Virus record (IMG/VR): IMGVR_UViG_3300031227_000552
Coordinates: 1 to 20,335 of that record
Origin: a virus
Direction: 5' to 3' (one strand)
Length of the DNA: 20,335 bases
In this document: one piece after another, positions 1-20,335 of the stretch
Position numbering within the stretch: position 1 is the first letter of the stretch
How the letters are laid out: every line of letters starts with the position of its first letter
Made by a program: the position numbers and the translations under genes
The notes under the pieces: model-generated
Database searches by the model: none
Seen by the model: only the letters and a program-made list of their open reading frames with translations
What the model was told of the DNA's origin: nothing

Positions 1-112
1 CCTCAGAAAATAACCAACATCCTTGACAGTTAGCATCAGCACACCAGTCAGTAGCAAAAGCAGGACTACTACTTAACAGAAATAGTATCAGAAATAGTAT
101 TCTTTTCATCAT
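1..112 (-). CDS. Secreted protein, N-terminal part only (runs off the left edge)
   Basis: An open frame starts at tandem ATG codons (112-110 and 109-107) with an AAAGG SD six bases upstream, and it is still open at the window edge. The visible 37 residues start with MMKR, then a hydrophobic stretch ending in SSSPAFA, which is a clear Sec signal peptide. After it comes TDWCADANCQGCWLFSE. A short Cys-containing segment leading into a WLF motif resembles the start of LamG (concanavalin A-like) lectin proteins seen in environmental phages, but that is from memory of the pattern and not proven by the fragment. The gene overlaps the 3' end of the next upstream gene by 44 bases in another frame, so the two are probably translated from one mRNA. 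Confidence 0.6.
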   Translation of the reverse strand, partial: MMKRILFLILFLLSSSPAFATDWCADANCQGCWLFSE

Positions 113-527
113 AGGTAACCTTTATTGTTTTACCTTTAAACTCGTCGGTGACTTCTGTCTTAGTTGCTTTCTCGCCAATAAGCTCGTCCTTAATTGCGTC
201 AATAACTGGTACTGTCAATTCCTTTTGACGCTTCAGTTTTTCAGATTGGAGATAAGTTCTGTTACTTTCAATACGCCTGATAAGAGTCTCACAATGCTGT
301 GCAATATCTTCTTTTACCTTTGCGATAATCTCCTCGTTTGTTCCTGAGGTTTCAAGATACCTAGTCTGTCCTTGCTGAACGACTTCGCCATTAAGCGTGT
401 ACTGTGTCTGAACAATAATACTTCCCCTCGCAGGGTCTTGTATTACATCCTTTACTTCTGCTACGCATTGAGCTTGTGCCGAAACACAAACCAAACACAT
501 AAGTAATGCTAATATTAATCTTTTCAT
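69..527 (-). CDS. Small secreted protein of unknown function
   Basis: 152 residues. Residues 1-19 (MKRLILALLMCLVCVSAQA) form a typical Sec signal peptide with an AQA cleavage site. The mature part is hydrophilic, with a helical Lys/Glu-rich middle (about 65-115) and a short beta-rich tail ending in DTISVK. Two cysteines (mature N-terminus and about residue 79) could form a disulfide. The SD AAAGGAGAGG lies just before the ATG, and the gene begins 10 bases after the stop of the large fibre gene. No family recognised. Its place between two other secreted proteins suggests a periplasmic or surface role, perhaps a fibre-associated factor; this is inference. Confidence 0.75.
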   Translation of the reverse strand: MKRLILALLMCLVCVSAQAQCVAEVKDVIQDPARGSIIVQTQYTLNGEVVQQGQTRYLETSGTNEEIIAKVKEDIAQHCETLIRRIESNRTYLQSEKLKRQKELTVPVIDAIKDELIGEKATKTEVTDEFKGKTIKVTYDEKNTISDTISVK

Positions 528-537
528 GTCCTCTCCT

Positions 538-3252
538 TTAATCTGCTGTGACAGTTTCCACCCACATAATTTCGTACCAATCTGTTTCTGGACTTACTGA
601 ATTGGTAACATTAAATAACATTCCTTCCCCTGCAATTAAAGCCCCTCCAGAATTAACAGCTTGATAGGTCGCTGCCCCTGTTGTCGCACAAGTAGGTGTC
701 GCTGCCAAAGTGAAAGCGTTAGCTGCTGAATCCGAAAACGAAAACTCTGCTTTTGTCGTGCAAGTTCCTATACACCTACAACCCACATTTGTTACTGTTC
801 TTGCATAAGACTTAGAGCCAAAAGGTATTCCGTCGTCGGCTGCTGCTATATCTTCAACTGTAATTGATTCTTCGTATTTAGATGTTAATACCCTCTGAGC
901 CGTTCCATAATAAAGAAATTGGTCTGAGGTGCTATCTATCGCAATTTGACCTATACTAGCAGGGTCGGTTACCGCTGCCCCATTAGAAATTTCTACTACT
1001 GCCCCTCCAAAGTCATGCGTTCCTGTCCACACTTGTCCTGCATGTGAACCTCTTGCGGTTATCTGGGTCTGTGCCGCCGAGGCTAATCCCTTAACATAAC
1101 TTAATTCAGTTAATGAAGGATAGGTCGCTACCGCTAAAGATACAAGTTCCTTTGAAGCATTGGTCGAAACAAGCTCGGAAGCCGTTGCATAATCAAGCGT
1201 CATCTTTGTAGTGATCGTTGGGGAAGCTGAAGGAGCTTTGGCGTTTATCTGGGTTTGAATTGCACTCGTTACATCTTTGACATAACTCAATTCAGTAAGG
1301 CTTGGGTAAGTTGCAACTGGAGCTGAAACAACATTCTTGGAAGCGTCAGTTATTACGATTTCTGATGCGGTTAAATAAGTTCCTGTAAGTGAAGTTGTCG
1401 CAACAACTGTATCGGCTGTCATCGATGTACCCACAGTAGCATATCCTGTTACCGTTAAGTTCCCATCACTAGGAGATTGCACTGTCGTTACTGTTCCTGT
1501 TCCTGTATTCCCACCATCAGCATCCACATCGTCAAAATGAGATAGGATAGTATCTCCAGGGGCAATGTTAGAGCCGTAATTAGTTGTGAAGCCTGTAACA
1601 GCAATCTTATTTGCTGTACTGTGGATAATACCGCCGCCAGCGGTTGTGTCCATATACATACCGTAAGCAGTACCACCACCATCACTTGTTAAATGGAAAT
1701 GATTTGATTGAAGATATTTTTCTACACTAGTACCATGAAGATAGAATAATCCGCAAAGACCAGTATATGTCCCATGAGATAAATTCATATCCCAGTTTGT
1801 GTTTTTAATTATACCTTCTGTTATTATCCCTCCGACTACTTCATTTAATCCGATAACCGTATCATCTACGTCGGCTACATCGATACTGATTATACTTTCG
1901 TAGATGTCATAAGTTAAAGTCCCAGCTAAATCAATAACAGCGTGTGTATTGGCTCCCGCGTTTGACCCATCAAAATTATAAACTAGTTTGGAGTTTCTTA
2001 TCTTTAAAGTACCACCGTCGTCGTCTATCAAAGAACCTACATCGCCAGCATCGGTATTGGTTAAACTTATTGTAGAATTAATAATAGCATGTTGTCCTGT
2101 ACTGTCAGGAGATGTTATCAAGTCAAGACCTGTGGTAGTCGTAGTTAGTTGGACCAGCAGACCTTTAATAGCGCTATTATCTCCCGCATCAGCAGCAAAG
2201 GTTATTGTTCCAGCTATAATAACATTGCTTTTCTTACCAACACCTTGCAGAGAAACAAAATCTTCCATCGTGATATTCTCTGTATAAGTTCCAGGATAAA
2301 TTAACACTGAGTATCGTTTATCCGTTGCGTTATCCCCGATTGCATCAATAGCGGTTTGGATAACTGAATAGGCACAACCAGACTTACATACTTCTAATGT
2401 TTGTTGCTTAGCAATCCTACTTGCCTGCACATCATCAGGTCCACCAGCACCACCATCTACTAAAGCCCATGAGATCGTAGCCGTATCTTTAAAATTAGCT
2501 GTGGTGTCAACAGCACCACTATTAACAGTAACCACATCACCGCTTCCACCACCTGCCGGTAAATCATCGTAGTCACACTCCCTCGCCCCAACTCCTGCCT
2601 CATAACAAATGAATGTATCTCCACTTTCAAATGTTCCTACTGCTGCATAGGCTTCAACGAGAGAGATACCTTCTTCACCTAAGTAAGTCATACTGCCCCA
2701 GTTTATATGCGTATCATCCATTGAATTCGCACCAAACCTTATTGCCCCTGCAGCATCCGTATTGACATCACCAAAATCAGTTGATGGTGTGAAATTAGCA
2801 GGACCTATCCCCGAAAGAACTGAGAAAGTTATTGCTCCAGCACCATTATCTCTAAGATAAGTATTCGCTGCCCCTCTTGCTGTCGGCATAAGATAATCAG
2901 CTATCCCCGGCCCGATCACGATTCTGTCTATGGAAAGACTGTTCAACGCTTTGTTATATGTGAAAGTTGACTCTCCGTTAAACGCTCCGCCATCGTTGAA
3001 CTGTACCTGAGTATCAGCCCCACCAGGCGTACTTGCCCCACCACCAATAGTTATTATTGTTTTACCGCTATCATCTGTTGCCGTAACGCCTGCCCCTGTA
3101 AAGTTAAGGTAAGGTCGAGACCTTACAGTTGTTCCCTCGTCTTGTATAAGATGGGAAGTTGCCGTAGCACCTCCGATCGTCGTTTCAGACTCAGCAAAAC
3201 ATGGACTCGCCAATAATAATATCGCCGCTACAATACTAAATAATTTTTTCAT
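538..3252 (-). CDS. Large fibre/tailspike-like protein with signal peptide and beta-helix
   Basis: 904 residues. It starts with a Sec signal peptide (MKKLFSIVAAILLLASPCFA), which is unusual for a virion fibre. Residues about 75-105 contain the TQVQFNDGGAF...FTYNK motif common in phage tail-fibre proteins. Residues about 285-560 look like a right-handed beta-helix of the pectate-lyase type (VIQTAIDAIGD, VLIYPGTYTENI, VSLQGVGKKSNVII), a fold used by receptor-binding or polysaccharide-degrading spikes. Residues about 625-741 hold two tandem copies of a roughly 61-residue unit containing YPSLTELSYVK, then Gln/Ala-rich helix. The C-terminus has a Cys cluster (CRCIGTC). The stop side is 10 bases from the next gene and the start overlaps the coiled-coil gene's stop by 4 bases (ATGA). 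Receptor binding or depolymerase activity is inferred. Confidence 0.75.
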   Translation of the reverse strand: MKKLFSIVAAILLLASPCFAESETTIGGATATSHLIQDEGTTVRSRPYLNFTGAGVTATDDSGKTIITIGGGASTPGGADTQVQFNDGGAFNGESTFTYNKALNSLSIDRIVIGPGIADYLMPTARGAANTYLRDNGAGAITFSVLSGIGPANFTPSTDFGDVNTDAAGAIRFGANSMDDTHINWGSMTYLGEEGISLVEAYAAVGTFESGDTFICYEAGVGARECDYDDLPAGGGSGDVVTVNSGAVDTTANFKDTATISWALVDGGAGGPDDVQASRIAKQQTLEVCKSGCAYSVIQTAIDAIGDNATDKRYSVLIYPGTYTENITMEDFVSLQGVGKKSNVIIAGTITFAADAGDNSAIKGLLVQLTTTTTGLDLITSPDSTGQHAIINSTISLTNTDAGDVGSLIDDDGGTLKIRNSKLVYNFDGSNAGANTHAVIDLAGTLTYDIYESIISIDVADVDDTVIGLNEVVGGIITEGIIKNTNWDMNLSHGTYTGLCGLFYLHGTSVEKYLQSNHFHLTSDGGGTAYGMYMDTTAGGGIIHSTANKIAVTGFTTNYGSNIAPGDTILSHFDDVDADGGNTGTGTVTTVQSPSDGNLTVTGYATVGTSMTADTVVATTSLTGTYLTASEIVITDASKNVVSAPVATYPSLTELSYVKDVTSAIQTQINAKAPSASPTITTKMTLDYATASELVSTNASKELVSLAVATYPSLTELSYVKGLASAAQTQITARGSHAGQVWTGTHDFGGAVVEISNGAAVTDPASIGQIAIDSTSDQFLYYGTAQRVLTSKYEESITVEDIAAADDGIPFGSKSYARTVTNVGCRCIGTCTTKAEFSFSDSAANAFTLAATPTCATTGAATYQAVNSGGALIAGEGMLFNVTNSVSPETDWYEIMWVETVTAD
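1090..1320 (-). repeat. Two-copy internal repeat in the fibre gene
   Basis: The fibre gene encodes two consecutive copies of a unit with the shared core YPSLTELSYVK followed by a Gln-rich helix (SAIQTQINAK and SAAQTQITAR). The matching codons lie near 1279-1314 and 1096-1131, about 183 bases (61 residues) apart. Each copy also has an upstream TASE...ASK segment. This is a modular stalk repeat of the kind that sets fibre length. Confidence 0.7.
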
Positions 3253-4124
3253 TTAGATAATCCCAGTTCCTTTAATTTATCTTCGATGCTTTTATCTTGC
3301 AATAAGCTGTCAAGGATCTTCGTAACCTTCGCTTCCTTTAAAGCTACGCGATCTCTGTCTGCCTTCAAAGACTTTGCTTCGGAAACATTAAACGATTCAT
3401 TGTTCTTGACCTTTAATTCTCTCTCTTGAAGATTCTTAATGATGTCTTGAGACTTTTTAATCAACGCAATTTTTTCTAAATTTTTTCTTTCAAGGCCTTT
3501 CTTTAAAGATAGATACTTATCTTTTTCGGCCTCACACTCTTTAAGAACTATTTGAGCATCAACTTTTTCTTCAGCCGCATTTGTCTTAGAATCTTTTGCG
3601 TCTTTTAGGTTATCCAATACCTCTGACTTTAAATCTTCAAGTTCAGCATTAAGTTCATCAGTCCTCTTTGCCTGTGCAACTTTTTCATCTTGCATTTGCT
3701 TTACTGACTTAATTTGATTTTCAAGCTGAACGCGTAACGCCTGGACACCTTGCGCCTTAATCTTTGTTTCCTGATTAACTGCAAGAGTCTCGGCTTTAAT
3801 CTTCGCAACCTCATCTTGATCGGCCGTAAGTTTAATCTCGCGCTTCTCGGCATCTTCGGTGAGCTTATCAATCTGTTTTGAGATAGTAACATTGTTATGG
3901 CCTAATTTCTTGGCCGCTTGCTTTAACTCAGTAGATTTATTTACCGCAACATCAGATTCTAATACAGCACTTGCCTTACGAATATTAGTCTCATTAATAT
4001 CTAACAAAGCATTTTCTTTTTCACGCTTTAATTTATCTATATCTTTATTAAGAGAACCTATCTTTTTCTCTAGCTTTTGGATCTCCTGAACGGCTGCTTG
4101 TTTTAACTTATCTATACCTGACAT
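3249..4124 (-). CDS. Coiled-coil protein next to the fibre
   Basis: 291 residues, almost wholly charged heptad-like helix (Lys, Glu, Asp, Leu, Gln, Ala) from about residue 5 to 285, with no cysteine-rich or membrane part and no signal peptide. One cysteine (KECEAEK) is seen. Such a long rod could be a stalk, spacer, chaperone or assembly ruler; nothing identifies which. It is coupled to the fibre gene by a 4-base ATGA overlap and starts after an AGGAGG SD (GGAGGCTAAAAATG). It is the only protein among the left-hand surface genes, apart from the short beta-rich one at 4152, without a leader, so it may act in the cytoplasm or in the virion. No family recognised. Confidence 0.7.
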   Translation of the reverse strand: MSGIDKLKQAAVQEIQKLEKKIGSLNKDIDKLKREKENALLDINETNIRKASAVLESDVAVNKSTELKQAAKKLGHNNVTISKQIDKLTEDAEKREIKLTADQDEVAKIKAETLAVNQETKIKAQGVQALRVQLENQIKSVKQMQDEKVAQAKRTDELNAELEDLKSEVLDNLKDAKDSKTNAAEEKVDAQIVLKECEAEKDKYLSLKKGLERKNLEKIALIKKSQDIIKNLQERELKVKNNESFNVSEAKSLKADRDRVALKEAKVTKILDSLLQDKSIEDKLKELGLSK

Positions 4125-4151
4125 TTTTAGCCTCCTTACATTTATGAAACA

Positions 4152-4496
4152 TCATAACTCCGAGGTTTTAATTGTTGCATACACGATTCCAGCACCACCG
4201 GTATCGGTACATTCTATTTTAATTGCATCGCCAGCTTTTATATTGCACTCGCCTTGTGGCCGCCATATAAGATCGGTTTCTGATACCAAAGCTACATTAA
4301 GAAGCTCAACATCATAGGTCGCCCCATTAGCTGAATCCAATGTTATCGTAACCGTTTCCGAAACAGCCGCCGAAAACTTAAAGGTTATCATTTCAACCTT
4401 ACGCTCTCTTGCGACCGTCGTCGTATAATCTAACGCCGCAGTAGATAAATCCTGCGAGGTTGTTATGTCCTTTGATAAAAAATGAGCTGATTTCAT
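4152..4496 (-). CDS. Small beta-rich protein, probable virion component
   Basis: 114 residues starting MKSAHFLSKDI. The body alternates hydrophobic and Thr/Ser/Val-rich segments (ETVTITLDSANGATYDVELL, then GIVYATIKTSEL at the end), suggesting a compact beta-sandwich. No leader peptide and no recognised motif. SD GGGGGCGAAATG is immediately upstream. It lies between the coiled-coil gene and a frameshifted small secreted gene, inside the fibre/surface block, so a decoration or fibre-accessory role is likely but unproven. Confidence 0.65.
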   Translation of the reverse strand: MKSAHFLSKDITTSQDLSTAALDYTTTVARERKVEMITFKFSAAVSETVTITLDSANGATYDVELLNVALVSETDLIWRPQGECNIKAGDAIKIECTDTGGAGIVYATIKTSEL

Positions 4497-4505
4497 TTCG
4501 CCCCC

Positions 4506-4657
4506 TTACTTGACGTACTTGATTGTCAGTACAGCCGTTGCCGGATTCGTTGATGCCCCAACTAGCTTAAATCTTCCATACATAAGCTCTGCTGAATCAA
4601 CGAAACCGGCATAACCATCAAACTCAATATGACCCCAATTAATAATAGATTTCTCAT
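4506..4657 (-). pseudogene. Frameshifted small secreted protein
   Basis: An ATG at 4657-4655 follows a strong SD (GGGAGGGAG) embedded in the last codons of the O-antigen ligase gene, one base after that gene's stop. The frame gives a signal-peptide-like start (MRNLLLIGVILSLMVMPVS) but stops after 31 codons. The -1 frame from about 4610 to 4506 reads a plausible beta-rich tail: FVDSAELMYGRFKLVGAST, then NPATAVLTIKYVK. Joining the two gives a secreted protein of about 50 residues. No classic slippery heptamer is visible, so a one-base indel (true mutation or sequencing error) is more likely than programmed frameshifting. Confidence 0.55.
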
Positions 4658-4658
4658 T

Positions 4659-5885
4659 TTACTCCCTCCCGATTAATGATTGATTGCTTAATATTCCAAA
4701 CAGCATAACTCCTAAATACTGATAAACACCTAGTTGAAAAATGAAAGAACCACACGATACAAGGTGTAATAATAAAAACAAACAGATAAAAGGTATCAAC
4801 GGATTTGCGCCGTATTCGCGCAGTCTTAGCGCCTTTTTAAAACACTCGTAATTCGCCATAAGATATAAAACTAATCCTATCATACCTAATGAATATAATA
4901 TCTGTAACGGATCGCTATGCGCCTGCTTAAATGGATGCCTGACACCAGAAATAGGCTTAACGTACTTATGCTTTTCTGGTGATAAATATACATAACTGCC
5001 AAGACCAATCCCAGTAAATGCCTGTGATTTAATAGATCCATCGGCTATCGGAGATGTCCTTATATCTTCAATGATATTTTTATATACTGTACTTCGACCA
5101 CTCATATCTGAAATCTTGAAATCTTTGACCACCATTACCATACAAACTGCCGATATAACCATTATGTATGGTAAAAGTCTCGGCCGGCTTAACATTAAAT
5201 AGACAGTAGCCGCAACACAAGTCGCGCCAATAGCCATCTTTGAATCGAGAATGAATAGAAAAAGCGCCATGAATACAGCCGGAATATATTTTTTTAATGA
5301 TAGCGCTGAAATAACGCCAAGACCAATGTAGGGAGATACTAATGTCGGTTGACCTAAATTACCGATCATGTGAGGTGTTTTAACTGTACCAATTATCGCA
5401 ACGTCTTTGACAACATAGAACTGATCCGCGCCGATCCATTGGGTAAATACATAGAACGTCATCGCCAATGCTGTATAATAAAGCACCGAAATAACCTGTT
5501 TTTGAAGTTTTTTTGTTAAATCAAGGCTGGATACGCCTAAATACATGAGGAAATAAATAAAGATTTGGCCTGCTGGTTTCCATAGCCAGAAAGATGACGA
5601 GTCAATTCCATTTACAATAAGAGGAATATTCGTCGCCCTATTAATACTGATCGGGATAAATACCAATAATGCCAAGAGCCATTTATTAGACACTCTTAAA
5701 TTAATACCCCGGTAAAGAGCAGCTAGGCCTATCATCAGCGCAATTAATAGCGATAACGATAGCTTCGCCACTCTTGTATCAGGTGTTATAACTACGGCAT
5801 CAGGGAACAATCTTATGATGATCTCATAAAACGGAACTAAGGCTATTCCTATCAGCAAGATGATCTTTCGATAATCGATTGCCAT
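4659..5885 (-). CDS. O-antigen ligase/polymerase-like membrane protein (Wzy_C type)
   Basis: 408 residues with roughly ten to twelve hydrophobic segments across the whole length. Three features match the Wzy_C/WaaL family: GRSTVY near residues 263-268, GIGLGSY near 291-298 in the large periplasmic loop, and HSDPLQILYSLGMIG near 322-337, the conserved His loop leading into a membrane helix. Members transfer or polymerise undecaprenyl-linked polysaccharide in the inner membrane, as in LPS O-antigen ligation. In a phage it could alter the host surface to block superinfection, a role known for phage-encoded O-antigen polymerases such as that of phage D3. It sits among virion genes, 11 bases from a secreted protein gene, and its 3' end carries the SD of the next gene. 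Substrate unknown; ligase versus polymerase cannot be told from sequence alone. Confidence 0.8.
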   Translation of the reverse strand: MAIDYRKIILLIGIALVPFYEIIIRLFPDAVVITPDTRVAKLSLSLLIALMIGLAALYRGINLRVSNKWLLALLVFIPISINRATNIPLIVNGIDSSSFWLWKPAGQIFIYFLMYLGVSSLDLTKKLQKQVISVLYYTALAMTFYVFTQWIGADQFYVVKDVAIIGTVKTPHMIGNLGQPTLVSPYIGLGVISALSLKKYIPAVFMALFLFILDSKMAIGATCVAATVYLMLSRPRLLPYIMVISAVCMVMVVKDFKISDMSGRSTVYKNIIEDIRTSPIADGSIKSQAFTGIGLGSYVYLSPEKHKYVKPISGVRHPFKQAHSDPLQILYSLGMIGLVLYLMANYECFKKALRLREYGANPLIPFICLFLLLHLVSCGSFIFQLGVYQYLGVMLFGILSNQSLIGRE

Positions 5886-5896
5886 AAGTTTATTCC

Positions 5897-6400
5897 TTAG
5901 TTGTCATCGACCCAAGTACCTGTTCTTTGCGTACAATACCACTTTGTTGATGCCCCAACTATCGTAACGCTATCTCCGGTTGCGCCAGGAGATCTTAATT
6001 TATCTCCAACGGCCATACCGTCTGTTGCTCCACTATTAACACATCCAACAAACTTGTCGGTTGACGCAGGATCTAACGCTATATCTAAAGATCCGTCACC
6101 ATGACCAGCTTCTTGAACAAATGTATATGTTAATCCAGAAGCAGCAGTTGGTAAAGTAATTGTTGTAAATGACGTAGGTGTTATTGCAAATACTTTTCCA
6201 CTCTCTGCTGCCGTTACTGTATCGTTAGTTGTTGCCGCTTCAACAGTTTGCTTTAAACCAAGAACCTTGCCTAAACTATCAATTAAAACTTCTTGGCTAT
6301 CACTTGCAGTTACAGAAAATAAATTCGTAGCTGCGTTTGCTGCCCCACTAAACATAAAAACTATTAATAGAGCAACTAAAATAGATAATCTTTTATACAT
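5897..6400 (-). CDS. Secreted beta-rich protein following the capsid gene
   Basis: 167 residues. It starts with a Sec signal peptide (MYKRLSILVALLIVFMFSGA, continuing to ANA). The mature protein is rich in Thr, Ala, Gly and Val, with a pattern common in phage adhesin and spike domains (TVTAAESGKVFAITPTS, then TTITLPTAASGLTYTFVQ). Two cysteines near the C-terminus (CVNSG and YCTQRTGTW) may pair. The AAAGGAG SD lies eight bases before ATG. It directly follows the major capsid gene and a strong hairpin. Likely an exported surface or fibre-associated protein; no specific family claimed. Confidence 0.7.
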   Translation of the reverse strand: MYKRLSILVALLIVFMFSGAANAATNLFSVTASDSQEVLIDSLGKVLGLKQTVEAATTNDTVTAAESGKVFAITPTSFTTITLPTAASGLTYTFVQEAGHGDGSLDIALDPASTDKFVGCVNSGATDGMAVGDKLRSPGATGDSVTIVGASTKWYCTQRTGTWVDDN

Positions 6401-6420
6401 CCTATTCTCCTTTTAGTTTA

Positions 6421-6442
6421 GGAGGGAGCATAAGCCCCCTCC
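6421..6442 (-). promoter_or_regulatory. Strong GC hairpin after the capsid gene
   Basis: On the minus strand, 6442-6434 pairs with 6429-6421 to give a 9-bp stem (one G-U pair) closed by a UUAU tetraloop. It lies about 16 bases after the capsid stop. No U-tract follows, so it is not a standard intrinsic terminator. It may stabilise the 3' end of capsid mRNA or lower downstream expression. The 5' arm contains an SD-like GGAGGGGG and the loop region an ATG, which would be hidden in the stem. Confidence 0.6.
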
Positions 6443-6457
6443 ATTAATCTCTATTAT

Positions 6458-7396
6458 TTACGCTCCAGTACTAGCAAAACCACCGCGCCAGTTATCATTT
6501 CCAACATCATATCTAGCCCTACCCTTAAAATTGTAGGCTTCAATGTTGTAGTCAATCCAAGACACGAAATGAGGTTTTTGTCGCCATACGAACTTGAAAT
6601 ATCCAAGTCCCGGAAGCATGATGTACCAAGCTGTATCTGATCCACCATTAGCAGCGTTCAACCATACATCTTCAACTGGCTTGTAAGTAAACATACCCTT
6701 ACGAGTTGTGAATTGGTTGATATTCCTCATCGTTGTATCCGGTTGCTCTGTCGCCCTGTCACTCAAAACACGAGCAACTTTACCGCGAAGTGCTGGCGGA
6801 TAAAGCAATACTGGATCTTCTGTAATTGGAATTGGAATTGCCTTCATGTCATAAGCGTTGTCGGTAATTGATTTTTCAGCAGCTTCTAAGTTGTCATGTG
6901 AAAATGCACCGGAAAGAAGATTGCTGTATTGATTACCAGTTACTTCTCTGTTCTGAGGATGTGCAGCACTAAACGTGTACTGACCATCAGGCCCGGCTAC
7001 ACTAAAACCAAGATAAAGGTGCTGTGCTTGGTCATACGCTTGTCTTGCACGACCGCCCCTACCCATTTGTTCTGCTGAACTTACTTTACCCAACAAGGCA
7101 TATTCGTCATCATCAGATGCTTCAAATGATACTTGGAATTGCTTAGTTGTTTTTGCGATTGTATAGGTCTTTTCATAACCTACAACTGGATCTTCGATGT
7201 TTCCACCAACTAATTCATCTTGATCTTCCCACATCCCTAAAGAACTAAGGTCATCGACCTTGAAATCCTTTTGAGTCGTATTTTCTTCTTTAAACGCAGC
7301 AGAACATCCTTCAGGATAATCCGCATACGCGCCTAATAAAAATTCATCATAAATTGATGTATATAATGCACTTACACTATCTCTTATTGTTGCCAT
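6458..7396 (-). CDS. Major capsid protein
   Basis: 312 residues from the ATG at 7396. An earlier TTG at 7414 is in frame but overlaps the AAGGAGG SD eight bases before this ATG, so ATG (MATIRDSV) is the start. Placement after portal, scaffold and decoration genes, and size, fit an HK97-fold capsid subunit. Features include an N-terminal helix, the acidic segment ASDDDEYALLGK, Gly-rich GRGGRARQAYDQAQ, the GNQYSNLLSGAFSHDNLEAAEK region and a C-terminal IDYNIEAYNFKGRARYDVG, resembling the Mu gpT-like capsid group. It would form the icosahedral shell around the packaged DNA. Family placement is by pattern, not by alignment. Confidence 0.8.
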   Translation of the reverse strand: MATIRDSVSALYTSIYDEFLLGAYADYPEGCSAAFKEENTTQKDFKVDDLSSLGMWEDQDELVGGNIEDPVVGYEKTYTIAKTTKQFQVSFEASDDDEYALLGKVSSAEQMGRGGRARQAYDQAQHLYLGFSVAGPDGQYTFSAAHPQNREVTGNQYSNLLSGAFSHDNLEAAEKSITDNAYDMKAIPIPITEDPVLLYPPALRGKVARVLSDRATEQPDTTMRNINQFTTRKGMFTYKPVEDVWLNAANGGSDTAWYIMLPGLGYFKFVWRQKPHFVSWIDYNIEAYNFKGRARYDVGNDNWRGGFASTGA

Positions 7397-7420
7397 GATT
7401 ATTTCCTCCTTCAAACGAAA

Positions 7421-7919
7421 AACGGTTAATTTTAGTCTTGATCCATTACAACAAACTCGCCTTTGACATAGCCATAGGTGTTGTTTGCAATAGCGTCAGT
7501 TGAGATGTCGATTGCAATAACTTGGAAACCCCAAGCTACACAACCTGTATCACCTTCATCAACGCTATCATTTTTCTCAAGATCAATGATCGTACCCACG
7601 TTAGTCTGAGCTACAACTGCGGCTTCTTCAACCTTAACCCAGAACTTCAAACCCTGAAGCGGTGGAATAACTAAAAGACTTTCTCCACTCGAACATCCAT
7701 GGGCTGCTACCCCTAAAAACTCCTTCGCAAACGCCAATATAGCGTTTGTTGCGTAACCGTTTCCGTCATCGTGGATGGCTTGCCCCTTAACAATAGTTAC
7801 TGCCGCGGCCGTAAACTTTCTCATTCCGGACTCTTCAATACTATTGTCTAATGTGAATCCATCTTTGTAGTAATATTTAGACATCTTAACTACCTCCTTA
7901 AAACAATAACGGTTAATTT
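7421..7919 (-). repeat. 12-base direct repeat bounding the duplicated gene
   Basis: The 12-mer aacggttaattt occurs at 7421-7432 and 7908-7919, 487 bases apart, each time just past the 3' end of, or beside, a decoration gene. Together with the homologous genes this marks an ancient tandem duplication unit that included the intergenic sequence. Confidence 0.6.
7432..7884 (-). CDS. Decoration/head-stabilising-like protein, copy 2
   Basis: 150 residues, same length as the gene just upstream and clearly homologous along its whole length (shared YYKDGF, LRKFT/MRKFT, VIPP.QG.KFWVKVE, CVAWG, IAIDISTD and the identical ending FVVMDQD). It is rich in beta-forming residues and Ala/Gly, with no signal peptide, fitting a capsid decoration or cement protein encoded next to the shell protein. 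SD AAGGAGG precedes ATG. Both copies look intact, so they may form a mixed decoration layer or have diverged in timing. Confidence 0.7.
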   Translation of the reverse strand: MSKYYYKDGFTLDNSIEESGMRKFTAAAVTIVKGQAIHDDGNGYATNAILAFAKEFLGVAAHGCSSGESLLVIPPLQGLKFWVKVEEAAVVAQTNVGTIIDLEKNDSVDEGDTGCVAWGFQVIAIDISTDAIANNTYGYVKGEFVVMDQD

Positions 7920-7925
7920 ACTTTT

Positions 7926-8378
7926 TTAGTCCTGATCCATAACTACGAACTGAACTTTGGCGTAACCATAAGTATTGCTCGCAATAGAATCGGTTGAAAT
8001 GTCAATAGCAATAATCTGACATCCCCAAGCTACACAAGTATTATCAGAAATATCAATACTGTCGTTAGCATGGAGATCACAAATTTCACCGACATTACTC
8101 TGATCTAAAACTTCATCATTTTCAACTTTGACCCAAAACTTATAGCCCTGGCGTGGAGGAATAACTAAAATATCCTCTCCGCTTGTGCTACTATGAGCCG
8201 CTATTCCTAAAAAAGTATTAGCAAATGCTGTCGTCGCGTTAGTTGCTAAACCAGCCGTATCGTCATGAAGGGCTTGTCCTTTAGTAATCGTAACTGCGGC
8301 GGAAGTAAATTTGCGTAACCCTGATCCTAATACATTGGTGTCAGGTGTAAACCCATCTTTATAGTAACTCTTATTCAT
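7926..8378 (-). CDS. Decoration/head-stabilising-like protein, copy 1
   Basis: 150 residues, paralogue of the next gene downstream. It starts MNKSYYKDGFTPD after an AGGAGG SD (CAGGAGGTATTAGAGATG). The central VIPPRQGYKFWVKVE and the terminal TYGYAKVQFVVMDQD are nearly shared with its copy, while the middle loops differ. It lies between the zinc ribbon/scaffold genes and the capsid gene, the usual site for a head-decoration gene. Role inferred from position and size. Confidence 0.7.
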   Translation of the reverse strand: MNKSYYKDGFTPDTNVLGSGLRKFTSAAVTITKGQALHDDTAGLATNATTAFANTFLGIAAHSSTSGEDILVIPPRQGYKFWVKVENDEVLDQSNVGEICDLHANDSIDISDNTCVAWGCQIIAIDISTDSIASNTYGYAKVQFVVMDQD

Positions 8379-8393
8379 CTCTAATACCTCCTG

Positions 8394-8576
8394 TTAGTAA
8401 TCATTAATACTCAGCTTTATTTCAGAAGGTATATCGGTGGGTTTTTTAGCAAAATGAGGCCATCCGCAATCAGTACACTCAGGCTTTTCTTCGCCCGGAA
8501 GATAGTTCTGCTCTAGTCCACACCTTCCACAGATGTAGCCAAGCTCTCTTCCTTCTTCATGTCTAATATTACCCAT
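8394..8576 (-). CDS. Small zinc-ribbon protein
   Basis: 60 residues with two CxxC knuckles: CGRC at about 16-19 and CTDC at about 34-37, spaced as in rubredoxin-like zinc ribbons. It begins MGNIRHEEGR and ends in an acidic tail. It starts two bases after the scaffold-like gene's stop. Such ribbons are common in phage head modules, but the partner is unknown; a structural zinc and a protein- or nucleic-acid-binding role are inferred. Confidence 0.7.
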   Translation of the reverse strand: MGNIRHEEGRELGYICGRCGLEQNYLPGEEKPECTDCGWPHFAKKPTDIPSEIKLSINDY

Positions 8577-8578
8577 GC

Positions 8579-9784
8579 TTAGTCCTTATCTTGTGAGGGA
8601 TCGTAAATGCCCCCCAAACCCATTTCAGTCCTACGATCCAGATTAGCTTTCGCTTTCGCCGGATCAAGTCCTGCCTTCTTAAATAAAGCCTCTAACTTTT
8701 GTAAATGATCTGATTTTGAACCTATTGGCTTTGTAACTACATGAGCTGCCGTAGAACTATTGCTCTCATCAACACTTTCCCTACGATCGGCTTCACTTTT
8801 CAAAGCATCCTCCTTTATTTTTGCAACCTCATCCTCAGTATATAACTTCGGAGTTGGTTTTGTTTCCTTAGCACCAGCCAACCTTATTTCAAGCTCGGCC
8901 GCAACTTTGTCTCCAAAGTCGATTGCTTCCATCCACTTAGGATTCTCTTTAACGATCTGATCGCATATTGCGTATTCAGGGTATTCACTTTCGAGTACAT
9001 CAAGAACTTCGCTTTTGCTTAACCCCTTTTCCTTTAACTCTAAAACCTTTGCTTCAGGCCTTACGTTTGGGAACTTCTCAGTTAAGCGTTTAACAGATTT
9101 GTCTTGCTCTGCCAAAAACTCCTCGGCTTTTTCAGCCATCTCAGCTTTTGTTGCAGATTCGTTCTGTAACGAAACCCTGCGTTGCTCATTCTTTGCTACC
9201 CACCTTTGCGCTGCTAACGGATCTTCGTCATTCCAAGTTTCCCAATCTTCCTTCGTCATCTCACGCCTTTCGACATAAGGTTTTTCTTTGTCCTCAGTTA
9301 TTTCAGTAAGGACTCTTTGCTCTTCAGCTTGGACAGCGTTTCTCTCAACCACAGGTGTTGTTGCAATCGCTATCTCACTCTTCAGCGATGCAATCTCGGT
9401 TTCATGCACCGTATCACCTGTTTCTTTGGCACGCTCTAAATCCTTCAGCCTACCAAACATCTTTGAGATCTTCTTCTCGGCCTTCTTCAGCTTCCTAGCG
9501 AGTTGTTTATCAGTAGGTTCGCCTTTCCTCTTTTCTTTAATCTCTTCGACTTTCGTCTTTTCTTCTTCTTCTAACTGATCCTCCGGCTTATCTAGCAAAT
9601 CCTCGTCGCTGTCATCAGCCGCTTCTTCAGTCTGAATTTCCTCCGCAGTCTTTTGTTTAGGCTCTGCGACTTCCTCTGCTTTTTTGGTTTCCTCAACCTT
9701 CTTTACTTCTTCAGCCTCTTGTTTTCCTGCCAGGAGATCGCCCAACTTTTTCTTTCCTAGCTCTAAAACGGTTTCAAGACTCAT
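8579..9784 (-). CDS. Scaffolding-like head assembly protein
   Basis: 401 residues, highly charged. Residues about 20-110 are Glu/Lys-rich coiled coil, about 155-230 are helical, and the C-terminal third has GLSKSEVLDVLESEYPEY and a tail LGGIYDPSQDKD. No enzyme motif is seen. Position between portal and capsid, length and acidic helical composition are those of phage scaffolding proteins, which guide capsid assembly and leave or are degraded before packaging. SD CAGGAGGAAAAACATG. No protease domain is visible in it or next to it. Confidence 0.7.
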   Translation of the reverse strand: MSLETVLELGKKKLGDLLAGKQEAEEVKKVEETKKAEEVAEPKQKTAEEIQTEEAADDSDEDLLDKPEDQLEEEEKTKVEEIKEKRKGEPTDKQLARKLKKAEKKISKMFGRLKDLERAKETGDTVHETEIASLKSEIAIATTPVVERNAVQAEEQRVLTEITEDKEKPYVERREMTKEDWETWNDEDPLAAQRWVAKNEQRRVSLQNESATKAEMAEKAEEFLAEQDKSVKRLTEKFPNVRPEAKVLELKEKGLSKSEVLDVLESEYPEYAICDQIVKENPKWMEAIDFGDKVAAELEIRLAGAKETKPTPKLYTEDEVAKIKEDALKSEADRRESVDESNSSTAAHVVTKPIGSKSDHLQKLEALFKKAGLDPAKAKANLDRRTEMGLGGIYDPSQDKD

Positions 9785-9802
9785 GTTTTTCCTCCTGGAA
9801 AA

Positions 9803-10120
9803 TTATTTATTAAATGGATTTTTCTTTGGTCTGCCGGCTTTTTTAGGTTCTAGTGGCTCTTCTGCCTTTGGAGCTTCAACTACCACCTCTTCCTCTGGAG
9901 CTTCCTTAGAAGCAAATCCTTCGTCGGCCATCTTTTGCAGTTTAACTTTGTTTTCCTTTTCAAGTTCCTCCGCATAAGCATCCAACTTCCTTTGCTTCTC
10001 AACAGCCGCTAAATCATCCGCTACCGCCAAATCATGTGGCATTTGGCCTCTTGCTGGATTCCTCGGCATAATGATAGGATTTTTGTACTTCTTCTTATCC
10101 ATTGTTTTGGTCGTCGCCAT
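9803..10120 (-). CDS. Small charged protein with an AT-hook-like tail
   Basis: 105 residues. N-terminus basic (MATTKTMDKKKYKNP), middle helical and charged, then an acidic EAPEEEVVVEAPKAEEP segment and a C-terminal KKAGRPKKNPF, which resembles the GRP core of AT-hook DNA-binding motifs. It overlaps the upstream gene's stop by 1 base (TAATG) and precedes the scaffold gene. Possibly a minor head or DNA-associated protein; no family recognised. Confidence 0.6.
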   Translation of the reverse strand: MATTKTMDKKKYKNPIIMPRNPARGQMPHDLAVADDLAAVEKQRKLDAYAEELEKENKVKLQKMADEGFASKEAPEEEVVVEAPKAEEPLEPKKAGRPKKNPFNK

Positions 10121-10386
10121 TACTCATCCTCCTTGTTACTTTCGGTTTTTAATGCTTCCATTCTATCGTCAACGAGACTAAGGAGCTTACCAAGTTCATC
10201 GTACCCGGCTCTCGAATCCTGTGCCTCGACTATTTTCTGCTGACGCATTAAATTTAATGTTTTCTTAATTAAACTAGCTTGCCTATACCTAATCAGCTTT
10301 TTAAAAACCATCCATCCTTCGTTTTTCTTTAAACTATGCCAAAGAGCGATTTCTTCGTTTACTGAATTAGCAAACATTTCATCCAT
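10120..10386 (-). CDS. Small helical protein of unknown function
   Basis: 88 residues from the ATG at 10386 (MDEMFANSVNEE). An in-frame ATG at 10404 also exists, but it lies inside an operator-like palindrome and has no SD, whereas 10386 has GGAG eight bases upstream, so I chose it. The protein is helical and charged, with LRYRQASLIKKTLNL-like amphipathic segments and an acidic end. First gene of the scaffold/capsid block, immediately after two palindromic sites that may control it. Confidence 0.6.
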   Translation of the reverse strand: MDEMFANSVNEEIALWHSLKKNEGWMVFKKLIRYRQASLIKKTLNLMRQQKIVEAQDSRAGYDELGKLLSLVDDRMEALKTESNKEDE

Positions 10387-10401
10387 GTAATATCTCCATA
10401 T

Positions 10402-10419
10402 CATATCAATTCTGATGTG
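10402..10419. promoter_or_regulatory. Operator-like palindrome, site 1
   Basis: 18-base imperfect inverted repeat catatcaattctgatgtg. It matches a second site in 15 of 18 positions. Its left end overlaps the rejected upstream ATG of the 10120 gene, 16 bases before the preferred start, a good place for a repressor to act. Confidence 0.5.
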
Positions 10420-10442
10420 TTATATGCATATTTCCCTCATAA

Positions 10443-10460
10443 CACATCAATTATGATGTT
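10443..10460. promoter_or_regulatory. Operator-like palindrome, site 2
   Basis: 18-base sequence cacatcaattatgatgtt with a perfect ACATCA/TGATGT inverted core. Its centre is 41 bases (about four helical turns) from site 1, so a dimeric regulator could bind both on the same face. A weak promoter may lie between them, but no good -35/-10 pair is visible. Confidence 0.5.
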
Positions 10461-10462
10461 TT

Positions 10463-10661
10463 AAGCTAGGTAACGATTTGCCGAGAACCAGAGTTAGCTG
10501 GTGCTAAAGACTCGTATAGTCACGTTACATAGACATCTATTCTTATTGGAGTCCGATTAGCTAATTCTACGTATCTCCTTCCTAAGAATGTCTATTACAA
10601 TCTGCTTTGCGTTCCGATGGTTTATAGCAATGATTGTGTCTACCTATTCCACCACTAGCTT
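10463..10661 (-). ncRNA. Candidate structured RNA with expanded tRNA-Leu-like topology
   Basis: Minus-strand pairings: a 7-bp closing stem 10661-10655 with 10469-10463; a D-arm-like segment 10654-10635 (TG, GTG stem, loop with GGTAGA, CAC), nearly identical to tRNA-Leu D arms; an 8-bp anticodon-like stem with a 2-nt bulge (10635-10632 and 10629-10626 with 10606-10599) and a 19-nt loop; a 12-bp stem 10594-10583 with 10545-10530 (4-nt bulge) where a long variable arm would be; and a 6-bp stem 10528-10523 with 10475-10470 abutting the closing stem as a T arm does. That last arm's 47-base loop ends CAAAT, like the 3' half of a T loop, and holds two small hairpins. There is no normal 7-nt anticodon loop and no encoded CCA. 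The stretch has no open reading frame with an SD. Confidence 0.55.
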
Positions 10662-10690
10662 ATATCTATCGGTTTTTAAAGAACTCACGT

Positions 10691-10798
10691 CTATCTTCTT
10701 CTACGGCCTCTGCCTGCCCCACGACCTCTACCTGGCTTTGCATCACCCTTCTTACCAACCCTTGGCGTACCTCCGCAACTACCTTTTCTAGCTGTCAT
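10691..10798 (-). CDS. Arg/Gly-rich basic micro-protein after the portal
   Basis: 35 residues: MTARKGSCGGTPRVGKK, then GDAKPGRGRGAGRGRRRR, stop TAG. The SD AAAGGAG sits inside the last portal codons six bases before ATG, and the start is one base after the portal stop, so translation is coupled to the portal. About one third of residues are Arg or Lys and nearly a third Gly, giving an RGG-like, protamine-like composition that would bind nucleic acid. It might coat DNA or the adjacent structured RNA; this is inference. Too short for most gene callers. Confidence 0.65.
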   Translation of the reverse strand: MTARKGSCGGTPRVGKKGDAKPGRGRGAGRGRRRR

Positions 10799-10799
10799 A

Positions 10800-12971
10800 T
10801 TAATCTCCTTTTATCTTGCCAAGTCCACCCGGAGGCTGCCCCATGCCTGGCGGTACTCCCGGTTGCCCTCCACCAATAGGCGCTTCAGGTGGCAATCCCC
10901 TCTTCTCATTAAGGATTTGACCCATCGCTATATTGTTAGCCTGCTGCTCTTGATATGCCTTATTGACCTGTTCAATCATTCCAACATATAATTGCATCAT
11001 ATAATTATCGAAGTTCTGTCGGTATTCTTTGTCAAGCGTATGGTAATCTTTGTCTTTCTTCTCGCTTAGACCCATGAATAACGTCATTACATCATCGCCT
11101 TCTTCAATCGATAAGACCTCGCCTTGCTTTATCTTTGTCCACGCTTGGTCAACAACCTTTGCCGATCCGAAATCAACTCTTGGTTCAGGTGGCATAATCA
11201 TCTCAACATTAGGTATCCCAACCTTCTCTGCCGCGTTCTTTGCTAAATGCCATGAACCTTTAGGATTAATCTGCGGATTAAACCACATTGTTTGACTCAA
11301 TGATTCAAGACCCCATAACGCTATCTCACGCTCTAATGTCTTTGAACCTGTTGCTATATCAGGAGTTAAACGTATATTATACTTGCCTCTGATGGTTTCA
11401 ATCGAGAAATTCTCAAATAACTTCTTGCCATCTTCTTCACCTAAAACCCTGTCGCCTAGATCCGAAGGACTCCAATCTTGATAGAACTGGAACAGCATCG
11501 TGATAGCTTCAGCTATATCCGCCTGGATACGCTTTACCCAAAGGCCAAATCTCGTTTCGCTTTTTTGGTTAATGAGCATATCTCTTGTTGCAGTTCCGGA
11601 AACACCCTGAGTATTGCTCATAAAGTACGATGCAGCACCAGTCAATCGTTCCGCCATCTGGAACAATAGGTTAATATCTGATTCAGCCCAAGCTAAAGAC
11701 CTGGTAAGGTTCGGGAAATTAACGGACTTGGGATCATCTGTTGGGAACAAATCGCCCGGCCTTACCCTGAAATTCTGCTGCTGAAAACTCTCATCTGGTT
11801 TATAGAAACCAAAAGGTACGTTTGAAACATATTGGAAATCACTCTTCTGATTCCATACATTATTGAACGCATTGGATACCGGAGCAATAAGCCTTGGAAT
11901 AGATTTACCTGGAAACAACCCTGGCCTGCGAATAAGACCACTACCAATAAACGGTCGCTTACCGGTTCTTGTGATCTTCCTTAACGGCTTCTTTGCCATT
12001 ACGGTTTCAGTCAATGGCTCATATGTAATGCGATACTCTTCAAACTTACCATCGGCTTCATGCTTGCCATATCGTTCCAAAAGGTCAACTTCAAAGTCAA
12101 CTAAATCTTTCGTTGTCAACTCATCCCTCCTCAACCCTTGTTTCTTTTCCTTTTCCGTAGCTATCTTTGAATCACAAATCTTCTGTTTAAGTTTCTCAAC
12201 AAAGTCTTTCGGATCGCCAATGTTCTTATAATATCCACGCTCGGCTTCATCAATAACATCTATCGCGCGTTTATGTAACACATGAATTAAAAATGGTTTT
12301 TCTTGTAAGGTCTTTCCAAAGGTAGGATATAAAAGGTCGTCGAGGTTATCTATGTTTTCAAGTACGGCTTTCTCAAATCGTTTCTTCTCGGTTTCAATCT
12401 TGTAACCTAAGAACTTAGCCCTTTGTCCATCAACCTTTACTTCACGAGGAATACGCCTGTCGATCCACTCATACCATACTTTCCATCTGACTTTAAATAT
12501 TGATGTTCCCATTGTGATACGGTTATGTATAAAGTCATCGATCTCCGGGAATACATTACACTCTTGATCTGAACACATCCACTTAGCGAACTTTGCGCTT
12601 TGATCTTTGCGGTCAATATCCGTTGACTCAGTTGCGGTCATGTGGATCGTATCAGGTGTCCAACAAGTTCCCAATAGAGTCGCTTGGTAACTATCACAAA
12701 TAGCAGCAGTCAACCCTAAGTTCCTATCAGATTGCCAAGACTCTTTATCTAAGTCCTCGATCTCAGTAGGCTTCGCGCCTTCATACATCAATAAATCTTT
12801 AATGCGATCGGTTATCCAACCGGCCATCTCTGTTGTTGCTTGGGAATATTCGGCTTTAATCTGTTTGGTAAGTTCTGTTTGATCTGTTTGGGAAATATTG
12901 TCTGATTCTAATTCAGGTGCGACTCGTTTTTCTACTTTGTCTACATGCGAGAGGGGATTTTTCTTTGACAT
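10800..12971 (-). CDS. Portal protein
   Basis: 723 residues, in the size range of large (P22-like) portals. Portal proteins form the 12-subunit ring at one capsid vertex through which DNA enters and to which TerL and the tail dock. Recognisable pieces are an N-terminal helical part (MAGWITDRIKDLL), a core near residues 360-400 (FNNVWNQKSDFQYVSNVPFG), GVSGTATRDMLINQKSETR near 450-470 followed by the long helix of the stem/wing, and a Gly/Pro-rich disordered tail. Position after terminase and before scaffold and capsid supports the call. It has its own promoter and terminator-bearing leader just upstream. SD GGAG lies ten bases before ATG. Confidence 0.85.
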   Translation of the reverse strand: MSKKNPLSHVDKVEKRVAPELESDNISQTDQTELTKQIKAEYSQATTEMAGWITDRIKDLLMYEGAKPTEIEDLDKESWQSDRNLGLTAAICDSYQATLLGTCWTPDTIHMTATESTDIDRKDQSAKFAKWMCSDQECNVFPEIDDFIHNRITMGTSIFKVRWKVWYEWIDRRIPREVKVDGQRAKFLGYKIETEKKRFEKAVLENIDNLDDLLYPTFGKTLQEKPFLIHVLHKRAIDVIDEAERGYYKNIGDPKDFVEKLKQKICDSKIATEKEKKQGLRRDELTTKDLVDFEVDLLERYGKHEADGKFEEYRITYEPLTETVMAKKPLRKITRTGKRPFIGSGLIRRPGLFPGKSIPRLIAPVSNAFNNVWNQKSDFQYVSNVPFGFYKPDESFQQQNFRVRPGDLFPTDDPKSVNFPNLTRSLAWAESDINLLFQMAERLTGAASYFMSNTQGVSGTATRDMLINQKSETRFGLWVKRIQADIAEAITMLFQFYQDWSPSDLGDRVLGEEDGKKLFENFSIETIRGKYNIRLTPDIATGSKTLEREIALWGLESLSQTMWFNPQINPKGSWHLAKNAAEKVGIPNVEMIMPPEPRVDFGSAKVVDQAWTKIKQGEVLSIEEGDDVMTLFMGLSEKKDKDYHTLDKEYRQNFDNYMMQLYVGMIEQVNKAYQEQQANNIAMGQILNEKRGLPPEAPIGGGQPGVPPGMGQPPGGLGKIKGD

Positions 12972-12991
12972 AAATTTCTTTCTCCAATACC

Positions 12992-13031
12992 AAAAAAAGA
13001 AGCAGCCCTCTTGCGCAAGGACTGCCTCTTC
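12992..13031 (-). terminator. Intrinsic terminator just upstream of portal
   Basis: On the minus strand, 13031-13019 pairs with 13008-12996 to form a 13-bp stem (three G-U pairs). The 10-base loop contains the palindrome TTGCGCAA. A run of U (12998-12992) follows directly. It ends only about 20 bases before the portal ATG, leaving no room for another promoter, so it acts either as a partial terminator or as a regulated attenuator. Confidence 0.75.
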
Positions 13032-13094
13032 ATATTGGTACAGATTTCTCCGTCGAGAAACCTTAGATTTATTTATTCATAGGAAAACTAATTA
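12992..13094 (-). ncRNA. About 100-nt structured leader or small RNA
   Basis: From the predicted start near 13094 to the terminator U-tract the transcript would be about 100 nt. It contains an 8-bp hairpin (13062-13055 with 13050-13043, loop GACG) and the 13-bp terminator hairpin. A CCAATA segment just before the terminator can pair with UAUUGG just before the portal SD, offering an alternative fold. It could be a stand-alone small RNA or an attenuator for the portal gene. A three-codon mini-ORF (ATG AAT AAA TAA) is present without a clear SD. Confidence 0.5.
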
Positions 13095-13100
13095 TAACTT

Positions 13101-13129
13101 ATTATAGTCTATGTGTTTTTATTTGTCAA
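13101..13129 (-). promoter_or_regulatory. Consensus sigma-70 promoter upstream of portal
   Basis: Exact TTGACA (13129-13124), a 17-base spacer, and exact TATAAT (13106-13101). The predicted start is near 13094. It lies in the gap after the zincin-like gene and reads toward the portal. It is the only promoter found here that fully matches the bacterial vegetative consensus. Confidence 0.8.
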
Positions 13130-13141
13130 CACTTTGTTCGG

Positions 13142-13516
13142 TTAGTGAACATTAAGCGCAAGTAACGCATTTTCAATAGTCCTAATTACTGCATGACGCT
13201 CTTTAGTCCAATCAGCTTTATCCCATCCCCGATCCTCTGCTAAGTCCTGAAGTGGCGATAACAATAACTCCAAACATTCATGTAACGCCGTTTCTTTAAG
13301 AAACCCATCTTTAAGATAATCGACATCGTACTTCTTTGCAAGACCTATTGTAGCGGTTCTGTCTTGGTATGATGACCAACATGAACCAAGCGCATTGTTA
13401 TGAGATTTGTGCAAAATCGTTACTGTCCAAGATTGAAGTCCAAGTATTTCTATCCATCCCAAACAATATGACTCGAATAAAGCAAACTCATCATCAGTAA
13501 TTAATCGATTAGCCAT
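13142..13516 (-). CDS. Possible zincin-like protein (HExxE motif)
   Basis: 124 residues. Residues 79-83 read HECLE inside a hydrophobic helix (ETALHECLELLLSPL), and H108 follows in ERHAVIRTIENAL. This resembles small phage metallopeptidase-like proteins with an HExxH helix, except that the second His is Glu here. It may use H79, E83 and H108 differently or be inactive. Trp-rich middle (LQSWTVTIL). Its start overlaps the previous gene by one base (TAATG). Family assignment is tentative. Confidence 0.5.
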   Translation of the reverse strand: MANRLITDDEFALFESYCLGWIEILGLQSWTVTILHKSHNNALGSCWSSYQDRTATIGLAKKYDVDYLKDGFLKETALHECLELLLSPLQDLAEDRGWDKADWTKERHAVIRTIENALLALNVH

Positions 13517-13824
13517 TAAGCGCCACCAGGCGTTGCAAGTCCACCGTTACCACCTGGCGTTACGATTCGATTACTAGCTCTTTGCCCTGCCTTTATGTCT
13601 TGAACCTTAACGAACTGCCTTACAATCGGAACTTCTAACATCAACATCCCAATCCCTTGAGCAAAGTATCGCGCTAGGTTTGGATTAACCATCATTCCCA
13701 ACTCACCATCTTTACTGACCTTAATAGCCATAACGATCTCATCATTGTCCGTAAACTCTGCCGGACACTCTTCAAACTTAGCCTTCTTTGCCTCTAACTT
13801 CGCGTTCGCTTCGCCCATGTCCAA
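13516..13824 (-). CDS. Small phage protein of unknown function
   Basis: 102 residues: a charged helical N-terminus (GEANAKLEAKKAKFEECP), a core VNPNLARYFAQGIGMLMLEV with amphipathic character, then IVRQFVKVQDIKAGQR and a Gly/Pro tail (TPGGNGGLATPGGA). SD AAGGAG lies six bases before ATG. It overlaps the membrane protein gene upstream by 31 bases and the next gene by one base. No family recognised. Confidence 0.65.
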   Translation of the reverse strand: MDMGEANAKLEAKKAKFEECPAEFTDNDEIVMAIKVSKDGELGMMVNPNLARYFAQGIGMLMLEVPIVRQFVKVQDIKAGQRASNRIVTPGGNGGLATPGGA

Positions 13825-14054
13825 CTCCTTTTGTAATGTTCACAGCTTGGTTTACTTTTCCAATATATATAATTACCATAGCTTCCTTTGCCATAGCAAA
13901 CACTATCTAATGAAAGATATTCACAAGAACAACATCCCTGAAACTCGCTATATCCCCTTAACTTCCATACTGTCCATGCTAAGATAGACGCTGCTGCCAT
14001 AACAAAGCCATAGAACATAACCGTCCACCCAATAACTAGAGCAATCGTATTCAT
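13794..14054 (-). CDS. Small membrane protein with Cys-rich domain
   Basis: 86 residues. One membrane helix at about 5-30 (VIGWTVMFYGFVMAAASILA) is followed by a domain with CCSC, C and C residues and many Tyr/Ser/Lys (GCCSCEYLSLDSVCYGKGSY). SD AAGGAGG is inside the end of the previous gene. Overlaps the following gene's start by 31 bases. No recognised family; perhaps a lysis-adjacent or membrane-associated accessory. Confidence 0.5.
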   Translation of the reverse strand: MNTIALVIGWTVMFYGFVMAAASILAWTVWKLRGYSEFQGCCSCEYLSLDSVCYGKGSYGNYIYWKSKPSCEHYKRSWTWAKRTRS

Positions 14055-14061
14055 TACTTAT

Positions 14062-14346
14062 TTAGGCCTCCTTTACTGGTTCATATGTAGCTTCAAATAT
14101 ATCTGGCTTGCAAGGATAGAACTCGCCCTTGACACCCTTGATGATCCAATCGTTCTCGCTTGCCACCATCAATCCTTCGTTCGTAGGAATGTGCATACCT
14201 ATTTTATTATCTGGTAATCCAGGTATTCCAGAACACTTACCCTCCTGTAAAGTTCCCACATCAGCATGTTCGCACATCTCGTTCCAAGTATCCCATCTTA
14301 ATTGAACTGCCTCAATTACTACTGGTTTCTTCCTGTACTTTGGCAT
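14062..14346 (-). CDS. PGDYG-like small phage protein
   Basis: 94 residues. The start MPKYRKKPVVIEAVQ and the end WIIKGVKGEFYPCKPDIFEA match a widespread small phage protein that carries a PGDYG-type signature; here the central motif reads SENDWIIKGVKG. Its function is unknown. It follows the preceding gene by a TGA-ATG junction with an AAAGGAGGCC SD. Confidence 0.75.
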   Translation of the reverse strand: MPKYRKKPVVIEAVQLRWDTWNEMCEHADVGTLQEGKCSGIPGLPDNKIGMHIPTNEGLMVASENDWIIKGVKGEFYPCKPDIFEATYEPVKEA

Positions 14347-14535
14347 TCAGGCCTCCTTTAGTTTGTGCATATCTTCTAACTCAAAATCCCAAGGAATAAA
14401 TATCTTTAAACCGTCGTGTATTGCAAAGAATCTTTTACATCTTTCACAATATAATTTTCTAGCTCCAGGAATAGTATCATAACCCTTAACCACCTTTAAT
14501 TTATGAAAAAAGATTTTACACCATAGGTTCGCCAT
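14347..14535 (-). CDS. Small Cys knuckle protein (DUF1660-like)
   Basis: 62 residues with MANLWCKIFFHKL at the start and CERC near residues 30-33, a C...H...CxxC arrangement as in small phage zinc-binding proteins of the DUF1660 kind. Its ATG overlaps the terminase stop (TAATG) and its SD AAAGGAG is within the last terminase codons, so it is translationally coupled to terL. Confidence 0.55.
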   Translation of the reverse strand: MANLWCKIFFHKLKVVKGYDTIPGARKLYCERCKRFFAIHDGLKIFIPWDFELEDMHKLKEA

Positions 14536-17500
14536 TAATAGCTCCTTTTCTTTCCTGATTCAAACTCCTGTTTAACTATGAACCGAGGATTTGACATACA
14601 GAGATACCTAACCAGATCGCAGTTAGCCACTAGAATATCATTGGCATAATATCTGTGACGACCCTCGACCGTTATATTATAAACTGTTTCTTTTGAGTTT
14701 GGTAGCACTTTGACTACGGCCACCGCATTTTCTGGAACAGGTTTTTGTTGCAGAGTATTTGTTGATAGAAAACGTGGAATTACAGACAACACAGATTCGC
14801 TGTTCATTGTCAACGCCGGATTGCCTACGGTATCTTGATTTGCAATTATTGGAACAAAATTTAAAATCCCAACACACTTTAGTTTGAAATTCATTCCCAC
14901 ACATTTCACATATTTTAATACGAGGTGTACGATTCTTCCAAATCTTTTTAAATTGCCTAGATGCAACTTCTCTCCCATCCTTGCTTTTATGCCATGCTGC
15001 CATTTTCTTACTATGTCCTGTATGCTTTTGGATTCGTTCACTAAGCTCTCTTCGACGTTCTTTTGAGTATGGATGTTTCGCCCAATGTTCCTTAACCGTA
15101 AGAAGTTCAAGATTAGAAATGTCATTATTAAATTTATCACCGTCGATATGATGCAGGTGCATCCCTTTCGGAATTTTCCCATTAACTTTTTCCCAAACTT
15201 CTCTGTGAAAAAATCTTGATCCAAGTTGCAAATATCCACTTCTTCCAACTTTCCAATCGTATGTCCTTTTTCTTGCCATACACATATTGTATCACCATAT
15301 CGCAATAGGTCAAGAGAAACTTTTAATCCATTTTGTAAATAAATTTGATGGTTAGGCGTACCGCATAATTCTTTTCCATTAGAAAACGTAACCGCTACTG
15401 TTGGTCTATTAAACCCAGTTGCCATTGATACTAATACTTTCCTCAATCCAATATCTGTTTCCACCAAGTCACCAACCTTAATATCTTCGATTGGTATTTG
15501 GCCACATGAAGTTCTTACCATTGTTCCAGCCACAAAGCAGAAATCCTTGAACGCTTCCTTCGGCTTAACCTTGTCCTTAACATCACCATCAGCAGAGGTT
15601 ATATCCTTACGGCTATATCTTGACATGTGCCTTATGTGATTCGTACAATTATCACAGATAAAAAACTTTGGCTGAACAATCAACTCGGCATCCTTTTCCT
15701 CCCAATGTAAGAACTGTCTGACCTGTAAATGCCCTGCCTCAACTGAATCAATGCCATCTTTATATATCAATCCTCTCTTTTTAAGCTCTTCAACCGGCGT
15801 TGTCTTGGCCTGGCCGCCCTGTCTTTGAGCCAACTGCATTGTCTTATTCCCGAAATTAGGGTCAATTATGCGCTTAATGAACTTATTCTTGACTCCTTGC
15901 ATAAGAATTGACTCTTTCATTTTGATATACTTGGCATATTCATCATAAGTCTTGTCATCATAAAGCATATCATTGAAGTTTCGTTCCGGGTATTCCTCAA
16001 TAGCACACACAGAACCGGTCGGATGAACTGCATACCAACCAATCGCCCAAGGTTTCCTATCATGCGGATCAAGTACATTGTATATTTGACACCCAGATAG
16101 CTCTACATCCTCTCTTCCGATAACATGGACATCCTTATTGAACGATGGATATATCTTGCCTTGTAGGTTGATTGGGATGCCATAGAAGCGGCTTTTAATC
16201 TCCTGTCTGGTCATCAGCTTGGCTTCTTCCATCATTCGCTCATAATTGATGTATGGATTGTTCTCAGTCCAAAGGAAATAGAACTTAACACCGTTCTTTT
16301 CAGCGATCACAGGCAGCACTTCATCAACTAAAGCAGCATAACGGCTCTTGATAACCGTATGCCCTTCAAATATCTCTTCAATTAACTCCGTAACACCGCG
16401 CAAAGAAGTCATTGAAAGCAACAACTCGCCATCCCTGTCAAGCAATCTCATCTTAATCTCTTGCCATATATCCAGGTCAGGCTCTTCATCACACCACGCA
16501 AGGTCAATAGCATCACCCTGAAACGCCTCACGCTTTTGGTCATAAGACTTAAAGATCGCTAAGGATCTGTTTTTAAGTAATAGCTTACGGTTCGTATAGC
16601 CATTGATCTCATCATAACTGCCGTACTTGATTTTATGTAAAGGCATGAGCCTTGCCATCTTAGCCTGTTGAATGTTCACAGACTCAGCAAAGGTTAATGC
16701 ACAACACCAGAACCTTGCGGCCGGCATTGAGATCATCTTCTTATCTACATAACAACTGACGGCTTCAGTCTTTCCGGAATTATGATGAATCGCGCCACAC
16801 GCATAATAATTATGATATTTGGGAACAGTAAAATCCCACTTGACATCTTCCCTGATATACTCTATACTGATTATAGCCGAATAAGCGGTATTACGAAAGG
16901 AGTTGTCACGTGGCATGGCACAACAAGAACGAATATCCTGTAAATCAGATTCGGGAATGGATTGAGGTTGAAGGAAAAACTCAAGCATGGATTGGTAAGC
17001 AACTTGGATTTGACGCAAAGCTAATTTATAAAGTTTGTAAGAAGCATGGAATAAAATGCCAACGAACTGGGCCTCGATCCGGCTCTGGCCATCCTGATTG
17101 GAAGGGTGGCAGATTGATCGACGGCGATGGCTATGTTTTGGTGTATTGTCCTGAACATCCTTATGCAAGAAAGCCTCGCGGGTGCTATGTGCTTGAGCAT
17201 CGCTTGGTGATGGAGTATCATTTAAAAAGATTTCTTTCTCGCTCAGAGGTGGTGCATCACAAGAATGGAAACAAACAGGACAACCAGATCGAAAATCTAC
17301 GTTTGTTTTCGAATAATTCTGAACATCTGAAACATGAGTTGTCTGGTAAGATTCCGGCTTGGACTTCGGAAGGAAGATTAAAAATCCTTCATGCAATAAA
17401 GAAACTGGCTGATAACCGTAGAGGCCTAACACTTGATGAGTACCAGAACAAACGAAACTCTCGCCAGAACATAGCGTAACTTTAAACATGCTCCCAGCAT

Positions 17501-17786
17501 CTTTCGTGAAGGGCTTGCTTGCTTCTGAAATAACAAGCCTCTTGCCATCCCATGCAAGTACATGGAAGTTTTCTTTTATCTTCCCAACGGCAATAGATTG
17601 CTTTAGGACAGGATCATATATCTCTGTTTCTGCCCCCAAACATCTGTTGCCCCCGAATATCACCTTGATTTTGGCTGGATCATTAGCCCATAGCTGCTGC
17701 TGAGGTAGGTATTGGTGAGCCATCAGAGGATTCTTTTTGGCTCTTGCGGCGTACTCTTGCGCGTACTTAATATCAGGTATATCCAT
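14535..17786 (-). CDS. terL: Terminase large subunit carrying two inteins
   Basis: 1083 residues: about 489 of terminase plus two inteins (49-336 and 750-1055). The mature enzyme is the DNA-packaging motor: an ATPase that docks on the portal and a nuclease that cuts concatemers. Walker A becomes GGNRSGKT after the first intein is removed (residues 45-48 joined to 337-340). Walker B is DLAWCDEE (D433, E434), the coupling motif is SMTS (458-461), and nuclease aspartates are likely D573 (LDPHD), D642 (IDPNFG) and D1057 (CDLVRY), the last just after the second intein. SD AAGGA lies four bases before ATG. Neither the ATPase loop nor the final nuclease motif is complete without splicing. Confidence 0.9.
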   Translation of the reverse strand: MDIPDIKYAQEYAARAKKNPLMAHQYLPQQQLWANDPAKIKVIFGGNRCLGAETEIYDPVLKQSIAVGKIKENFHVLAWDGKRLVISEASKPFTKDAGSMFKVTLCSGESFVCSGTHQVLGLYGYQPVSLLHEGFLIFLPKSKPESYQTTHVSDVQNYSKTNVDFRSGCPVCFHSCDAPPLSEKEIFLNDTPSPSDAQAHSTREAFLHKDVQDNTPKHSHRRRSICHPSNQDGQSRIEAQFVGILFHASYKLYKLALRQIQVAYQSMLEFFLQPQSIPESDLQDIRSCCAMPRDNSFRNTAYSAIISIEYIREDVKWDFTVPKYHNYYACGAIHHNSGKTEAVSCYVDKKMISMPAARFWCCALTFAESVNIQQAKMARLMPLHKIKYGSYDEINGYTNRKLLLKNRSLAIFKSYDQKREAFQGDAIDLAWCDEEPDLDIWQEIKMRLLDRDGELLLSMTSLRGVTELIEEIFEGHTVIKSRYAALVDEVLPVIAEKNGVKFYFLWTENNPYINYERMMEEAKLMTRQEIKSRFYGIPINLQGKIYPSFNKDVHVIGREDVELSGCQIYNVLDPHDRKPWAIGWYAVHPTGSVCAIEEYPERNFNDMLYDDKTYDEYAKYIKMKESILMQGVKNKFIKRIIDPNFGNKTMQLAQRQGGQAKTTPVEELKKRGLIYKDGIDSVEAGHLQVRQFLHWEEKDAELIVQPKFFICDNCTNHIRHMSRYSRKDITSADGDVKDKVKPKEAFKDFCFVAGTMVRTSCGQIPIEDIKVGDLVETDIGLRKVLVSMATGFNRPTVAVTFSNGKELCGTPNHQIYLQNGLKVSLDLLRYGDTICVWQEKGHTIGKLEEVDICNLDQDFFTEKFGKKLMGKFRKGCTCIISTVINLIMTFLILNFLRLRNIGRNIHTQKNVEESLVNESKSIQDIVRKWQHGIKARMGEKLHLGNLKRFGRIVHLVLKYVKCVGMNFKLKCVGILNFVPIIANQDTVGNPALTMNSESVLSVIPRFLSTNTLQQKPVPENAVAVVKVLPNSKETVYNITVEGRHRYYANDILVANCDLVRYLCMSNPRFIVKQEFESGKKRSY
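14622..15539 (-). other. Intein 2 in terL (between F749 and C1056)
   Basis: Residues 750-1055, 306 aa, inserted one residue before nuclease Asp1057. Block A is CFVAGTMVRTSCG with Cys1; block B is GTPNHQIYL; the C-terminal block is ETVYNITVEGRHRYYAND followed by ILVAN, and the +1 residue is Cys. These are standard class 1 splicing blocks, except for Ala in place of the penultimate His. The linker between blocks B and F has no endonuclease in the terminase frame; instead the -1 frame encodes an HNH protein. The C-terminal block starts just where that gene ends. Confidence 0.85.
14677..15285 (-). CDS. HNH endonuclease in the -1 frame of intein 2
   Basis: 202 residues, same strand as terL but in the -1 frame, contained within the intein. 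Residues 17-62 match HNH_3 homing nucleases (GYLQLGSRFFHREVWEKV, then PKGMHLHHIDGDKFNNDISN), with H45, H46, N54 and N58 as active-site candidates. The C-terminal half has two CX2CX14CX3C zinc ribbons (C126, C129, C144, C148; C165, C168, C183, C187), probably for DNA recognition. A TGA lies three codons before the first ATG, so entry is by internal initiation (ATG 15285 or 15279; SD weak) or by a -1 shift near an A5 run. TTGACC-N16-TACAAT at 15313-15286 is a possible promoter that would give a near-leaderless message. It would cut terL alleles lacking the intein. Confidence 0.8.
   Translation of the reverse strand: MCMARKRTYDWKVGRSGYLQLGSRFFHREVWEKVNGKIPKGMHLHHIDGDKFNNDISNLELLTVKEHWAKHPYSKERRRELSERIQKHTGHSKKMAAWHKSKDGREVASRQFKKIWKNRTPRIKICEMCGNEFQTKVCWDFKFCSNNCKSRYRRQSGVDNEQRICVVCNSTFSINKYSATKTCSRKCGGRSQSATKLKRNSL
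16840..16868 (+). promoter_or_regulatory. Promoter for the antisense HNH gene
   Basis: TTGACA (16840-16845), 17-base spacer, TATACT (16863-16868; one mismatch to TATAAT). It points toward the plus-strand HNH gene, whose GTG is about 35 bases past the predicted start. It sits inside codons for the residues just before and in block F of intein 1. Confidence 0.65.
16910..17479 (+). CDS. Antisense HNH homing endonuclease inside intein 1
   Basis: 189 residues, the only convincing plus-strand gene in the window. It starts at GTG 16910 with AAAGGAG (16897-16903) seven bases upstream. N-terminal residues about 10-50 look like a helix-turn-helix (WIGKQLGFDAKLIYKVCKKH); residues about 70-140 match HNH nucleases of intron/intein type (YVLEHRLVMEYHL, EVVHHKNGNKQDN, IENLRLFSNN), with H116, H117, N119, N125 and N129. 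It is nested wholly in intein 1 but opposite to it, and its last 17 or so codons overlap block B. It should nick or cut terL without the intein and so spread it; specificity is unknown. Confidence 0.85.
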   Translation: MAWHNKNEYPVNQIREWIEVEGKTQAWIGKQLGFDAKLIYKVCKKHGIKCQRTGPRSGSGHPDWKGGRLIDGDGYVLVYCPEHPYARKPRGCYVLEHRLVMEYHLKRFLSRSEVVHHKNGNKQDNQIENLRLFSNNSEHLKHELSGKIPAWTSEGRLKILHAIKKLADNRRGLTLDEYQNKRNSRQNIA

Positions 17787-17905
17787 AAGTCCTTGATAAT
17801 GCGCAAGTTAGGTTAAAATAAAACGCTCTCATTCACTCGTCAGCGAACGATGTTAGCTTAATAGGTACTTGATACAGGTAAGTATCGCCAAAACAATCAA
17901 TACAC

Positions 17906-18049
17906 CTATGCTAAATCCACTAAATGAGGGTGAACAGAAACAGGTATGCTAAGTAACGATAGCTTTCCAGCCTTCTCCTTCAGCCAATCGGTGATGATTT
18001 CGTCATGAACAAACATGCCAACCGTATTGGGATATAATAAATCTGTCAA
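17906..18049 (-). CDS. Micro-ORF between terS and terL
   Basis: 36 codons from ATG 18016 (MFVHDEIITDWLKEKAGK, then LSLLSIPVSVHPHLVDLA), or 47 from TTG 18049. The frame is also open back to an SD-preceded ATG CAC TAA at 18058-18050, so TAA interrupts it at codon 3. The amphipathic helix looks real, but without a good SD of its own the product is uncertain. Confidence 0.3.
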   Translation of the reverse strand: MTDLLYPNTVGMFVHDEIITDWLKEKAGKLSLLSIPVSVHPHLVDLA

Positions 18050-18055
18050 TTAGTG

Positions 18056-18167
18056 CATTGTCTTATCCTTTCCAGCACCATAGCAGCGCATAAAGACTGA
18101 AGCCGATGATGCTTATGAAAAATAGCGTGAAACTTAATTGTCCTAGCATGTCATATAATTAGTGCAT
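18056..18167 (-). promoter_or_regulatory. Two mini-ORFs ATG-CAC-TAA with SD
   Basis: The first at 18167-18159 overlaps the terS stop (TAATG) and has a GGGGG SD eight bases before it. The second at 18058-18050 has AAAGGA seven bases before it. Both share the 12-mer AATGCACTAATT and both are in frame with the micro-ORF that follows. They would make the dipeptide Met-His and could act as ribosome-stalling or re-initiation elements. Confidence 0.4.
18063..18149 (-). CDS. 28-residue membrane micro-ORF
   Basis: MLGQLSFTLFFISIIGF, then SLYALLWCWKG: a single hydrophobic helix with a positively charged C-terminus. In frame with the upstream ATG-CAC-TAA mini-ORF, but with no SD of its own. Similar in length to the membrane peptide at 20056. 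Possibly re-initiated; low certainty. Confidence 0.35.
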   Translation of the reverse strand: MLGQLSFTLFFISIIGFSLYALLWCWKG

Positions 18168-18682
18168 TAGTTAAACCCCCTTGCCCTTAATGTTTTCATG
18201 AACTCTTCATCTGTCTGTTCTGCAAACTCCGGGTGTAAGCCATGCTGTACTTTCGCCTCATACATATCTGTGAAGATTTTGAGATGCTTACCTAATAATT
18301 CAAGCGATCGGTTTGCACCTGATGAATCAAACTGCCAAATTCCAACAACCGTTTCTGTGCCATCCTCCATTTCAACAATGGCTTCGGCCTGTTTCATCTT
18401 CTTTCCATCACGAACCATTACCATCTTCTTTTCCATGCAACGATCAGCTACCTCTCTAATTGAATTAAGAACATAATCTGCTGTAATTTCTGTGCGTTCT
18501 TGTTGTTTTTTCATAAGTATGTTCAAATATTGAACAATCAAAGGTTTTCTTAGGTTTTCCCAAGCTATTACGGCTGATGTCTTTACAGAGTATCCAGACC
18601 TGATTGCAGCTTGAGTTGCATTGAGATCTATTAAGAACTCATGACAGAACTTCTTTTGTTTTGGTGTTAGTTTATTTTTCAT
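18167..18682 (-). CDS. terS: Terminase small subunit
   Basis: 171 residues. Residues 5-32 (LTPKQKKFCHEFLIDLNATQ, AAIRSGYS) are the diagnostic N-terminal helix-turn-helix of Terminase_2-type small subunits, which recognise the phage packaging site and regulate TerL. Next is a helical oligomerisation region (VQYLNILMKKQQERTEITAD), then a beta-rich middle and the segment SLELLGKHLKIFTDMYEAKV typical of these proteins. The start overlaps the previous gene's stop by four bases (ATGA). It is separated from terL by an unusually long 380-bp spacer. Confidence 0.9.
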   Translation of the reverse strand: MKNKLTPKQKKFCHEFLIDLNATQAAIRSGYSVKTSAVIAWENLRKPLIVQYLNILMKKQQERTEITADYVLNSIREVADRCMEKKMVMVRDGKKMKQAEAIVEMEDGTETVVGIWQFDSSGANRSLELLGKHLKIFTDMYEAKVQHGLHPEFAEQTDEEFMKTLRARGFN

Positions 18683-18891
18683 TTAATTTCCATCGCGGAT
18701 AACTGGCTTTCATCTTTTGGCATTACGATAACAGATCCACTATCAATCGCATCTTGAGATATTAACAACCTAAATCCCTGGGGATCAAAAATCATTCTGA
18801 CTATATTGCCACCGCGCAAACTTAGCCTCCCGATTTGTTCACAAATTACATCGTCAGTATATGATTTTTTAAATTTAAAGGTATCTTCCAT
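18679..18891 (-). CDS. Small unknown protein before terS
   Basis: 70 residues: MEDTFKFKKSYTDDVICEQI, GRLSLRGGNIVRMIFDPQGF, RLLISQDAIDSGSVIVMPKD and an acidic end. Predicted compact alpha/beta; one Cys, no known motif. SD GAGG is six bases upstream. Coupled to terS by ATGA, so it is likely made with the packaging proteins. Confidence 0.65.
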   Translation of the reverse strand: MEDTFKFKKSYTDDVICEQIGRLSLRGGNIVRMIFDPQGFRLLISQDAIDSGSVIVMPKDESQLSAMEIK

Positions 18892-18913
18892 CTAATCCTC
18901 ATTGATTATATCA

Positions 18914-19096
18914 CTAAATCTTAATTAGCGGTAGTTTTTTAACTTCTGAATAATCTGCTAGATCCTTTGGACATTCGTGCCACTTGTTACGATCGGTGTT
19001 CCACTTCTTCCTTCGCCTTGCAAGAGTAGCCGCAGACTTCCGATGATGTTCGGCTTTGCGTTTCCATTTTTCATCTAGCTTGGCCTGGGTCAGCAT
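18914..19096 (-). CDS. Small basic helical protein
   Basis: 60 residues, very basic and helical (KRKAEHHRKSAATLARRRKK), with a single Cys (HECPKDLADYSE) and Trp residues. Starts seven bases inside the end of the second GroES-like gene; SD weak (AAGGGATG, ten bases away). Might bind nucleic acid; no family recognised. Confidence 0.5.
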   Translation of the reverse strand: MLTQAKLDEKWKRKAEHHRKSAATLARRRKKWNTDRNKWHECPKDLADYSEVKKLPLIKI

Positions 19097-19410
19097 AAAA
19101 CCACATCCCTTATTACAACTAAGACCTCAACGAACGGTATTGAATAAAAACCACTACCATCCATCCTGAAATCAGGTTTGCGACTCGGCCTTTGAATATA
19201 AACTATATCCCCTTCTTTACATGGCGGCGGAACTTTCTTCTGTTTTGGATATGCCGGTGGTGTATAAATCCCTCCTACTGAAACGGCTTCGCACTTAATT
19301 GACCTATCTGAACTGTCATCACCTATATATAATCCTGATGCGGTCGTTCGTTCTTCCCTTAAAACCCTTACAACCATTTTGCCATCGATTGATTTGATTT
19401 TACGTTTCAT
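19090..19410 (-). CDS. Second, divergent GroES-like protein
   Basis: 106 residues with the GroES layout but extra loops: N-terminal strand KMVVRVLREERTTASGLYI (mobile-loop region with a hydrophobic GLYI), then EGDIVYIQRPSRKPDF and a C-terminal FVEVLVVIRDVV in place of LVLRxxDILAxV. The 20-residue insert with PPAYPKQKKVPPPC is unusual. SD GGAG lies before ATG. It directly follows the canonical GroES. It may form mixed rings or bind GroEL with another cargo; this is inference. Confidence 0.6.
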   Translation of the reverse strand: MKRKIKSIDGKMVVRVLREERTTASGLYIGDDSSDRSIKCEAVSVGGIYTPPAYPKQKKVPPPCKEGDIVYIQRPSRKPDFRMDGSGFYSIPFVEVLVVIRDVVLC

Positions 19411-19456
19411 TTTAATCTCCTATAGCCATAAACTGCGTATTGATACTGCGTATTGA

Positions 19457-19717
19457 TTATCCCACCTTTGCCAAAATATAATCTGGCCTTAATACGATTA
19501 ACTTTTCACCGTCAACTTCAACGGTCTTGCCTTCATGCCTTTCAAATAAAATCCGATCGCCCTCTTTTAAAGGAGCTTTGCTTTCCTTTCCTACATACGC
19601 CACAATCCCATAGAACTCTCCGTAATACGATTGAGCTTCTTCCGGGATAAATATATTCCCGGTCTTTTCTTCATGTTCCATCTTAACTAAGATATTATCG
19701 TATGGTGTTTCAAGCAT
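19457..19717 (-). CDS. groES: GroES (10-kDa co-chaperonin)
   Basis: 86 residues. N-terminal DNILVKMEHEEKTGNIFIPE contains the GroEL-binding mobile loop (hydrophobic tripeptide IFI), then GIVAYVGKES, LKEGDRILFERHEGK and the typical end EKLIVLRPDYILAKVG. Phage GroES (T4 gp31, for example) replaces the host lid so that GroEL can fold the phage capsid protein. Length is slightly shorter than host GroES (about 97). No GroEL is encoded here. SD AGGGG is seven bases before ATG. Confidence 0.85.
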   Translation of the reverse strand: MLETPYDNILVKMEHEEKTGNIFIPEEAQSYYGEFYGIVAYVGKESKAPLKEGDRILFERHEGKTVEVDGEKLIVLRPDYILAKVG

Positions 19718-19880
19718 TAGATTTCCCCTGTTGATAATTAATAAACCTTCCTTGGATCATCACGCATGTCTTACAGGCATCCCCTTCATTCCTGCAATCG
19801 TCTTTAAAGCATTTCTTGTCATCTGTTTTACCTGGATTTACTTGAAATTTCTTTTTCGCATATTCGTTTCCGTAACTCAT
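19710..19880 (-). CDS. Cys4 mini-protein
   Basis: 56 residues (MSYGNEYAKKKFQVNPGKTD...), short enough to be missed by gene callers. Four cysteines (24, 29, 36, 39; CX4CX6CX2C) suggest a small zinc-binding knuckle. GGAGG lies just before ATG. Its start overlaps the previous gene's stop by four bases (ATGA) and its end overlaps the GroES start by eight bases, so it is part of a tightly coupled run. No family recognised. Confidence 0.65.
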   Translation of the reverse strand: MSYGNEYAKKKFQVNPGKTDDKKCFKDDCRNEGDACKTCVMIQGRFINYQQGKSNA

Positions 19881-20059
19881 TTTGCCTCCAATCTTTGTTC
19901 TATTGCCGATACCCTTCTGTGAAGTTCTGTGTAGTTCTTCTTGACCTTTGATACCCTTAATGAACCATAAATAATAAATGCCATAAGAATTAAAACAATA
20001 AAGAATAACCTGTTTACCGATTCAATCGCCCTATTCTTTGGATGAAATTTCTCCATCAT
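19877..20059 (-). CDS. Small membrane protein with coiled-coil tail
   Basis: 60 residues (59 from the second ATG at 20056, better spaced from SD GGAGGGGA). One membrane helix, about 15-35 (VNRLFFIVLILMAFIIYGSL), then a helical KKNYTELHRRVSAIEQRLEA tail. This topology resembles spanin- or holin-accessory proteins, but without lysis genes around it no function is assigned. Confidence 0.65.
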   Translation of the reverse strand: MMEKFHPKNRAIESVNRLFFIVLILMAFIIYGSLRVSKVKKNYTELHRRVSAIEQRLEAK

Positions 20060-20142
20060 TCCCCTCCATTTCTATTATGCCAAGAATCACAGTTAATCCA
20101 TCCTAAAAAATAACAAAGTAGACATAATAAAATAATGTTCAT
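20056..20142 (-). CDS. 28-residue membrane mini-protein
   Basis: MNIILLCLLCYFLGWIN followed by CDSWHNRNGGE: one hydrophobic segment with several Cys, after a strong GGAGGGGG SD, ending in a 4-base overlap with the next start (ATGATG). The start region and that of the next gene are near-identical (agaaatggaggggaatga), a duplicated translation-start element. Confidence 0.55.
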   Translation of the reverse strand: MNIILLCLLCYFLGWINCDSWHNRNGGE

Positions 20143-20229
20143 TCCCCCTCCATTTCTTACTGCGTTTACGATACTAAACACTTGTTTACTTGCGGTGATT
20201 AGGTTGTTACCCCATTAAAGCTGATTAAA

Positions 20230-20335
20230 TTAATCGCCAGAGCCATTGCCATAGCCATAGCCAGAGCCATCGCCATCGCCATTGCCATAGCCATCGCCAG
20301 AGCCATAGCCATAGCCATCGCCATTGCCATAGCCA
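20230..20335 (-). CDS. Gly-X repeat protein, C-terminal end only
   Basis: The window ends inside the gene. The last 34 codons read Gly alternating with Tyr, Asn, Asp or Ser (GYGNGDGYGYGSGDGYGNGD, then GDGSGYGYGNGSGD) and stop at TAA 20232-20230. The DNA is a pure (gcc at[a/c/t] / gcc aga) hexamer array. Such low-complexity Gly tails occur in several phage proteins of unknown function; the main domain lies outside the window. The array may vary by slippage. Confidence 0.6.
   Translation of the reverse strand, partial: GYGNGDGYGYGSGDGYGNGDGDGSGYGYGNGSGD
20233..20335. repeat. Degenerate hexanucleotide repeat
   Basis: At least 17 repeats of gcc plus a variable triplet (ata, atc, att or aga), continuing past the window edge. 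It encodes the Gly-X tail on the minus strand and is open on the plus strand too, though that is only a consequence of the repeat. Confidence 0.85.

Follow-up and report, generated by a model that had tools for sequence, protein, structure and literature searches.

In canonical tRNAs, the T-loop sequence U54-U55-C56 is near universal, and in tRNA-Leu the discriminator A73 is an identity element for LeuRS, which does not read the anticodon. In tmRNA, tRNA-like ends are joined by pseudoknots. The tRNA-like structures of plant viruses lie at the 3' end of RNA genomes and carry a pseudoknot in the acceptor stem, and Y RNAs of the YrlA type, known by their partnership with Ro60, are phage or bacterial non-coding RNAs with a tRNA-imitating domain. 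Bacillus cereus tRNA-Other, compared here by description only, is a tRNA-like chromosomal pseudo-tRNA beside a genomic island which is reported not to be used in translation and was proposed to be part of a larger regulatory RNA (PMC3399842).

Here, an RNA of exactly 199 nt was found on the minus strand (10661..10463) of an IMG/VR phage record, of which the whole stretch of 20,335 nt that was analysed is termed the window. This RNA belongs to a large family of unannotated phage RNAs on a tRNA-Leu body. The family shares with bacterial tRNA-Leu, a class II tRNA, the acceptor, U8, the D-arm sequence, the tertiary positions of the D- and T-loops and the end CAAAU-C, but differs from it in its length of ~90–250 nt, in having no normal anticodon arm and in carrying a G, not the usual U, at position 55; in the window's form the T-loop is split and A73 is not kept, and in many members the acceptor helix is extended. 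It is far shorter than tmRNA, and neither ARAGORN nor the Rfam tmRNA model detected a tmRNA. With the plant-virus structures (Tymo_tRNA-like, RF00233) it has in common viral tRNA mimicry with pseudoknots, and the Rfam match to that family, 15 nt over the T-loop UGCAA, was at chance level (E 8.6) and not significant. YrlA was not matched in the Rfam scans, where the window and SPP1 elements gave no such match at E ≤ 10, and no Ro60 domain was found among the subset of window proteins scanned with Pfam.

The structural genes of the window are encoded on the minus strand in the order small terminase, large terminase (with two inteins), SU10-type portal and, downstream, a capsid-fold head protein. 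On the same strand, the RNA is flanked by the portal and a 35-aa Arg/Gly-rich ORF (10691..10798, minus strand, upstream of and outside the RNA) on one side and by a 94-aa ORF on the other; the order reads portal, RNA, scaffold-like acidic protein (so named from position and composition only), capsid gene. A relative of the 35-residue protein is encoded in the portal-related locus L004, and blast found no copy of the RNA beside that gene. Directly downstream of the RNA, 10399–10465 forms a long imperfect AT-rich palindrome with a weak Rfam mir-2 match, which is not terminator-like. Elsewhere in the window, the two intein-like insertions of the large terminase ORF (14535–17786, minus strand) are overlapped by HNH_3 endonuclease ORFs, one at 16910–17479 on the opposite, plus strand and one at 14677–15285 on the minus strand in another frame, and two tandem similar 150-aa proteins are encoded beside the capsid gene (7432–7884 and 7926–8378), the one scanned of which matched no family.

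The expanded tRNA-Leu architecture drawn by the first-pass annotation was found with its acceptor, TG, D arm, long arm, T stem and CAAAT in place, all on the minus strand. The acceptor-like stem AAGCTAG/CTAGCTT (10655..10661 with 10463..10469) has 7/7 pairs, all of which covary in the family, and TG follows directly as U8 G9 (10653..10654), T8 and G9 being invariant in A1, an alignment of 51 sequences that includes the window. In the D arm GTG-GAATAGGTAGA-CAC (10636..10652), A14, A15, A17 and A21 are invariant in A1, G18/G19 are conserved to at least 90% and the middle D-stem pair is C-G or U-A, covarying. An anticodon-like arm had also been proposed; its 5-bp stem CAATC/GATTG is present (10598..10636; 10636–10632 with 10602–10598), but it is found in the window copy alone and borrows C26 from the D stem. 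The long variable-like arm (10529..10595; 10595–10583 with 10545–10529), seen in the MFE fold, pairs ATAGACAT-TCTTA with TAAGA..ATGTCTAT, and the 6-bp T-like stem GTAACG/CGTTAC (10523..10528 with 10470..10475; compensatory changes at 5/6 pairs) abuts the 3' acceptor strand, preceded by CAAAT.

Between T-loop positions 54–55 (U G, 10521..10522) and 56–60 (CAAAU, 10476..10480), both invariant in A1, an insert occupies 10481..10520 that is missing from a second, unsplit form of the family. The insert consists of ACUAUA (10520–10515, invariant in A1), the stem CGAG/CUCG (10514–10511 with 10485–10482, CGAG invariant in A1) and the inner hairpin ACCAG/CUGGU (10502–10498 with 10491–10487). Of the two T-loop hairpins suggested earlier, the first, GACT/AGTC, clashes with the conserved CGAG/CTCG pairing, in which ACUAUA is unpaired.

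Folding of the RNA as a single sequence was uninformative (z −1.25, with 24/200 shuffles folding equally well), its MFE fold already including the acceptor stem, long arm and T stem. Such a fold says little, yet the window RNA is real, since homologues settle the question. A covariance model built from 30 other loci with the window left out (R3) matched the RNA with 88 bits (E 3.6e-21) and found no second match anywhere in the window; a model with the window in its training set (R1) gave 95.2 bits. A model of the unsplit form only, without the T-loop insert (R2), matched just the 5' half (10661–10558) at 29.7 bits, about its score for tRNA-Leu. ARAGORN called no tRNA and no tmRNA in the window. 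The Rfam search called for by the first-pass annotation yielded no family for the window at gathering score; at E ≤ 10 the RNA alone gave no match and a wider stretch four weak, sub-threshold ones, and in the tested isolates no credible Rfam 15 family lay over the RNA itself.

Three loci were obtained as portal relatives. At the portal site the RNA is absent from L002 and L004, and in L003 both RNA ends are conserved at the same place, with a 195-aa ORF matching PDDEXK_5 between them. A protein in the same region of relatives had been foreseen as evidence against the RNA; a PD-(D/E)XK endonuclease gene does lie there in L003, but it is inserted between conserved RNA ends. The interior of the L003 copy (8709–9296) holds this endonuclease gene and a 47-aa ORF. 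A group I intron, considered on account of the endonuclease ORF, was rejected for the window, as no Rfam intron was matched and homologues free of the ORF keep the RNA. A further locus, L006, found by the 3' motif in another phage context, has the same acceptor and T stems with a different middle and was matched by R3 with 73 bits.

Loop-motif patterns matched 22, at least 120 and 22 viral stretches, and a separate viral scan for the unsplit form gave at least 120 matches. When pairing was scored, 102 distinct elements out of 150 core sites fitted the architecture, among the matches listed. Selection by the D-arm and T-loop motifs alone, free of pairing, gave 64 split-form elements among the matches listed, of which 57 had an acceptor of 7/7 pairs, five of 6/7, one of 5 and one of 4; the mean was 6.84 pairs compared with 3.63 when the 3' strands were swapped. 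For the unsplit form chosen by motif, again among the matches listed, 95/114 had 7/7 pairs, 16 had 6/7, two had 5 and one had 4 (swapped-strand mean, 3.7). Most full-length split-form members scored 82–107 bits, and degenerate, cut or partial ones 26–78 bits.

Covariation among homologues, set beforehand as the refuting test, proved strong in both forms. In A1, 99.3% of cells were paired and 220 were double-changed, against 56 in shuffles, with double changes at 7/7 acceptor pairs and 5/6 T-stem pairs; slid controls were ~40–46% paired. In A2, an alignment of 61 unsplit sequences, 98.5% of cells were paired and 255 were double-changed, against 69 in shuffles, with double changes at all seven acceptor pairs; of these measures, only the number of pairs showing a double change did not exceed shuffles (118/500), and the others did. 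The four pairs of CGAG/CUCG were paired in 100% of cells and nearly invariant, which indicates conservation, not covariation.

The T-loop of the unsplit form, UGCAAAU, reads GGUGCAAAUCC and is without the insert; since it runs uninterrupted, the insert of the window's subtype, in which a second helix ACUAUA-CGAG...CUCG opens the T-loop, was placed between positions 55 and 56. Blast with one element matched unannotated stretches of isolated phages. Ten places were fetched from this search and two earlier lists, and eight of them were family members by R1 (43–59 bits). Seven of these eight, SPP1 among them, are without the T-loop insert and, besides SPP1, belong to phages of Listeria, Enterococcus, Lactobacillus, Weissella and Brochothrix; the single insert-bearing member is from a spring-water podovirus (L169). 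Of the remaining two places, L170 was an ordinary tRNA-Leu and L168 (599–761, in a Bacteroides LoVEphage) a different, related variant with a TTCGAGT T-loop, a long middle region and 27.7 bits with R1. Five further records all carried the family RNA, and it is present in Grass, SBSphiJ2 and PSA too. Two records hold one split and one unsplit copy 1–2 kb apart (L040 825–980/3030–3165; L049 230–444/1521–1669).

The SPP1 copy (L162 595–703, X89721 3423–3531) is located between gene 9 and the scaffold gene 11. In the open-access PMC literature, no paper describing the phage RNA was found, and the searched passages of two SPP1 papers do not mention a tRNA-like RNA at this location (PMC6316719, PMC9607348). 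By eye, a second tRNA-like sequence is seen downstream of the SPP1 element (L162 ~716–760); it is very short, its T-loop reads TTCAATT and its acceptor is paired. In Listeria phage B025 (L165 340–589), rli62/rliG-like sequences lie directly upstream of the RNA, and a query covering this stretch also matched 214 Staphylococcus phage records. Weak blast matches from the T regions of the window and L006 point to Shewanella phage 1/44 (KJ018213, 24245–24289), possibly a split-form copy; blast of the L074, L048 and L006 stretches against phages and plasmids gave nothing useful.

The suggestion that the RNA is tRNA-derived was borne out with models built from phage RNAs only. In three cellular genomes R1 gave 14 matches at E ≤ 0.01, and all eight that were fetched were tRNA-Leu, scoring 30–35 bits, well under most full-length split-form members; R2 retrieved the same tRNA-Leu genes. 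Since both models retrieve tRNA-Leu, the resemblance to tRNA is real and leucine-specific. The acceptor, D and T stems and U8, A14, G18, G19, C56 and A58 are present in A1 and A2, and A15 together with a U directly before the T stem is kept across the family, as is the T-loop end CAAAU-C. A 5-bp anticodon stem with a 7-nt loop was not found, pseudoknots or irregular arms standing in its place, and ARAGORN called none of 102 split-form elements among the matches listed.

The middle region, downstream of the D arm, is free to vary and has no conserved sequence. What recurs is a pair of crossing helices: the first begins right behind the D arm, the second closes right ahead of the T stem, and the 5' strand of the second lies in the loop of the first. 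In a lenient test, such a pseudoknot with S1+S2 of at least 12 bp was present in 18/88 split (3.4 in shuffles) and 12/84 unsplit elements (1.2 in shuffles); successive hairpins of the same strength were found in 6/88 (2.9 expected) and 2/84 (0.75 expected). The anticodon arm is thus replaced in the family, often by a predicted H-type pseudoknot of changing sequence, a prediction that does not extend to every member. In the window itself the middle, drawn as successive hairpins at the outset, does read better that way (two hairpins; sequential score 12 versus pseudoknot score 11), and by eye the same holds for L006.

At the 3' end, the unsplit form has A73 in 34/61 (background A 0.35, p 6e-4) and U74 in 34/61 sequences (background 0.25, p 3e-7), and in CCA-less phage tRNAs of the same loci U74 occurs in 64/105. 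A downstream U favours RNase Z in Bacillus. These base counts suggest 3' trimming of the unsplit RNA, as in a CCA-less tRNA. For A73 the split form shows no enrichment (37/88, background 0.375), and for U74 a weak one (33/88, p 0.02); at least 4 extra pairs extend the acceptor helix beyond 7 bp in 39/88 elements, compared with 3.1 in swaps, and CCA follows within 6 nt in 6/88. With A73 and U74 unconvincing and acceptor helices extended, the window's form is probably not charged.

Homologues lie in unrelated contexts, which include tRNA clusters, replication genes and late-operon starts. Among the matches listed, the largest cluster of neighbour proteins covered 4 loci among 102 elements, 46/50 viral records had one copy and four had 2–3, and a true tRNA gene lay within 1 kb of 8/102 elements; in EFDG1 and Grass the RNA sits within a tRNA cluster. 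Both flanking ORFs are usually on the strand of the RNA. Neighbours with the upstream ORF opposite and the downstream ORF on the same strand, a position at the start of a strand switch, were in modest excess in the split form, 19 v 3 (80 aa), 11 v 5 (100 aa) and 10 v 6 (120 aa), and the unsplit form had no asymmetry (8 v 5, 6 v 7 and 4 v 5). An operon leader was dropped as an idea because the unsplit form did not reproduce the asymmetry. Likewise rejected as a family feature was boxA, an antitermination signal: GTTCTTTAAAAA lies ahead of the RNA in the window and in L003, but the strict motif was found upstream of 3/88 elements (0.42 in shuffles) and looser forms of 6/88 and 10/88.

The absence of a shared neighbour gene, the mostly single copies, the copies in tRNA clusters and the lack of orientation bias in the unsplit form argue for action in trans. 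The best explanation we can offer, tentatively and short of calling it probable, is a trans-acting tRNA mimic that occupies a tRNA-binding site of the host, likeliest on the ribosome. The RNA would be transcribed together with its neighbours, trimmed at its 3' end, if unsplit, in the manner of a CCA-less tRNA, and folded to a tRNA-like elbow that acts in trans at this site. On the ribosome, the pseudoknot might imitate the anticodon–codon duplex, and the outcome would be a translation that is biased, stalled or protected in infection, not decoding; with its extra elbow helix and longer acceptor helix, the split form would be a structural mimic that is not aminoacylated. Only the shape suggests the ribosome as the target, which makes this choice a guess. 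Against a mimic speak the successive hairpins in the middle of the window RNA and the unconvincing A73/U74 of the split form; the variable middle also counts against a ribosome mimic, as conserved sequence would be expected at a ribosome site, and the orientation excess of the split form weakens the trans reading, since a cis leader would give it too. The broader proposition, a hitherto undescribed, very widespread class of trans-acting phage tRNA-mimic RNAs with a tRNA-Leu elbow, a pseudoknot for the anticodon arm, a large subclass with a helix-opened T-loop and a target in translation or the tRNA machinery, appears to us about as plausible as its opposite, with a slight leaning to doubt.

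Action in cis is possible, if rather unlikely: the fold might be an mRNA element at which RNase P/RNase Z cuts or exonucleases are stopped, so that late transcripts are divided or stabilised, for example between portal and scaffold/capsid. Its location in the window between the portal and the scaffold-like and capsid genes, in SPP1 between genes 9 and 11 and in some Firmicutes phages (PSA, VEsP-1) after the late-activator gene is consistent with such a role, as are the acceptor helices of the split form, often longer than 7 bp as a structural block could have, and some orientation asymmetry in this form. However, contexts are very varied with no neighbour genes shared, the unsplit form is without asymmetry, copies are found inside tRNA clusters, and the invariant D-loop and T-loop insert would be needless for a mere cleavage site.

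An unlikely role is that of a decoy or counter-defence RNA soaking up host enzymes that recognise the elbow, such as tRNA-cutting or tRNA-sensing defence or tRNA modification. So far the family has been met in phage and virus records only: 395 Bacteroidota genomes gave no match at E ≤ 1e-9, a search that, with stricter filters and run without a positive control, shows little, and a pattern scan of genome contigs gave seven matches with no D arm or T stem in the flanks printed. Retention of the elbow without the anticodon arm and a highly variable, arms-race-like middle region would suit a decoy, but the anticodon arm, absent here, is what most known anticodon nucleases read.

Use as a real tRNA, or as a tRNA-like substrate for leucylation, is very improbable. 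The RNA has the D arm and tertiary positions of tRNA-Leu, and A73 shows a moderate enrichment in the unsplit form, but the background-level A73 of the window's form, its often extended acceptor helix, the rare downstream CCA, the split T-loop, G55 and the failure of ARAGORN to call any element all speak against charging. The packaging role that had been tied to the head genes, after the precedent of phi29 packaging RNA, was not upheld and is highly improbable: in the window and in SPP1 the RNA is located among head genes, but elsewhere it occurs inside tRNA clusters or close to replication genes, two of the three portal relatives have no RNA at that site, contexts vary with no fixed association with one packaging module, and no Rfam family was matched in the window at gathering score. 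A functionless, degraded or chance tRNA-like sequence, to which the non-significant single-sequence fold might point, is contradicted by many covarying homologues with invariant loops and can practically be dismissed.

The RNA is unannotated in the records examined and was missed by both ARAGORN and Rfam. Since it is present in phages of well-studied hosts, namely SPP1, the SBSphiJ type and Grass of Bacillus subtilis, PSA of Listeria and EFDG1 of Enterococcus, its role is directly testable. For the tRNA elbow, a conserved T-loop with a helix inserted between positions 55 and 56 poses a structural puzzle. A shared host target would be the natural implication of a tRNA mimic found across such a range of unrelated phages and, if the reading as a trans-acting mimic is true, this class would be the DNA-phage counterpart of the tRNA-like structures of plant viruses.

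Follow-up and report, generated by a model that had tools for sequence, protein, structure and literature searches.

Can an intein that has no endonuclease in its own reading frame be mobilized by one encoded on the opposite strand of its linker? The terL gene in the window (the whole stretch of 20,335 nucleotides analysed here) raises this question, as the first of its two inteins lies opposite an HNH gene (Table 1). A sequence-only reading had proposed such an intein with an independent antisense endonuclease gene; our analysis confirms the observation and supports its interpretation. We estimate a probability of roughly 80% that the element is a mobile mini-intein combined with an independent opposite-strand homing-endonuclease gene, the HNH product of which homes into intein-less terL.

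Table 1. Features of the terL locus in the window (slashes mark intein–extein junctions).
Feature	Position	Strand	Evidence and remarks
TerL precursor ORF	14535..17786	-	1083 codons, two inteins; phrog_2 terminase large subunit, E 3.7e-17
Intein 1, 288 aa, in Walker A loop	16779..17642	-	GGNR/C...HHN/SGKT; TerL residues 49-336; empty site GGNRSGKS in L214/L215
N-terminal Hint half, blocks A + B	17361..17642	-	Intein residues 1-94; AlphaFold2 pLDDT ~95; PDB intein matches
Linker of intein 1, predicted disordered	16893..17360	-	Intein residues 95-250; pLDDT <50; opposite strand of HNH gene
C-terminal Hint half, blocks F + G	16779..16892	-	Intein residues 251-288; conserved blocks, AlphaFold2, TIGR01443 intein_Cterm
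HNH endonuclease gene, GTG start	16910..17479	+	189 aa + stop 17477-17479; HNH_3 37.7 bits, cut-off 24.8
Sigma-70-type promoter	16840..16868	+	TTGACA-N17-TATACT, 11/12 matches
Shine-Dalgarno AAAGGAG	16896..16902	+	7 nt 5' of GTG; SD enriched among relatives
Possible weak terminator 3' of HNH gene	17550..17574	+	One found vs 1.1 expected by chance
Intein 2, 306 aa, near TerL C-terminus	14622..15539	-	KDF/C...VAN/CDLVRY; empty site KDFCDLARY in L214/L215
HNH2 gene, 202 aa, hidden in intein 2	14677..15285	- (same strand)	+2 frame; HNH_3 62.3 bits; phrog_15471, E 7e-40

Intein 1 splits the Walker A loop and has splicing blocks at both ends, as had been claimed. We identified Cys1, His69 in block B, block F (WDFTVP..HNY) and block G (HHN/S); Cys1, His69, the penultimate His287 and the terminal Asn288 are invariant across 21 relatives and, with Ser as the nucleophilic +1 residue, make up the residue set of class 1 type inteins. 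AlphaFold2 predicts a mostly beta Hint fold for both halves (pLDDT ~95), and the sequence matches solved DnaB, RecA and gp41-1 inteins in the PDB. Intein 1 alone scored 30.6 bits against PF14890 (Intein_splicing; gathering cut-off, 35.8), a profile matched by 20 of the 21 family members (E up to 0.01), and with the TerL protein intein_Cterm scored above its cut-off and intein_Nterm 23.3 against a cut-off of 24.5. The empty sites found in relatives mark a clean in-frame insertion. The conserved catalytic residues and the predicted fold suggest that intein 1 undergoes protein splicing. No endonuclease match was found in the linker frame, as had also been claimed, which together with the predicted disorder of the linker sets intein 1 apart from a canonical full-length intein. 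A split intein (a fractured gene, with its host gene in two ORFs) was rejected because terL is one uninterrupted ORF, and a group I intron because no Rfam family reached its gathering score in the window and the insert is open in the host frame.

Alternatively, the insert could stay in TerL, with the host frame merely tolerating an out-of-frame HNH gene. The ShiLan domain of a phage methylase is just such a case (PMC11855218), and the ShiLan HNH is a distant relative of the present one, but both Hint halves are conserved with all of their catalytic residues and are confidently predicted to fold, and a phage whose essential ATPase kept 288 extra residues in its Walker A loop should not be viable. 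We therefore regard retention as very improbable.

The plus-strand gene was recovered as proposed (ORF 16910–17476 before the stop codon). Its product has a helix-turn-helix-like N-terminal part, an HNH_3 core of the I-HmuI type and a helical tail; the catalytic residues H116/H117, N125, N129 and H139 are invariant in 21 divergent proteins, and I-HmuI is the top fold match of the model (probability 1.00, E 0.012). The HNH codons face intein residues 56–245 and the tail thus overlaps block B, in agreement with the sequence-only reading. The near-consensus promoter likewise stands, and the Shine–Dalgarno sequence is present but lies one base away from the position first given (16897–16903). When the intein codons were recoded synonymously 200 times, no promoter score reached that of the natural sequence, and the promoter signal in relatives, about a quarter of which have a near-consensus promoter, exceeds codon-preserving controls (P = 3e-7, synonymous recoding). 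These recodings replace a test without correction (P = 9e-19), in which conservation of the intein codons introduced a bias. A Shine–Dalgarno sequence is recognizable in 29 of 63 relatives, compared with 13.8 expected under a codon-preserving control. The HNH gene thus appears to have its own promoter and Shine–Dalgarno sequence, which suggests separate transcription and, potentially, separate timing.

The host frame opposite the HNH gene contains no stops where 6.2 are expected, and none of 2,000 synonymous HNH recodings reached zero, bearing out the suspicion that the open frame is unlikely by chance; the remaining two antisense phases contain 6 and 9 stops. Across 63 divergent HNH genes (13,501 codons), a single host-frame stop was observed against 429 expected. 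Five free-standing HNH relatives have 6–17 such stops each, about as expected in four and modestly low in phiH. The HNH proteins evolve under purifying selection (dN/dS 0.05–0.36 in 21 independent pairs), whereas dN/dS of the host frame over the HNH stretch is 0.93–9, mostly above 1. As HNH wobble positions coincide with host second positions, the constraint on each strand can be read separately: the most variable codon position is host position 3 in the flanking intein blocks, HNH position 3 in the HNH core, and in the tail overlap no position stands out. Together, the two dN/dS ranges and this switch indicate selection on the HNH protein and, in the host frame, mainly the avoidance of stops, with double constraint apparently limited to the HNH tail where it crosses block B. 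The earlier proposal that both strands are under selection therefore holds for the HNH protein and, for the host frame, is narrowed to openness except at this overlap.

These data bear on two further explanations. Chance long antisense ORFs do arise opposite coding sequence, so the gene might be a fortuitous or decayed shadow frame; with an HNH_3 match above the curated cut-off, purifying selection, invariant catalytic residues in 21 divergent proteins and a fixed antisense phase across 164 loci, we rejected a shadow ORF or pseudogene and give the idea practically no weight. What selection keeps might instead be an antisense transcript that regulates terL, the endonuclease being secondary. The promoter faces terL and the transcript would be complementary to terL mRNA, so an effect on that mRNA is possible; however, selection acts on the HNH amino acids, and the site is also occupied by mini and LAGLIDADG inteins that manage without an antisense gene, making regulation as the selected function highly doubtful.

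Relatives were recovered by an HNH query and by a DNA pattern for the HHN/SGKT junction; intein 1 protein as a direct query found no viral relatives, because its linker evolves fast, and two short peptide-pattern scans of genome contigs found none, although such patterns are too insensitive to speak against occurrence in prophages. At least 63 distinct phage sequences show this two-strand layout, including those of sequenced isolates such as Pectobacterium phages Sabo and Ymer and Pseudoalteromonas phage PHS3, and the HNH gene is antisense and in a single fixed phase inside such inteins in 80 of 80 viral relatives, so that the antisense frame, with dN/dS well below 1, is conserved in homologues as the sequence-only reading had asked. 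In an HNH-blind survey, 54 classifiable site clusters comprised 45 with an antisense HNH, 5 mini-inteins, 4 with an in-frame LAGLIDADG and none with an in-frame HNH. An in-frame endonuclease beside a decayed antisense frame, which had been named as contrary evidence, was not seen: the LAGLIDADG inteins at the intein 1 site (L213, with an 83% identical TerL, L146, L157 and L166) show no decayed antisense HNH. Judged from these sequences, the antisense-HNH intein is a common arrangement at phage P-loop sites and not a one-off.

The HNH gene might, however, be a hitch-hiker that homes only itself by cutting the linker of mini-inteins, without mobilizing the intein into empty terL. TerL genes that closely resemble each other can differ in having a mini or a full intein (L112, mini, and L162, full; likewise L192 and L117), and free-standing HNH relatives make capture by an intein plausible. 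Against this, the HNH start lies 98–158 nt from the intein end in one phase in 63 of 63 diverse copies, resembling long co-residence rather than repeated insertion, and HNH distances follow the TerL exteins (partial rho 0.40) at least as well as the intein blocks (0.28), as if the target were in terL, although this is a weak indication. We consider hitch-hiking unlikely. Given the same tracking of exteins, the case for a recent jump of the unit as a whole is not strong, and Mantel tests could not tell whether co-divergence is driven by the intein or by the host. Between Sabo and Setonix, dS is 0.105 for HNH and 0.77 for the extein, which hints at a recent transfer, but we give this little weight because overlapping constraint also lowers divergence.

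For the mobile mini-intein with its opposite-strand endonuclease, we propose the following cycle. The TerL precursor would be translated through intein 1, the strand facing HNH being read as a disordered linker of ~156 residues, and the two Hint halves would cut the intein out, leaving an intact Walker A loop. HNH would be transcribed from its sigma-70 promoter, embedded in codons of the intein C-terminal block, and host RNA polymerase could make it independently of late terL expression. In mixed infections, the I-HmuI-like HNH may nick or cut intein-less terL at or near the Walker A codons, and repair would then copy the intein and HNH into the cut allele. Selection would preserve both the HNH protein sequence and the stop-free host frame opposite, because one stop would destroy an essential packaging motor.

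Intein 2 hides a second gene, HNH2, on the host strand in another frame, with the same frame relation in six loci. Free-standing terL-adjacent HNH genes of the same family (phrog_15471: PAE1, CL2 and EauM-23) differ in that each stands alone as a conventional gene whose alternative frame is interrupted by stops.

It appears that the endonuclease of an intein does not have to be part of the protein that splices, a point relevant to how inteins and homing endonucleases join and part, and the locus is an uncommonly clear example from nature of coding on both strands, with constraint readable for each. The arrangement also explains mis-annotation: in PHS3 the HNH is annotated and terL truncated, and annotations of the Pectobacterium phages give TerL as a 'hypothetical protein' and miss the HNH. 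With element-bearing sequenced isolates and empty-site Escherichia coli phages available (Escherichia phage KW1E_UTAR, a relative of the Pectobacterium phages, has the empty site GFGTGKS), homing is directly testable. We found no earlier report of an antisense homing-endonuclease gene in an intein, in a literature search with incomplete coverage of the relevant papers. We lean slightly towards regarding antisense-endonuclease inteins as a widespread, undescribed class that dominates phage terminase P-loop sites (and is also present in certain helicases and clamp loaders), in which a promoter-driven HNH gene and the host gene overlap on opposite strands for >150 codons, potentially allowing expression of the intein and its endonuclease at different times.

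Canonical full-length inteins resemble intein 1 in their class-1-type splicing blocks, in interrupting a conserved ATPase P-loop and in having an endonuclease at the linker position, but theirs (LAGLIDADG or HNH) is in frame, whereas that of intein 1 is a separate opposite-strand gene with its own promoter. The fractured genes that Dassa et al. are said to have described in 2009, in which a free-standing endonuclease gene reportedly separates the halves of a split intein, are similar in encoding the endonuclease apart from the intein at the linker position; their host gene is divided between two ORFs, whereas terL is a single ORF that runs unbroken across the endonuclease gene. Nuclear group I introns with antisense homing-endonuclease genes (I-DsqI, Didymium Dir.S956-2; PMC9548176) are likewise self-splicing elements with a separately expressed opposite-strand endonuclease, but they act at the RNA level in eukaryotic rDNA and need no open frame, whereas intein 1 acts at the protein level and its sense strand must stay open. 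The ShiLan domain and Pacc40 insert, which hide out-of-frame HNH genes in phage methylases (Arsenault et al. 2025, PMC11855218), share the non-host frame, the open host frame, I-HmuI as closest relative and a patchy distribution; their HNH, however, is on the same strand without a splicing domain, whereas that of intein 1 is antisense within an intein that has a splicing (Hint) domain, and HNH2 is same-strand like ShiLan, yet within an intein.

TerL contains two inteins (see table), and the sequence-only reading had proposed that the first of them houses an antisense HNH gene. This arrangement was confirmed: the plus-strand gene has an HNH_3 match above the Pfam cut-off, and its codons lie opposite residues 56–245 of intein 1. 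The window is a complete viral record of 20,335 bases, and its minus strand holds all clear genes except one. Two GroES-like co-chaperonin open reading frames (ORFs) lie close together (19090–19410 and 19457–19717), and the contig ends in approximately 17 copies of a GCCATA-like hexamer (20236–20335).

Features of TerL, its two inteins and their HNH genes in the window.
Feature	Position	Strand	Remarks
TerL	14535–17786	minus	1083 codons, two inteins
Intein 1	16779–17642 (residues 49–336)	minus	between GGNR and SGKT, Walker A loop
HNH gene	16910–17476	plus	189 residues, GTG start; Pfam HNH_3 37.7 bits, cut-off 24.8
Promoter TTGACA-17-TATACT	16840–16868	plus	near-consensus hexamers by sequence
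SD AAAGGAG	16896–16902	plus	upstream of HNH GTG
Intein 2	14622–15539	minus	same TerL
HNH2	14677–15285	minus (same strand as intein 2), +2 frame	hidden within intein 2

We searched IMG/VR for relatives of the HNH and kept the best 80 of 90. In all 80, the HNH gene ran antisense to a host ORF that bears an intein, always in one phase (position 1 of the HNH codon facing position 1 of the host codon), and the host frame had no stop in the matched intein stretch. Because this sample was picked by HNH, we also scanned by the junction HHN/SGKT alone: 81 of the 114 loci examined carried an antisense HNH, always in the identical phase. Collapsing loci with near-identical junctions gave 45 antisense-HNH clusters, 5 mini-inteins and 4 in-frame LAGLIDADG inteins (these two classes assigned by reading the sequence), with 4 further contigs truncated within the intein. 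The junction scan, which recognised HNH genes by two profiles built for this analysis, found no in-frame HNH at this site. The antisense-HNH intein resides mostly in TerL, and also in an SNF2-type helicase (L164) and a clamp loader (L080); as it occupies the P-loops of these two proteins, the element is not confined to terminases.

The two overlapping frames were compared in 63 representative HNH genes of <75% identity (13,501 codons). Their host frames contain a single stop, versus 429 predicted by synonymous recoding of the HNH. This stop lies close to where a short HNH fragment (L200) ends, and is perhaps a sequencing error or decay. Five free-standing HNH relatives have 6–17 stops in the corresponding frame (approximately as expected in four, modestly low in phiH), and host-frame openness is therefore not inherent to the HNH family. 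Across 21 close pairs, independent of one another, dN/dS was 0.05–0.36 for the HNH and 0.93–9 for the host frame of the same DNA, so that the predicted conservation of the antisense frame with dN/dS below 1 was borne out. Variation at host codon positions 1/2/3 was 0.07/0.06/0.24 in the intein C-block, 0.09/0.23/0.05 in the HNH core (where host position 2 is HNH position 3), 0.15/0.16/0.16 in the HNH tail crossing the intein N-block and 0.11/0.07/0.44 past the HNH stop. Given this switching with the frames, the suggestion that both strands are selected can be refined: in the linker, selection acts on the HNH protein, and the host frame is mainly kept open. On these sequence comparisons, both readings are real yet unequal, with the HNH tail under constraint from both frames.

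No other plus-strand gene lies upstream of the HNH in the window, and it would therefore need its own promoter. Promoter scores exceed those obtained when the intein codons in the overlap are recoded synonymously (Wilcoxon p = 3e-7), and the score in the window was matched by 0 of 200 such recodings. Among the 63 representatives, HNH starts lie 98–158 nt from the intein C-terminal end (starts were sought within 95–160 nt), 57 are ATG, and 29 have SD motifs versus 13.8 expected, a count somewhat inflated as SD partly guided the choice of start.

Intein 1 looks splicing-competent, judging from conserved residues and structure prediction. Across 21 relatives, Cys1, block B His69, the penultimate His and the C-terminal Asn never vary; the profile matches the solved DnaB, RecA and gp41-1 inteins; and AlphaFold2 pLDDT is approximately 95 for residues 1–94 and 251–288 and <50 for the entire linker (95–250).

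Natural alleles of the site include a mini-intein (L112) that differs from a full intein (L162) in a closely similar TerL context by the approximately 170-residue linker segment holding the HNH. In a virus whose TerL (L213:2804–5329) is 83% identical to that of the window, the same Walker A site is occupied by an in-frame LAGLIDADG intein, and intein 2 is absent; this LAGLIDADG intein apparently begins with Glu (GGNR/ELAYGT) rather than Cys or Ser. Two further relatives (L214 and L215) have neither intein, leaving the empty site GGNRSGKS, and Escherichia phage KW1E_UTAR, a relative of Pectobacterium phages carrying the element, has the empty site GFGTGKS. Element-bearing isolates are Pectobacterium phage Sabo, Pseudoalteromonas phage PHS3, Ymer, Amona and Setonix, and Abuela, Koroua, Taid and Pappous have full-length HNH matches inside an unnamed annotated gene (by sequence match, frames aside). 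Annotation of PHS3 calls the HNH and truncates terL (true ORF of 708 codons; L086:1541–3667), and that of Sabo, Ymer and Amona lists TerL as 'hypothetical protein' and leaves the HNH unannotated. Between Sabo and Setonix, dN/dS is 0.14 for the HNH, 4.6 for the host frame that overlaps it and 0.02 for the extein.

The site and frame of HNH2 recur in locus L003, Rhodobacteraceae phage LS06-2018-MD07, Acinetobacter phage Highwayman, MT838676 and Tetrasphaera phage TJE1. The host frame has no stops in all six HNH2 loci versus 1–12 in six free-standing homologues, with per-locus tests of openness significant in only three. The free-standing homologues are mostly immediate neighbours of terL, as would fit a mini-intein having captured an endonuclease associated with terL. 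In Brevundimonas phage Poludnitsa, the DNA separating terL from the portal gene contains an HNH2-like stretch that is unannotated (L097:3001–3372). In both intein 1 and intein 2, HNH wobble falls on the second position of the host codon, and, of the alternative frames tested on the strand concerned, the one used is expected to hold the fewest stops.

At the level of sequence, these analyses establish two overlapping genes with fixed geometry, differing selection, expression signals and alternative alleles. We infer that the TerL precursor would splice out the intein, and that the HNH would be transcribed antisense, probably by the host polymerase and ahead of late terL expression. The I-HmuI-like HNH would then nick the empty terL site, the repair of which would copy the element. 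With its gene antisense, the endonuclease would be expressed independently of a late, essential host gene, at the cost that the HNH must shun codons giving stops on the opposite strand.

Our search of the full-text literature found no report of an antisense endonuclease in an intein. The paper on the ShiLan insert (PMC11855218) cites Gosselin et al. 2025 (actinobacteriophage inteins, 'non-canonical architecture') and Gorbalenya 1998 regarding overlapping frames, and any claim to priority is therefore provisional. Inteins are known in the ATPase domain of mycobacteriophage TerL (PMC5050341), and antisense endonuclease genes occur in nuclear group I introns (PMC9548176). The HNH of ShiLan is a distant relative of the HNH family described here. 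A 'nucleotide kinase' ORF of Gordonia phage GAL1 (L227:1284–2171) has an apparent ShiLan-like out-of-frame, same-strand HNH insert. Whereas the ShiLan-type inserts in phage methylases (2025; PMC11855218) are out of frame on the same strand and have no splicing domain, the HNH of intein 1 is antisense and lies inside an intein.

Follow-up and report, generated by a model that had tools for sequence, protein, structure and literature searches.

A candidate homing endonuclease gene lying out of frame within the coding DNA of a phage TerL intein

The usual description of an intein is a splicing domain joined to an endonuclease in the same reading frame. The gp41-1 and NrdJ-1 split inteins, and ‘fractured genes’ in which a homing endonuclease gene separates the two intein halves, were reportedly described by Dassa et al. 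in 2009. The homing enzyme I-HmuI is encoded in an intron. An in-frame HNH_3 intein is known from the dCTP deaminase of cyanophage CL131 (PMC6293099), and the TerL inteins of mycobacteriophages have all been placed in the ATPase domain (PMC5050341). The idea of an out-of-frame HNH has also been published: the passages of PMC11855218 considered here describe methylase inserts of ShiLan and Pacc40, without splicing domains; for the ShiLan insert the authors proposed leaderless starts, and these passages come with no promoter analysis. On overlapping frames in actinophages, the same paper refers to a preprint of 2025 whose title includes ‘Non-Canonical Architecture’. In our literature search, no report was found of an HNH placed in the -1 frame of a complete intein, and the cited 2025 preprint may cover actinophage cases.

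Here we analysed a 20,335-base record of an uncultured virus, which as a whole is called the window, and compared the second intein of its terL gene (intein 2) with these systems. As far as the cited passages describe it, the ShiLan insert has a zinc-finger HNH in another frame (the ‘third frame’) while staying open in the host frame, and has a disjunct distribution; intein 2 resembles it in all these respects, but unlike that insert, which has neither splicing blocks nor a splicing fold, it carries Hint halves, Cys1, a final Asn and a +1 residue that is Cys or Ser in the family. With the CL131 intein it has in common Hint N and HNH_3 in one element, self-excising in CL131, whereas the HNH domain is part of the intein protein there and never in the present family. 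The gp41-1 intein is the best match of intein 2 and split relatives of intein 2 have an HNH gene between their halves, whereas in the window the N and C halves form one ORF and the overlapping out-of-frame nuclease is of the HNH_3 family. We consider it quite probable that intein 2 is a mobile intein with a separate homing endonuclease gene nested out of frame in its coding DNA.

Intein 2 and the HNH gene of the window

The terL ORF (14535-17786, 1083 aa; like all window features below, on the minus strand unless stated otherwise) is interrupted by two inteins, and nuclease motif III is the extein following intein 2. Intein 2 spans 306 codons of the TerL frame (14622-15539) in the context KDF-C ... 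AN-CDLVRY, where a hyphen marks each junction, with Cys1 encoded by 15539-15537, the final Asn by 14624-14622 and the +1 Cys by 14621-14619. An earlier note on this DNA had placed an intein with intact splicing blocks and a +1 Cys here; its coordinates proved exact, and both the Pfam search of the TerL ORF, which found Intein_splicing and Hint_2, and the individual residues (Cys1, T61-x-x-H64, N306 and the +1 Cys) agree with it. In an AlphaFold2 model of the TerL frame the ends form a Hint fold, namely an N-terminal part of residues 1-89 (15273-15539, pLDDT 87-98), which holds Cys1 and T61xxH64, and a C-terminal part of residues 267-306 (14622-14741, pLDDT 90-94 for residues 281-306), while the linker between them (14742-15272) is stop-free filler without confident structure (pLDDT about 40-64). 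The blocks are recognisable in 61 aligned relatives, T61 and H64 are invariant among the intein relatives, and the nucleophile at position 1 and the final Asn are conserved.

The penultimate residue of intein 2 is Ala (ILVAN) instead of the usual His, thus splicing could be slow. Relatives end in HN in many cases and in SN, KN, GN or AN in others, and a penultimate His is not strictly required in known inteins. The gp41-1 intein is the best solved match of intein 2 by profile (PDB, 1.6e-20) as well as by fold. Both intein halves lie in one ORF in the window, which is not the arrangement of a split intein or fractured gene. A group I intron or other RNA intron was considered for the locus and rejected, there being no Rfam match in the window at gathering thresholds. 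Taken from its residues and modelled fold, intein 2 is predicted to be a cis-splicing intein.

In the -1 frame relative to TerL lies an HNH endonuclease ORF (14677-15285) of 202 aa from ATG 15285, or 200 aa from ATG 15279, with matches to Pfam HNH_3 (3e-17) and PHROG 15471 (7e-40). Its catalytic motif covers HNH residues 24-67 (15085-15216), and H43, H45, H46, N53, N54 and N58 are invariant or nearly so in relatives, so that the HNH motif is present with intact catalytic residues. Two zinc ribbons follow, the first with C126, C129, C144 and C148 (14842-14910) and the second with C165, C168, C183 and C187 (14725-14793); all four zinc-binding Cys of both ribbons are invariant columns among 31 aligned relatives. 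The AlphaFold2 model of the -1 frame reaches a mean pLDDT of 88 over 202 residues. Hence the description of the linker as the shadow of a 202-residue HNH protein with two zinc ribbons is borne out by Pfam, the invariant Cys and pLDDT alike. The top solved match of both the HNH profile and the model is I-HmuI (PDB 1u3e), a weak one (E 0.003 and 0.04), and the two zinc ribbons set the HNH of intein 2 apart from it. A TGA just upstream of the HNH start had likewise been noted; it lies at 15294-15292, two codons before ATG 15285, and closes the HNH frame. At the other end, the first 65 nt of the C-terminal Hint part double as code for the HNH C-terminus. The endonuclease is thus not fused in the intein frame, as it is in a canonical bifunctional intein.

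Several other genes of the window were recorded in passing. Two tandem GroES-like genes (19457-19717 and 19090-19410; Cpn10, 2.5e-13 and 2.8e-7) seem to have similar counterparts at 350-936 of the related record L113. An O-antigen ligase-like membrane protein (4659-5885; Wzy_C, 1.8e-8) lies in the structural gene block and is perhaps a surface-modifying cargo gene. Tandem duplicate genes of 150 aa (7432-7884 and 7926-8378), 67% identical, adjoin the capsid gene; neither has a Pfam match, and they are perhaps decoration proteins.

Recurrence and selection on the two frames

Relatives were collected in two ways. An HNH-first scan covered IMG/VR (80 loci), GTDB contigs and named phages, with loci classed by models of the intein N and C blocks. 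Both blocks lay in one ORF in 61 loci, and in 61/61 of these the HNH was in -1 to both blocks and its stop fell inside the intein C block, the HNH/Hint overlap having a median of 43 nt; in about 19 further loci the halves were on different ORFs in mixed frames (split). An intein-first scan used the N block only, without recourse to the HNH, and was restricted to a narrower alignment as the broader one (A6) was too diverse. It returned the HNH in -1 in 79/80 loci, including shortened remnants in L225, L231 and L249, and the one other locus (L229) is a 129-aa mini-intein without HNH. No in-frame HNH fusion was found in the 61 loci of the first scan or the 79 of the second. Together the scans give about 121 distinct loci, not all phylogenetically independent, with the HNH in -1.

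The -1 HNH within a phage intein is therefore a family-wide trait with one fixed frame, an extent that the earlier note missed. Its claim that the frame overlap keeps the nuclease apart from the splicing protein holds throughout, with -1 in every in-ORF case and no in-frame fusion. A sequencing indel as origin of the frame difference, which it had named as a danger, is excluded by the same frame recurring in about 121 loci. Named carriers of the layout are Acinetobacter phage Highwayman, Tetrasphaera phage TJE1 and Rhodobacteraceae phage LS06-2018-MD07. The inserts of relatives occupy several different TerL motifs; among nine ORFs tested from other sites, Pfam found terminase domains in seven and intein domains only in the other two.

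In split relatives (L008, L050, L083, L092 and others) the N-half, the HNH and the C-half are three ORFs. L092 is Lactobacillus phage CL2, where a TerL split intein with the HNH gene between its halves, as also seen in L008, L050 and L083, occupies 1670-2690; the CL2 feature table stops TerL at 1954 and leaves the C-terminal half near 2586 unannotated.

To obtain expected numbers of stops, HNH codons were shuffled among synonyms. Not a single stop was observed in the TerL frame against 117 expected in the HNH-first overlap set (54 loci), which is partly defined by openness of that frame, and the intein-first set, which is not so defined, gave the same result (0 against 117 in 64 loci); the summed log10 P is about -74 to -77. 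No depletion was seen in split relatives (78 observed, 73 expected) or in free-standing ones (53 and 47). In the alternative frame, observed and expected numbers both come to about 20 stops per locus. This explains the fixed register: with the HNH in -1, the TerL reading meets only ~2-4 stops in each copy, so few that silent changes can remove them, and no other register could be opened in this way.

The comparison of substitutions by codon position, which had been proposed as a check, showed that the HNH frame is under purifying selection. Position 3 of HNH codons takes 52-54% of substitutions (54% in pairs 20-35% diverged), and such selection at HNH codon positions is seen in overlap pairs as in free-standing ones. 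The pairs 20-35% diverged number only four; their HNH frames are identical to 0.70, compared with 0.47 for the TerL frame and 0.46 for the unread one, and 382 pairs 35-50% diverged agree (0.46, 0.26 and 0.24). Since identity in the TerL frame is no higher than in the unread frame, the only constraint on the linker appears to be that it stays free of stops; its C-end, shared by the HNH and the Hint block, is the exception. This is an asymmetric long same-strand overlap, in which one frame is selected for a fold and the other only for the absence of stops.

These data also bear on whether the HNH is a decaying relic, once in frame, displaced by compensating indels and no longer made. Homing endonuclease genes commonly decay after fixation, and the three shortened remnants would fit such a course; but the catalytic and zinc residues are intact, purifying selection acts on overlapping copies as on free-standing ones, and the HNH has its own start and stop in an identical frame in about 121 loci, and we regard the relic as hardly credible. 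A search for relatives with the HNH broken and TerL kept, which the earlier note had set as a refutation, found the intact HNH to be the rule; the few remnants and the single HNH-less locus among 80 intein-first loci are what is expected of endonuclease decay.

Start signals within the intein codons

Three routes of HNH expression had been suggested in the earlier note, namely internal initiation, a near-leaderless promoter at 15313-15286 and frameshifting near an A5 run; the comparative data favour an own promoter with internal or leaderless initiation, and give no support to a conserved frameshift. The HNH starts tend to fall within about 30 nt of where the intein N block ends. The putative promoter of the window matches consensus at 10/12 positions, with a -35 hexamer TTGACC (15308-15313) inside the intein codons for L-D-L, at a recurrent position, and an extended -10 (TGA-TACAAT, 15286-15291) 6 nt before ATG 15279. 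In consensus scans of what are mostly uncultured phages with unknown host, a sigma-70 match of at least 10/12 within intein codons 60-97 occurred in about a fifth of loci (25/121 distinct loci), compared with 6.0 after synonymous recoding, and none of 200 recoding simulations was as high. A compositional artefact was accordingly rejected as source of the signal, the recoding control giving 6 where 25 were observed.

Moreover, most of these loci have the end of the -10 at intein codon 83.7-84.7, two loci (L237 and L246) have a perfect TTGACA-16-TATAAT, and Ile is written as ATA at the promoter position in 61% of cases vs 22% in the TerL extein (P = 3e-16). The -10 stands exactly 6 nt before the HNH start in 17 loci vs 2.9% background (P = 2e-13). 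Such spacing is expected of leaderless genes, and in the window it points to ATG 15279 as the start. The case for the suggested promoter has thus been strengthened by a pattern that recurs at one intein position; a comparison with the split set comprised 13 loci, too small a number.

In two tests, HNH starts showed stronger Shine–Dalgarno pairing than control starts did (P = 2e-6 and P = 4e-11). In the window, GGTGAT (15291-15296) fits the 3' part of the Shine–Dalgarno consensus 5 nt before ATG 15285, with a duplex energy of -8.8. The idea that leaderless-spaced HNH starts are those without Shine–Dalgarno was rejected, as no difference in energy separated the groups. Judged from these motifs, either promoter-driven leaderless starts or Shine–Dalgarno starts may be in use.

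Under programmed -1 frameshifting, some ribosomes on TerL would shift to the HNH frame, giving a fusion of TerL-N, intein-N and HNH. The register is -1 in all cases, as such slippage requires, and an in-phase slippery heptamer lies near the entry in 18/61 loci vs 9% of background windows; in the window the sole one, T TTT TTC (15213-15207), would still give a product with the HNH motif. However, the stop density already explains the register, 43/61 loci lack an in-phase heptamer near the entry and the positions of the others vary, and Shine–Dalgarno or promoter starts recur at a fixed place instead. The A5 run singled out earlier is in the wrong phase for a -1 slippery site. We therefore think frameshifting very unlikely to be the source of the HNH: it is not a general route, though T TTT TTC might permit it in the window.

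Probable mobility, evolution and meaning of the layout

TerL relatives with empty sites were found via the extein between the two inteins. L113, 85% identical in TerL, has an empty intein 2 site (KDF-SDLTRYL) and carries, at the Walker A site, an intein unlike that of the window, and L114-L116, about 60% identical, read KDF-CD(L/I)(A/T)RYL; both sites are free of inteins in L114 and L115, and the L116 sequence includes the second site only. These empty sites show that removal of intein 2 leaves an intact host protein, and, being exact, that the presence of intein 2 at its conserved position, nuclease motif III, is sporadic among close relatives, as is typical of homing endonuclease carriers.

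The Walker A site of terL is taken by different elements in L113 and in the window: L113 (2804-5326) has an intein there that looks LAGLIDADG-like by eye, and the window an intein with an antisense HNH. Upstream of its terminase genes L113 also encodes a GIY-YIG domain protein (1702-2262, 4.9e-13), whose frame begins with a terminase-small-subunit-like start (MKKKLTPKQKKF).

Terminase-adjacent HNH proteins can serve packaging, and an accessory role of this kind, as proposed for HK97, would make the overlap a mere tie to terL. Free-standing HNH relatives do adjoin terL in PAE1, SN1, EauM-23 and BP10, and PMC10448857 allows both readings for terminase-adjacent HNHs. Against this, the HNH sits inside inteins at several different TerL motifs and is absent from close relatives with intact terL, it combines HNH_3 with zinc ribbons and matches, weakly, the homing enzyme I-HmuI, and the HNH tree mixes overlap, split and free forms. 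We consider a packaging accessory unlikely; family and distribution point to a homing role.

Under the reading of a mobile intein with a nested nuclease gene, the TerL frame would supply Hint halves joined by a stop-free, otherwise meaningless linker, and excision would restore TerL motif III. The -1 frame would yield a free HNH/zinc-ribbon nuclease from its own start, independent of the TerL precursor. In the window and many relatives a sigma-70 promoter would be written into the intein motif L-D-x-L-R-Y-x-D directly upstream, and in other relatives a Shine–Dalgarno sequence within the overlap would start the HNH. The nuclease presumably cuts intein-less terL, whose repair would copy the whole element.

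Two changes suffice to separate overlap from split layouts in the intein-block tree. On the HNH tree, by contrast, overlap, split and free forms are mixed, and the overlap label takes 12 changes, of which at least 5 are forced; HNHs thus appear swapped between inteins, which suggests that an intein keeps its layout even as its nuclease is exchanged. Monophyly of the overlap class was rejected on the 5 or more forced changes in the HNH tree; a single split clade was not rejected by the AU test (p 0.19). The layout is one step from a split intein plus a free-standing gene, to which it may have led.

Intein 1 of the same terL, at the Walker A site, has its HNH_3 gene antisense (16910-17479, plus strand). 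In 80/80 relatives from IMG/VR (L117-L196), which are mutually close and include near-copies, the antisense TerL/intein ORF is open across the HNH in one register, with 0 stops against 333 expected over 52 distinct genes. Together with the -1 HNH of intein 2, this makes out-of-frame homing genes look like a general strategy of TerL inteins. A wider proposal, which we mildly favour, is that TerL inteins of this family carry an autonomous homing gene always in -1, with intein codons serving as sigma-70 promoter and leaderless or Shine–Dalgarno start and the nuclease as filler, that the antisense type is a sister family, and that loss of the open frame would lead to a split intein.

An intein lineage would thus keep splicing and nuclease in the same DNA as two products, so that annotation pipelines overlook the nuclease and record just an unusually long terminase. 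The -1 layout would let homing be regulated independently of TerL expression, and may offer a testable path to natural split inteins of the gp41-1 kind.
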